Below, piece after piece: positions 1-43,587 of a DNA stretch of 43,587 nucleotides. The notes beneath the pieces are model-generated. The model was not told the origin of the DNA and did not search any database. It was given only the letters and a program-made list of their open reading frames with translations. Made by a program: the position numbers and the translations under genes. The stretch is from Oscillospiraceae bacterium (lineage in GTDB: Bacteria; Bacillota; Clostridia; Oscillospirales; Oscillospiraceae): contig JAFXAQ010000047.1 of assembly GCA_017516925.1 (NCBI GenBank), forward strand, positions 1 to 43,587, given 5' to 3'. Numbering within the stretch: position 1 is the stretch's first letter; each line of letters begins with the position of its first letter.

Positions 1-30
1 ATCGCTGCGGCGGTGGGTGGATTTAATTTC

Positions 31-95
31 ATACAAACGCAGTTTGTATTTCATCTGCGTCAGCAGATTTCATCCTTGCGAAAGCAAGGATTTCA
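31..95. repeat. Array of three short hairpins joined by TTC
   Basis: Three perfect inverted repeats follow one another: ATACAAAC/GTTTGTAT (31-49), ATCTGC/GCAGAT (53-68) and ATCCTTGC/GCAAGGAT around a GAAA loop (72-91). Each is followed by the same linker TTC, and each stem begins with AT. The regular build points to a modular intergenic repeat (MITE- or REP-like) rather than one terminator. It may continue left of the window. Function unknown. Confidence 0.75.
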
Positions 96-138
96 TTGAT
101 AAATACAGGAAAATTATTTTTTAAGATTAGAAAATCCG

Positions 139-223
139 TTGATATTACTGGATTTTTGCTCAAATCCTATAAAACAACTCGAACCAAATAAGCAGAAATG
201 GCTTTTATGCCGTTTCTGCTTAT
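139..223. repeat. Direct repeat, left copy, ending in a terminator hairpin
   Basis: Positions 139-195 match 1744-1800 with about 49 of 57 bases identical, including the exact 20-mer AAATCCTATAAAACAACTCG (162-181). Both copies then run into a hairpin with stem base AAGCAG/CTGCTT (here 190-221) followed by ATTTC. The hairpin followed by a T-run looks like an intrinsic terminator. The two copies bracket the two-gene cassette at 341-1697. Confidence 0.75.
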
Positions 224-292
224 TTCTTTTGATTAAATAAGAAATAGTATTGAGTAAAAGCTTATTAGACTTTAATTTTTTTAAATTCTATA

Positions 293-321
293 TTGACAAA
301 AGAGCAATTCTATGTTAGTTT
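293..321 (+). promoter_or_regulatory. Sigma-A promoter of the DUF2089-type gene
   Basis: A perfect -35 TTGACA (293-298), a 17-base spacer and -10 TAGTTT (316-321) lie just upstream of the ribosome site AGAGGTG and the ATG at 341. The TTG inside the -35 box is in frame with the gene but is not the likely start. Confidence 0.7.
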
Positions 322-340
322 AGATACAGAGGTGATTACT

Positions 341-1090
341 ATGAGTAAGTTAATATCAAAATGCCCCTGCTGCAACGGCACACTGAATATCACATCACTA
401 CAGTGTCCTGATTGCGGTGTAGAACTCCGAAACACATTTGAATTAAGCGCTTTTGACCGTTTAGATGAGGAGCAAATGAGTTTTCTTCTTTCCTTCTTAA
501 GACATCGCGGCAACTTGAAAAATTTGCAAGAGGAAATCGGTCTCTCTTATCCCACAGCAAAAAAGAGATTGGAAGAATTATTGGTTACACTAGAAATCGC
601 CCAAGAAGAAAACAATAGCGCAAAACAGGAGGTTATGGATATGAGCAGTATTTCAGCAAACCGAAACAGCAATCGTGCATCAGAAATTATCAAAACAAAG
701 TTGATGGACAATGGTGGTCGTGTTACAGTCTACACCGCAAGAGGTTTGCCTTGTGAAGTATGGATGAACGCAGACGGCACATCCTTTACCAGCGACAAAC
801 TCCCTATCAAACCGCCCTATGAATACCGTATATTTGATGTGATCGTCGATCTGCTGGTATCTCAAGGCGGCCGGGCAAGAAAAGGTAACGGTAGAAATTA
901 TAAGCTCGGCGAGCGCAACTGTGATAAAACTACAGTTGTGGGCGCTGTTGCCTTAGACCGAGGATATACGATCGGAAACTCTGTTTTCGATCCGGTATTT
1001 GTCTTTGCCGCAATTTTGGAGTGGGCAGGCATTGCACACAATGAGCGTGGCGAACTGGAGCTGACCCATCAGTATAGGAGTATGCTATGA
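341..1090 (+). CDS. DUF2089-type zinc-ribbon/HTH regulator with extra C-terminal domain
   Basis: This 249-residue protein opens with a four-cysteine zinc ribbon (CPCC near residue 8 and CPDC near 22). A helix-rich segment with an HTH look follows, containing LSYPTAKKRLEELL around residues 67-80. Both are typical of DUF2089 proteins, small presumed transcriptional regulators. Family members are usually about 90-120 residues. Here a second part of about 130 residues follows a Ser/Asn-rich linker near residue 105; it is not recognised and has mixed alpha/beta character. The ATG at 341 is chosen over an upstream in-frame TTG because AGAGGTG precedes it and the TTG lies in the -35 box. It is probably co-transcribed with the gene at 1164, and both lie between direct repeats. 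DNA-binding regulator is the inferred role; target unknown. Confidence 0.8.
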   Translation: MSKLISKCPCCNGTLNITSLQCPDCGVELRNTFELSAFDRLDEEQMSFLLSFLRHRGNLKNLQEEIGLSYPTAKKRLEELLVTLEIAQEENNSAKQEVMDMSSISANRNSNRASEIIKTKLMDNGGRVTVYTARGLPCEVWMNADGTSFTSDKLPIKPPYEYRIFDVIVDLLVSQGGRARKGNGRNYKLGERNCDKTTVVGAVALDRGYTIGNSVFDPVFVFAAILEWAGIAHNERGELELTHQYRSML

Positions 1091-1163
1091 TTCGTTTCTT
1101 ACTTTTTTTCTTCATTGGTTTTTGGTACAAACTGCTCTTTAAAAATAAATATTGAGGCGCATT

Positions 1164-1697
1164 ATGGACAAATCCAAGATAGAAAAAATCCAATCCGGAA
1201 TCAAAAAATACCAATATTTAAGACAGCAACTTTTTGTAACAGATGTCTCAACCAACCCGGATTTTCAAAGAATGTTTAACGGCTTTTTTCGTATGGGTCG
1301 TCGCACACAGGCTTACTATAATGACTACTACCGCTATTTGCAGCAGCACAAAATGACAGGTATTTCTTTTGCTGATGCACTAACATATTTATATTTGAAA
1401 CACGGTAGATTGGAAATGTCCTTTGTCAGCAAAATGGTAGCACTGGTTGACCCCGCATTCCCTATATGGGATAGTGTTGTAACCAAAGGACACTTTGGAA
1501 TCATTGCACCCAACATAAATGTAAAAAACCGTCTACAAAAGGGCATTGAGAAGTACGAGCAGTATCGATATTGCTATGATACATATATGCAATCAGATGA
1601 AGCAAGAAAGAAGATTGCAGAGTTTAATACACTATTTCCGAAAACAGACATCACGGATGTCAAAAAGCTGGACTTCATGCTGTGGCAGGAGCGATAA
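1164..1697 (+). CDS. Uncharacterised 177-residue basic, Tyr-rich protein
   Basis: No function is recognised with confidence. The protein is hydrophilic, rich in Lys, Tyr and Phe, and has no signal peptide or membrane segment. A segment around residues 85-108, reading VDPAFPIWDSVVTKG, resembles a motif in small uncharacterised proteins with a helical DNA-glycosylase-like look, but this is only a resemblance. The ATG at 1164 is preceded by GAGGCGC; an upstream TTG at 1152 is less likely. It lies 73 bases after the DUF2089-type gene on the same strand, with no terminator seen between, so the two probably form one unit. It ends just before the right-hand direct repeat. Base composition is AT-richer than the genes to the right, consistent with acquisition. 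Confidence 0.6.
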   Translation: MDKSKIEKIQSGIKKYQYLRQQLFVTDVSTNPDFQRMFNGFFRMGRRTQAYYNDYYRYLQQHKMTGISFADALTYLYLKHGRLEMSFVSKMVALVDPAFPIWDSVVTKGHFGIIAPNINVKNRLQKGIEKYEQYRYCYDTYMQSDEARKKIAEFNTLFPKTDITDVKKLDFMLWQER

Positions 1698-1743
1698 AAA
1701 ATAATTAAGAGAAAACGCACTGTTTATCGACTGCAAAAAACTA

Positions 1744-1827
1744 TTGGTATTACTCACTTTTTACTTAAATCCTATAAAACAACTCGGACCAAAGAAGCAG
1801 ATACCCATTTGGGTATCTGCTTATTTC
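1744..1827. repeat. Direct repeat, right copy, with bidirectional terminator hairpin
   Basis: This is the second copy of the element at 139-223, sharing the 20-mer at 1767-1786. Its hairpin (1795-1822) is a perfect 13-bp stem, AAGCAGATACCCA with its complement, around TT. It lies between convergent genes and probably terminates both. The stem base and tail match the left copy but the upper stem differs, so the two hairpins diverged while keeping structure. Confidence 0.75.
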
Positions 1828-1830
1828 ATG

Positions 1831-2625
1831 CTATCGAAGAATAAACTTATCATCCTCTGTCAGGGAAAGCAGCGTGACAGCTTTTTCAAAGGTTTCTCTA
1901 TGCTCTCCAAATTGGTTTGGGTTATGGCTGTCACTGCCGAGATAAAATTTGCAGCCACAAGCCTTAGCAATGCGGTAGGGGCGCAGGATAATGTCTGCAT
2001 CATCGCCCAGATTGCAGATGTCTGCAGCATTGAGTTCGATGCCCACGCCGCATTGGGCAGCTTTTTGGAAAAGCTCGGTCATCTCATCCTCCGGCAGGGC
2101 AGCAAGAATTTGCAGAAATTCCTCCCGGTCCCGGTTGATAAGCTTGCACGTCAAATGCGCCAAGCCCACCTTGTGAAAGGGCAATGCCATATCCAGCACA
2201 CCCCCCAGGCGGCGAATCCATGCCGACACACGTCCTGCAACACTTGCACGCTCTGCATCAGTCAGGTTCGCCTCAAAGTGGAAATGGGTAGTAGGAATGA
2301 TGATAAAATCCATCTCCTGCATCCGTTCCGGAGAAATACCTAATGTCAGGTTTTTGTCCAACTCCGTTTCGCAGCCAAAAAGAAACCGCACACCCTGGGG
2401 CTGGGGAAGAGGCTTGCAACGGCTGATATGAGGAAAGTCCTGCGGCTGGTACCAGGGTGAAGCACCGGGGACTTTCTCATCCCAGAAATGGTCTGTCATA
2501 CAGATTGTTTTCAGCCCGGTATCCACTGCATATTGGGCAATCCGTTCCGGAGTCTGCTCCGGACACCGGGAGCAGGTGGAAAGATTGGAATGAATATGTA
2601 AATCGTGGTCCACAATATAGCGCAT
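1831..2625 (-). CDS. PHP-domain metal-dependent phosphoesterase
   Basis: This 264-residue protein starts with the PHP-family motif: HDLHIHSNLS near residue 7 and MTDHF near residue 43. Further conserved His/Asp stretches include FGCETELD near 102, IIPTTHFHFE near 130 and LGSDSHNP near 228. These residues normally bind two or three metal ions and hydrolyse phosphate esters. Length fits a stand-alone PHP phosphatase of the YcdX/HisK-like group; substrate cannot be told from sequence. Because the hisK gene at the end of the his operon is broken, this protein could in principle supply histidinol-phosphatase activity, but nothing places it in that pathway. The ATG is preceded by GAGAGGTG. It is transcribed alone, leftward, into the hairpin of the right repeat. 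Confidence 0.85.
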   Translation of the reverse strand: MRYIVDHDLHIHSNLSTCSRCPEQTPERIAQYAVDTGLKTICMTDHFWDEKVPGASPWYQPQDFPHISRCKPLPQPQGVRFLFGCETELDKNLTLGISPERMQEMDFIIIPTTHFHFEANLTDAERASVAGRVSAWIRRLGGVLDMALPFHKVGLAHLTCKLINRDREEFLQILAALPEDEMTELFQKAAQCGVGIELNAADICNLGDDADIILRPYRIAKACGCKFYLGSDSHNPNQFGEHRETFEKAVTLLSLTEDDKFILR

Positions 2626-2655
2626 AAATGCACCTCTCTTGCGCAGTTTTTTCTT

Positions 2656-2684
2656 ATTATACTGCGACAGTCAGGTAAACGCAA
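2656..2684 (-). promoter_or_regulatory. Promoter of the PHP gene
   Basis: On the minus strand, TTGCGT (-35, at 2679-2684) and a perfect TATAAT (-10, at 2656-2661) are separated by 17 bases, about 30 bases upstream of the start at 2625. Confidence 0.6.
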
Positions 2685-2782
2685 CCCCTTGTTGCATTAC
2701 GTCCAACAAGGCAATGCTTGCAATCCATTCCGGCAAATGCTATACTGATATCAGGTATTATCACTTGCGAAAGGTTGAAAAA

Positions 2783-3228
2783 ATGCAACAGAAATCCAAT
2801 CAAATATATGCGAGTATGCCGCCGGTGCGTCTGTTTTTCCACGCAGCCGTTCCCGGCGTTGCCATTATTCTGATGTGCGGCTTTCCCCGGGCGATTGCCT
2901 CCATTTTTGTGGACAGTAAAGATACCCAGCTTTTGGATATGGCTTCCCGGGCCTTGTGGCTGTTTAGCCTGAAGTTCTTCTTTTGGTGGTTCAGTTTCAC
3001 CGCCCTTGGTTTTTACAATGCCATTCAAGAACCAAAAAAGCTGCCATCCTGACATTATCAACTGCCCTTGTGTTTCCACTGATTATGGTGGCTGTCCTAT
3101 GGTCGCTGGGGTTGGACGGTCTGTGGCTGAACCAGGCTGCAACCTATATCCCGGTGGGTATCATTGCCTTTGTCATGCTGCGAAAAACCCAGAAAGAATT
3201 GGCCCCATCAATCAAAAACACCCCCTGA
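2783..3228 (+). pseudogene. MATE-family efflux transporter, internally deleted and frameshifted
   Basis: The conceptual product begins like a MATE/MepA transporter (NQIYASMPPVRLFF) but at about residue 26 jumps into the C-terminal half (PRAIASIFVDSKDTQLLDMA). Some 300 residues covering most membrane helices are missing. A second lesion is a frameshift at the A-run 3034-3039: six A where seven would join the frames and give EPKKAAILTLSTALVF and the usual C-terminal helices, ending near 3228. Intact MATE proteins have about 450 residues and 12 helices and export drugs or metabolites using Na+ or H+. Nothing functional is expected here. The start at 2783 is the first ATG with MATE character; its ribosome site is poor. 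The lost middle suggests deletion between distant points of one ancestral gene. Confidence 0.85.
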
Positions 3229-3260
3229 TGTAGTTATTATCCTACATCTGGGGGGTGTTG
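3217..3260. terminator. Hairpin terminator after the MATE remnant
   Basis: AACACCCCCTGATGTAG and its near-perfect complement (3242-3260) form a stem of about 17 bp around a short AT loop. It overlaps the stop codon of the MATE remnant. The T-run is weak. Confidence 0.6.
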
Positions 3261-3312
3261 TCTATTGACCGTTTTCACCGGTTCTGTTCAATGCGATTTA
3301 GGGGTTCTGTTG

Positions 3313-3340
3313 TTGAAAAATGGGAAATTTGTGCTACAAT
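3313..3340 (+). promoter_or_regulatory. Putative promoter of the TauE/SafE-type gene
   Basis: TTGAAA (3313-3318) and TACAAT (3335-3340) are separated by 16 bases, shortly before the AAGGAG ribosome site and the ATG at 3379. Confidence 0.5.
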
Positions 3341-3378
3341 GTATCAAAGTAACACATTCCTTTTAAGGAGATATCTAT

Positions 3379-4156
3379 ATGAATATTTTTGGTTATCCCA
3401 TTTGGGTGGTGGCGCTGGTCTGCTTTGGTGTGTTCTGCGCATCCTTTATGGATGCTATTGGCGGTGGCGGCGGTATCATTTCGTTGCCTACCTATCTGCT
3501 GGCCGGACTGCCAATGCACTTCGCCCTTGGCACCAACAAGCTTTCCTCCTGTATCGGCACGGTAGCTTCTACAGTGCGGTATGTGAAGAACGGCTATGTG
3601 GATTGGCTGCTGGGAGTTCCCTCCATTGTGCTTGCTTTGGTGGGCGCACATCTGGGAACACGACTGCATTTGGCAATGGATGAGCAATACTTAAAGCTCG
3701 TGCTGCTGTTTGTTTTGCCGGTGATTGCAGTCATATCTTTTGAAAAAGAAAGACCTTCCGGAAGAGCGCAAGCCCCTGAATGAGTGGGCACGCAGAGCCA
3801 TTATTTGGGGCGCATCCCTGATCTTCGGCGCTTATGACGGTTTCTATGGTCCCGGAACAGGCACATTCCTGCTGCTTTCGTTCTGCTATCTGGCGAAAAT
3901 TGACGTGCGTACAGCCTCCGGCAACGTAAAGCTGGTCAATCTGGCCTCCAACGTAGGCGCCGTGTTTACCTCCCTGATGGCCGGCAAGGTATTGATCCCC
4001 CTGGGTCTTATTTCCGCAGTATTTGCCACAGCCGGTCAGTACATTGGCGCCGGTCTGGCGCTGAAAAACGGTTCTAAAATCGTTCGCCCGGTAATTTTAG
4101 TTGTGATCATTCTGTTAGCTGTAAAAGTTCTTTTAGAGTTCTTTGGGATTGCATAA
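3379..4156 (+). pseudogene. TauE/SafE (TSUP) permease split by a frameshift
   Basis: Two overlapping frames together encode one TSUP-family membrane protein of about 258 residues. The first half (3379 to about 3745) has the N-terminal signature MDAIGGGGGIISLPTYLLAGLP and TNK motif. The second half (from about 3735 in the next frame) has the duplicated C-terminal signature FGAYDGFYGPGTGTFLL and TASGNVKL. TSUP proteins transport sulfite, sulfonates or other small organic anions. The shift is +1 within about 3735-3757, in the cytoplasmic loop between repeats, near runs of A. Both halves are otherwise intact, so this is a very recent mutation, a sequencing error, or a gene still partly functional as two pieces. 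The start at 3379 has AAGGAG upstream. A strong terminator follows. Confidence 0.85.
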
Positions 4157-4159
4157 TTT

Positions 4160-4183
4160 AAGGCCCCGTAATTACGGGGCCTT
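4160..4183. terminator. Bidirectional terminator
   Basis: AAGGCCCCGTAA and TTACGGGGCCTT form a perfect stem followed by T-rich sequence on the plus strand. It sits between the convergent TauE/SafE-type and AraC genes. Confidence 0.85.
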
Positions 4184-4185
4184 TA

Positions 4186-4986
4186 TCATATTTTGAAATG
4201 GGAAGGGTTATCCTGAAAGTATTTACGGAAGATTCGTGTAAAATAGGACAAATTATCATATCCGCAAGCTACTGCCGCCTCGCAGACCCGCATACCACCC
4301 TCGATCAAGTGCCGGGCTTCTGTGCAACGAATCAGGTTTGCCGTATAGATCAGCGAATTTCCGGTGTAGGTTTTGAATAACCGGGACAAATGGTGCTTGC
4401 TGATGCCGACATAATCAGAAACCTCGTCCAATTTAATATTGGTGTTCATATTTTGTCGAATGTAACTAATTGCTTTTCGCACATATTCATTGGATGGGTC
4501 TTCTTTTTTTCCAATTGTAGCATAGTCCCGGCACAGCGCTGTCAACAGCGTCAGTACAGCCTGACGAATATTCAGGACAGAGCGGAAATCTTCCGGTTCT
4601 TTTTGTTCATAGGCCTGCGCAACTGCCTCAAACAGCTTACATAGCGCAGCATCCTGAATAGAGGACTGAAACACCAGCTGATCAATGGGAATTCCATTTT
4701 CTATGCAAAAACTGTTGTCAACAATCAAACACCGATACCGCACTTCACTGTTACTACAAATATTATGGGGCACGTCCGGGTTCACCACAAAAATATCTCC
4801 CGGGCGAAAATCCGTTACCATTGCCCCGCAACGGATAAATCCCTCACCACCAATACAGTACAGCAATTCCATATTGGTGTGCCAGTTGGGGGTGTGGTTG
4901 CATACAGAAACGATATGCTGCCGATAAAAAATAAATGGCAACAGTGGGTCTTTCATAACATGGTTTTCGTAGGTATAAACTTGCAT
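4186..4986 (-). CDS. AraC-family regulator with cupin sensor domain
   Basis: This 266-residue protein has an N-terminal cupin-like sugar-sensing half (NMELLYCIGGEGFIRCG, then FRPGDIFVVNPDVPH near residues 60-75). A C-terminal AraC DNA-binding half carries two HTH motifs: LDEVSDYVGISKHHLSRLFK and, about 50 residues later, VCEAAVACGYDNLSYFTRIF. The start at 4986 is preferred because GGAG stands seven bases upstream; the longer frame from 5046 lacks this. It is transcribed divergently from the Gfo/Idh/MocA oxidoreductase gene at 5111, with 124 AT-rich bases between. The usual arrangement is an AraC activator controlling its divergent catabolic neighbour. The inducer is unknown, probably a sugar or polyol. 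Confidence 0.9.
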   Translation of the reverse strand: MQVYTYENHVMKDPLLPFIFYRQHIVSVCNHTPNWHTNMELLYCIGGEGFIRCGAMVTDFRPGDIFVVNPDVPHNICSNSEVRYRCLIVDNSFCIENGIPIDQLVFQSSIQDAALCKLFEAVAQAYEQKEPEDFRSVLNIRQAVLTLLTALCRDYATIGKKEDPSNEYVRKAISYIRQNMNTNIKLDEVSDYVGISKHHLSRLFKTYTGNSLIYTANLIRCTEARHLIEGGMRVCEAAVACGYDNLSYFTRIFRKYFQDNPSHFKI

Positions 4987-5110
4987 AGTAAACTCCATAT
5001 AGCAAGAATATGACAATTTTTGCCAGAAATAGGCATTGAATAACATCTAAAATGAGTATAAAGTATAAATATCTAAAAAGCAAGCAAAAAAATATTTGCC
5101 AGGAGGAACT

Positions 5111-6415
5111 ATGGAACAAATTTCTGTTATCATCATTGGTGCCGGAAATCGTGGTACCAGCTATGCAACCTTTATGGGGCAAATGCCGGAGCAGTACAAA
5201 ATCGTGGGTGTTGCGGATGCTGACCCCGCCCGTCGCAAGCGGATGCAGGCAGCGCACAACACTCCGGAAAAAAACTGTTTTGCTTCCTGGGAAGAAATTC
5301 TGGCACAGCCAAAAATGGCAGATGTAGCTGTCATTTCAACTGTGGATAATATGCACTATGCCCCAGCTATGAAAGCCATCGAACTAGGCTATCATCTGCT
5401 GCTGGAAAAACCGGTAGCGCAAACTGCGCAAGAATGTGCAGACATTGCCCTTGCAGCCAAAAACAAGGGTGTTACCGTACTTGTATGCCACGTGCTTCGT
5501 TATACCCCCTTCTTTGGCACGGTGAAAAAGCTCCTTATGGACAAGATCATCGGTGAGCCGGTGTCTGTGATCCACGTGGAAGCCGTGGGCAACGTTCACC
5601 AAAGTCACAGCTACATCCGGGGCAATTGGCACAGCGAAAAAGAAGCCACACCGATGCTTCTGGCAAAAAGCTGTCACGATCTGGATATTATACAGTGGCT
5701 GCTGGACAAGCCCTGCAAAAGCGTCCAATCTTTCGGTTCGCTTACCTATTTTCGAAAAGAAAATGCACCGGAGGGTGCGCCGGTACGTTGCGCCGACGGT
5801 GGCTGTCCCATAGCCGACACCTGTCCTTACAACTGCATCAAGCTATATTACGATAATAAAAAGAACGAGTGGTTTCGGGGCGCTTGCACAAAGAACATTG
5901 CCAAGGGCGATGTACCCACTGACGAGGAGGTTATGGAAGCGCTGCGCACCACGGACTACGGTCTGTGCGTATTCCAGGCCAACAATGATGTGGTGGATCA
6001 CCAGGTGGTCAACATGGAATTTGAAGGTGGTATCACTGCCAGCTTCTCTATGAACTGCTTTAACAAGGGCGGTCGATATCTGCGTATTTTCGGCACAGAA
6101 GGCGAGATGTTTGCTGATGTCAGCACCAATCAAATTTCCGTGTTTACCTTCCAGGATCGTCAAACCCGTGACATTCCTGTTGAGGAAACGGAAGAGAGCA
6201 TTTTGGGCGGTCACGGCGGTGGTGATATTGGCATCATCAAAGAATTGTATGAATACCTGAGCGGCAATTACACCGGCTATCGGGCGGCTGATATTCATAC
6301 CTCTGTAAAAAACCATTTTATTGGGTTTTCCGCAGAGCTTTCCCGTCACAACGGCACAGTAGAATCCATTGATGACTTTATGAAATCCTACGGTTTTACC
6401 AACCAATATAAATAA
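5111..6415 (+). CDS. Gfo/Idh/MocA-family NAD(P)-dependent oxidoreductase
   Basis: This 434-residue cytoplasmic enzyme has an N-terminal Rossmann fold (VIIIGAGNRGTSY, residues 5-17), the family EKPVA motif near residue 99 and the HDLDIIQWLL segment of the substrate domain. Family members oxidise or reduce sugars, inositols or sugar acids with NAD(P). Residues about 226-243 hold a cysteine cluster, C-x4-C-x5-C-x3-C, with a further Cys in RGACTKN about 20 residues on. This could bind a metal and is not needed for the basic fold. AGGAGG stands just before the ATG at 5111, so the in-frame start 15 bases upstream is rejected. The divergent AraC gene suggests carbohydrate-induced expression. The gene ends in a perfect hairpin. 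Substrate unknown. Confidence 0.92.
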   Translation: MEQISVIIIGAGNRGTSYATFMGQMPEQYKIVGVADADPARRKRMQAAHNTPEKNCFASWEEILAQPKMADVAVISTVDNMHYAPAMKAIELGYHLLLEKPVAQTAQECADIALAAKNKGVTVLVCHVLRYTPFFGTVKKLLMDKIIGEPVSVIHVEAVGNVHQSHSYIRGNWHSEKEATPMLLAKSCHDLDIIQWLLDKPCKSVQSFGSLTYFRKENAPEGAPVRCADGGCPIADTCPYNCIKLYYDNKKNEWFRGACTKNIAKGDVPTDEEVMEALRTTDYGLCVFQANNDVVDHQVVNMEFEGGITASFSMNCFNKGGRYLRIFGTEGEMFADVSTNQISVFTFQDRQTRDIPVEETEESILGGHGGGDIGIIKELYEYLSGNYTGYRAADIHTSVKNHFIGFSAELSRHNGTVESIDDFMKSYGFTNQYK

Positions 6416-6448
6416 AAAATTGCGAGTTCGTTTGAACTCGCAATTTTT
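6415..6448. terminator. Bidirectional terminator
   Basis: AAAAATTGCGAGTTC and its exact complement flank the loop GTTT, giving A-tract, stem and T-tract in both directions. It separates the convergent oxidoreductase and ABC exporter genes and touches both stop codons. Confidence 0.92.
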
Positions 6449-6449
6449 C

Positions 6450-8201
6450 TTATCCAATTCGGGTCTGGGTAGTATACAGGTCTGCGTAAACGCCGCCTTT
6501 TTCCAAAAGTTCCTCGTGGGTGCCGCACTCGGTGATTTCCCCATCGGAGATGGACACAATACGGCTGGCTGTGCGAATGGTGGACAGCCGGTGGGCAATG
6601 ATGAGGGTGGTTCTACCCTGGGAAAGGGTGTCAAAAGCACGCTGGATTTTGGATTCTGTCACCGTATCCAACGCAGAGGTGGCCTCGTCCAAAATAAGAA
6701 TCGGTGGGTTTTTCAGGAAAATCCGGGCAATGGCCACACGTTGCTTCTGACCACCGGATAGGAGCGTTCCACGCTCGCCTACATAGGTCTGGAAGCCCTT
6801 TGGCATTGCCAGAATATCCTCATAAATCTCCGCTTTCTTTGCCGCCTCAATTACCTCTTCTTCGGTGGCATCCGGCTTGCCGTAACGGATATTTTCCAAA
6901 ATCGTATCGGCAAACAAAAACACATCCTGCTGGACAATACCGATGTTCTGGTGGATGGATTTTTGGGTCACATCCCGCACATCCTGGCCATCGATCAAGA
7001 TACTGCCCTGGGTCACCTCGTAAAACCGGGGGATCAACTGACACAGGGTGGTTTTGCCGCCACCGGAAGGGCCTACAATAGCAATGGTTTCTCCCGGTGC
7101 GATCTCCAGATTGACATTTTTCAGAACTGCCAGATCACCGTCATAGGCAAAGGACACATCCCGGACAGAAATGGCGCCTTTTATTTTTTCCAGCGCCGGG
7201 GCATTTTCCTGATCCTGCAAGGTAGGCTCGGTACGCATCAGTTCCACAAAGCGGTTCAGCCCTGCAAAGCCATTGGCGAAAAGCTCTGAAAAAGAGGAAA
7301 GCTTGCGCATAGGCGCAATAAAGCTTGTAATATATAAAGAAAAGGTCAGCAAATCCCGGTAATCCATTTTCCGGGTCATCACCAGATAACCGCCGTAGCC
7401 AATCACTACCACATTCAGGCAGGTCAGCCAGAATTCCATTGAGGCTGAAAACCGGCCCATTGCCTTGTGGAAGCTCCGCTTGGAGGTTTTATAAATATCG
7501 TTGGCTGTGTTAAACCGACGGTTTTCCAGGTCTTCGTTGGCAAAGGCCTTGGCTGTGCGGATTCCGGTGAGGCTGGACTCAATTTCCTGGTTGATATGAC
7601 CTAACTTTTCCTTGACGGAAACCGAGGCTTTCTCCATACTGCTTCGCATAGAAAAGATCACAATCAAAAAGACCGGGATCAAAATTCCCACCACCAGCGC
7701 CAAGCGCCACTGGATGGTTCCCATCACCACAAGCGCACCCACAATGGTCAGACTTGCCGTAATCACATCCTCCGGACCGTGGTGCGCCAACTCTGTCACC
7801 TCAAACAGGTCAGCAGTCAGCCGGCTCATCAGCTGGGGTGTGCGGTTACGGTCATAGAAATCGTAATTCAGCTCCTGCATATGCCGAAACAGGTCTGAGC
7901 GAATATCTGCCTCCACCCGAATGCCAAAGGTATGACCGTAATAGCAGACAATATAGTTCAAAAAAGCCCGGATCAGGTAGCACACCACCATAGCGCCCAT
8001 CACGGTAAAGAACAGACCAAACAGGTTGTGGGGCAGCATTTCATACAGGGCGCTGCGGGTTACCAGCGGGAACAGCAAATCAATCCCCGCAATGAGCATT
8101 GCGCACAGAACATCAATAAAAAACAGCTTCTTATGCCGGGAAAAATAGGAAAGAAATATCCGCAAGGGAGATTTCTGTTGATATTCCTTGGTTGTCATCA
8201 T
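6450..8201 (-). CDS. ABC exporter half-transporter (fused permease and ATPase)
   Basis: This protein of about 583 residues has the MsbA/LmrA-type layout. An N-terminal membrane domain of six helices (residues about 20-320) is followed by an ATPase domain with Walker A GPSGGGKTT (about 375), Q-loop, signature LSGGQKQR (about 480), Walker B ILILDEATSALD (about 500) and the switch His in IAHR. It should work as a homodimer exporting lipids, drugs or peptides from the cytoplasmic membrane. Two adjacent ATG codons (8201 and 8198) follow GAGG; either is possible and a GTG at 8207 is unlikely. No peptidase domain or partner transporter is present. It is divergent from the pseudouridine synthase gene, and no regulator is adjacent. 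The substrate cannot be predicted. Confidence 0.92.
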   Translation of the reverse strand: MMTTKEYQQKSPLRIFLSYFSRHKKLFFIDVLCAMLIAGIDLLFPLVTRSALYEMLPHNLFGLFFTVMGAMVVCYLIRAFLNYIVCYYGHTFGIRVEADIRSDLFRHMQELNYDFYDRNRTPQLMSRLTADLFEVTELAHHGPEDVITASLTIVGALVVMGTIQWRLALVVGILIPVFLIVIFSMRSSMEKASVSVKEKLGHINQEIESSLTGIRTAKAFANEDLENRRFNTANDIYKTSKRSFHKAMGRFSASMEFWLTCLNVVVIGYGGYLVMTRKMDYRDLLTFSLYITSFIAPMRKLSSFSELFANGFAGLNRFVELMRTEPTLQDQENAPALEKIKGAISVRDVSFAYDGDLAVLKNVNLEIAPGETIAIVGPSGGGKTTLCQLIPRFYEVTQGSILIDGQDVRDVTQKSIHQNIGIVQQDVFLFADTILENIRYGKPDATEEEVIEAAKKAEIYEDILAMPKGFQTYVGERGTLLSGGQKQRVAIARIFLKNPPILILDEATSALDTVTESKIQRAFDTLSQGRTTLIIAHRLSTIRTASRIVSISDGEITECGTHEELLEKGGVYADLYTTQTRIG

Positions 8202-8237
8202 CCTCACCTCTTTTCTTTATTATACACAGAAAAAACA

Positions 8238-8266
8238 TTTACGCAAGGGCAGTGTTATGATATACT
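8238..8266 (+). promoter_or_regulatory. Promoter of the pseudouridine synthase operon
   Basis: TTTACG (8238-8243), a 17-base spacer and TATACT (8261-8266) lie 23 bases before the ATG at 8289. It probably also drives the TPR and DUF4037 genes. Confidence 0.55.
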
Positions 8267-8288
8267 GTTTGTAAAGGATGTGACGAGA

Positions 8289-8870
8289 ATGGAAATTCTG
8301 TTTTCCGATAAGGACATTGCTGTTTGCCTGAAGCCTGTGGGGCTGGATGCGGAGCACGAAGTGCCGCAATTGCTCCGGGAACAGCTGGGCGGAGAGATTT
8401 TCACGCTGCATCGGCTGGACAAAAACGTAGGCGGTGTGATGGTATATGCCCGGAGCAAAAAAAGCGCCGGGGCGCTTTCCTGGCTTATTCAAAGTGGCGA
8501 AATGGTAAAAGAATATGTGGCAAAAGTTCACGGAGAGGTGCCTGCGACAGGTGACTGGGAAGATTTACTTTTTAAGGATTCCCGGCGAAACAAGGTGTTT
8601 GTGGTGGACCGGGAACGAACCGGGGTCAAAAAAGCACGATTGGAATTTCAGCGGTTGCAGCCGGGGCTTGTGCAAATTCGCCTGCATACCGGAAGAAGCC
8701 ACCAAATTCGGGTGCAGTTTGCTTCCCGGGGCTTTCCGCTGGTAGGCGACCATAAATATGGCGCCCGGGATGACGTTGCGGCACCGATGCTGTATTCTTT
8801 CCGCATCACCTTCCCCTATCAGGGAAAAACGGCAGTATTTTCCCATCTGCCGGACTGGGCAAAGGAGTAA
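8289..8870 (+). CDS. RluA-family RNA pseudouridine synthase
   Basis: This 193-residue protein carries the RluA motif HRLDKNVGG with the catalytic aspartate at residue 44. The conserved LHTGRSHQIRVQF and PLVGDHKYG blocks follow near 135-160. It converts uridine to pseudouridine in rRNA or tRNA; the exact target cannot be assigned. At 193 residues it lacks the S4 domain of RluC/D, as small members of the family (TruC/RluA-like) do. The ATG at 8289 is the first that begins the family homology; the open frame continues upstream to 7932 but only as antisense of the ABC gene. The stop is three bases before the TPR gene, so the genes are co-transcribed, perhaps only by chance of position. Confidence 0.88.
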   Translation: MEILFSDKDIAVCLKPVGLDAEHEVPQLLREQLGGEIFTLHRLDKNVGGVMVYARSKKSAGALSWLIQSGEMVKEYVAKVHGEVPATGDWEDLLFKDSRRNKVFVVDRERTGVKKARLEFQRLQPGLVQIRLHTGRSHQIRVQFASRGFPLVGDHKYGARDDVAAPMLYSFRITFPYQGKTAVFSHLPDWAKE

Positions 8871-8873
8871 CTT

Positions 8874-9686
8874 ATGGATATAGAAGATTTGAAGTTTAAT
8901 TTTGGCTGTGCCTCCTGTGGCTACAAAAAGCAGGCTGCGGACAAGCCCTTGGGGCATATCCCGGTGAGCCGGGTCATTGAGAAGCTGGATGAATGCTTTT
9001 CCAGAAACGATATGCCGGAAGCCGGGCGGCTTCTGGACTACTGGCGGAAAGAGGCAGTATCTCTCCGGGACAGCCGGGGTGAGCTGACGGTTGTCAGTGA
9101 GCAAATTGGTTATTTCCGGAAAACCGGAGAAAAAGAACAGGCTTTGGAAGCCGTTTCCCGGGCATTGGAACTGATTGGACAAGACCCGGACAACGTCTCC
9201 TACGGCACGATTTTGCTCAATGCCGCCACCACGCTGAAAGCCTTTGGCAAGGCAGAGGAAGCCCTCCCCCTTTACGATCAGGCGTTTGCGCTCTACAAGG
9301 CGCATTTGGCGGAGGATGATGTGCTCTTTGCCGGGTACTATAATAATTACGGCTTGGCTTTGGCAGATTTGGATCGCTATGTGGAGGCAGAGGCAGCTTA
9401 TCAAAAAGCCCTTTCCATTGTGCTGAAAAAGGAAAACAGGCTGGGTGGGGCAATCACCTACCTGAATATGGCGCAGATGTATCCCTACTGGGATGAAAAA
9501 TCTGCCGCAGACATCAAACTCTGTCTGGAAAAGGCAAGAGAAATTCTGGAGAGCCCGGAAAACGAACAAAACGGCTACTATGCCTTTGTGCTTTCCAAGT
9601 GCGCCCCCGCCTTCCGGGAATTTGGAAAGCCCGATATTGCCGCTAAAATGGAAACGCTATCGGAGGAAATCTATGCAGGGAATTGA
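8874..9686 (+). CDS. Tetratricopeptide-repeat protein
   Basis: This 270-residue protein opens with a short segment holding two cysteines (FGCASCGY) and then becomes all-helical. Two or three TPR units lie at about residues 90-190, with repeats such as GKAEEALPLYDQAFALY and DRYVEAEAAYQKALSI spaced about 40 residues apart. TPRs bind protein partners. It starts three bases after the pseudouridine synthase gene, and its last 14 bases overlap the DUF4037 gene, whose ribosome site lies inside it. Translational coupling suggests the TPR protein and the DUF4037 nucleotidyltransferase-like protein work together, the TPR part perhaps as adaptor or regulator. No signal peptide; cytoplasmic. Confidence 0.88.
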   Translation: MDIEDLKFNFGCASCGYKKQAADKPLGHIPVSRVIEKLDECFSRNDMPEAGRLLDYWRKEAVSLRDSRGELTVVSEQIGYFRKTGEKEQALEAVSRALELIGQDPDNVSYGTILLNAATTLKAFGKAEEALPLYDQAFALYKAHLAEDDVLFAGYYNNYGLALADLDRYVEAEAAYQKALSIVLKKENRLGGAITYLNMAQMYPYWDEKSAADIKLCLEKAREILESPENEQNGYYAFVLSKCAPAFREFGKPDIAAKMETLSEEIYAGN

Positions 9687-10590
9687 ACTTTGCAAAGCCT
9701 ATTATGAAGCCTACGGAAAACCGATGCTGGAAACCCAATTTGCAGATAAGCTGGACCGGATTGCCGTGGGCTTGGTGGGAGAAGGCTCCGAGTGTCTGGG
9801 CTATGACGATGAAATCTCCCGGGACCACGATTTTGAGCCGGGCTTTTGCCTGTGGATCACCCGGGAGGATGAACGGGACTTCGGTTTCCGGCTGGAACGA
9901 GCGTATGCCAAACTTCCCAAAACCTTCGAAGGATACACAAGAGCGCCCCTGTCTCCGGTGGGAGGCAACCGCCACGGTGTACTGGTCATTGAGGACTTTT
10001 ATGAAAAGTTCTTAGGGACAACCTCTGTTCCGGAAACGATTTCCCAATGGTTGTCCATCCCCTCTGCCACCTTGCGCACCGTTGTCAGTGGGCAGGTGTG
10101 GCAGGATGATTTGGGGGTCTTTTCCAAAATCCGGGAGACGCTGCAAGCAGGCTACCCGGAGGACATCCGGCTGAAAAAGCTTGCCGCCCACACCATTATG
10201 ATGAACCAAGCCGGTCAGCACAATCTGGGGCGCTGTCTTGCCCGGGATGAAATGGGCGGCGCACAGCTATGCATTGCCGAGTTTGTCCGCCACGCAATTT
10301 CTGCCATTTATTTGCTGAATAATACTTACGAGCCCTTTTATAAATGGGCATACCGGGGTATGCGGGAGTTGCCGATTTTGTGGGAGCTGGAAAGCGCCCT
10401 CACATCCCTGCCCTTAAGCGAACATCCGGAAACACTGGTTGCAGAGATTGCTCACAGCTTTTCTGAGGCTTTCCGTCAGCAAGGAATTTCCGATGCTCAG
10501 GGTGATGCCCTCTGCGCTCACGCTTATGCCATTACCAACAAAATCACCGACGCAAACATCCGGAATATGCACGTGATGGACGGCATTTGA
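9673..10590 (+). CDS. DUF4037 nucleotidyltransferase-like protein
   Basis: This 305-residue protein has a nucleotidyltransferase-type start: VGLVGEGSE (residues 33-40) followed by YDDEISRDHD (44-53). Here the Gly-Ser and the acidic residues match the GS...DxD-type metal site of the DNA polymerase beta superfamily. The rest fits DUF4037, whose members resemble aminoglycoside or nucleotide transferases of unknown substrate. The start at 9673 lies inside the preceding TPR gene (14-base overlap), with GGAGG eight bases upstream; the longer open frame from 9493 is an out-of-frame shadow. Chemistry is inferred from motif only. Transferring a nucleotide to a small molecule, tRNA or protein are all possible. 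Confidence 0.85.
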   Translation: MQGIELCKAYYEAYGKPMLETQFADKLDRIAVGLVGEGSECLGYDDEISRDHDFEPGFCLWITREDERDFGFRLERAYAKLPKTFEGYTRAPLSPVGGNRHGVLVIEDFYEKFLGTTSVPETISQWLSIPSATLRTVVSGQVWQDDLGVFSKIRETLQAGYPEDIRLKKLAAHTIMMNQAGQHNLGRCLARDEMGGAQLCIAEFVRHAISAIYLLNNTYEPFYKWAYRGMRELPILWELESALTSLPLSEHPETLVAEIAHSFSEAFRQQGISDAQGDALCAHAYAITNKITDANIRNMHVMDGI

Positions 10591-10620
10591 CAGGAAGAAC
10601 AGATTGTCGTGAACGGTATG

Positions 10621-10760
10621 GAATCCCCCGGTCAGCTTCGCTGACAGCCCACTTCACACGGGGCCTTAGCCATGCAATGTCGGAGGCAAGTATGGATATC
10701 AATTGACTACCCCTCAGTCAAAAATCAAAGATTTTTGCCAGCTCCCCTGACAAGGGGAGC
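10621..10760. repeat. Palindromic intergenic repeat of Clostridia type
   Basis: Several short palindromes are packed together: GTCAGC/GCTGAC (10631-10645), AAAAATC/GATTTTT (10720-10736) and GCTCCCCT/AGGGGAGC (10741-10760), with the phrase ACCCCTCAGTCA between. From general knowledge, sequences of the type CCCCTCAGTCA...GCTCCCC...GGGGAGCC recur between genes in Ruminococcaceae-like genomes. It is non-coding and follows the DUF4037 stop; a separate terminator comes after it. Confidence 0.6.
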
Positions 10761-10765
10761 CTAAA

Positions 10766-10794
10766 AAAGGCAGACACGAGATGTGTCTGCCTTT
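10766..10794. terminator. Terminator between convergent genes
   Basis: AAAGGCAGACAC and GTGTCTGCCTTT form a 12-bp perfect stem around GAGAT, with T-rich flanks in both directions. It ends galK leftward and DUF4037 rightward. Confidence 0.85.
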
Positions 10795-10798
10795 GCTT

Positions 10799-12070
10799 TT
10801 ATAGGATACGCAAGCCGCCGAGGGGGCGGATGGAGAGGATATGGCAAGCGCCCTGGCCAAAGACGGCTTCTATGCCGCTGCGGTAGCTTTCTACCAGCAT
10901 TTCCGGTACGTAAGCCTGTATGGTGCCGGCAAAGCCGCCACCCTGCACACGGCTGACTCCCTGCCCCTGCAGCAGCTCGTCACTGAGGGCAAGCGCAACC
11001 GAGATGCCCTGACTTTGCACATTTTTGGACGTATACACGTTTTGCAGATACTGGAAGGAGGATGCGCCGGAGGCCTTTACCAGCTTCAAGAACCCGCTGA
11101 AATCCTTTTGTTCCAGAGCAAGCCTTTGGGCATCTGCCCGTTCATTTTCCGCATACAGGTGCATCGCCCGGAGCACAGGACGGTCACCCAGCTTTTCCCG
11201 GAGAGCAGGAATGTTCTGATAAAACGTCTGCTTATCCACTTCCGACAGGACTGTTTTCCCCAAAGCAGCTGCAACAGAACGCATTTCACCGGGAATGGCT
11301 GCGTATTCGTCCGTCAGGTCCGCATGGGAGCCCTTGGTATCCACCACGCACAGGGCATAGCCGTATGTCTGCAGGTCCAGAGAAACCGGCTGCACATCCG
11401 GCTTTTGGGGATTACCGAAATCTACGTACACAAGGCTACCCACAGAGGATGCCATTTGGTCCAGCAGACCGCAGGGCTTTCCAAAATGGATATTCTCTGC
11501 CTCCTGACCAATTTGCGCCAGGGTGATTGCATCCACCGCGCCCTGATTATACAGACCTGAGAAGATATTTCCCAGCAGCACCTCAAAGGCTGCCGAGGAG
11601 GAAAGACCGGAACCGGACAGCACGTCACTGGTCACGTAGGCATCAAAGGCGCCGATGGCATAGCCACGCTTGTGCATAGCCGCTGCCACGCCACGAATCA
11701 GCGCTTTGGTGGTGCCATATTCTTCCGTATTTGCCGCCAGGTCGGAAATATCCGCCTGCACTTCCCCATAGCCCTCTGAGAACAGCCGAATGGTTGTTCC
11801 GGGCTTGGGCAGCACCACCGCAATGGCATCCAAATTCACCGCTGCCGCCAGCACCTTGCCGTTTTGGTGGTCGGTATGGTTGCCACCCACCTCGGTTCTG
11901 CCGGGGGCAGAATACAGCTGCACCTCGCCGTCGCCGTACTGGGCTTTGAAGGCATTCAGCGCCGCTATGTACCGCTTTGTCTGGTTTTCCAGATTTCTCT
12001 TGCCGTACAGGCGGCACAGAAGCTCTGCGCATTTTTCAGACTGTAGCTGCAAAATCGTTTCCGCAATCAT
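10799..12070 (-). CDS. galK: Galactokinase-family GHMP kinase
   Basis: This 423-residue cytoplasmic enzyme has galactokinase landmarks. The N-terminal sugar-binding motif is PGRTEVGGNHTDHQNG near residues 56-71, the GHMP ATP loop is LSGSGLSSSAAFE near 150, and PCGLLDQMAS holds the presumed catalytic Asp. It phosphorylates galactose, or a related sugar, at C1 using ATP. The first motif differs from the textbook form (GRVNLIGEHTDYN) but keeps the His-Thr-Asp core. The gene follows galM by ten bases, and its GGAG ribosome site overlaps the galM stop, so the pair is an operon. No galT or galE is present in the window, so the Leloir pathway must be completed elsewhere, or the kinase serves another route. 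Confidence 0.88.
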   Translation of the reverse strand: MIAETILQLQSEKCAELLCRLYGKRNLENQTKRYIAALNAFKAQYGDGEVQLYSAPGRTEVGGNHTDHQNGKVLAAAVNLDAIAVVLPKPGTTIRLFSEGYGEVQADISDLAANTEEYGTTKALIRGVAAAMHKRGYAIGAFDAYVTSDVLSGSGLSSSAAFEVLLGNIFSGLYNQGAVDAITLAQIGQEAENIHFGKPCGLLDQMASSVGSLVYVDFGNPQKPDVQPVSLDLQTYGYALCVVDTKGSHADLTDEYAAIPGEMRSVAAALGKTVLSEVDKQTFYQNIPALREKLGDRPVLRAMHLYAENERADAQRLALEQKDFSGFLKLVKASGASSFQYLQNVYTSKNVQSQGISVALALSDELLQGQGVSRVQGGGFAGTIQAYVPEMLVESYRSGIEAVFGQGACHILSIRPLGGLRIL

Positions 12071-12080
12071 AATTTGCTCC

Positions 12081-13097
12081 TTAAAATTGATAGATAGTCG
12101 TGCTGTGGTAGGGTCTGTCCGGACCGAAGATACAGGACGGGAAATGGGGCTTATTCACGCTGTCCGGGAAGAACTGGGTTTCCATGGCAAAGCCGCTGTA
12201 GCGACCGTAAACAGCGCCGTCCTTGGCATTTTCCGGCTCCATCATATTGCCGGAATAAATCTGCACCCCGGGAAGGTCTGTGTACACCGTCATTGTGCGA
12301 GTTTCGTCAGAATTTTTTACAACGGCAATTTTTCGCACCTCGCCATTAAAGCTGTCTAACGACCAGTTGTGGTCATAGCCCTTGGTTTCAGGCAGCTGAT
12401 GCATCCGGGCACCGAAAGGCTGCATAATCCTAAAATCCATCGGCGTGTTTTCTACCGGCAGAATCTCACCGGTAGGAATTAAATCCTGATACACCGGGGT
12501 GAAAGCCGAAGCAAACAGCTGCAGCTTATGGTTTTTAATATCACCGCTGCCCTGTCCGTCCAGATTAAAATAACAGTGGTTGGTCATATTGATGGGGGTG
12601 TTTTGGTCACTGGTCACGTCATAGGTAATTTCCAAGGCATTGTCCCAGGTCAGGGTATAACGGACGGAGATTTCCTTATTACCGCCAAAGCCCATTTCCC
12701 CGTGGCCCAGGTGCAGACGGAACGTAACAGAATTTTCCTCCACAGAATAATCCCACACACGCTTATGCGCACCCAGGTCACGGTGGGAATGGAGGTTGTT
12801 TTCGCCGTCATTTTTATCCAAGTGATAGGTTTTACCCTCCAGGGTATATTCCGCGCCACCAATTCTGTTGGAATTGGGACCGATAATGGCGCCGTAAAAG
12901 TTGTTGTTTTCCCGGTATTCCTCCAAGGTATCATAGCCCAGCGCCACGTCTGCAACCTTTCCGTGAATATCCGGAACCTCCAGGCGGATAAGTAAGGCGC
13001 CGAAGTTACTTAAGGTCACGGACATTTTATTCTCGTTTTCCAAACGGAACAGGAAGATTTCCCGGTTATCTATTTTACCAAATAAGGTCTTTTCCAT
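12081..13097 (-). CDS. galM: Aldose 1-epimerase (galactose mutarotase)
   Basis: This 338-residue enzyme interconverts alpha and beta anomers of galactose or glucose, supplying the alpha form to galactokinase. Family features are YGAIIGPNSNRIGGAEYTL near 75, NLHSHRDLGAHKRVW with the conserved His near 100, and NMTNHCYFNLDGQG with the second catalytic His near 170. The usual Glu lies in the C-terminal MTVYTDLPGVQIYSG/ETQFFPDSVN region. The start at 13097 is chosen because GAGG stands seven bases upstream; the frame opens 18 bases earlier without a good ribosome site. It is first in the galM-galK operon, behind its own promoter and insulated from the AraC gene by a terminator. Confidence 0.93.
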   Translation of the reverse strand: MEKTLFGKIDNREIFLFRLENENKMSVTLSNFGALLIRLEVPDIHGKVADVALGYDTLEEYRENNNFYGAIIGPNSNRIGGAEYTLEGKTYHLDKNDGENNLHSHRDLGAHKRVWDYSVEENSVTFRLHLGHGEMGFGGNKEISVRYTLTWDNALEITYDVTSDQNTPINMTNHCYFNLDGQGSGDIKNHKLQLFASAFTPVYQDLIPTGEILPVENTPMDFRIMQPFGARMHQLPETKGYDHNWSLDSFNGEVRKIAVVKNSDETRTMTVYTDLPGVQIYSGNMMEPENAKDGAVYGRYSGFAMETQFFPDSVNKPHFPSCIFGPDRPYHSTTIYQF

Positions 13098-13142
13098 AGC
13101 TTTCCTCGATTTCACTTTTTTACGTTCTCGCTGTGTTCTCTT

Positions 13143-13171
13143 ATTTTACCGATTTCCCCTATTACAGTCAA
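13143..13171 (-). promoter_or_regulatory. Promoter of galM-galK
   Basis: On the minus strand TTGACT (-35, 13166-13171), a 17-base spacer and TAAAAT (-10, 13143-13148) lie between the AraC terminator and the galM start. Confidence 0.65.
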
Positions 13172-13189
13172 GGGCGTTTAAGAAAAAAA

Positions 13190-13210
13190 GGGGACAGCAA
13201 AACTGTCCCC
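13190..13210 (-). terminator. Intrinsic terminator of the AraC gene
   Basis: GGGGACAG and CTGTCCCC flank a five-base loop. On the minus strand the stem is followed by eight T, a textbook intrinsic terminator. It shows that galMK is not read from the AraC gene. Confidence 0.9.
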
Positions 13211-13225
13211 AGTGTGGAACTATTC

Positions 13226-14032
13226 TTACTTCTGCATTTTCTTTCGATATTCCCGGGGGCGAATGCCGCATTTATGCTTAAACAAATTGGAGAAATAATG
13301 GGCATCATTATAGCCCACCGTTTCTGCAATCTCCTGAATGGACAGGCGGGAATTTGCCAGCATCGACTGGGCAATATCAATTTTACGCTCCAACTGATAC
13401 TGGTACGGGGTTATCCCAAATTCCCGGGTGAACAGCTTCAGGCAATAGTCGTTGGAACGGAAAATGATGGTCGCCAGCTCTGCGCCGCTGACAATACGGG
13501 TAGCATTGACATCCAGGTACTCCTTCAGCCGCAGGGCTTCCTCACTGTGGCGGATATTCTCCTGCCCGGAGGACAAGCGGGAAATAATCTCCAGGAAAAT
13601 TCCCTGAAGCTTCGCCTGAATTACGTTCTCCTCATCCTCAGAACGAATTACGTCCTGTATCCGCAGGAATACCTCCCGCAAGCTGTTGTCTCTGAAAAAG
13701 TGCTTGCCGGTCAAACCGTACTCCGCAATCACCCGGGGGCACAGTGAGCCTGTGATATTTAAGAAGATTTTGGTAAAGGGGCGCTCCTCATGGGCATAGT
13801 ACCGGTGTTCAAAATCCGTGGATAGGAAATAAATCATATCCTTTTCCACGTGGTGGACCGTGGTATCAATCTCCACATAGCCCTCCCCCTCCAGAACATA
13901 CTCCAAAACACAGACGATTGGATGGGGCCGATACATACGGTATGTTTTGTCGCAATACGAGGTGCCTGCCAAAGAAATGTGCAGATTGCGACTTTTGTCT
14001 TCTGCCGGAAAGGCTCTCATATCTTCATGCAA
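13226..14032 (-). CDS. AraC-family regulator
   Basis: This 268-residue protein has an N-terminal cupin-type ligand domain (VLEGEGYVEID near residue 48). The C-terminal double HTH is AELATIIFRSNDYCLKLFTREFG followed by IQEIAETVGYNDAHYFSNLFKHKCG and the closing PREYRK signature. The start is uncertain: a TTG at 14032 has GAGGG seven bases upstream, whereas the ATG at 14020 has no clear ribosome site. It is divergent from the DUF4965/glutaminase-like gene at 14165, with a 132-base AT-rich gap, so that gene is its likely target. It is separated from galMK by its own terminator. Confidence 0.9.
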   Translation of the reverse strand: MHEDMRAFPAEDKSRNLHISLAGTSYCDKTYRMYRPHPIVCVLEYVLEGEGYVEIDTTVHHVEKDMIYFLSTDFEHRYYAHEERPFTKIFLNITGSLCPRVIAEYGLTGKHFFRDNSLREVFLRIQDVIRSEDEENVIQAKLQGIFLEIISRLSSGQENIRHSEEALRLKEYLDVNATRIVSGAELATIIFRSNDYCLKLFTREFGITPYQYQLERKIDIAQSMLANSRLSIQEIAETVGYNDAHYFSNLFKHKCGIRPREYRKKMQK

Positions 14033-14164
14033 CTGATTTCCCTCACTTTTCCAATTATAATATCTAAATAAATTACAACTTTTTTCTGTATAATCTAATT
14101 ATAATTCAATAAATGAAAAAATGCAAGCTTATTTTAGAAAAAATGCAAGGGAGTTTAAGAAGTA

Positions 14165-16165
14165 ATGAAGTTAAAGCCACCGGCAACGCCGATTATAAAT
14201 ATAGACCCTTATTTTTCCATTTGGATTGAGAAGACTAATTTCAAGAGAACCAACCACTGGACCGGCGCCCAGAACACCGTACTGGGTACCGCTGTCATTG
14301 ACGGTGAGCCCTGGTATTTTATGGGCTACACCCCTCTGTGCAGTCTTACCGGTTATCTGCCGTCCGATACCAAGGTGCTTTCCCTGGAGCAGACCCAAGT
14401 GGATGCCTTCTCCACCATTGTTACCTTTGTTAATGAATCTATTCGCCTGACGGTGCATTTTACCTCCCCCGTCCTTCCGGATAGTCTGTACTATGCTTCC
14501 CGGCCGGTTGCTTACTGCAAGGTCTCCTGGGAAGCGTTGGACGGACAGGACCACACCGTTTCCGTGCGGTTCACTGCCACAGAGGAGCTGGTGCTCAACC
14601 GTAAGGGTGACAAGCTGGTTACGGACGATTTGGTCGCCCTGAAGGGCGCCGCCGGTATCCGTATGGGCGCTTTGAAGCAGGAGCCTCTGGGCAAATACGG
14701 TGATGACCTGCGTATTGACTGGGGTTATCTTTACTTAGGCGCTGCCGGTCAGGCCCAGGTGGGTCATTTGCAGCTGGCAGATATGTATGCTATCTACGCT
14801 GAGAAAGCGCTGGACAAGGATGCACTGTTCTTCTTTGCCTATGATGATCTGGAAAGTATTCAGTATTTCGGTGAAAACCTGAAGGCCTACTGGAAAAATG
14901 GCGGCAAAACCATTGAGCAGGCTATCGAGGAAGCCTTGGCAGAATACGACAGCCTGCTCGCCCGATGCGACCGTTTCTCTCAGGATTTGCAGAAGAAAGC
15001 CACCGAGGTCGGCAGTGAAAAGTATGCAGATATGCTGCTTCTGTCCCTTCGTCAGATTATGGCTGCCCATAAGCTGGTGGTGGACAACAAGGGCAACAAC
15101 CTGTATATCTCCAAGGAATGCTTCTCCAACGGCTGCGCCGCAACTGTGGACATTACATACCCCTCTGCCCCTCTGTTCCTGCTGTACAATCCGGAACTGC
15201 TGAAGGCTATGATCAGACCTGTAATGGACTATGCCGCAAGCGAAGAGTGGACATACGATTTTGCCCCCCACGATGTGGGTAAGTATCCTATTTTGAACGG
15301 TCAGGCCTACGGCGCCAGCCGTGTGCCCGTTGCAGAAGGACAAACCACCATTGATGTCTTCCGCTACACACGGGTAGAAACAGAGCTTTACGGCGTGGAT
15401 TACGGCAAGGAAGCCCACTTCCTATACGCAAAGCAGATGCCTGTGGAAGAATGCGGCAATATGATTATCCTTTTTGCGGAGCTTTGCCGGATTGAAGGAA
15501 ACACAGAGTTTGTAAATCCCCATCTGGATACCGTCGCCCAGTGGTGCAAATATTTGATTGACTTTGGCGAAGACCCGGCTAACCAGCTTTGCACTGACGA
15601 CTTCGCAGGACATCTTGCCCACAACGTAAACCTGTCCATCAAGGCAATTATGGGCATTGCCGGTTACAGCAAAATTCTCTCTATGCTGGGTAAGGATGCA
15701 GAAGCCGCCTCCTATATGGAAATTGCCAAAAAGTATGCAGCCTCCCTGATTGTCCGGGCTGCCAATCCGGACGGAAGCTTCCGTCTTGCCTATGACTGGG
15801 AAAACAGCTTCTCGCTGAAGTACAATGCCGTTTGGGATAAGCTTTGGGGCACCAAGCTGTTCCCTGACCACTTCTATCAGGGAGAAATCGCTCGGTACAA
15901 GAAGGAACTGCTGCCCTACGGCGTGCCCCTGGACTCCCGGGATAAGCTCACCAAGTCTGACTGGCTGCTCTGGGTCGCCAGCCTGGCAGACAACAAAGAA
16001 GATTTTAATCTTCTGGTGGACAGCCTGTGGACCGCTTATAACACCTCCCGCAGCTATGTCCCCATGACGGACATCTATTACTGCGATACCGCCCACCTGG
16101 CCCCGCCGAATTTCCTGCACCGAAGCGTACAGGGCGGCCTGTTCATCAAGCTGATGATGGAATAA
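14165..16165 (+). CDS. GtaA-type glutaminase-like protein (DUF4964/DUF5127/DUF4965)
   Basis: This 666-residue protein begins with the family start PATPIINIDPYFSIW and HWTGAQNTV. A middle beta-rich domain and a C-terminal (alpha/alpha)-barrel-like domain follow, with YDWENSFSLKYNAVWDKLWG near 540. The layout matches fungal glutaminase A-like proteins (DUF4964, DUF5127, DUF4965, DUF1793). The helical barrel resembles glycoside hydrolases, so in bacteria the activity is uncertain and may act on carbohydrates. There is no signal peptide, unlike secreted fungal relatives, so it should be cytoplasmic. The divergent AraC regulator supports a role in catabolism of an imported oligosaccharide or glycoside. 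A ribosome site GGGAG is about 11 bases upstream. A strong terminator follows. Confidence 0.85.
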   Translation: MKLKPPATPIINIDPYFSIWIEKTNFKRTNHWTGAQNTVLGTAVIDGEPWYFMGYTPLCSLTGYLPSDTKVLSLEQTQVDAFSTIVTFVNESIRLTVHFTSPVLPDSLYYASRPVAYCKVSWEALDGQDHTVSVRFTATEELVLNRKGDKLVTDDLVALKGAAGIRMGALKQEPLGKYGDDLRIDWGYLYLGAAGQAQVGHLQLADMYAIYAEKALDKDALFFFAYDDLESIQYFGENLKAYWKNGGKTIEQAIEEALAEYDSLLARCDRFSQDLQKKATEVGSEKYADMLLLSLRQIMAAHKLVVDNKGNNLYISKECFSNGCAATVDITYPSAPLFLLYNPELLKAMIRPVMDYAASEEWTYDFAPHDVGKYPILNGQAYGASRVPVAEGQTTIDVFRYTRVETELYGVDYGKEAHFLYAKQMPVEECGNMIILFAELCRIEGNTEFVNPHLDTVAQWCKYLIDFGEDPANQLCTDDFAGHLAHNVNLSIKAIMGIAGYSKILSMLGKDAEAASYMEIAKKYAASLIVRAANPDGSFRLAYDWENSFSLKYNAVWDKLWGTKLFPDHFYQGEIARYKKELLPYGVPLDSRDKLTKSDWLLWVASLADNKEDFNLLVDSLWTAYNTSRSYVPMTDIYYCDTAHLAPPNFLHRSVQGGLFIKLMME

Positions 16166-16191
16166 AACACATTCCCCTAAATAGCAAAATA

Positions 16192-16223
16192 AGGGCTTGT
16201 TGCAATTTTTTGCAACAAGCCCT
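16192..16223. terminator. Bidirectional terminator
   Basis: AGGGCTTGTTGCAA and its exact complement form a 14-bp stem around TTTT, between the convergent DUF4965-type and BlaR1-type genes. Confidence 0.9.
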
Positions 16224-16241
16224 AAATTTATGCAATTGTTT

Positions 16242-18392
16242 CTACTGACCCGCAGTTGCGGATATAGAGCCTTTTCCAACGGTCAGGTTCCCCTGGGCCT
16301 TTTTCAGGCACATATCTTCCAGTTCTTCCATATCGATCACTTCATTCTGTGGATTTAAAAGAATAGCGGCAATATCCTGGGGGAACAGATTTGAAATTTC
16401 CTCTGCGTAAATGTTTCCGCCCTTTGGCTCTTTGAATTCCTGCAGTTCATATCCCCGGGCAGGACCGCCACGGAATTTGAAGACGGCAGGCGTGGCAATG
16501 GACGCTACGCTGCTTAGTGCCTCTGCTTGGGGCCTGTACCGGTGGTATACATACTGAACGTAGACAGTAAGCTCCGTGATATATTCCCGTTCTCCTTCCA
16601 GTACCGGACTGCTTTGGATGCCAAGGACCTGATGGGCCTCAGCGTGTATCAGGTCGGAAGGACCCTCCGGAAAACGATCTGTTGTATTTTGTTCCAAAAT
16701 GGCAATGGTAATTGCTTTCTCAAGGTTGTCCGTTGCTATAAGGAACGTGCGCCCATCGGATATTGTTCCGTCTGCAAAGCCGTTTGTACCACGTTCCACA
16801 AGGACCGCCTCTTCCACCGGAAAGTAATCCTCAGTATTGCTGCTAAGACCGGCAGCCTTCCACGCCTGGTCGAAGGTGATGGTTTCCCGGTTACTCAAAT
16901 AGACAAAGGTGGAATCCACTGCCGCATCATGCATCCGTCCGGTGATTTCCAGGCGGTATTTATAGTTACGCCCGTCCACACGCCAGGTGCCGTCACTGAG
17001 CTGGTAATACGTTTTTAAGTTGGTGGTAACGGTATTCACAATCTCTACTGCACCTTCAGGCGCGTCGCCTATGAAGCTGTTTTCATAAGTGTCAAAAAAC
17101 TGGGTAACAAAGGTTGCCTGCTCTTTCAGTTTTTTCGAACCGGTGGTAATTTGCCAGCCATAGATCCCGTAAAACTTATAATCCGTCTCAGAAAGAGGCG
17201 GCAAGTCGAACTCCCTTTGAATAGCGGCAATTGCCTCCGGGTAAAGGGCAGTTAATGTCAAAAATGCCTTATGGGGCTCCTTGAATACTGCCATACCCAG
17301 CCGATTGGCACCGATTGCAAAATTCTCACTGCGTTTTAAATATTTTTCCGTGTCCACATTTCCCTGGATACCATCCGTACCCGGGGTGTATTCCTGTACC
17401 CAGGGATATAGGACGGTAGGCGGTGTCACATCGTAGTTTATTGCTGTGCCCCTATCCCCCACCGGGTCTGTTAAAAAGCAAACCGCAACCACGGCGCAGG
17501 TGATTATGGCGGCAATGATAATCCAGAAAGCAGGCTTCTTGTAATTTAAAACAGACTTCACACGTGCCTTCACCCCAACCTCGCCAAAGGCAAGGGGGCA
17601 GGCGGCAATACTGCGGCGGCGGACACTGCAGGCAACCAATGCCTGGGTGTAGTCAGCCCGGTTTTCATTATCCATTTCCTTGATAACCTTTTCGTCGCAA
17701 GCCAGTTCAATATCTCTGCACAGCAGAATGTAGCCAAGCCACATTAGGGGATTGAACCAGTAGACTGCCAGAAGCAGAAACCCGAGAGGCTTCCACCAGT
17801 GGTCCTTGCGGCGGATGTGGGTCTGCTCGTGGGCAATGACGTGCTCCAAACCCTGACCATCCATCCGGAAGGGCAGGTAGATTCTCGGCTTGATGATACC
17901 CAGCACAAAGGGAGAGTACACATTCTCGCTCTGATAGAGGTTATCTCTAAGGCGGACAGCCGTAGCAACCTTACGACGCAGCAGGATATAGCTGACTGCG
18001 GTATAGAGCAGCATACCTGCGATGCCGGCAAGCCAGACAATCGATGCCAACGGAATTAGAATTTGTAACGGGTTTGCACTGGCAATAGGCTCTGGTGCAA
18101 AGGTTTCGGTGATCAGTGGGTTAATCACTGTGTCAAGAGAGCTGATGCCGGTGGATACTTCCGGCGTCCAGTCCAGCATAATGCCCGGTCTGACGGTTTC
18201 TGAGCTGGGAATCAGGCTAAATATGCTTTCTACAGTGACGGGGCAAAGCAGTCTCACTGCCACAAAGCCCCAGAGAAGCACACTGACCCATTTGGGTGCT
18301 TTTTTCAAGGCCAGCCGAAGCAGCAGTACCGCAAGCACCAGCCAGCTTGCCGATATACTCATATTGACAATCTTTAAGAAAAACGCACTCAT
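16242..18392 (-). CDS. BlaR1/MecR1-type M56 membrane metalloprotease sensor
   Basis: This 716-residue membrane protein has four N-terminal transmembrane helices around an M56 peptidase domain. The zinc motif HEQTH lies near residues 186-190 and the third-ligand region ELACDEKVIKEM near 228. A membrane segment near 290-310 leads into an outer domain of about 400 residues. In BlaR1/MecR1 the sensor is a beta-lactam-binding domain with SxxK. No convincing penicillin-binding signature is seen here, and the sensor region is of unknown type, so the signal may not be a beta-lactam. On stimulation such proteases lead to cleavage of the partner BlaI repressor. The gene follows the BlaI-type gene by two bases, forming one operon. 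GGGAG precedes the ATG. Confidence 0.88.
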   Translation of the reverse strand: MSAFFLKIVNMSISASWLVLAVLLLRLALKKAPKWVSVLLWGFVAVRLLCPVTVESIFSLIPSSETVRPGIMLDWTPEVSTGISSLDTVINPLITETFAPEPIASANPLQILIPLASIVWLAGIAGMLLYTAVSYILLRRKVATAVRLRDNLYQSENVYSPFVLGIIKPRIYLPFRMDGQGLEHVIAHEQTHIRRKDHWWKPLGFLLLAVYWFNPLMWLGYILLCRDIELACDEKVIKEMDNENRADYTQALVACSVRRRSIAACPLAFGEVGVKARVKSVLNYKKPAFWIIIAAIITCAVVAVCFLTDPVGDRGTAINYDVTPPTVLYPWVQEYTPGTDGIQGNVDTEKYLKRSENFAIGANRLGMAVFKEPHKAFLTLTALYPEAIAAIQREFDLPPLSETDYKFYGIYGWQITTGSKKLKEQATFVTQFFDTYENSFIGDAPEGAVEIVNTVTTNLKTYYQLSDGTWRVDGRNYKYRLEITGRMHDAAVDSTFVYLSNRETITFDQAWKAAGLSSNTEDYFPVEEAVLVERGTNGFADGTISDGRTFLIATDNLEKAITIAILEQNTTDRFPEGPSDLIHAEAHQVLGIQSSPVLEGEREYITELTVYVQYVYHRYRPQAEALSSVASIATPAVFKFRGGPARGYELQEFKEPKGGNIYAEEISNLFPQDIAAILLNPQNEVIDMEELEDMCLKKAQGNLTVGKGSISATAGQ

Positions 18393-18394
18393 AG

Positions 18395-18760
18395 TCAGTC
18401 TCCCTTCCGGATGCGGTCAATCATACGCTGCACCTCGTCCAGCTCCTCCTTGGAGATATCCTGACGCTTGGTAAAGGCTGCCACAAAGGCAGGAAGAGAC
18501 CCCTGGAACTTCTCCTCCACCAGTTCGTTAATTTCTCTGGCCTGGGCAGCTTCTTTGGAAATAAGGGCGGTAATTTTTCCGTCCTCATTTTTCAAAACGC
18601 CGCGCTCCCCAAGCCGTTTAATCACGGTGTAGGTGGTAGTGCGTTTCCAGCCAAGCTGCTCCTGGCAGAGCTTTACCAGTTCCACTGCCGTTACCGGCTC
18701 GTGCTCCCACAGAATTAAGCAAAAACGGTACTCACTTTCAAAAATCTTCGGTATTTCCAT
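18395..18760 (-). CDS. BlaI/MecI/CopY-family repressor
   Basis: This 121-residue winged-helix protein has the family start IPKIFESEYRFCLILWEHEPVTA. The recognition region GWKRTTTYTVIKRLGERGVL lies near residues 35-55 and is followed by the C-terminal dimerisation helices. BlaI-type proteins bind as dimers to palindromes over their own promoter and are cleaved when the BlaR1 partner is activated. Two matching palindromes lie directly upstream (18775-18817). It is first in the operon with the BlaR1-type gene. No target gene beyond the operon itself is evident; the neighbouring CPBP protease gene reads toward this region but ends in its own terminator. Confidence 0.92.
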   Translation of the reverse strand: MEIPKIFESEYRFCLILWEHEPVTAVELVKLCQEQLGWKRTTTYTVIKRLGERGVLKNEDGKITALISKEAAQAREINELVEEKFQGSLPAFVAAFTKRQDISKEELDEVQRMIDRIRKGD

Positions 18761-18774
18761 AAAATCAGCTCCTT

Positions 18775-18830
18775 GTCTAATGCGTTAGACGCTCTATGCA
18801 CAATCTAACAGATTAGACAAAGAATGTCAA
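18775..18830 (-). promoter_or_regulatory. BlaI-type promoter with two operators
   Basis: On the minus strand a perfect -35 TTGACA (18825-18830), a 17-base spacer and TAGATT (-10, 18802-18807) form the promoter. One palindrome TCTAA-CAGA-TTAGA (18804-18817) covers the -10/spacer. A second, GTCTAA-TGCG-TTAGAC (18775-18790), lies just downstream. The two share half-site TCTAA/TTAGA with a four-base centre, which fits two BlaI dimers repressing their own operon. Confidence 0.8.
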
Positions 18831-18858
18831 TAGGTTTATGAAAAAAATACAAACAGAA

Positions 18859-18890
18859 AAAGTGCAGTCCAAAAGCAGGGACTGCACTTT
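18859..18890 (-). terminator. Terminator after the CPBP gene
   Basis: AAAGTGCAGTCC and GGACTGCACTTT form a 12-bp stem just past the stop of the CPBP gene, with T-rich sequence following on the minus strand. Confidence 0.85.
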
Positions 18891-18904
18891 GCGCAACAGA
18901 AGCA

Positions 18905-19573
18905 TTACTTCAGCAGCATAAAGCCGATGGTATTGATGGCAAAGTTGGCAAACATATGGGTCAGCCAGGAGCAATAGATGGTATCCAATTTTTCATTGAG
19001 CCAGTTAAAAATCATACCGCCAGCCACCAGCCCCACCATAACCAGCAGGAAGAGAGCTGGCGAGAACCAACCGAGCATCATCGCCACATGGTACAAGCTG
19101 AAGGCTGCGGCGCTGAACAGGTACGCCGGCTTTCTGCCGGAGAGCTGCTTCAGGTTGGTAAAGACAAAGCCCCGGAAGAAAAACTCCTCCAAAAAGGAAT
19201 TGGCAAAGGATATGTACAAACTAACATACAGAAAATTCTCCTTGGTTACCCCGGCATTGGCAGTCAGCGCACCGGCGATTTGGGAGAAATCAAAAAAGGG
19301 CGATACCAGAAAGTAGCCGCCGAGAATTACCGCATAAATAGCTGCGCCTAAGGCAATGGCAGGCAGCAGTCCTTTCTTCTTTGGACGCAGCAGCGGCAGG
19401 TAAAGCACGTTTCGGTCCAATCTGGAAGCAAGCAAGGGTATCAGCATAAACATCGCCGCTTTGATTGCAGACTTGACCCCATAGCCAGGACGGAGCACAC
19501 CGTCCACCAGCGCCATCACCAGACAGCATACTGCCGTAACCGCCAGAACCAGTATCACACTGCGTTTCTTCAT
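18905..19573 (-). CDS. CPBP-family intramembrane metalloprotease
   Basis: This 222-residue protein has about seven hydrophobic helices and the CPBP (Abi) motifs: EEFFFRGF near residues 128-135, a histidine in SLYHVAMML near 160, and SWLTHMFANF near 205. The two Glu and the His residues form the intramembrane active site in this family, whose members process CAAX proteins, bacteriocins or regulators. The start at 19573 has AGGAGG nine bases upstream; the longer frame to 19672 has none. It is a single gene with its own terminator, near but not in the BlaIR operon. Possible roles are self-immunity to peptides or regulated proteolysis. Confidence 0.9.
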   Translation of the reverse strand: MKKRSVILVLAVTAVCCLVMALVDGVLRPGYGVKSAIKAAMFMLIPLLASRLDRNVLYLPLLRPKKKGLLPAIALGAAIYAVILGGYFLVSPFFDFSQIAGALTANAGVTKENFLYVSLYISFANSFLEEFFFRGFVFTNLKQLSGRKPAYLFSAAAFSLYHVAMMLGWFSPALFLLVMVGLVAGGMIFNWLNEKLDTIYCSWLTHMFANFAINTIGFMLLK

Positions 19574-19725
19574 CACCGCACCTCCTATCGTGACATTATA
19601 ACACACAATTGAAGGTGATGCAATAAACCGCCAGCCGAAAACAGCAGCCACATATCTGCAATGTAAAAGCATCTTTGCTTGCTTTCCCGTTCATTTGCCA
19701 ATAAAATAACGGCGAGGTGATCACA

Positions 19726-20457
19726 ATGAAAGACATTGGTAAAAATATCAAGCGCATTCGTCAGGCTAAGGGAATGACCCAAGATGCAATGGCTGAGGTG
19801 TTGTTCGTAACCAGACAGACGGTATCAAACTACGAAAACGGCAGGTCTCGTCCGGACCTGGATATGCTGTTGAAAATATCGGAGGTTCTGGAAACGGATA
19901 TCCATACGATTATCTACGGACCGCCCATTCCGCAAAGCAAAAAGGACAGCTATAAATGGCTGGGAATCTCTGCAGGTATTTTTGTGGCAGTCACTGCTTT
20001 GTATGTAGCTTTGTGTATTCTTTTTCCCAAAGGAACCGTTTTTGGTTACCAATACTCAGCACGGCTGGTGGTTCAGTTAGCCCTTCTGCCGCTTATGCTG
20101 TTTGTCTTTGGTTGGGTCTTGATGCATTGTCTCGGTCTGAGCTGTAGCTTACAGCAAATCAATTCACGAAAAGGCAACATCCCTCGAATCGTTATGCTTT
20201 TTGTTCTGGTTTTTTTCGTGGTGATCCCAGCGCCGTATATCGTTTTTACCGCCATAGCAGGCTACCGTTCCTATGTGTACCATTCCGTTTCTATGCGGTT
20301 TCCTTACATTCCTATTTTGCAGGAAGCATTCCAGGGAATTCTGTTTTTGATTGACAAGGTACCGTTTGTTTATGTTCTCCTTGGCAGTCTTTGTTGGATC
20401 TTAGGTCTGCCGAGTATCAAAACCAAACGCGCTGACACAACAAGTGAAATAAAATAG
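19726..20457 (+). CDS. XRE-type HTH regulator with membrane domain
   Basis: This 243-residue protein has an N-terminal lambda-repressor-like HTH: IGKNIKRIRQAKGMTQDAMAE, then VTRQTVSNYENG (residues 3-45). Four hydrophobic helices follow at about 80-100, 112-132, 150-175 and 210-232. The DNA-binding domain is therefore tethered to the inner membrane, as in many Clostridia sensors whose inputs are unknown. The ATG at 19726 is preceded by GAGGTGA, seven bases away. It stands alone, divergent from the CPBP gene and convergent to the envelope-type gene run at 20506-26007, so it might sense membrane state, though this is inference. Confidence 0.88.
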   Translation: MKDIGKNIKRIRQAKGMTQDAMAEVLFVTRQTVSNYENGRSRPDLDMLLKISEVLETDIHTIIYGPPIPQSKKDSYKWLGISAGIFVAVTALYVALCILFPKGTVFGYQYSARLVVQLALLPLMLFVFGWVLMHCLGLSCSLQQINSRKGNIPRIVMLFVLVFFVVIPAPYIVFTAIAGYRSYVYHSVSMRFPYIPILQEAFQGILFLIDKVPFVYVLLGSLCWILGLPSIKTKRADTTSEIK

Positions 20458-20473
20458 CGCATATTTACATTCA

Positions 20474-20504
20474 AAAAGTGCGTCGGTTGACCCGACGCAC
20501 TTTT
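20474..20504. terminator. Bidirectional terminator
   Basis: AAAAGTGCGTCGG and CCGACGCACTTTT form a 13-bp stem between the convergent XRE and coiled-coil genes; T-runs follow on both strands. Confidence 0.9.
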
Positions 20505-20505
20505 G

Positions 20506-21444
20506 TTATGAATGGACTATCAGCTCTTCAATCTGGGATTTCAGCGCTGTGATTTGCTTATCGGCAGCCTGATCCAGCTCGGTGAGTTTATTCATCGCCT
20601 GCTCAATTTTGTAACGAACATCCATAACTGAGGACTGCGACTGGCTGATGCGGTCTCCAACCGCCCAGTCTGCAAACAGGCCGTCAAAGAAGTAATCCGC
20701 AAACCGGAGGAAGCCGTCCACGCTGACCTGCATATTCGCCTGGATGTTGATATCCGCCAGTTCTGTTTTGAATTTCCGGAGCATTCCTTGCAGCGCCATA
20801 ACATTGGCCTGGGCATCGTCCAGGTGTCCGTGCTTTGCCATATGGGTAATGATGCCACCGCCACCGAGCATATCCCAGGTATTCCAATCCTGCGCACTTT
20901 TCAGTTCGGAAAGAACAGCATCTGCGGCGCGCAGGGCATCCCGACCGGCAGACCGCGCTTGACGGATTTCCTGCTTCTGACTTTCCAGAAAAGCAAGCTT
21001 TTCTTCCAGCTCCAGGATTTCCGTACCGGCAGGTGTTCCGGATGCTTTTACATCGGCTCGTTTCTTTTTCAAAGCGGCGGTATAAGCATGCTCACAGCCG
21101 TACAAATCGCTGAACTGCGATTGGATATCCTGAATCTCACCATCCACAGCGGACAGTTCACGCTGGGCGGCATCCAGCTTCACTCTGGCGGCTGCGGCTT
21201 CCTTTTGTTCTTCGGTACGCTTATCTTCCAGCTTGCCGATAATCTGATAGAAGTAGTTGGCAAGGCTTTTGCTTTCCAGCTTTTGTACATCTTCCTGTTC
21301 GTTTTCAAATACAATCCGGAGCACCCGCACTTCCTGCTCATACACCTTCCGCTGCCCGCGAAGGTCATTAAGCTTGGCCTCCAGCTGCTTTTTCAGGGCT
21401 ACTTTTTGCTGCAACCGGATTAAGTCATTATCATAATTGGTCAT
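20506..21444 (-). CDS. Coiled-coil protein of unknown function
   Basis: This 312-residue soluble protein consists mostly of long heptad-type helices rich in Lys, Glu, Gln and Ala (residues about 1-165 and 250-312). A short conserved-looking hinge around residue 175-195 reads WDMLGGGGIITHMAKHGHLDDAQ. The overall look (two long helical hairpins and a glycine hinge) recalls cytoplasmic membrane-associated coiled-coil proteins, but no family is recognised with confidence. The start at 21444 overlaps the end of the DUF975 gene by 14 bases and has AGGAGG six bases upstream, so the two are translationally coupled. It is the last gene of the leftward envelope-type run and ends at a terminator. Confidence 0.8.
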   Translation of the reverse strand: MTNYDNDLIRLQQKVALKKQLEAKLNDLRGQRKVYEQEVRVLRIVFENEQEDVQKLESKSLANYFYQIIGKLEDKRTEEQKEAAAARVKLDAAQRELSAVDGEIQDIQSQFSDLYGCEHAYTAALKKKRADVKASGTPAGTEILELEEKLAFLESQKQEIRQARSAGRDALRAADAVLSELKSAQDWNTWDMLGGGGIITHMAKHGHLDDAQANVMALQGMLRKFKTELADINIQANMQVSVDGFLRFADYFFDGLFADWAVGDRISQSQSSVMDVRYKIEQAMNKLTELDQAADKQITALKSQIEELIVHS

Positions 21445-22222
21445 ACGCTTCCTCCTGCTGCCAGTTTGTGGGGGCAACTTCTGTGGGTGTAACGATGTAC
21501 TCTGTTCCTGACACATCACGGTAGAAGGCGGCTTCTGCTGCCTGCTTGTAAGGCGTGAGCCATAGGTATCCAATGCCCAATGTCAGGGAGCAGAGCAAAT
21601 CCCAACCGATAAAGCTAAACTGGAGGCAGAAAAGACGCCAGCGGTTTCCGGACATCATCTGTTTAGACTGCTCGATGGCTTCGCTGGCTGTCAGTTCCGG
21701 ATTCTCAGCAAGTATGTAGCCCGTCATTGCATAGCTGTAACCGGCGATAATACCGGGGATGATGAACAGCAGGGACCAAAGGAACACATACAGCCCTTGC
21801 AGCAGGTTCGCAACAGCGGTGGTTTTCCAGTACTTAAAATAGCTAAAAAGTGTGCCAATCTCCGGTTCTTTCTGCCGATCCACAAGGTTAAGATTGAATC
21901 TGGCATAGCCAACGCTAACGACGCTTCCCAGTATGAAATAGACCACTGCCATCACCAGCGCGGCGATAACGATAATGGTTGCACCGCTTACGACGAAGCC
22001 TGTGATCGGCGTATTCCAACCGGCGCCGGAGGTATAGACCTGTTGACCGGCAAACTCAAGACCTACATTGGCACCGTTTTCACCGAGGTTGAATTTGATT
22101 TCCGGGCCGTTGGATGCAATCGCTCCCAACAGTGAGGCAATTAAACCGGTAATGACCGCAATTGCCCATCTGCCGGACAATGCGTTTCTTGCTATGCTTC
22201 TAAAATCAGCTGCGTATTTCAT
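21431..22222 (-). CDS. DUF975 integral membrane protein
   Basis: This 263-residue protein starts with the DUF975 signature (RSIARNALSGRWAIAVITGLIA). It has about five to six hydrophobic helices, including a long one at about 75-105 and the conserved FIIPGIIAGYSYAMTGYILAEN block near 155-175, then SGNRWRLF. DUF975 proteins are widespread Firmicute membrane proteins of unknown function. Its ATG overlaps the TGA of the upstream mini-gene (ATGA), and its end overlaps the coiled-coil gene. Tight coupling on both sides implies a joint function in the cell membrane. Confidence 0.9.
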   Translation of the reverse strand: MKYAADFRSIARNALSGRWAIAVITGLIASLLGAIASNGPEIKFNLGENGANVGLEFAGQQVYTSGAGWNTPITGFVVSGATIIVIAALVMAVVYFILGSVVSVGYARFNLNLVDRQKEPEIGTLFSYFKYWKTTAVANLLQGLYVFLWSLLFIIPGIIAGYSYAMTGYILAENPELTASEAIEQSKQMMSGNRWRLFCLQFSFIGWDLLCSLTLGIGYLWLTPYKQAAEAAFYRDVSGTEYIVTPTEVAPTNWQQEEAYDQL

Positions 22223-22360
22223 AATTTCACTCCCATCTTCTCCCGGAGGTCTCCGAGGCTCTTATCATACTGTGCTTGGGTGATCGCTCCTTTTTGTAGG
22301 AACATATCCAGGATTTTCTTTTGGGGAAAGGTCTGTCCACTGGGTTTTCTCTGAATTCAT
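22219..22360 (-). pseudogene. SHOCT-like mini-gene with a +1 frameshift
   Basis: The ATG at 22360 overlaps the stop of the upstream gene (ATGA), and the TGA at 22221 overlaps the start of the DUF975 gene (ATGA). The space is therefore clearly a gene slot. The first frame reads MNSEKTQWTDLSPK and the last reads ILDMFLQKGAITQAQYDKSL...LREKMGVKL, a short SHOCT-like helical hairpin. The two frames differ by one base at the run CCCCAAAA (plus 22319-22326). Removing one base would give a protein of about 46 residues. It is either a recent frameshift or a homopolymer sequencing error. SHOCT-like tails often accompany membrane or PH-like proteins. Confidence 0.7.
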
Positions 22361-23253
22361 TTTCCGTTGATCCTTTCCTTCAGGATGCTGACCTCATAGC
22401 TATATATGTCGTTTTCATATAGGAAGCGTCTGGTCTTTCCGTGGCGGTCAGTAAAGTACAAGTAGAAGTAATGATTTCTGGTTGCACTTCGTCTGTAACG
22501 GTAAACTCTTTTGACCTCCCAGCAACGGGTAATATCCTGATAGTTAAAATAGGTGCCGTTAAAAGGATTTGTCTGATAATAAAACCCATCTTCTTCAATC
22601 TTGATTTGGAAACAGAAATAAGTGAACAGAGTGCTTATCAGCGCAAATCCTACAACCAGCAAACTGATCAGGCTCATTACAACAGCGATGCCGCCTATCT
22701 GAAACATTGGAAAGGTAAAAATGCAGACCATACCTGCTGCAATAAATACACCGATCAGACCAACCATACCACTGGCTTTGCCGTCAATCCGGTGTTGTTG
22801 TGTTTCCCGCGCTTCCCCGGCTGTTTCTGCCTGTGTCCGCTTTACAAGATAATTGGCTGCTTTTTCGTCATTATGATAAATGATGAATCGTGTTACCTTG
22901 CCATCAGCTGTTTCAAAATGACACCACTTATTTTCATATCCGCTGATGTTTTGCCCCTTGGTAATCCATGCGTTATTTAATTCTCCGTAGTTGTGGTACA
23001 TTCCATTGCCAATACGGGTTTGAAAGTAAAATCCGTCCTTACCAATCAGCACCTTATAAAACATCAGACGATAGACAGTTGTTATCAGCACCGCAACCAT
23101 GATCCCGGTTAGAATATCGCCGAAGAAATATGCACCGTTCTCAGTTTTGTGCAGCCATGCACTCAAACTACCGAAAAGAATTGTCATCCCCAGGGAAAGG
23201 ATTACAGGCATTTTCCCGGCACCAATCTTATATTCCCATTGCTTTTCTTCCAA
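22357..23253 (-). CDS. Membrane protein with two duplicated PH-like (YcxB-type) units
   Basis: This protein of about 298 residues is an internal duplication. Each half has a pair of hydrophobic helices followed by a beta-rich unit with the same landmarks: KDGFYFQTRIGNGMYHNYGEL then ...FETADGKVTRFIIYHND, and EDGFYYQTNPFNGTYFNYQDI then ...YFTDRHGKTRRFLYEND. The beta units resemble small PH-like domains of bacterial membrane proteins (YcxB/bPH type), but the exact family is not certain. The start is probably TTG at 23253, because AGGAG stands eight bases before it; the open frame extends to 23310 only by reading into the previous gene. It overlaps the mini-gene downstream by four bases. Confidence 0.78.
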   Translation of the reverse strand: MEEKQWEYKIGAGKMPVILSLGMTILFGSLSAWLHKTENGAYFFGDILTGIMVAVLITTVYRLMFYKVLIGKDGFYFQTRIGNGMYHNYGELNNAWITKGQNISGYENKWCHFETADGKVTRFIIYHNDEKAANYLVKRTQAETAGEARETQQHRIDGKASGMVGLIGVFIAAGMVCIFTFPMFQIGGIAVVMSLISLLVVGFALISTLFTYFCFQIKIEEDGFYYQTNPFNGTYFNYQDITRCWEVKRVYRYRRSATRNHYFYLYFTDRHGKTRRFLYENDIYSYEVSILKERINGK

Positions 23254-23264
23254 TACGTTTTCTC

Positions 23265-23495
23265 CTATCTCAATACGACTTCGTCCTGGTCGATAACAAA
23301 CTTTCGGCATTTGGAGCAGTGATGCACAGTAACTCTGCCAGTTCCAAGAGTAGAGGACAGCTTGATTCTTCTGCTGGTGTTATACATGATTAGACCACGC
23401 TTTTCGTAATTAGGGATCCATTGAAGAGGATAGCCGCTCCGTGTCTGTTCCATATAACCCTTTTCCATTTCTTCATTTCAATAAGGACATTTCAT
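23265..23495 (-). pseudogene. Zinc-ribbon protein (DUF6487-like) with in-frame TGA at codon 6
   Basis: The true start is the ATG at 23495 with GGAGG six bases upstream. It reads MKCPY, then TGA (23480-23478), then NEEMEKGYMEQT. The family expects MKCPYCxxEMEKG, so the TGA replaces the second cysteine of the first CxxC (TGT or TGC to TGA). The second pair, CSKCRKFVID, is intact near residue 60. Total length would be 76 residues. The open frame seen after the stop begins at an internal ATG and would lack the zinc site. It lies 11 bases after the metallophosphoesterase gene. Nonsense mutation or sequencing error is most likely; selenocysteine is considered and doubted because no clear hairpin follows. 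Confidence 0.75.
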
Positions 23496-23506
23496 ACGAG
23501 GCCTCC

Positions 23507-24364
23507 TTACTTTGGCTGTAGTTCAATCAAAATAACTTCCGGGCGGTTGTTGACGCGAAAAGGCAGGATGCTGTTTCCAATACCTCTGCTGACGAGCATA
23601 TTGGTGTTTTCCTCGGTGTATAGGCCTGCATCATATTCGGGAAATAGTCCCTGATTCGGTGCTACCAGACCGCCAATAAACGGTAGGCGGAATTGACCGC
23701 CATGTGCATGACCGCTAAGCACCAAATCCATATTGCTTGCTACATAGCTATCAAACAGCTCCGGTCGGTGAGACAGCAGGATGGTGAAGCCGTCATCGTC
23801 TGCATGCAACGTTCCCAACTTGGTGTCCATAACTGTTTTTGAGTCTCCGAACAGGTAATCCGTCTGGAAGCTGGGGTCGTTGACGCCAATCAGCGTAATC
23901 ACTTCGTTTCCCAGACTGATTTCGATTCGGGCATCTTCCAGTATAATGACACCCGCCGTTTCCATTCCTGTTTTCAGTTCGTCATACTCGGATACGCGAG
24001 CTTCGTGGTTTCCTGTTACATAATAGCAGGGCGCAATCTTCACCGCCTCCTGAATGAATTGCAGAGCAATCTCCACATTGGTGCTTCTGGAGTCGATCAG
24101 GTCGCCGGTGATAGCGATTATGTCTGGGTTAGCGTCCTGGAGCATACGCAGAAGTTTCTCGTTGTTCTTGCCCATTTCTGCATTGTGCAAATCGGATACG
24201 TGGGCAATTCGATAGCCGCCAAAACTCTCTGGAAGCTGGGAACTGCTGATGGTATATGTGTTCAGCTCCAACCCTGTGTTGTCCGAAGCAATCCAGATTA
24301 TAATCACCAAGAGGATGGCCGCTATAATAGCAATCCATATGAACTTCTTTTTCTTAGCTGTCAT
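23507..24364 (-). CDS. Membrane-anchored metallophosphoesterase
   Basis: This 285-residue protein has an N-terminal signal anchor (FIWIAIIAAILLVIIIWIA, about residues 8-26). A calcineurin-type phosphoesterase domain follows outside the membrane, with HVSDLHN near 56, GDLID near 87, GNHEA near 118, and GHAHGGQFRLP near 218. These give the two-metal site. Relatives (YkuE-type) hydrolyse phosphate esters or UDP-lipids at the cell surface. The start at 24364 has GGAG six bases upstream, better than the frame start at 24376. It is in the middle of the leftward envelope-type run, 17 bases after the DUF2500 gene. Confidence 0.92.
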   Translation of the reverse strand: MTAKKKKFIWIAIIAAILLVIIIWIASDNTGLELNTYTISSSQLPESFGGYRIAHVSDLHNAEMGKNNEKLLRMLQDANPDIIAITGDLIDSRSTNVEIALQFIQEAVKIAPCYYVTGNHEARVSEYDELKTGMETAGVIILEDARIEISLGNEVITLIGVNDPSFQTDYLFGDSKTVMDTKLGTLHADDDGFTILLSHRPELFDSYVASNMDLVLSGHAHGGQFRLPFIGGLVAPNQGLFPEYDAGLYTEENTNMLVSRGIGNSILPFRVNNRPEVILIELQPK

Positions 24365-24381
24365 AGCAATCTCCACAGGGT

Positions 24382-24705
24382 TTATTTGAAGTGTACCAGC
24401 TTATCACCCTTGTATTTCAGTGTTCCGCGCTCACCAATTCTGTATCCTCCATAGGAGAATTCGGACACACGGAAAGATTTTTTCTTGTTGCCAATCTGAA
24501 ACACAACATAGTGCTGGGACGTTCTTGCCGCAGAGCTATATATTTTTGCAAACTTATCTTGCTTAAACTTATCTATGACCTGCGCTTTGGCAGTCTCAAC
24601 CTTGGCGAACTTGTTTCGGAAAGCCTGATAGATGATACTACCAAACAAAATGAGTGTACAGGCAATTTCTAACAGGATTATGACCTTTTGTACTGATTCG
24701 GGCAT
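24382..24705 (-). CDS. DUF2500-type membrane protein
   Basis: This 107-residue protein has one N-terminal membrane helix (VIILLEIACTLILFGSIIYQ, about 8-27). A small beta-rich domain follows, reading HYVVFQIGNKKKSFRVSE and GERGTLKYKGDKLVHF, matching DUF2500. Such proteins are single-pass with an outside beta domain and unknown role. It lies between the LURP-one-type and metallophosphoesterase genes on the same strand with short gaps, so is co-transcribed. Confidence 0.85.
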   Translation of the reverse strand: MPESVQKVIILLEIACTLILFGSIIYQAFRNKFAKVETAKAQVIDKFKQDKFAKIYSSAARTSQHYVVFQIGNKKKSFRVSEFSYGGYRIGERGTLKYKGDKLVHFK

Positions 24706-24741
24706 AAGGCTGCCTCCTTTTCTCTTTCCATAATGGAACTA

Positions 24742-25236
24742 TCAGTTGCTCGCAGATGCTGCAGCAGATGATTGTGCTGCCATAACACAGTCGATGGTCA
24801 GCACCACAGCCAGCGCAATAATCTCGTCCTGGGGATTGGAAATGTTCAGCTCGTAGCTGTCGCCCCAGGTCATCCACTCTTTGCTGATAGAAACGATGGG
24901 ACGGCCGTTTTTGGTAATCTCATAGTTATGCGCCATAAAGCTTCCGTCTATCTCCCATCCCAGACCTTCAATGCTGTACTTGGGGAACAAGAATGTAAAC
25001 TCCTTCTTGATTTCTGCCACCTGCCGGTCACCGCAAAACACATAGTACCTGGGCATCCAGCTCCATACTTCCTGCTTGATGAAAGCAACCTCACGACCAC
25101 GCATATCATACATATGGAGTTTTCTGCCGAAGGTAAAAATCTCACCTTCCACATAATAGCGGTCCCGGCCAGCTTCATCCTTGACAGTGAACTTATCTCC
25201 CCAGGAGAACACTTTTTGTTTTATGTACAATTTCAT
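24742..25236 (-). CDS. LURP-one-related (tubby-like) protein
   Basis: This 164-residue protein shows the repeated beta-hairpin pattern of the LURP-one/YxjI family: KLYIKQKVFSWGDKFTVKDEAG at the start, GRKLHMYDMRGREVAFIKQE near 37, and IVSISKEWMTWGDSYELNI near 115. An Ala/Ser-rich tail follows. The fold resembles tubby and scramblases and may bind lipids, but no function is settled in bacteria. There is no signal peptide. It starts nine bases after a 41-codon small gene. Confidence 0.9.
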   Translation of the reverse strand: MKLYIKQKVFSWGDKFTVKDEAGRDRYYVEGEIFTFGRKLHMYDMRGREVAFIKQEVWSWMPRYYVFCGDRQVAEIKKEFTFLFPKYSIEGLGWEIDGSFMAHNYEITKNGRPIVSISKEWMTWGDSYELNISNPQDEIIALAVVLTIDCVMAAQSSAAASASN

Positions 25237-25245
25237 CCCGCAACC

Positions 25246-25371
25246 TCATATTTTCTCCTTTTCAGTTAACTGAGTAATACTGATTTCAATTCCTAACGCT
25301 TTTGCATAGGCAGGGTATGCCAGCAGCTTTTCCATCAAACGGATCGTTAAGATGCGCTCTCTTGCACTCAT
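25246..25371 (-). CDS. Small 41-residue protein
   Basis: The frame starts MSARERILTIRLMEKL and continues AYPAYAKALGIEI to a TGA at 25246, nine bases before the LURP-one-type gene. The charge pattern and amphipathic helices look like a genuine peptide, and similar short proteins (LTIRLxEKIxxHPAYAKALGI) are common in Clostridia as hypothetical proteins. The ribosome site is weak (AGGA, somewhat distant). Function unknown; it was placed by gene spacing and composition. Confidence 0.65.
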   Translation of the reverse strand: MSARERILTIRLMEKLLAYPAYAKALGIEISITQLTEKEKI

Positions 25372-25494
25372 AGCTCTGTCGGTCCTTTCTTTGGTGTGTA
25401 ACCATTTTATCAGGAGTCCGGGAGGAAATACAGGTGCAGTTCCGCAAAATAGACCGTCTAATTCTCCGGCGGCAGCAAATTAACCCTCTTTGGC

Positions 25495-26007
25495 TTACAG
25501 GCTTGCTTTGTATGCTTTGTACTGCTCCGGGTCAATGGCACCGGTTGCCAGCATCCGTTCAGACCACAGCTGCAAGGTTTCCACCGCAACAGAAATCTTC
25601 TCCAGTTGTTCCTGAATCGCAACGAAATCAGCCAGTTCCTCGCTGGAGATTTTACCGTCTACGGTAATCTCGATAAGGCGGTTTTTTTCTTTCTGCATAC
25701 TGTTCAGAGAAGCCAGCATTTCCAATATAATCTGAGACAGGTCTTTCACCTTGATCTCCGGCACATACTGCGCTCCGATGGGGCACTGATTGGCACAGTA
25801 GTAGTTGCACAAGCTGGGCTGCTTATATTTCTGCGCCATAACCAGCACCTCGTCCGGGTGCGGGAGTGTGCGGTCATTCTCGATTTTCTCGATGCGTTCC
25901 GGAGAAAGCGTTTCCAGCAGTTCGCTGGCGGTTTCTCTGGTCAGCTTCAGGCCCTCTCTTGTGAGCTGATAGGGACTCTTGTTCTCTTTGGTGGATGCTC
26001 TTGCCAT
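25495..26007 (-). CDS. HTH-type protein with Cys cluster, head of the envelope run
   Basis: This 170-residue protein has an N-terminal XRE-like HTH (SPYQLTREGLKLTRETASELLETL, then ERIEKIENDR), a cysteine segment LCNYYCANQCPIG near residues 67-79, and a helical C-terminal half. The three to four cysteines could bind a metal or an Fe-S cluster. Proteins of this type occur in Clostridia but have no fixed role. It is the first gene of the leftward run and has its own promoter at 26110-26138; GGGGAG precedes the ATG. The gap of 123 bases to the next gene is the largest in the run, so co-transcription is probable, not certain. Confidence 0.85.
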   Translation of the reverse strand: MARASTKENKSPYQLTREGLKLTRETASELLETLSPERIEKIENDRTLPHPDEVLVMAQKYKQPSLCNYYCANQCPIGAQYVPEIKVKDLSQIILEMLASLNSMQKEKNRLIEITVDGKISSEELADFVAIQEQLEKISVAVETLQLWSERMLATGAIDPEQYKAYKASL

Positions 26008-26109
26008 ATGACACTCCCCATTTCTCTGCTTATTTCAGTATGGAAGCGCAGCTTCTTAATACAGTCAGTTCGCCACCTTACCGGTACATCAGCAGTTTTT
26101 ATTTTCCTC

Positions 26110-26138
26110 ATTTTATCATCTTATTGACATAAGTACAA
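26110..26138 (-). promoter_or_regulatory. Promoter of the envelope-type gene run
   Basis: On the minus strand TTGTAC (-35, 26133-26138), a 17-base spacer and TAAAAT (-10, 26110-26115) precede the gene at 26007. No clear operator is seen. Confidence 0.55.
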
Positions 26139-26185
26139 TATATTTCTCCATACAGCATACAACTTCGCCTTTGTAAGCAAAGAAT

Positions 26186-26210
26186 AAAGGGACGGCTGCG
26201 CCGTCCCTTT
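26186..26210 (-). terminator. Terminator after the ADP-ribosylglycohydrolase-like gene
   Basis: AAAGGGACGGC and GCCGTCCCTTT form an 11-bp stem around TGC, eight bases past the stop codon at 26219. On the minus strand it is followed by ATTCTTTG. Confidence 0.85.
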
Positions 26211-26218
26211 GGTTTCTG

Positions 26219-27676
26219 TTAGCCTAGGAAGATGATCGGTACCATAACAGGATACGGTATACACTCGGCAACCAATTCTGCATACATCCGGTTAACTGCC
26301 TCAACCTTTTCACCGGCTGTGATAGAGAATTCTACTTTTGTGATGCCGGGAATTTTTCCGGTTATGGGCTGGGGATACTCCAGCAAAAGGTTCTTTGGGT
26401 ATTGATCTACTGTCCAGCCCTCCGGAAGCAGCAGCTTTAACTGGAATCTTCTGGTTGTGGAAAATCCCGGACGGGAAATCACGGAAAGCTTTACCTTTCT
26501 TACATCGCCGGGTTTTACGTAGGGCTCTTCCTCCAGCTCCACACGAATTGCCACCTGCTCATAATGGTCAATCAGGTAAGAATAGGGGGAGAAGTTCAGG
26601 AAGTCATCGGAGGTCAGTCGATTCCAGACTGCCTGCTCCTGGGCGGGGAAATCGGTGGGCTCAGCGGTGAACGCAAAGTCCACCTTATTCTCCTTCATAA
26701 TTTCGGGAACCAGGGCATGTACTCTCTTACAGAGCTCTGCGCAGGTTTTCGGCGGGTTTCTGTGGTACATACCGCTGATGGATATAGTCACAATGCGCTC
26801 GCCCACGTGGTCCTTCCAATCCTGGGGAATGATGCTTGTGCCGTGCATAATGCCCAGGGTTGCGCCTACGGTACCGGCTGTGCAGTCCGTATCGTCACCG
26901 CAGTTGACAGCGTAAAGGATAGACTTTTTAAAGTCGCCCTCGCCGTACAGCAGACCAATTGCCACAAAGCCGATATTGCCCGGCGCCTGAAACCAGCCAA
27001 GCTCCTTATTGAATTCCACCACCATATCCCGGGTCTGGCGATAGTCAATGCCCTTATCATAGCAGTCGATAACCAGCTTGACGGTTTGGGCAACCATAGA
27101 GGTTTCCGGAATTTTTTTCAATGCCTGGGCAATAATCTTCCGCAAGTCACTTTCTATGTAGGCATAGCTTTGGATAGCAGCCGTGAAGATTTCCGCGCAG
27201 GTGCCCTCGCTGGTGCCGTGGTCCACCATTGCGTCCATGGTAGCGTATTTTGCCGCCACGTCCACAACACCCGGCGCCATAGCTGCCCAGATTTCACTGC
27301 GAATCCAGGCGCCGTTGGAGGTCTTCCACTTTTTGTTATTCACCTCGCCACTCATAGGGGGCAAAAAGCCCTGACGGAGGTTGGTTTTGCAAATGCCGTA
27401 TTCGTTCCAATGGGGGGGCAGCCAATCCAGCCAGCGCTCTGCCAGCGTATTGGTGGAGAAGTGACCGGGTCTGACCTTCTCCATGGCGCACAGCCACACA
27501 AGCTGCAGGTCCAGGTCATCATTGGGCAAAGGCTCTCCGCTGGGGGAAGAAAAGCCCTGAATGTCCAGCATTTCCTGCTTTCCCTCGTAGGGACCGCCGA
27601 TGGTGCCACCGATGTTCTTGCCAATCCAGCAGGCATACAGCTTATCCAAGTATTCTTTTTCGTTCAGTTTCAGCAT
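26219..27676 (-). CDS. ADP-ribosylglycohydrolase-family protein
   Basis: This 485-residue protein has the all-helical DraG/ARH fold. The N-terminal GKNIGGTIGGPYEG and NDDLDLQLVWL motifs and the paired metal site CGDDTDCTAG near residues 267-276 are present. It continues with a beta-rich domain of about 130 residues from about 350 (EEEPYVKPGDVRKVKLSVI), which looks like an immunoglobulin-type module. DraG-fold proteins remove ADP-ribose or act on related glycosidic bonds. In sugar loci their substrates are often unknown and may be carbohydrates. It follows an AraC gene by 21 bases in the same operon and lies opposite a GH127 gene. TTAAGGAG precedes the ATG. Confidence 0.88.
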   Translation of the reverse strand: MLKLNEKEYLDKLYACWIGKNIGGTIGGPYEGKQEMLDIQGFSSPSGEPLPNDDLDLQLVWLCAMEKVRPGHFSTNTLAERWLDWLPPHWNEYGICKTNLRQGFLPPMSGEVNNKKWKTSNGAWIRSEIWAAMAPGVVDVAAKYATMDAMVDHGTSEGTCAEIFTAAIQSYAYIESDLRKIIAQALKKIPETSMVAQTVKLVIDCYDKGIDYRQTRDMVVEFNKELGWFQAPGNIGFVAIGLLYGEGDFKKSILYAVNCGDDTDCTAGTVGATLGIMHGTSIIPQDWKDHVGERIVTISISGMYHRNPPKTCAELCKRVHALVPEIMKENKVDFAFTAEPTDFPAQEQAVWNRLTSDDFLNFSPYSYLIDHYEQVAIRVELEEEPYVKPGDVRKVKLSVISRPGFSTTRRFQLKLLLPEGWTVDQYPKNLLLEYPQPITGKIPGITKVEFSITAGEKVEAVNRMYAELVAECIPYPVMVPIIFLG

Positions 27677-27697
27677 AATCTTAACTCCTTAAAACTT

Positions 27698-28576
27698 TTA
27701 TTCATTCCATCGAATGTTCAAATGCTGTTTACGGATTTCCCGGGGCGAGCCGCCAAAGGCCTCCCGGAATACCCGGTTAAAATACGAAATGTTTTCATAG
27801 CCGGATTCGGTTGCAATTTCCAAAACCGTTTTCCGGGTGTTCAGCAGCGCATACATTGCCGAAGACAGCCGGGTTTTGTTGATATACGCCGGCAGGGTCA
27901 TTCCCACAGCCTTGCGGAACAGCTGCCGGAACTGGGCAGGCTTTAAGCCGCACTTTTCTGCCAGGAAAGGCTCGGACAGTCCCTTCGGCTCTGAATAATG
28001 CTCCCGGATATACTGCAAAACCGGACGGATTTTTCCGGTGGTGTCATTTTGACCGATGGAGTGGACATTGCCGATACGGCTGGCTTCCACCAACAGCTGT
28101 CCGGTCAGAAAGGTATTCTGCATCCGGCAGAGGGTGTCCTCCTTGTCCACATTTTCCAGAATGCTGTCAATAATCCGGGCAAGCACAGGATATTCCCCGG
28201 GAGAAAAAACACCGTTATAGCTGTTTTCCGACAAAATATTTAAAAGCCCTTCATAGGAAATCAGCAATTCCTCCGCATCCAGATATACCCAGCGCCATCT
28301 GCTCAAGCTTTTATGGGCAGCCTTGGAAAGGTGGGGCACATTGGCATGAATCAGCTGATAATCCCCTTCCCGGAAATGAAAGACTTTGTTCTCGATATGG
28401 GTTTCCCCTACACCGGACAGGCAAACACCCAGCTCCACGCAGCGGTGAAAATGCAGCGCCTTAATGGGACGTATGCCCAAAGGAATCCCCTCCGTAATCT
28501 GCATACCGTTTGACAGCTTTTCATAGCCCTGGCGGTAATTGATGGGCAGAATTTCCTTTCTGGTTTCTATTTTCAT
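27698..28576 (-). CDS. AraC-family regulator of a sugar locus
   Basis: This 292-residue protein has a cupin N-terminal domain (ALHFHRCVELGVCLSGVGET, then FREGDYQLIHANVPH). The C-terminal double HTH is LAEKCGLKPAQFRQLFRKAVG and VLEIATESGYENISYFNRVF with the usual SPREIR close. The ATG at 28576 is chosen because AGGTG stands six bases upstream; GTG and ATG codons up to 28585 have poorer spacing. It heads the operon with the ADP-ribosylglycohydrolase-like gene and is divergent from the GH127 gene, so it probably controls both. Confidence 0.9.
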   Translation of the reverse strand: MKIETRKEILPINYRQGYEKLSNGMQITEGIPLGIRPIKALHFHRCVELGVCLSGVGETHIENKVFHFREGDYQLIHANVPHLSKAAHKSLSRWRWVYLDAEELLISYEGLLNILSENSYNGVFSPGEYPVLARIIDSILENVDKEDTLCRMQNTFLTGQLLVEASRIGNVHSIGQNDTTGKIRPVLQYIREHYSEPKGLSEPFLAEKCGLKPAQFRQLFRKAVGMTLPAYINKTRLSSAMYALLNTRKTVLEIATESGYENISYFNRVFREAFGGSPREIRKQHLNIRWNE

Positions 28577-28735
28577 TGGCATCACCTAAGAGCATTGTAT
28601 CATAACTCCTTATGTATTCAAGCATTTATTTTCATTTACCAGCGAAAAGTATTATATTTTTACAAAAAGAGGTAGAAAACGCTGTAAAGATATTGTATAA
28701 TCACAGTAAATAAATAATTTAGGGGTGTTTTTGCT

Positions 28736-30604
28736 ATGAGAAAACAATACAGCCTTGCTCAAAGCGCCGACTTTGTGTTGAATTTTCTGACAGAAAATTA
28801 CTATGACCGGGCTTTGTGGGCTAAGTTTGTGGACCAGTTCCGTCTGCAGGATGATACACAGAACAGCGGCTGGAAGGGAGAATACTGGGGCAAATCCATG
28901 CGGGGCGCCGCTATGGTTTACCGGCACAACCGGGACCCCAAGCTTTATGCGGTTTTGACAGAAACCGCCCGGGACCTTTTGACTGCGCAGGAGAATAGCG
29001 GACGCATTTCCTCCTACAAGGCAGAACAAGAATTCTTCGCCTGGGATGTGTGGTGCCGGAAATACGTGATGCTGGGTTTTCTGTACTATCTGGAAATCTG
29101 CCGGGACGAAAAACTGAAAACGCAAATTATCGGCGCTATGTGCCGCCATCTGGATTACATAATCGACCACGTGGGCAACGAGGAAGGCAAGCTTGAAATC
29201 ACCGAGACCTCCGTTCCCCACTATGCCCTGAACTCCAGCTCTGTTCTGGAGCCGGTGGTTAAGCTTTACCGTCTCACCGGACAACAGAAGTATCTGGACT
29301 TTGCTACCTACATTGTGGAAACCGGCGGCGCCAGAGGCGTCAATGTTTTCCAGCTTGCTTTTGACAACAAGCTTCTGCCCCATCAGTACGGCACCCCCAA
29401 GTGCTATGAGCTGATGTCCTGCTTTGAAGGCTTGATGGAATACTACTATGTCACCGGAATCGAAAAATACAATCAGGCTGACGTCAATTTCTGATATGCC
29501 CTTTTAAAGGCCGAGGTTTCCGTCATCGGCTGCTGCGGTATGACCACAGAGTACCTTGACTACACCGCTGCCCGGCAGACGATCCCCTACGAAAAAGCAG
29601 GTCAGGAAACCTGCGTCACCGTTACCTTTATGAAGCTCTGCGGCAAGGCATACAGTCTTACCGGAGATTCCGTCTTCCTGGACCAGCTGGAGACATCTTT
29701 CTACAACGCCTTTATGGGTTCTTTGAACGAAGAACACAAACATTCCAAGGCGCTGCTGAAAACGATTGATATGTCCACCATCAAGGAGTCCTTCCTGCCC
29801 TTTGACAGCTATGCGCCTCTGCTTCCCGGCGCCCGGGGCACCATGGCCGGCGGTGCCCAGCAGTTCCGGGACGGCACCTACTACGGCTGCTGCGCCTGTA
29901 TCGGTGGCGCCGGTGTGGCTACCTTCCTGGACAATGTATGGCAGGCGGAAACAGACTGCCTGACTGTGAACCAGTACGTAAACGGCGCTTACGGAACTGA
30001 CGAATTCCGCGTCACCGTAAATACCCGGTATCCTGCTGCGGGAAGCATTTCCCTGCAGGTTTGCGCCCGGAATAAGAACCACACCCTGAAGCTGCGTCTA
30101 CCTGGCTGGTGCAAAAATTACAAACTCCAGTCCCCCATCCCCTATACCCTGCTGGACGGCTATCTGGTGCTCAACGGTCCCTGGACTGGCGAACAAACAC
30201 TTGCTCTGGATTTGGATATGCCGGTGGTTGCTATCTATCCTATGAAGTGGGACAAGACCACCTTATTCACCACCCGAAATCCGGACCCCACCACCAGCAG
30301 CCTGTTTATTCCCACCGAGGTCACCTATGACGATGCCCAAAGCCACTTTGTCTGCTTCCGCAGAGGTCCCGTGATGCTGGCGCTGGATGAACGGCTGGGT
30401 GCAGACCCTGCCGGAACCTTCCAGCCTGTGGTCAATGATGACGGCACCGTCTCCTGCGCAGAAAACCCTGCGGAGTACCCGCAGATTGCCCCCAAGCTTT
30501 CCCTTTTGTGCCCGGAAGCAAGTGGCAGTTTCCCCTTGATTGACTTTGCCTCTGCAGGCAAGGACTGGGAAAGCAAGATGGCTGTTTGGCTGGCTACACC
30601 CTAA
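28736..30604 (+). pseudogene. GH127 (beta-L-arabinofuranosidase-like) gene with in-frame TGA
   Basis: The whole reading frame of 622 codons matches the GH127/DUF1680 layout: an N-terminal (alpha/alpha) barrel then beta domains. Catalytic features are retained: the QETC glutamate near codon 291 and the CCAC cysteine cluster at codons 385-388, which includes the presumed nucleophile Cys. A TGA at 29492-29494 (codon 253) interrupts the frame after QADVNF; the downstream sequence continues in the same frame as YALLKAEVSVIGCCG. Homologues usually have Trp or Ala there, so TGG to TGA is the simplest change. Intact enzymes remove beta-L-arabinofuranose from plant glycans; no signal peptide is seen here. 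AGGGGTG precedes the ATG. If real, the enzyme is inactive. Confidence 0.85.
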
Positions 30605-30658
30605 CAGGCAACGATTGACACAGAATCGGAATTTACAAATTTTTAGCTGATTTTTTCA

Positions 30659-30687
30659 TTGCCTTCCCCGCTTGCTTTGTCTATACT
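30659..30687 (+). promoter_or_regulatory. Promoter of the GH63-like gene
   Basis: TTGCCT (30659-30664), a 17-base spacer and TATACT (30682-30687) lie upstream of the AAAGGAG ribosome site and the ATG at 30722. Confidence 0.6.
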
Positions 30688-30721
30688 GTGCTCATATATT
30701 GCCCGACAAAGGAGAACGGAT

Positions 30722-31963
30722 ATGAATTACGAGCCACTAAAAAAATACGTAGTAGAGCTGTCTGAGATTATGGTTGCACCGCCGGTGGGCGATTTTCACC
30801 ATCCTTGCATTGTTGTGTCAAAAGGCAGTCGGTATACTATGCAGCTGTGGGACTGGGGCAACTGGACCAATAACATTGCTCTGCGGCAGATTGCGCTGCA
30901 CCAGAACAGGCAGGACGAGCTGTTCGCTTATGAAAAGGGCTCTGTGCTGAACTTCCTGGACCAGCAGCGTCCCGACGGCGGTATTGAGATTGTGATTTTC
31001 AGCGACAAGGAATCGGATTATGCCGCAAAGCTTCCCCACAGAAATGTCCATAAGCCGGTGCTTGCCCAGCACGTTGCCTTTATTTTGAAATACAACCCGG
31101 ATACCGGTTGGGTCAAGGAAATCTTCCCGAAGCTGAAGGCCTTTATAAATTATTACGAGAAAAACGCCAAGCACGAGAGCGGACTTTTCTATTTCTTTGA
31201 CGATTTTGCCATCGGTGTGGACAACGACCCCGCTACCTTCTACCGTCCCGATAACAGCTCTGCATCCATTTTCCTGAATAGCCTGATGTATATGGAACTG
31301 GGCGCAATGGCGTATATTGCAAATGCCATTGGAAATGAAGCAGATGCCGCCATTTATCAGCAGAAGCAGGCGGAATTGAAGGATGCCATCAACACCCATT
31401 GCTATGACGAAAAGGACGGAATGTACTACAGCTGCGACATCAATCTGCGGCCCATTGACCCCAATGTGAAGCTGCATTCCGGCGCTCCCCGGCACTATTC
31501 CACGCTGATTCAGCGTCTGGGCTGCTGGAGCTCCTTCCTGCCTCTTTGGGCGGGTATCCCCACAAAGGAGCAGGCAGAACGGATTGTAAAAGAAAATCTG
31601 TTGGACGAGAAGGGCTTCTGGGCGCCTTACGGCATCCGTTCCCTTTCCAAGTACGAGAAAATGTACCGTCTGATTGCCAGCAGCAACCCCTCCAGCTGGC
31701 ACGGTGGTGTCTGGATTTTGTCCAACTACTTTGTAGTTAAGGGTCTTCTGCGATACGGCTATGTTGCCGAAGGCGAGGAGCTGGCGAAAAAAACGCTGGA
31801 CCTGCTGGCGGAGGACTATGCCAAAAACGGCGCATTCCATGAATACTATGACCCGGAAACCGGCGAGGGTCTGTGCAACAAGGGCTTTTCCAGCTGGAAT
31901 TTGCTTGCCATGAATATGCTCGCCTACTTTGAAGGCGGCGAAGTTATCGAGGAATTCTTGTAA
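30722..31963 (+). CDS. GH63/mannosylglycerate-hydrolase-like glycosidase
   Basis: This 413-residue cytoplasmic protein has an (alpha/alpha)6-barrel of clan GH-G type. Landmarks are QLWDWGNWTNNIALRQIAL near 40, the acidic segment GVDNDPATF near 160 (candidate acid), GFWAPYGIRSLSKYE near 300, SSWHGGVWILSNYF near 327, and EYYDPETGEG near 380 holding a Glu candidate. Such enzymes cleave terminal glucose, mannose or related residues; the substrate is not clear. The start at 30722 has AAAGGAG eight bases upstream; the frame open from 30659 covers the promoter. It has its own promoter, but position after the GH127 gene suggests a shared substrate. Confidence 0.82.
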   Translation: MNYEPLKKYVVELSEIMVAPPVGDFHHPCIVVSKGSRYTMQLWDWGNWTNNIALRQIALHQNRQDELFAYEKGSVLNFLDQQRPDGGIEIVIFSDKESDYAAKLPHRNVHKPVLAQHVAFILKYNPDTGWVKEIFPKLKAFINYYEKNAKHESGLFYFFDDFAIGVDNDPATFYRPDNSSASIFLNSLMYMELGAMAYIANAIGNEADAAIYQQKQAELKDAINTHCYDEKDGMYYSCDINLRPIDPNVKLHSGAPRHYSTLIQRLGCWSSFLPLWAGIPTKEQAERIVKENLLDEKGFWAPYGIRSLSKYEKMYRLIASSNPSSWHGGVWILSNYFVVKGLLRYGYVAEGEELAKKTLDLLAEDYAKNGAFHEYYDPETGEGLCNKGFSSWNLLAMNMLAYFEGGEVIEEFL

Positions 31964-31993
31964 TACAACAAAAAATCAGCGCTTGCGTATTGG

Positions 31994-32017
31994 GCACCGC
32001 TTCAAGCGGTGCTTTTT
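31994..32017 (+). terminator. Intrinsic terminator
   Basis: GCACCGC, loop TTCAA, GCGGTGC and five T follow the GH63-like gene. It separates the sugar locus from the his operon. Confidence 0.92.
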
Positions 32018-32048
32018 ACATATTCTCATATAAAAGAGTAAACCGGGG

Positions 32049-32077
32049 TTGACTTTAGTTAGGTAAAGTGATATCAT
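32049..32077 (+). promoter_or_regulatory. his operon promoter with operator-like inverted repeat
   Basis: TTGACT (-35, 32049-32054), a 17-base spacer and TATCAT (-10, 32072-32077) precede yerC. The inverted repeat ACTTTA-N6-TAAAGT (32052-32069) fills the spacer, and a further TAAAGT half-site follows at 32080-32085. This position fits binding by the TrpR-like regulator encoded next, blocking polymerase. Operator function is inference. Confidence 0.7.
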
Positions 32078-32108
32078 AGTAAAGTAATTTTTGAATGAGG
32101 TGGCAGCT

Positions 32109-32405
32109 ATGCAAAAACTCCATTGTGAATCGGTAGACAGACTGTTCAAGACAATTCTGGGTCTGCAGTCCTTAGAAGAATGCTATGCGTATTTTGAGGA
32201 CCTTTGCACCATAAAAGAAATTTTGGATATGTCCCAGCGGTTGGATACAGCAATCCTGCTATCCAAAGGACTAAGCTATCAAAAAATCGCAGAACAGGTG
32301 GAGGTCAGCAGCGCCACCATCGGACGTGTCAGTAAGTGCCTGAACTACGGTAGCGGCGGTTATCAAAAAGCTATCGCACGGCTCACGGAATTGGAGGAAG
32401 CATAA
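32109..32405 (+). CDS. yerC: YerC/YecD-type TrpR-like regulator
   Basis: This 98-residue all-helical protein has the TrpR-like fold with HTH KGLSYQKIAEQVEVSSATIGRV near residues 57-78. YerC/YecD proteins in Firmicutes resemble TrpR and have been proposed to control histidine genes, where they are sometimes called HisR. It is the first gene of the his operon, and its stop TAA overlaps the ATG of hisZG (TAATG). An inverted repeat in the promoter is a candidate binding site. The start at 32109 has GAGGTGG upstream; the longer frame to 32091 is less likely. Role as his repressor is inferred from position. Confidence 0.85.
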   Translation: MQKLHCESVDRLFKTILGLQSLEECYAYFEDLCTIKEILDMSQRLDTAILLSKGLSYQKIAEQVEVSSATIGRVSKCLNYGSGGYQKAIARLTELEEA

Positions 32406-33958
32406 TGGACCTCTCTCTCACCCTTCAGGAAAAGGTTATATTCGGTCTGCGGAGTCTTTATCGCAGCTATGGCTATACCCAATACAAAATGAGCAAATTC
32501 GAAGAATATGACCTGTATGCAAACAACAAGGACTTTTTGATTTCCGACCGGGTTATCACCTTTACCGACACCAACGGCAAGCTGATGGCGCTGAAGCCGG
32601 ATGTCACCCTGTCGATTATCAAAAATATCAAAGACCGTAACAGCGGCGTACAAAAGCTGTTTTACAACGAAAATGTCTACCGCATCTCCAAGGGCAATCA
32701 AAGCTATAAGGAGATTATGCAGGTGGGACTGGAGTGCATCGGTGATATCGGTGCAGAAGAGCTTAGGCAGGTTATTATTCTTGCTGCCAAAAGCCTGCAA
32801 AGCATTTCCGAAAATTGCCTGTTGAACATTACCAATCTGGACCTGATGTCCCAGGTAATCAGCGAGGCAACGCAAGCCGGTGTAAATGCGGCAGACATTT
32901 TAAAATGCGTAGAGGAAAAGAACGAGGCAGGTCTTAAAAAGCTGGATATTCCTGAGAATATTTTGACGGTTCTTTGTACCCTCCTTCACGCCAACGGCGC
33001 TGCCGGGCAGGTTCTGCCCGGGTTAATCCGCAGCCTGGACGGCATCTGGGATACCACCGCTCTGCAAGCACTGTTGCAGCTAATCAGCGGTATTGCGGAT
33101 GCAGAAATTCTCAGTATGCTGCAGGTGGATTTCTCCGTTGTCAGCGATATTAACTACTATAACGGCATAATTTTCAAGGGCTTTATAGAGGGTGTGCCCT
33201 CTGCGGTGCTGTCCGGCGGTCAGTATGACAAGCTGATGCAAAAAATGAAGCACTGCAGCAGTGCCGTAGGCTTTGCAGTTTACCTGGATATGCTGGATAT
33301 GGCTGCAGAAGCCCCCGAGGAAGACAAAAACGTACTGAATATCGCCCTTCCCAAGGGACGGTTAGGGGAAAAGGTCTACGCTATGTTTGAAAAAGCCGGG
33401 TTTCCCTGCCCCTCCGTTATGGAAAACAGTCGCAAGCTGATTTTTGAAAATCCGGAGGCTGGTGTGCGGTATTTCTGGGTAAAGCCCTCGGATGTTGCCA
33501 TCTATGTGGAACGGGGCGCCGCAGATATCGGCGTGGCAGGCAAGGATATTCTTCTGGAATACAAGCCCGAGGTTTATGAGCTTCTGGATTTGGATATCGG
33601 CAAATGCCGTATGGCAGTGGCAGCAAAGAAAGGTTTCTGCGACGATACAGACCGCCCCCTGCGGGTTGCTACCAAATTCTCCAATACTGCCCAGCAGCAC
33701 TATCTGTCCAAGGGACGGGATATTGATATCATTCACCTGAATGGCTCCATTGAAATTGCGCCTATTTTGGGGCTTTCCGATGTGATTGTGGACATTGTGG
33801 AAACCGGCACAACCCTGAAGGAAAATAATCTGGAGGTCATCGAGACCATCGTGCCCATCAGCGCAAGGCTGATTGCCAACAAAACAAGCTACCAGTTCAA
33901 GAGTAAAAAAGTAATGCAGCTGATGGAACAGTTAGCAATCCAAACGGAGGAACCCTGA
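32405..33958 (+). CDS. hisG: HisZ-HisG fusion: ATP phosphoribosyltransferase, both subunits
   Basis: One open frame of 517 residues encodes two normally separate proteins. Residues 1-300 match HisZ, the regulatory subunit related to histidyl-tRNA synthetase: an early ALKPDVTLSIIKNI motif, an Asn-Tyr-Tyr-Asn-Gly segment near 255, then SGGQYDKL and VGFAVYLDML. Residues about 309-517 are a short-form HisG beginning NVLNIALPKGRLGEKV, with DIGVAGKDIL and VETGTTLKENNL. It catalyses the first step: ATP plus PRPP to phosphoribosyl-ATP. Short HisG needs HisZ, and a fusion guarantees 1:1 supply. The linker is only a few residues (EAPEEDK). The frame is clean across the junction, so this is not an assembly artefact of two genes with a stop. 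Overlaps with yerC and hisD are one base each. Confidence 0.9.
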   Translation: MDLSLTLQEKVIFGLRSLYRSYGYTQYKMSKFEEYDLYANNKDFLISDRVITFTDTNGKLMALKPDVTLSIIKNIKDRNSGVQKLFYNENVYRISKGNQSYKEIMQVGLECIGDIGAEELRQVIILAAKSLQSISENCLLNITNLDLMSQVISEATQAGVNAADILKCVEEKNEAGLKKLDIPENILTVLCTLLHANGAAGQVLPGLIRSLDGIWDTTALQALLQLISGIADAEILSMLQVDFSVVSDINYYNGIIFKGFIEGVPSAVLSGGQYDKLMQKMKHCSSAVGFAVYLDMLDMAAEAPEEDKNVLNIALPKGRLGEKVYAMFEKAGFPCPSVMENSRKLIFENPEAGVRYFWVKPSDVAIYVERGAADIGVAGKDILLEYKPEVYELLDLDIGKCRMAVAAKKGFCDDTDRPLRVATKFSNTAQQHYLSKGRDIDIIHLNGSIEIAPILGLSDVIVDIVETGTTLKENNLEVIETIVPISARLIANKTSYQFKSKKVMQLMEQLAIQTEEP

Positions 33959-35235
33959 TGATTAAAATACTGAAATTCAGCCAGGTGAAGCCTGAGGAGG
34001 TATTTGCCCGGGCTGAAAACACTGTGAATGTAGAAGCGATTGTGGCTGAAATTATCGCTAATGTGAGAAAAAACGGCGATAAAGCCTTATATGAATACTG
34101 CGAAAAATTTGACAAAGCAAAGCTTGATTGCTTGCAGGTAACTCCGGAGGAAATCACCGAAGCTGTGGCAGCGGTGGACCCCAAATTTTTGGATATCCTG
34201 CGCCGGGCTGCTGCCAATATCCGCAAATTTCACGAAGCCCAGGTGCGCCGCAGCTTTATTATCAACGACGAGAGCGGAATCGTAATGGGGCAAAAAATCA
34301 TCCCTGTGGACCGGGCGGGTCTGTATGTGCCCGGTGGCACGGCTGCCTATCCCTCCACTGTGCTGATGGACTCTATCCCCGCCAAAATTGCCGGCTGTAA
34401 GGAAGTTGTGATGGTGACTCCGCCCTCCGCCGACGGAAAAATCAACCCTGTGATTTTGGCGGCTGCCAGCATTGCAGGCATTGACAAAATTTATAAGCTG
34501 GGTGGTGCCCAGGCCATTGCCGCATTGGCATACGGCACAGAAACTGTGCCCAAGGTGGATAAAATCGTAGGTCCCGGCAACGCCTTTGTGGCAGAGGCCA
34601 AAAAGCAGGTGTTCGGTGCTGTTTCCATTGATATGATTGCCGGTCCCAGCGAGATACTCATTGTGGCTGACGGCAAGACCAACCCTCGACACGCTGCTGC
34701 GGATTTGCTTTCTCAGGCAGAGCACGACAAGCTGGCAAGCGCAGTCCTGGTCACCGATTCTATGGACCTGGCGCAGGCAGTGCAGGCAGAGATTGAAACG
34801 CAAATTCCCGCGCTGCTTCGTAGCGATATTGCCCGGGCATCCATTGACAACAACGGCAAAATTATCGTTGCCGACAATCTATCCCAGGCTATTGACATTG
34901 CCAACGAGCTTGCGCCGGAGCATTTGGAGCTGCTGGTTGACAATCCCTTTGATTACTTAGACAGCATTCGCCACGCAGGCTCGGTGTTTATGGGCAGAAA
35001 CTGCCCGGAGGCACTGGGTGATTATCTGGCAGGTCCCAATCACACGCTGCCCACCAGCGGTACTGCCAAATTCTCCAGCCCGTTGTCTGTGGACGATTTT
35101 GTAAAAAAGACCCAATACACCTACTATACCGCCGAGGCGCTGGCAAACGTAGCAGAGGATGTAGCCTTCTTTGCCTCCCAGGAGGGTCTCACCGCCCATG
35201 CCAGAAGTGCGGTAATCCGGATGGAGGAAGCCTGA
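33958..35235 (+). CDS. hisD: Histidinol dehydrogenase
   Basis: This 425-residue zinc enzyme catalyses the last two steps, oxidising histidinol to histidine with two NAD. Family blocks present include PVDRAGLYVPGGTAAYPSTVLM near 116, IVGPGNAFVAEAKKQVFG near 203, GPSEILIVADG, AAADLLSQAEHD with zinc ligands near 253, LAPEHLEL with the catalytic Glu-His near 320, and GPNHTLPTSGTAKFSSPLS near 360. Length is typical. The ATG overlaps the hisZG stop by one base (TGATG). Confidence 0.96.
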   Translation: MIKILKFSQVKPEEVFARAENTVNVEAIVAEIIANVRKNGDKALYEYCEKFDKAKLDCLQVTPEEITEAVAAVDPKFLDILRRAAANIRKFHEAQVRRSFIINDESGIVMGQKIIPVDRAGLYVPGGTAAYPSTVLMDSIPAKIAGCKEVVMVTPPSADGKINPVILAAASIAGIDKIYKLGGAQAIAALAYGTETVPKVDKIVGPGNAFVAEAKKQVFGAVSIDMIAGPSEILIVADGKTNPRHAAADLLSQAEHDKLASAVLVTDSMDLAQAVQAEIETQIPALLRSDIARASIDNNGKIIVADNLSQAIDIANELAPEHLELLVDNPFDYLDSIRHAGSVFMGRNCPEALGDYLAGPNHTLPTSGTAKFSSPLSVDDFVKKTQYTYYTAEALANVAEDVAFFASQEGLTAHARSAVIRMEEA

Positions 35236-35236
35236 C

Positions 35237-36301
35237 GTGAGCCGTTTTTTCAGCGAAAAATACAAGAATTTGACCCCCTACACCCCCGGCGAGCAACCCA
35301 AGGACACCCAATATGTCAAGCTGAACACCAATGAATCCCCTTTTCCTCCCTCCCCTAACGCTCTGCGTATGGCTGCGGAGGCAGCAGGCAATCTGCAGCT
35401 TTACTCTGACCCGGAGTGCCGGGATTTGGTGAAGCAGGCGGCAGAGGCTTTTGGTGTAGCAGAGGACGAGATTCTCTTTACCAATGGCTCCGATGAGGTC
35501 CTGAACTTTGCCTTTATGGCATTCTGCGACGAGAGCCATCCGGTAGTCTTTCCGGACATTTCCTATGGCTTCTACAAGGTGTTTGCCGCCTTGAACCAAA
35601 TTCCTTACGAGGAGCTTCCTTTGGCAGAGGACTTCACCATTGACCCAAAAGCTTACTGTGGAATTGACAAGAACATTGTCATTGCCAACCCCAATGCACC
35701 CACCGGCATCGCTTTACCGGTGTCGGCGATTGCGGAAATTGTCGAATCCAACCCCAACAACGTGGTCATCATCGACGAAGCCTATGTGGATTTTGGTGGT
35801 GAAAGTGTCATTCCCCTTATCCACAAATACGATAATCTGTTGGTGACCGGTACATTTTCCAAGTCCCGCAGTCTTGCCGGCGGTCGATTGGGCTTTGGCA
35901 TCGGCTGCAAGACGCTGATCGGAGACCTTAACACCATCAAATATGCCACAAACCCCTACAACGTAAACCGTATGACCATGGCTGCCGGTGTAGGCACATT
36001 GCTGGATGAAGATTACACCCGGGAAAACTGTAAGACCATTATGGAGGTTCGTCAGTGGACAGCTGCGCAGCTGAAAAAGCTGGGCTTCACTCTGACCGAT
36101 TCCAAGGCAAATTTTCTGTTTGCTATGCACCCCCGGGCAGACGGCAAGGAAATTTACCTGCGCCTGAAGCAAAAAGGCGTGCTAATCCGCCATTTCGATA
36201 CCCCCCGGCTGCATCCATATAACCGCATCACCGTGGGAAGCCGGGAGCAGATGGAAGTCTTCCTGGAAAAGCTCAAGGAAATATTGGAGGAACTACTATG
36301 A
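35237..36301 (+). CDS. hisC: Histidinol-phosphate aminotransferase
   Basis: This 354-residue PLP enzyme makes histidinol phosphate from imidazole-acetol phosphate and glutamate. Motifs are KLNTNESPFPPSP near 28, NPNAPTGIALP near 153, DEAYVDFGG near 177 and the PLP lysine block TFSKSRSLAGGRLGFGI near 209. The start is GTG at 35237, one base after the hisD stop, with GGAGG 10-14 bases upstream inside hisD. Its end overlaps hisB by four bases (ATGA). Confidence 0.95.
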   Translation: MSRFFSEKYKNLTPYTPGEQPKDTQYVKLNTNESPFPPSPNALRMAAEAAGNLQLYSDPECRDLVKQAAEAFGVAEDEILFTNGSDEVLNFAFMAFCDESHPVVFPDISYGFYKVFAALNQIPYEELPLAEDFTIDPKAYCGIDKNIVIANPNAPTGIALPVSAIAEIVESNPNNVVIIDEAYVDFGGESVIPLIHKYDNLLVTGTFSKSRSLAGGRLGFGIGCKTLIGDLNTIKYATNPYNVNRMTMAAGVGTLLDEDYTRENCKTIMEVRQWTAAQLKKLGFTLTDSKANFLFAMHPRADGKEIYLRLKQKGVLIRHFDTPRLHPYNRITVGSREQMEVFLEKLKEILEELL

Positions 36302-36885
36302 GAACCGCAAATATTGTACGCAAAACTGCGGAAACAGACATCACCCTTACCTTGTGTCTGGACGGCAAAGGGGAAAGCCAAATTCAAACCGGCTGCGGTT
36401 TTCTGGACCATATGCTGACCCTTTTTGCCAAGCACGGACACTTTGACCTGCAGGTACACTGCGTGGGTGATACCCATGTAGATTATCACCACACTGTTGA
36501 GGATGTGGGCATTTGCCTGGGTAAGGCTTTTTATCAGGCATTGGGTGACAAAAAGGGCATCCACCGCTACGGCAGTATGATTTTGCCCATGGATGAAAGC
36601 GTGATGCTCTCTGCGGTGGACATCTCCGGCAGAAGCGGTTTTTACCCAATCCTGAACATCCCCTCCCCCAAGGTAGGGGATTTTGACACAGAGCTGTGTC
36701 AGGAATTCTGGATTGCCTTTGCCAGAGATGCGGGGATTACGCTCCATTTGCAGCAGCTGGCAGGCACTAATTCCCACCATATTATTGAGGGCGCTTTCAA
36801 ATCCGTTGCCCGCAGTCTGGCAGCGGCTGTTAAATTTGATGCAGAATTCGCCAACGAAGTTATGTCAACCAAAGGTGTGTTATAA
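36298..36885 (+). CDS. hisB: Imidazoleglycerol-phosphate dehydratase
   Basis: This 195-residue protein is the single-function dehydratase, without the N-terminal histidinol-phosphatase domain found in enterobacterial HisB. Metal-binding motifs are FLDHMLTLFAKHG near 42, DYHHTVEDVGI near 65, and SHHIIEGAFKS near 163. Because no phosphatase domain is fused, a separate HisK-type histidinol phosphatase is needed; the operon copy is broken at 39623. It overlaps hisH by one base. Confidence 0.96.
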   Translation: MRTANIVRKTAETDITLTLCLDGKGESQIQTGCGFLDHMLTLFAKHGHFDLQVHCVGDTHVDYHHTVEDVGICLGKAFYQALGDKKGIHRYGSMILPMDESVMLSAVDISGRSGFYPILNIPSPKVGDFDTELCQEFWIAFARDAGITLHLQQLAGTNSHHIIEGAFKSVARSLAAAVKFDAEFANEVMSTKGVL

Positions 36886-37505
36886 TGGTAGCAATTATTG
36901 ATTACGGTGTGGGTAACCTGTTCTCCCTGCAAAGCTCCTTTGCCGCCATTGGCGCAGAGGGTACCGTCACCGCAGATAAAGAAGTCTTAGAAAAGGCGGA
37001 TTGTATTCTTCTGCCCGGTGTGGGCGCCTTTGCCGATGCCGCAGAGAAGCTGCGCAGCGCAGGTCTGGACCAGGTTCTTAAAGCCCTTGCCGCCAAGGGA
37101 AAGCCCCTGATGGGTATTTGCCTGGGTATGCAGCTTTTGTTTGAGAGAAGCTACGAATACGGCTGCCACGAAGGTTTGGGTCTGCTGAAGGGCGCTGTTC
37201 GCCCCATCGCCGATGTTATCCCTGCCGATTACAAAATTCCCCATATCGGCTGGAACGGTCTGATTATGAAGCAGGATAACCCGCTGATGAAGTATGTCCA
37301 GCCGGGGGATTGTGTGTATTTCGTACATTCCTATTACGCCGCTGACTGTGACGAGGCAGTGATTGCCACTGCCGAATATGGGGCGGAGCTGACTGCCGCA
37401 GTTGCCAGCGGTAATGTGCTGGGCTGTCAGTTCCATCCGGAAAAAAGCGGCGAGGTTGGACTGAAAATTCTGAAAGCATTTGTGGAAATGGGAGAGAAAA
37501 AATGA
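36885..37505 (+). CDS. hisH: Imidazole glycerol phosphate synthase, glutaminase subunit
   Basis: This 206-residue class I glutamine amidotransferase has the nucleophile elbow MGICLGMQLLFE (Cys near 80) and the catalytic His-Glu in CQFHPEKSGEVG near 185. It supplies ammonia to HisF, forming the heterodimer that closes the imidazole ring. DYGVGNLFSLQ at the N terminus is typical. It overlaps hisB by one base and hisA by four. Confidence 0.96.
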   Translation: MVAIIDYGVGNLFSLQSSFAAIGAEGTVTADKEVLEKADCILLPGVGAFADAAEKLRSAGLDQVLKALAAKGKPLMGICLGMQLLFERSYEYGCHEGLGLLKGAVRPIADVIPADYKIPHIGWNGLIMKQDNPLMKYVQPGDCVYFVHSYYAADCDEAVIATAEYGAELTAAVASGNVLGCQFHPEKSGEVGLKILKAFVEMGEKK

Positions 37506-38215
37506 TACTTTACCCCGCAATAGACCTATATGAGGGAAAAGCCGTACGGCTTTTCAAGGGCGACTACAACCAAATGACCGTGTATAACGAAAATCCCCTG
37601 GCAGTTGCTCAGGACTTTCTGTGCTGCGGCGCCACCCATATCCATATAGTGGACCTGCAAGGCGCACGAGATGGTACCACCCCCAACCTGGAAACTGTAC
37701 AAAAAATCAAACAGCAAACCGGGCTTTTCTGTCAGGTGGGCGGCGGCATCCGTACCATGGAAATTGTGGACCGGTATTTGTCCGCTGGGATTGACCGGGT
37801 AATTTTGGGTACAGCAGCCGTAACAGACCCGGACTTTTTGACGGCTGCTTTATCCAAATACGGCGAAAAAATTGCCGTTGGTATTGACATCAAGGACGGA
37901 CGTGTTGCTATTAAAGGTTGGACGGAAACCTCCAACGAGGATGCGCTGGCATTTTGTGGAAAAATGCAGGCGCTTGGTGTAAAAACGGTCATTTGCACCG
38001 ACATTTCCAAGGACGGTGCAATGCAAGGCACCAACCACAGTCTTTATAAGACACTGTCTGAAAATTTCAGCCTGCAGATCATTGCCTCCGGTGGTGTTTC
38101 CTCGATAGAGGACATTCAGCGCCTGACTGCGCAAAATCTCCACGGCGCCATTATCGGCAAGGCTTACTATTCCGGAAGCCTGGATTTGGCGCAGGCAATT
38201 GAGGTGGCAAAATGA
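37502..38215 (+). CDS. hisA: ProFAR isomerase
   Basis: This 237-residue (beta/alpha)8-barrel enzyme carries PAIDLYEGKAVRLFKGDY near 5-22 with the first catalytic Asp. Phosphate-binding glycine loops follow (QVGGGIRTM near 79 and ASGGVSSIEDI near 200), with CTDISKDGAMQG holding the second Asp near 165. It isomerises the aminoaldose ProFAR to the aminoketose PRFAR. It overlaps hisH and hisF by four bases each. Confidence 0.96.
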   Translation: MILYPAIDLYEGKAVRLFKGDYNQMTVYNENPLAVAQDFLCCGATHIHIVDLQGARDGTTPNLETVQKIKQQTGLFCQVGGGIRTMEIVDRYLSAGIDRVILGTAAVTDPDFLTAALSKYGEKIAVGIDIKDGRVAIKGWTETSNEDALAFCGKMQALGVKTVICTDISKDGAMQGTNHSLYKTLSENFSLQIIASGGVSSIEDIQRLTAQNLHGAIIGKAYYSGSLDLAQAIEVAK

Positions 38216-38973
38216 TTACCAAACGAATTATCCCCTGCCTGGACGTCCGGGACGGCCGGGTGGTAAAGGGTGTAAATTTTGAAGGACTGCGGGACGTATC
38301 CTCCCCTGTGGAGCTGGGTATGTACTACAGCAGCTGCGGCGCCGATGAGCTGGTGTTCTACGACATCACCGCCTCCTCTGATGGACGAAAGCTGTTCACG
38401 GACATTTTGTGCGAGACCGCAAGAAAGGTATTTATCCCCCTGACTGTGGGTGGCGGCATCAACACGGTGGAGGATTTTGACCGGGTGCTGAAATGCGGCG
38501 CTGACAAGGTCAGCGTCAACTCCGGGGCTATCCGCAATCCGTCGCTGATTTTGGATGCAGCAAAACGCTACGGTGACCAATGCGTGGTTCTGTCCGTGGA
38601 CGTAAAGCGGGTGGACGGCGTATTCCGGGTGTTCGCCAAGGGCGGACGGGAAAACACCGGACAGGAAGCTATCGCCTGGATTAAGCAGTGCGTGGATAAC
38701 GGCGCCGGCGAGGTGGTGGTCAACTCCATCGACACCGACGGTGTCAAGGGTGGCTTTGACCTGGAAATGCTGGAAGCTGTTTGCGATGCGGTGTCTGTAC
38801 CGGTGATTGCCTCCGGCGGCGCAGGGAAAATTCAGGACTTTATCACGTTGTTTCAAACCCTTCCCAAGGTGGACGCAGGACTTGCCGCCTCAATTTTCCA
38901 CTTCGGCGAGGTACATATTGCCGACCTGAAAGCCCAGATGGTAAAAGAAAATATCCCAACAAGGAGAGTGTAA
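38212..38973 (+). CDS. hisF: Imidazole glycerol phosphate synthase, cyclase subunit
   Basis: This 253-residue barrel enzyme has [19 protein letters not shown] near 5-23 with catalytic Asp, VGGGI near 82, and the second Asp in SVDVKRVDG near 130. [15 protein letters not shown] and [12 protein letters not shown] follow. It receives ammonia from HisH and forms imidazole glycerol phosphate and AICAR. Its stop is two bases before hisIE. Confidence 0.96.
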
Positions 38974-38975
38974 TT

Positions 38976-39626
38976 ATGCTTGATATTTCCACACTGAAAT
39001 TTGACGAAAAGGGTTTGATTCCTGCAATTGTGGTGGATTCTGTCACCAAAAAGGTACTGACCCTCGCCTATATGAATAAGGAAAGCCTGGAAGTTTCTAT
39101 GGAAAAGGGTCTCACCTGCTTCTGGAGCCGTTCCAGAAACGAGCTGTGGCTCAAGGGTGAAACCAGCGGTAACTACCAGCACATTGTATCCATCACCGCC
39201 GACTGTGACAAGGATGCCTTGGTGGTCGTTGTGGAAAAGGATGGTCCTGCCTGCCACACCGGTTCTGATTCCTGCTTTACAAACCCTGTATGGGAAAGTG
39301 AAAGCCTGCAGGAGTTCAGCCTTCAGGGGCTGTATGATATGCTGGTGGGCAGAAACGAAACCCGCCCCGAGGGCTCCTACACCACCTATCTTTTTGAAAA
39401 GGGTATTGATAAAATCCTGAAAAAGGTTGGCGAGGAATGCACCGAGGTCATCATTGCCGGTAAAGCCGACGACAAAAAGGAGACTATCTACGAGCTGGCA
39501 GACCTTGCCTATCACGCAATGGTGCTGATGGTGCAGATGGGCATTTCTGTGGAGGACATCCACAAGGAGCTTGCCTCCCGACACATTATTGACCACAAGG
39601 TAAAGCAGGAGAAAATGACAAAATGA
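38976..39626 (+). CDS. hisIE: Bifunctional PR-AMP cyclohydrolase / PR-ATP pyrophosphohydrolase
   Basis: This 216-residue protein joins HisI and HisE. Residues 1-105 are the cyclohydrolase ([20 protein letters not shown] near 45, then DCDKDALVV and CHTGSDSCF with metal-binding Cys/Asp). Residues about 115-216 are the pyrophosphohydrolase ([36 protein letters not shown]). It performs steps 2 and 3. The ATG at 38976 has AAGGAG nine bases upstream; an out-of-frame shadow begins earlier. Its stop overlaps the ATG of the hisK remnant (ATGA). Confidence 0.95.
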
Positions 39627-39727
39627 TCCCCTCTAATTACCACACCCACACTACCTTTTTCGACGTCAGCACAGGGCCGAACACTTACTCTTCGGCTACG
39701 ACATATACAAGCTCTATGTCAATATAA
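39623..39727 (+). pseudogene. hisK: hisK (histidinol phosphatase) remnant, truncated at island boundary
   Basis: The ATG at 39623 overlaps the hisIE stop in the same ATGA pattern used through the operon. It reads [14 protein letters not shown], which is the start of PHP-type histidinol phosphatases (HTHTTFCD-like with the metal-binding His pair). After about residue 14 homology ends and a Thr/Ser-rich unrelated stretch runs to TAA at 39727. The full protein would be about 250-280 residues. The rest was not recognised anywhere to the right edge of the window. The breakpoint marks the left limit of the accessory island. Insertion or deletion both fit. Confidence 0.8.
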
Positions 39728-39733
39728 GATACA

Positions 39734-39771
39734 AAGACACCCTATGACTTTTAACAGTCATAGGGTGTCTT
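39734..39771. terminator. Strong terminator after the his operon
   Basis: AAGACACCCTATGACT and its exact complement form a 16-bp stem around TTTAAC, followed by CATTTTTTC. It probably ends the his transcript, and lies just past the hisK breakpoint, so it may belong to the inserted DNA. Confidence 0.88.
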
Positions 39772-39794
39772 CATTTTTTCATTTGTTGTAAATG

Positions 39795-40030
39795 TGTCGT
39801 AAATCGGTTTTTGTCGGGTTTCAAAAACCCTGTAATACCGCTATTTTACGGCATTTTCTTAATCAAGGGGCTTCCTTGTGGGGAATATCTCAGTATGTTT
39901 CATAACCTCTCATAACCCCTCATATGGTGTCTAAACAACCTATCAATAACAGCATTTCACATATCTGCTCATAGTCTGCTCATATCCTGGCATAAAACCT
40001 CGGGCGATTGGGGTAAAACTGGGATAATTT
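39795..40030. repeat. Degenerate direct repeat, left flank of the island
   Basis: The stretch 39772-40075 has no gene. In order it contains GGCATT...AAGGGGCTTCCTTGTGGGGA (39850-39894), several CATAACC/TCATAA phrases, the 13-mer CTCATATGGTGTC (39919-39931) and GGGGTAAAACTGGG (about 40010). The same phrases recur in the same order and orientation at 42680-42970. Together they bracket the three-gene cassette and look like an element end or attachment region that has diverged. Confidence 0.65.
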
Positions 40031-40075
40031 TGTATTTATATTTCCTTTAGGTCTTATTGATACAAATATGCATAA

Positions 40076-41257
40076 TTACAATACTATTCTAGAGTCCTCC
40101 CGAATGCTCACTGACGGTCTATATTTGTAAAACCATTCTGCATTTTCCGTGTGGACGGGAATAATTATTGGGGGACAGACCTTCTCAATAATCTGGTCAA
40201 TTGTAAAAGCATCTGCATGCCCACTGGTATGTAGAATATGAACCTTAACTCCCTTGGCTACCATAAAACCAAGGAACTCCTGCATTTCTGATTGCTCCAT
40301 ATAGCCCTTCCACATACCGTAGAATAAAACACCATCTTCAAAACTGACGAGTTCATTCAGTTTTGAAAGGTAGTTTTTCATTGACTGCCTTATACACATC
40401 AGAAACGAGGTTTTGGCAATCTGGTGCTTGCTGATTTTTACATCATTAAATACTTGCAACTGCTCATACTGCTTGTCGCCACCAGTCATAAAAACTCTGG
40501 CCTTCGGAGACAAGACATCACAAGACTTTGCAATCTGCGCAGTGTAGATATCCTGCAACAGAATCCTATCAGTTTGGTCTGCAATATTTTGAGCAGTAAT
40601 CAGTCTATCGATATTTTGAGCAGACATCATAATAAATGCGGGACCGCTTTTGCCTTTGAGGTAATCGATGGCAATCTGCTCCAGTAACTCTTCCTGGATG
40701 TTGCCTTTGTTCTCACGAGAGAGCGTTGTGCCTTCTGTTATCAAAGCATCTACAACAGGCAACTCATTCAAAAGCGCATCAAAATCGAGCCTTCCATTGG
40801 CACGGAAGTCGCCTGTATAGAGAACCTTCTTACCACCATTCTCAACCAAGAACATATAACTATCGAATGCAGAATGGTCGCATAGGTATGGTGTAATCGA
40901 GAATTCTCCAATAACAATTTTCTGTCCGTCATAGATATAAGTCGGTTCAAACGGAAGTTTTTTCTCACGGTACTCTGATGCTGCGGAAATAATCCCATAA
41001 GCCCTCTCACCCATATATACAGGAATGCCTTCCAACAAATACTCAGTTAGACCAATATGGTCTGCATGGTAATGAGAAATAAACACCCCATCACAATGGG
41101 TATCACCACAGAAAAGGCCGTCTATTTGTGGGACTTCAACTCTTTCGCATTCTGAGAGGTTTATACCAATGTCAAAGAATAACCGTGTTGTCCCATCCGA
41201 TATTTCGATTATCGAACCACCAATTTGGTTCTGGCCTCTATGTATTTGGATAATCAC
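40076..41257 (-). CDS. RNase J-like metallo-beta-lactamase/beta-CASP protein
   Basis: This 393-residue protein has the MBL zinc motif HYHADH (residues 62-67), further ligands H128 and D150 in YTGDFRANG, and beta-CASP-type features: acidic motif A TEGT (E175), motif B TSGHAD (H347) and motif C PVHTE (H369). This set defines RNase J/CPSF-type nucleases acting on RNA, or related DNA hydrolases. It is shorter than RNase J (about 550) and lacks its C-terminal domain, so it is a divergent stand-alone member. The start overlaps the upstream membrane-protein gene by four bases (ATGA), implying joint synthesis. It is the last gene of the cassette. RNA is the more likely substrate; the role may be defence or toxin. 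Confidence 0.85.
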   Translation of the reverse strand: MIIQIHRGQNQIGGSIIEISDGTTRLFFDIGINLSECERVEVPQIDGLFCGDTHCDGVFISHYHADHIGLTEYLLEGIPVYMGERAYGIISAASEYREKKLPFEPTYIYDGQKIVIGEFSITPYLCDHSAFDSYMFLVENGGKKVLYTGDFRANGRLDFDALLNELPVVDALITEGTTLSRENKGNIQEELLEQIAIDYLKGKSGPAFIMMSAQNIDRLITAQNIADQTDRILLQDIYTAQIAKSCDVLSPKARVFMTGGDKQYEQLQVFNDVKISKHQIAKTSFLMCIRQSMKNYLSKLNELVSFEDGVLFYGMWKGYMEQSEMQEFLGFMVAKGVKVHILHTSGHADAFTIDQIIEKVCPPIIIPVHTENAEWFYKYRPSVSIREDSRIVL

Positions 41258-41895
41258 GACTTGTTCCTCGCAATGAAGAGCAAAATGGTATAATCAATCA
41301 GCGATACAAGCGCATTGATATCATCATCGGTTTCTATCGGCTTGTTGAACTTTACATGTAATTCGTAGTTCTCTTTATTTTGATTGGGTGTAACCTCGTA
41401 TTTATAAACATTCGCTAACCGTGTAGCAATTTGATTTGCAATTTCAGAGGCATTGAACTCATTTCCACCTTTTTGGTCGAAGAAGCTTTTGTTGATGTAG
41501 AACCGAATCTCTTCGGGTTTGTTTTCGGCCAATTCAAAAATTCTCTTGTAAGATTTTCCCGTTTGAGAGAAAAGCACATCGGAATTGCTGGCAATGTTGT
41601 ATCTGATAACACCCTCTTTTTTATCTTCAACCAGAAGAGGATTATACTTTTCTTTGATACTATCCATCGCCTTATTAAACTTCGCCTTAAAATTAACAGG
41701 TTTACGAATAAATGCACTTGCTGCAATAAACAGTACTAACACATCAATGAGAACACCAGAAATGTCCTTGATACCACCTACAACGTTTTCTTTCGCAAAG
41801 CCTCCGAAAGCAACTTCGCAGACAATAGCAATCAATGCCATAGCAGCCAATATGCCTGCTAATAAATCGTGCTTCTCTTCAATAAACTTTTTCAT
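41254..41895 (-). CDS. Two-helix membrane protein of unknown function
   Basis: This 213-residue protein has two hydrophobic helices near the N terminus (LLAGILAAMALIAIVCEVAF, about 11-30; ISGVLIDVLVLFIAASAF, about 45-62). A cytoplasmic domain of about 150 residues, rich in Lys, Asn and Glu, follows, with no recognised family. The hairpin of two helices and large soluble tail resembles membrane-anchored effectors or sensors of defence modules, but this is only an analogy. It overlaps the MBL gene and is two bases from the nuclease gene, so all three are translated together. Confidence 0.75.
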   Translation of the reverse strand: MKKFIEEKHDLLAGILAAMALIAIVCEVAFGGFAKENVVGGIKDISGVLIDVLVLFIAASAFIRKPVNFKAKFNKAMDSIKEKYNPLLVEDKKEGVIRYNIASNSDVLFSQTGKSYKRIFELAENKPEEIRFYINKSFFDQKGGNEFNASEIANQIATRLANVYKYEVTPNQNKENYELHVKFNKPIETDDDINALVSLIDYTILLFIARNKS

Positions 41896-41897
41896 AA

Positions 41898-42590
41898 TTA
41901 TTTCTCCACTCTGTATATATTGTTTTCTTTTTCTATGTAGTAAGGCTTGCTGTCCAGCAGTTGCATCAGTTTGAAAAGGTTCGGTCTTTGTTCCTGCATC
42001 TGTTGGTGCTGAATACCATTTTTGAAAACAAATGGGCTTGCCTTGATGGTTGTGTCCACAGGTAATGCAAAATCAGTCAATAATTTATCCTTATCTACGG
42101 TCTGCATATATGTGAACCCTTCAAGCACACAACGGAGCATACTTTCTTCGCTATCAGGCTTTTTAAGTTCCAAAATATACAGTGTGCTGCCATCATATGA
42201 AAGCAAATCAACTTTTCCTGCAACATCTGAACGCTTGTTTTTTAGCGGTGTCTGATAGTCAATAATATCGCCTATGTGATTGTACATAAACCCGCGCTGA
42301 GATTGATTAAACATCTCCATTGCTATTCTTTCTTCTTCACGGGGTGTATCTGCATCAAAGATACCGTCGTGTCCTTTGGTTCTGTATGGCGCTTCACGAG
42401 TGATTTTGGGAATCCCCTCTACAAATTCTGATAAATTATTGCACAGGAACTCCGCAATGACCTCAGTATATAACTCGTCTGTATCTTCCGTCTTTCCGTT
42501 ATAATTGATGAATAGTTGCTTATAGAAGGTCTTGATGTCGCCAAATGCTTGTTGGCATTTTCTTATAATCTCTTCTTTGGAATATCCCAT
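41898..42590 (-). CDS. PD-(D/E)XK nuclease-like protein
   Basis: This 230-residue protein contains a restriction-nuclease core: GKVDLLSYDG (D128) followed by LYILELKKP (E141, K143), then an acidic/helical segment EESMLRCVLEGFTYMQ (E157). The spacing D-x12-E-x-K is typical of PD-(D/E)XK nucleases. No DNA-recognition domain is identified. It is the first gene of the cassette; the ATG at 42590 is preferred to in-frame GTG codons to 42602, with GGGTGG upstream. DNA cleavage is likely but not proven. Other members of this fold act in recombination or repair. Confidence 0.75.
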   Translation of the reverse strand: MGYSKEEIIRKCQQAFGDIKTFYKQLFINYNGKTEDTDELYTEVIAEFLCNNLSEFVEGIPKITREAPYRTKGHDGIFDADTPREEERIAMEMFNQSQRGFMYNHIGDIIDYQTPLKNKRSDVAGKVDLLSYDGSTLYILELKKPDSEESMLRCVLEGFTYMQTVDKDKLLTDFALPVDTTIKASPFVFKNGIQHQQMQEQRPNLFKLMQLLDSKPYYIEKENNIYRVEK

Positions 42591-42643
42591 CACAGTCACC
42601 ACCCTTTATAGAATGTAGTATATCATATACAAAGCAAAAAGAA

Positions 42644-42679
42644 AAGAGGAGGTATCAAGCCAACTTGATACCTCCTCTT
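42644..42679. terminator. Perfect hairpin upstream of the cassette
   Basis: AAGAGGAGGTATCAAG and its exact complement form a 16-bp stem around CCAA. It lies about 55 bases before the nuclease gene and may insulate the cassette from rightward neighbours, or serve as a regulator. Confidence 0.75.
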
Positions 42680-42970
42680 ATTGATATGTCGTTTAACGGC
42701 TGGGGTAATACTGGGGTAAATTACACCAGTTTCAACAAAGAAAACCGCAGGAATAAAGGCATTATTAGTCCAGGGGTTTCATCGTGGGGATAGAGAGAGG
42801 GTTTGGCATAACATCTCATAACCTCTCGCTCAACCTCATAACTTCCCTTGAAAACAGTGGTTTTTCGGCGATTCTCATAATCTCTCATATGGTGTCAGAA
42901 CGCCGCACATCCTCTCGGATATCATGGGTAATTTCTGGGTAAAATGGGTAATCTGTGGGTAAAATCCAGT
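42680..42970. repeat. Degenerate direct repeat, right flank of the island
   Basis: No gene is seen in 42603-43398. This part repeats the left-flank phrases in the same order: GGCATT...CCAGGGGTTTCATCGTGGGGA (42758-42790), several CATAAC/CTCATAA phrases, CTCATATGGTGTC (42884-42896), then repeated GGGTAA(A) units to about 42968. Tandem TGGGGTAA phrases also stand at 42700-42720. The remaining 42971-43169 is AT-rich without visible features. Confidence 0.65.
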
Positions 42971-43169
42971 TTTCTGAACCCACAGCAAACCGCTGTTTTT
43001 CTGTACATCATTGTAGCGCATATTTTCAATAAAAGCAAGACTTTTCTAACCAGCCCCATCTGCAAAATTTAATTATCTCCCACAAAATTCCTGCTGTTTC
43101 AATAGGCTCTTTTCACATTTTTCCGACATATATCATCCTCTTCTCACACATTTTTCTTTGCCTGCTCAC

Positions 43170-43197
43170 AAAAAGCACATCGGCCGATGTGCTTTTT
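43170..43197. terminator. 28-bp perfect palindrome, terminator-like
   Basis: AAAAAGCACATCGG and CCGATGTGCTTTTT are exact complements with no spacer, giving a stem with A- and T-tracts on the two sides. It fits a bidirectional terminator. No gene ends nearby on either strand within the readable sequence. Confidence 0.75.
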
Positions 43198-43321
43198 ATT
43201 TCTCATGATTTATTACCAAAGTTGTGCGAAGTAGAATGATTAATATGAGTCTTATATAAAAGAAAAAGAGTCATAAAGATTCTATAAGAATCGTTATAAC
43301 CCATGAAGATTGCAGGAAATA

Positions 43322-43350
43322 TTGAGATTTTGAATAATTTATGGTATAAT
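43322..43350 (+). promoter_or_regulatory. Promoter of the YitT-type gene
   Basis: TTGAGA (43322-43327), a 17-base spacer and a perfect TATAAT (43345-43350) precede the gene starting near 43399. Confidence 0.75.
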
Positions 43351-43398
43351 GCAACCAATTCGATAAACTTGAATTTAACGAGGGGTATCATTGCAAAA

Positions 43399-43587
43399 AT
43401 GTTCAAAGGTATTAGGATAAAATATTGTATAGTTGCTGTACTGAGCAGTGCTTTTCTTGCATTTGGATTGTATCATGTTCATTCTCTTTCGGGGGTAACC
43501 GAGGGCGGTGTAATTGGCTTAAACCTTCTGTTAGACCATTGGTTTCATATTTCGCCATCAATTACAAACTTTATTGCAAATGTAATA
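43399..43587 (+). CDS. YitT-family membrane protein, 5' part only
   Basis: The frame is open to the window edge (63 codons). It reads as a first hydrophobic helix (YCIVAVLSSAFLAFGLYHV, about 9-27) followed by SGVTEGGVIGLNLLLDHWF and SPSITNFIANVI, the conserved start of YitT/DUF161 membrane proteins. These have five helices and a C-terminal cytoplasmic domain; their transport role is unsettled. The start is not fully certain: ATG at 43399 is 13 bases from GAGGGG, while an in-frame ATT at 43390 is closer. It has its own promoter and probably belongs to the chromosome to the right of the island. Confidence 0.8.
   Translation, partial: MFKGIRIKYCIVAVLSSAFLAFGLYHVHSLSGVTEGGVIGLNLLLDHWFHISPSITNFIANVI

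What the first reader, a model, noticed from the sequence alone, without database searches (positions are those of the whole stretch)
40076..42590. Candidate undescribed nuclease/membrane/beta-CASP three-gene system
Seen: three leftward genes joined by an ATGA overlap and a 2-base gap encode a PD-(D/E)XK nuclease-like protein (D128, E141, K143), a two-helix membrane protein with a soluble domain of 150 residues, and a divergent RNase J-like MBL/beta-CASP protein (HYHADH, H128, D150, E175, H347, H369). The block is AT-rich, lies between degenerate direct repeats and breaks hisK. Known: defence modules often pair nucleases with membrane proteins and sit in such islands. I do not know this three-gene combination as a named system. 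The function is inference.
Basis: partly seen in the sequence, partly recalled or inferred. Interest (0 to 1): 0.82.

Follow-up and report, generated by a model that had tools for sequence, protein, structure and literature searches.

The report
Mobile nuclease pair with swapped membrane protein
Three neighbouring bacterial genes encode two predicted nucleic-acid-cutting enzymes and a membrane protein; they have moved between species as one small unit in which the membrane gene alone was exchanged, which looks like an undescribed anti-virus module, although its function is untested.

Summary
The three genes are real: a PD-(D/E)XK-type nuclease, a two-helix membrane protein and an RNase J-like MBL/beta-CASP protein. 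The predicted catalytic residues are invariant in all 19 nuclease/MBL pairs aligned. The conserved core is nuclease plus MBL: a candidate PD-(D/E)XK gene lies beside the MBL gene in 32 of 39 loci from the window's phylum, Pseudomonadota plasmids and viral contigs. The membrane gene occurs in 7 complete trios (6 distinct), all apparently Clostridia.

The window copy looks like a 2.9-kb cassette bounded by imperfect repeats of the lysS 3' end, a known type of integration site. A copy 95-96% identical in DNA sits at lysS in a genome whose own his and lysS DNA is only about 70% identical. Between these two copies the membrane gene alone is unrelated in DNA (25% amino-acid identity).

Best reading: a mobile anti-phage or anti-mobile-element module, a fast-changing membrane sensor or tether coupled to two nucleases. 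Mobility, co-inheritance and catalytic conservation are shown by sequence. No library model searched and no paper listed by nine searches describes the combination.

The parts
41898..42590 (-). PD-(D/E)XK-type nuclease, 230 aa (E86, D128, E141, K143)
   Evidence: ORF; catalytic residues invariant in 12, 16 and 19 aligned relatives; only sub-threshold profile hits to NERD, Cas4 and a phage exonuclease over this region
41254..41895 (-). Two-helix membrane protein with variable soluble domain, 213 aa
   Evidence: ORF; no family above cutoff; 25% identical to its counterpart in L003 although both neighbouring genes are over 95% identical
40076..41257 (-). RNase J-like MBL/beta-CASP protein, 393 aa, motif C = His369
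   Evidence: Pfam Lactamase_B_2 and RMMBL above cutoff; nearest solved sequence 2az4, then RNase J; ten motif positions invariant in 19 of 19
39869..39885 (.). Left boundary repeat of the cassette (lysS-end-like 17-mer, 1 mismatch)
   Evidence: homology with a second end copy (L037) starts at window 39863
42775..42791 (.). Right boundary repeat of the cassette (lysS-end-like 17-mer, 3 mismatches)
   Evidence: homology with the L003 copy, which is joined here to lysS, ends at window 42790
40009..40027 (+). Paired TGGGGTAA motif inside the left end (possible recombinase arm site)
   Evidence: also in L040; role inferred
42701..42719 (+). Paired TGGGGTAA motif inside the right end (possible recombinase arm site)
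   Evidence: also in L040; role inferred
42644..42679 (-). 16-bp hairpin before the nuclease gene (insulating terminator or leader)
   Evidence: present in L003
42807..42901 (+). Left-end-like repeats outside the right boundary (possible remains of a tandem element)

Best explanation
A mobile anti-phage (or anti-mobile-element) module. Shown by sequence: a nuclease/beta-CASP pair with intact active sites, inherited together over long distances, here joined by a membrane protein that is exchanged as a unit, on a small cassette that moved recently between species. Inferred: the membrane protein holds the complex at the envelope and its variable soluble domain senses an infection cue or an invader protein; this releases the PD-(D/E)XK nuclease, predicted to cut DNA, and the beta-CASP enzyme, predicted to cut RNA because its motif C is His. 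The outcome is destruction of invading nucleic acid near the point of entry, or shutdown of the infected cell.
For: Catalytic residues invariant in 19 of 19 pairs and identity matrices of nuclease and MBL correlated (r=0.71, 0 of 5000 permutations as high; without the window's close group r=0.52, 17 of 5000). Nuclease-type gene beside the MBL gene in 32 of 39 loci, 24 of 31 among loci found by the MBL gene alone. Carriers are plasmids, viral contigs and loci with recombinases or transposases nearby. The cassette is 95-96% identical in DNA between genomes that are about 70% identical at his and lysS. Membrane gene exchanged in both directions: window/L003 and L009/L008. Membrane protein found with strong score only in the three trio genomes of 391. 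Defence genes beside some copies: KAP NTPase of the PDC-S20/QatA/PifA kind (L007), type IIG restriction genes (L018), DUF262-type genes (L025) (DUF262 name from the record). Motif C His as a sign of RNA substrates: PMC3095777, passages.
Against: No function was tested. The PADLOC scan of neighbours (112 proteins, 88 families matched) did not differ clearly from neighbours of housekeeping RNase J (98 proteins, 75 families matched). The nuclease has no family hit above cutoff, and the second nuclease group (UP2) rests on its motif; its profile link to the first is weak. Most pairs lack this membrane protein, so it cannot be essential to the core. Structure prediction could not be run.
Confidence: 0.5

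Rival explanations
1. A maintenance (addiction) or toxin-antitoxin-like module of mobile elements: one nuclease is harmful, its partner or the membrane protein restrains it, and loss of the element is penalised.
For: Compact, tightly spaced genes on plasmids, phages and small cassettes.
Against: Both enzymes keep full active sites, neither looks like a small antitoxin, and the restraining part would be the hypervariable membrane protein that most pairs lack.
Confidence: 0.17
2. A nucleic-acid processing or repair pair that serves the carrier element (for example end processing, or turnover of transcripts), without a defence role.
For: RNase J-like enzymes process RNA in general (background knowledge); in viral contigs the pair lies among phage genes (by eye).
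Against: The same pair is carried by unrelated plasmids, phages and a cassette too small to encode replication genes; a processing role does not explain the exchange of the membrane gene.
Confidence: 0.15
3. The three genes are the mobilisation machinery of the cassette itself.
For: The cassette has defined ends and no integrase gene.
Against: Relatives sit in plasmids and viral contigs; exact core and arm patterns were found only in the window and in the genomes of L003 and the window's own lysS among the loci scanned; nucleases of these folds are not known to me as site-specific integrases; the window genome's lysS has a true integrase beside the same core.
Confidence: 0.05
4. The apparent exchange of the membrane gene is an assembly artefact of metagenome bins.
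For: L003 is a metagenome bin with coverage near 2 in its title; the window genome is a draft, 83.55% complete in 67 contigs.
Against: The switch lies within 18 bp of the gene boundaries with intact frames on both sides; a second case runs the other way in L009/L008; a chimera would still need both variants beside near-identical genes.
Confidence: 0.06

Closest known systems
RNase J and the uncharacterised beta-CASP structure EF2904 (PDB 2az4)
   Same: MBL plus beta-CASP fold by sequence, all motifs including His motif C; 2az4 is the nearest solved sequence (E 1.5e-40), RNase J next
   Different: 393 aa against about 550; scores 48.6 bits against a cutoff of 400 for RNase J; mobile and paired with a nuclease
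MBL nuclease-protease pairs of Hachiman, AVAST, Lamassu, DRT and canu loci (PMC12799240, passages)
   Same: An MBL-superfamily nuclease as a partner gene in mobile immune loci
   Different: Those nucleases resemble DNA-uptake nucleases and are activated by a trypsin-like protease or caspase; here the MBL is RNase J-like and no protease gene is in the trio
CRISPR type VII Cas14 (beta-CASP effector)
   Same: beta-CASP nuclease fold; weak profile hit (20.1 bits)
   Different: Cutoff is 800 bits; no Cas partner in the trio
NERD/Cas4-like PD-(D/E)XK nucleases
   Same: D..ExK core; sub-threshold hits of the window nuclease (E 0.0016 and 0.019)
   Different: No match above a cutoff; different partners
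Integrative elements at the 3' end of lysS (PMC4701971, passages)
   Same: Short repeats taken from the lysS end
   Different: Here a 2.9-kb unit without integrase, and the window copy is not at lysS
Kiwa and RexAB (recalled, not searched)
   Same: Membrane protein coupled to a cytoplasmic effector or sensor in anti-phage defence
   Different: No homology tested; this system has two nucleases

Membership tests
MBL/beta-CASP nucleases | Motifs 1-4 (D, HxHxDH, H, D) and A, B, C (E, H, H) | tested here: met
   All ten positions invariant in 19 of 19; motif list from PMC3095777 passages; Pfam Lactamase_B_2 and RMMBL above cutoff
RNase J (TIGR00649, NF047419) | Score above the curated cutoff | tested here: not met
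   48.6 bits against 400 and 46.8 against 820
PD-(D/E)XK nucleases | Conserved E, D and ExK positions | tested here: met
   E86, D128, E141, K143 invariant in 19 of 19
PD-(D/E)XK nucleases | Restriction-endonuclease-like fold | tested here: inconclusive
   Only sub-threshold profile hits; structure prediction unavailable
Any defence system modelled in PADLOC-DB 2.0.0 | Profile match of its proteins | tested here: not met
   No hit at E<=1 for membrane and MBL proteins; nuclease best E 0.0016
Anti-phage defence system (functional sense) | Protection against phage | not testable with these tools
   Needs experiment
Anti-phage defence system (genomic sense) | Enrichment of defence genes nearby | tested here: inconclusive
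   112 case against 98 control proteins, 88 against 75 PADLOC families at E<=1e-10
Hachiman/AVAST-type MBL nuclease-protease pairs | Protease gene or fusion beside the MBL gene | tested here: not met
   The partner proteins show no protease family in Pfam or PADLOC
CRISPR type VII (Cas14) | Score above the curated cutoff of NF045584 | tested here: not met
   20.1 bits against 800; CRISPR array in the window not searched for
Integrative element at lysS | Repeats of the lysS 3' end at both ends of the element | tested here: met
   Two imperfect copies, 1 and 3 mismatches, at the homology edges; 2 of 100 shuffles of the window had as many matches
Integrative element at lysS | Own integrase gene | tested here: not met
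   Only the three genes lie between the repeats; one would have to act in trans

The most novel reading that the evidence does not exclude
A previously undescribed, cross-phylum two-nuclease immune module (PD-(D/E)XK plus RNase J-like beta-CASP) that in Clostridia has gained a plug-in membrane sensor. The sensor gene is exchanged as a cassette between otherwise near-identical copies, so that the range of infections sensed is re-programmed by gene swapping, comparable to specificity-subunit exchange in restriction systems but at the membrane.
Probability: 0.3. Interest if true: 0.82.

Novelty: new variant of a known kind. Interest (0 to 1): 0.62.

Why it matters
If the inference holds, it adds a widespread pair of predicted DNA- and RNA-cutting enzymes to the list of mobile immune modules. 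It also supplies a natural experiment: two near-identical copies that differ mainly in one membrane gene, so the role of that gene could be read by comparing the phages each copy stops. It would suggest a function for a beta-CASP group whose nearest solved structure (2az4) is labelled hypothetical. If it is not defence, it is still a conserved, mobile, catalytically intact system without an assigned function.

Tried and rejected
Core housekeeping RNase J locus: rejected; patchy (8 of 398, 9 of 391 and 4 of 394 genomes by the nuclease, own genome included), mobile, and far below RNase J cutoffs. Pair confined to one lineage: rejected; for the trio, all complete cases are in one class. Trio as the cause of hisK loss: not supported. 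Other copies of the right cassette flank in the window's own genome: none found. E. coli genomes: no DNA match. Viral scan with the nuclease alignment: 144 pattern matches, no relative. Nuclease in phage records: none; in plasmids: 1 record. Membrane protein in plasmids and phages: none at E<=0.01. Defence enrichment with PADLOC: inconclusive; its models also matched what look like transposon and reverse-transcriptase genes in the control. Literature: nine searches ran; I saw their listings (15, 11, 3, 3, 4, 12, 10, 12 and 9 rows), and passages only of PMC12799240, PMC13092281, PMC4701971 and PMC3095777. None described this pair or trio; the library lacks most subscription papers and preprints.

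Rows dropped or seeded before counts: L093 (99.99% identical to L092) and L090 (a 38-residue match) were left out; L079 was scanned but has no MBL hit, leaving 39. L076/L077 are near-identical, and L075 and L089 are broken copies; all were counted. Six UP2 genes (L021, L023, L024, L085, L086, L087) were put into that profile by hand because they lay beside the MBL gene, so their hits are by construction; the profile then found five more (L018, L019, L020, L096, L097). L085 shows no significant BLAST link to the other five. Of 25 plasmid records with an MBL hit, 9 were opened. The neighbour test used 23 of the 39 loci, at most the five nearest ORFs of 150 aa or more each.

Full report
WHAT IS THERE. 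Three minus-strand genes run nuclease, membrane protein, MBL from window 42590 to 40076. Nuclease stop and membrane start are 2 bases apart; membrane stop and MBL start overlap as GTGA. The block is 39.7% GC against 49.3% for window 1-39600. A 16-bp hairpin precedes the nuclease (42644-42679) and a terminator-like hairpin (39734-39771) lies left of the cassette.

PROTEINS. The MBL protein matches Lactamase_B_2 and RMMBL above Pfam cutoffs but is far below the RNase J and Cas14 cutoffs. The nearest solved sequence is EF2904/2az4 (E 1.5e-40), then RNase J. Its residues fit the motif list given for an archaeal beta-CASP protein in PMC3095777 (passages): D29, H62/H64/D66/H67, H128, D150, E175, H347, H369. 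That paper cites Callebaut et al. 2002 for His in motif C as a sign of RNA substrates. The nuclease has no family above cutoff; sub-threshold hits to NERD, Cas4 and a phage exonuclease overlap its D128..E141-x-K143 region, and a PDB profile search gave no convincing relative. The membrane protein has no family above cutoff in the four libraries.

RELATIVES. Scanning genome contigs with the MBL protein gave 7 loci: 5 of 7 have the nuclease upstream; the other two are cut there by a contig end (L006) or lie beside a transposase gene with a truncated membrane gene (L008). The nuclease hits 8 of 398 genomes of the phylum, 9 of 391 of the class and 4 of 394 of the order, own genome included; the four same-genus genomes listed lack it. 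An MBL profile hit 22 of 398 genomes at E<=1e-30; nine of these stand clearly above RNase J level (my reading of the score gap: 1.5e-66 or better against 2.3e-36 or worse), and 8 of the 9, the window included, have a neighbouring nuclease gene. The plasmid search hit 25 records; of 9 opened, 7 have a candidate nuclease beside the MBL, and one, Butyrivibrio pCY186, has the window-type nuclease. Viral contigs gave 7 loci; of 6 examined, 4 have a nuclease, one of these on the opposite strand (L092). In all, 32 of 39 loci, and 24 of the 31 found by the MBL gene alone, have a NUC- or UP2-type gene within about 1.1 kb. UP2 is a second group; its D..ExK pattern is present in 11 of 11, but six members were seeded by hand and its profile link to NUC is weak, so its PD-(D/E)XK status rests on the motif. 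Without a nuclease hit: L006, L008, L025, L026, L089 (broken MBL), L091 and L094; the last two show nuclease-like stretches by eye only.

CO-INHERITANCE. For 19 NUC/MBL pairs the identity matrices correlate (r=0.71, 0 of 5000 permutations as high); without the window's close group r=0.52 for 12 pairs, 17 of 5000. All ten MBL motif positions and the nuclease E, D, E, K are invariant in 19 of 19.

THE MEMBRANE GENE. Complete trios: window, L003, L004, L009, L076, L077 (near-identical to L076) and L102. The class is inferred from record titles (Oscillospiraceae, Clostridia) and from kinship to the window. In 391 genomes of the class, strong membrane-protein hits occur only in three trio genomes; 8 further hits are weak and partial. 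Window against L003: nuclease 95.7%, MBL 97.7%, membrane protein 25% amino-acid identity. DNA identity in 150-base windows is 87-99% in the nuclease gene and 90-100% in the MBL gene but about 45-56% across the membrane gene; homology stops 18 bases into the membrane gene and resumes at the MBL start. The opposite case is L009 against L008: membrane protein 99% over 131 residues, MBL 83%, with a mosaic of 70-98% along the MBL gene. Among non-identical pairs the helix region is 23-49% identical and the soluble domain 14-30%. A different, zinc-ribbon-like transmembrane segment (by eye) is fused to the MBL in L102 and encoded separately between nuclease and MBL in L103. So membrane attachment recurs in more than one form, while most pairs have none.

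MOBILITY. The window and L003 cassettes are 95-96% identical in DNA, but the two genomes are only 70% and 68% identical at his and lysS. The sites differ: beside the his operon in the window, at the end of lysS in L003. The his site of the L003 genome has no cassette and an intact hisK. A 17-bp core at window 39869 and 42775, 2,906 bp apart, is the complement of the lysS 3' end. The two copies share 13 of 17 bases and match the pattern with 1 and 3 mismatches; two or more such matches arose in 2 of 100 shuffles, but these lie at the edges of homology: the L003 match ends at window 42790, and a second end copy at a contig end of the L003 genome (L037, 89% over 132 bases) begins to match at 39863. 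The left end of the L003 cassette is off its contig, so both repeats are seen together only in the window. The window genome's own lysS is followed by a Tn916-type integrase and a gene matching SIR2-containing defence models. lysS ends are known ICE targets with repeats of 13-17 bp (PMC4701971, passages). Left-end repeats recur outside the right core (42807-42901), suggesting a tandem insertion. Other copies lie within a few kb of an integrase (L102; fragment in L009), serine recombinases (L091, L096, L102, L103), or DDE, rve or UPF0236 genes (L005, L008, L104).

FUNCTION. Conserved active sites argue for two working enzymes. Carriage on many kinds of mobile element argues for a benefit that travels; defence is a common one (background knowledge). 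Defence genes lie beside some copies, but the controlled scan did not show enrichment (112 case against 98 control proteins, 88 against 75 PADLOC families). Exchange of the membrane gene alone is what one expects of a part that meets a fast-changing opponent, though other causes of allelic exchange are possible. I commit to a membrane-sensing or membrane-tethered two-nuclease immune module at 0.5, with addiction and carrier-serving processing as rivals.

NOVELTY. The four family libraries do not name the combination, and nine literature searches listed no paper on it. The domains are known kinds; the combination, and the cassette-like exchange of a membrane subunit, appear new within what I could search.

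Noticed in passing
L039:648-5240 (window's own genome, contig C28): The lysS 3' end of the window's genome is followed by a Tn916-type integrase and an 891-aa protein matching SIR2-containing defence models: another candidate defence element at the same kind of site.
   Followed up: partly
window 39623-39747: hisK remnant after hisIE: 14 N-terminal codons match an intact hisK, the rest is lost or weakly similar.
   Followed up: partly
L018:6510-6986, L019:6552-6947, L020:8256-8630, L026:6549-6992: A small protein family of 124-158 aa (28-42% identical to each other) lies beside the MBL gene in four alphaproteobacterial plasmids and may be a third component there.
   Followed up: partly
L021:8221-8865 and L025:8449-9018: A metallophosphoesterase-type gene (name from the records) directly follows the MBL gene in a Cereibacter and a Prevotella plasmid.
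   Followed up: no
L102:8187-9986 and L103:6643-7011: A zinc-ribbon-like transmembrane segment (by eye) is fused to the MBL protein in L102 and encoded as a separate small gene between nuclease and MBL in L103, followed there by a 202-aa gene with a helix-turn-helix-like end.
   Followed up: partly
L081:11938-13719 and L079:4328-8955: Reading frames that look like CRISPR repeat arrays (L081) and type III CRISPR-like genes (L079), judged by eye, lie near a nuclease copy.
   Followed up: no
L081:8728-10029 and L088:7043-7756: The nuclease carries an extra N-terminal region of about 190 aa in L081; L088 has a similar protein that ends early in the nuclease domain.
   Followed up: no
L075:7974-8966: An intact-looking nuclease gene is followed by an MBL gene reduced to its C-terminal 102 residues: a decayed copy.
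   Followed up: no
L018:9224-9430 and L025:6767-6934: Small repeat proteins with YVYD-like strands (one similar protein in L025's record is named 5-fold beta-flower) lie close to the MBL gene in two plasmids of different phyla.
   Followed up: no
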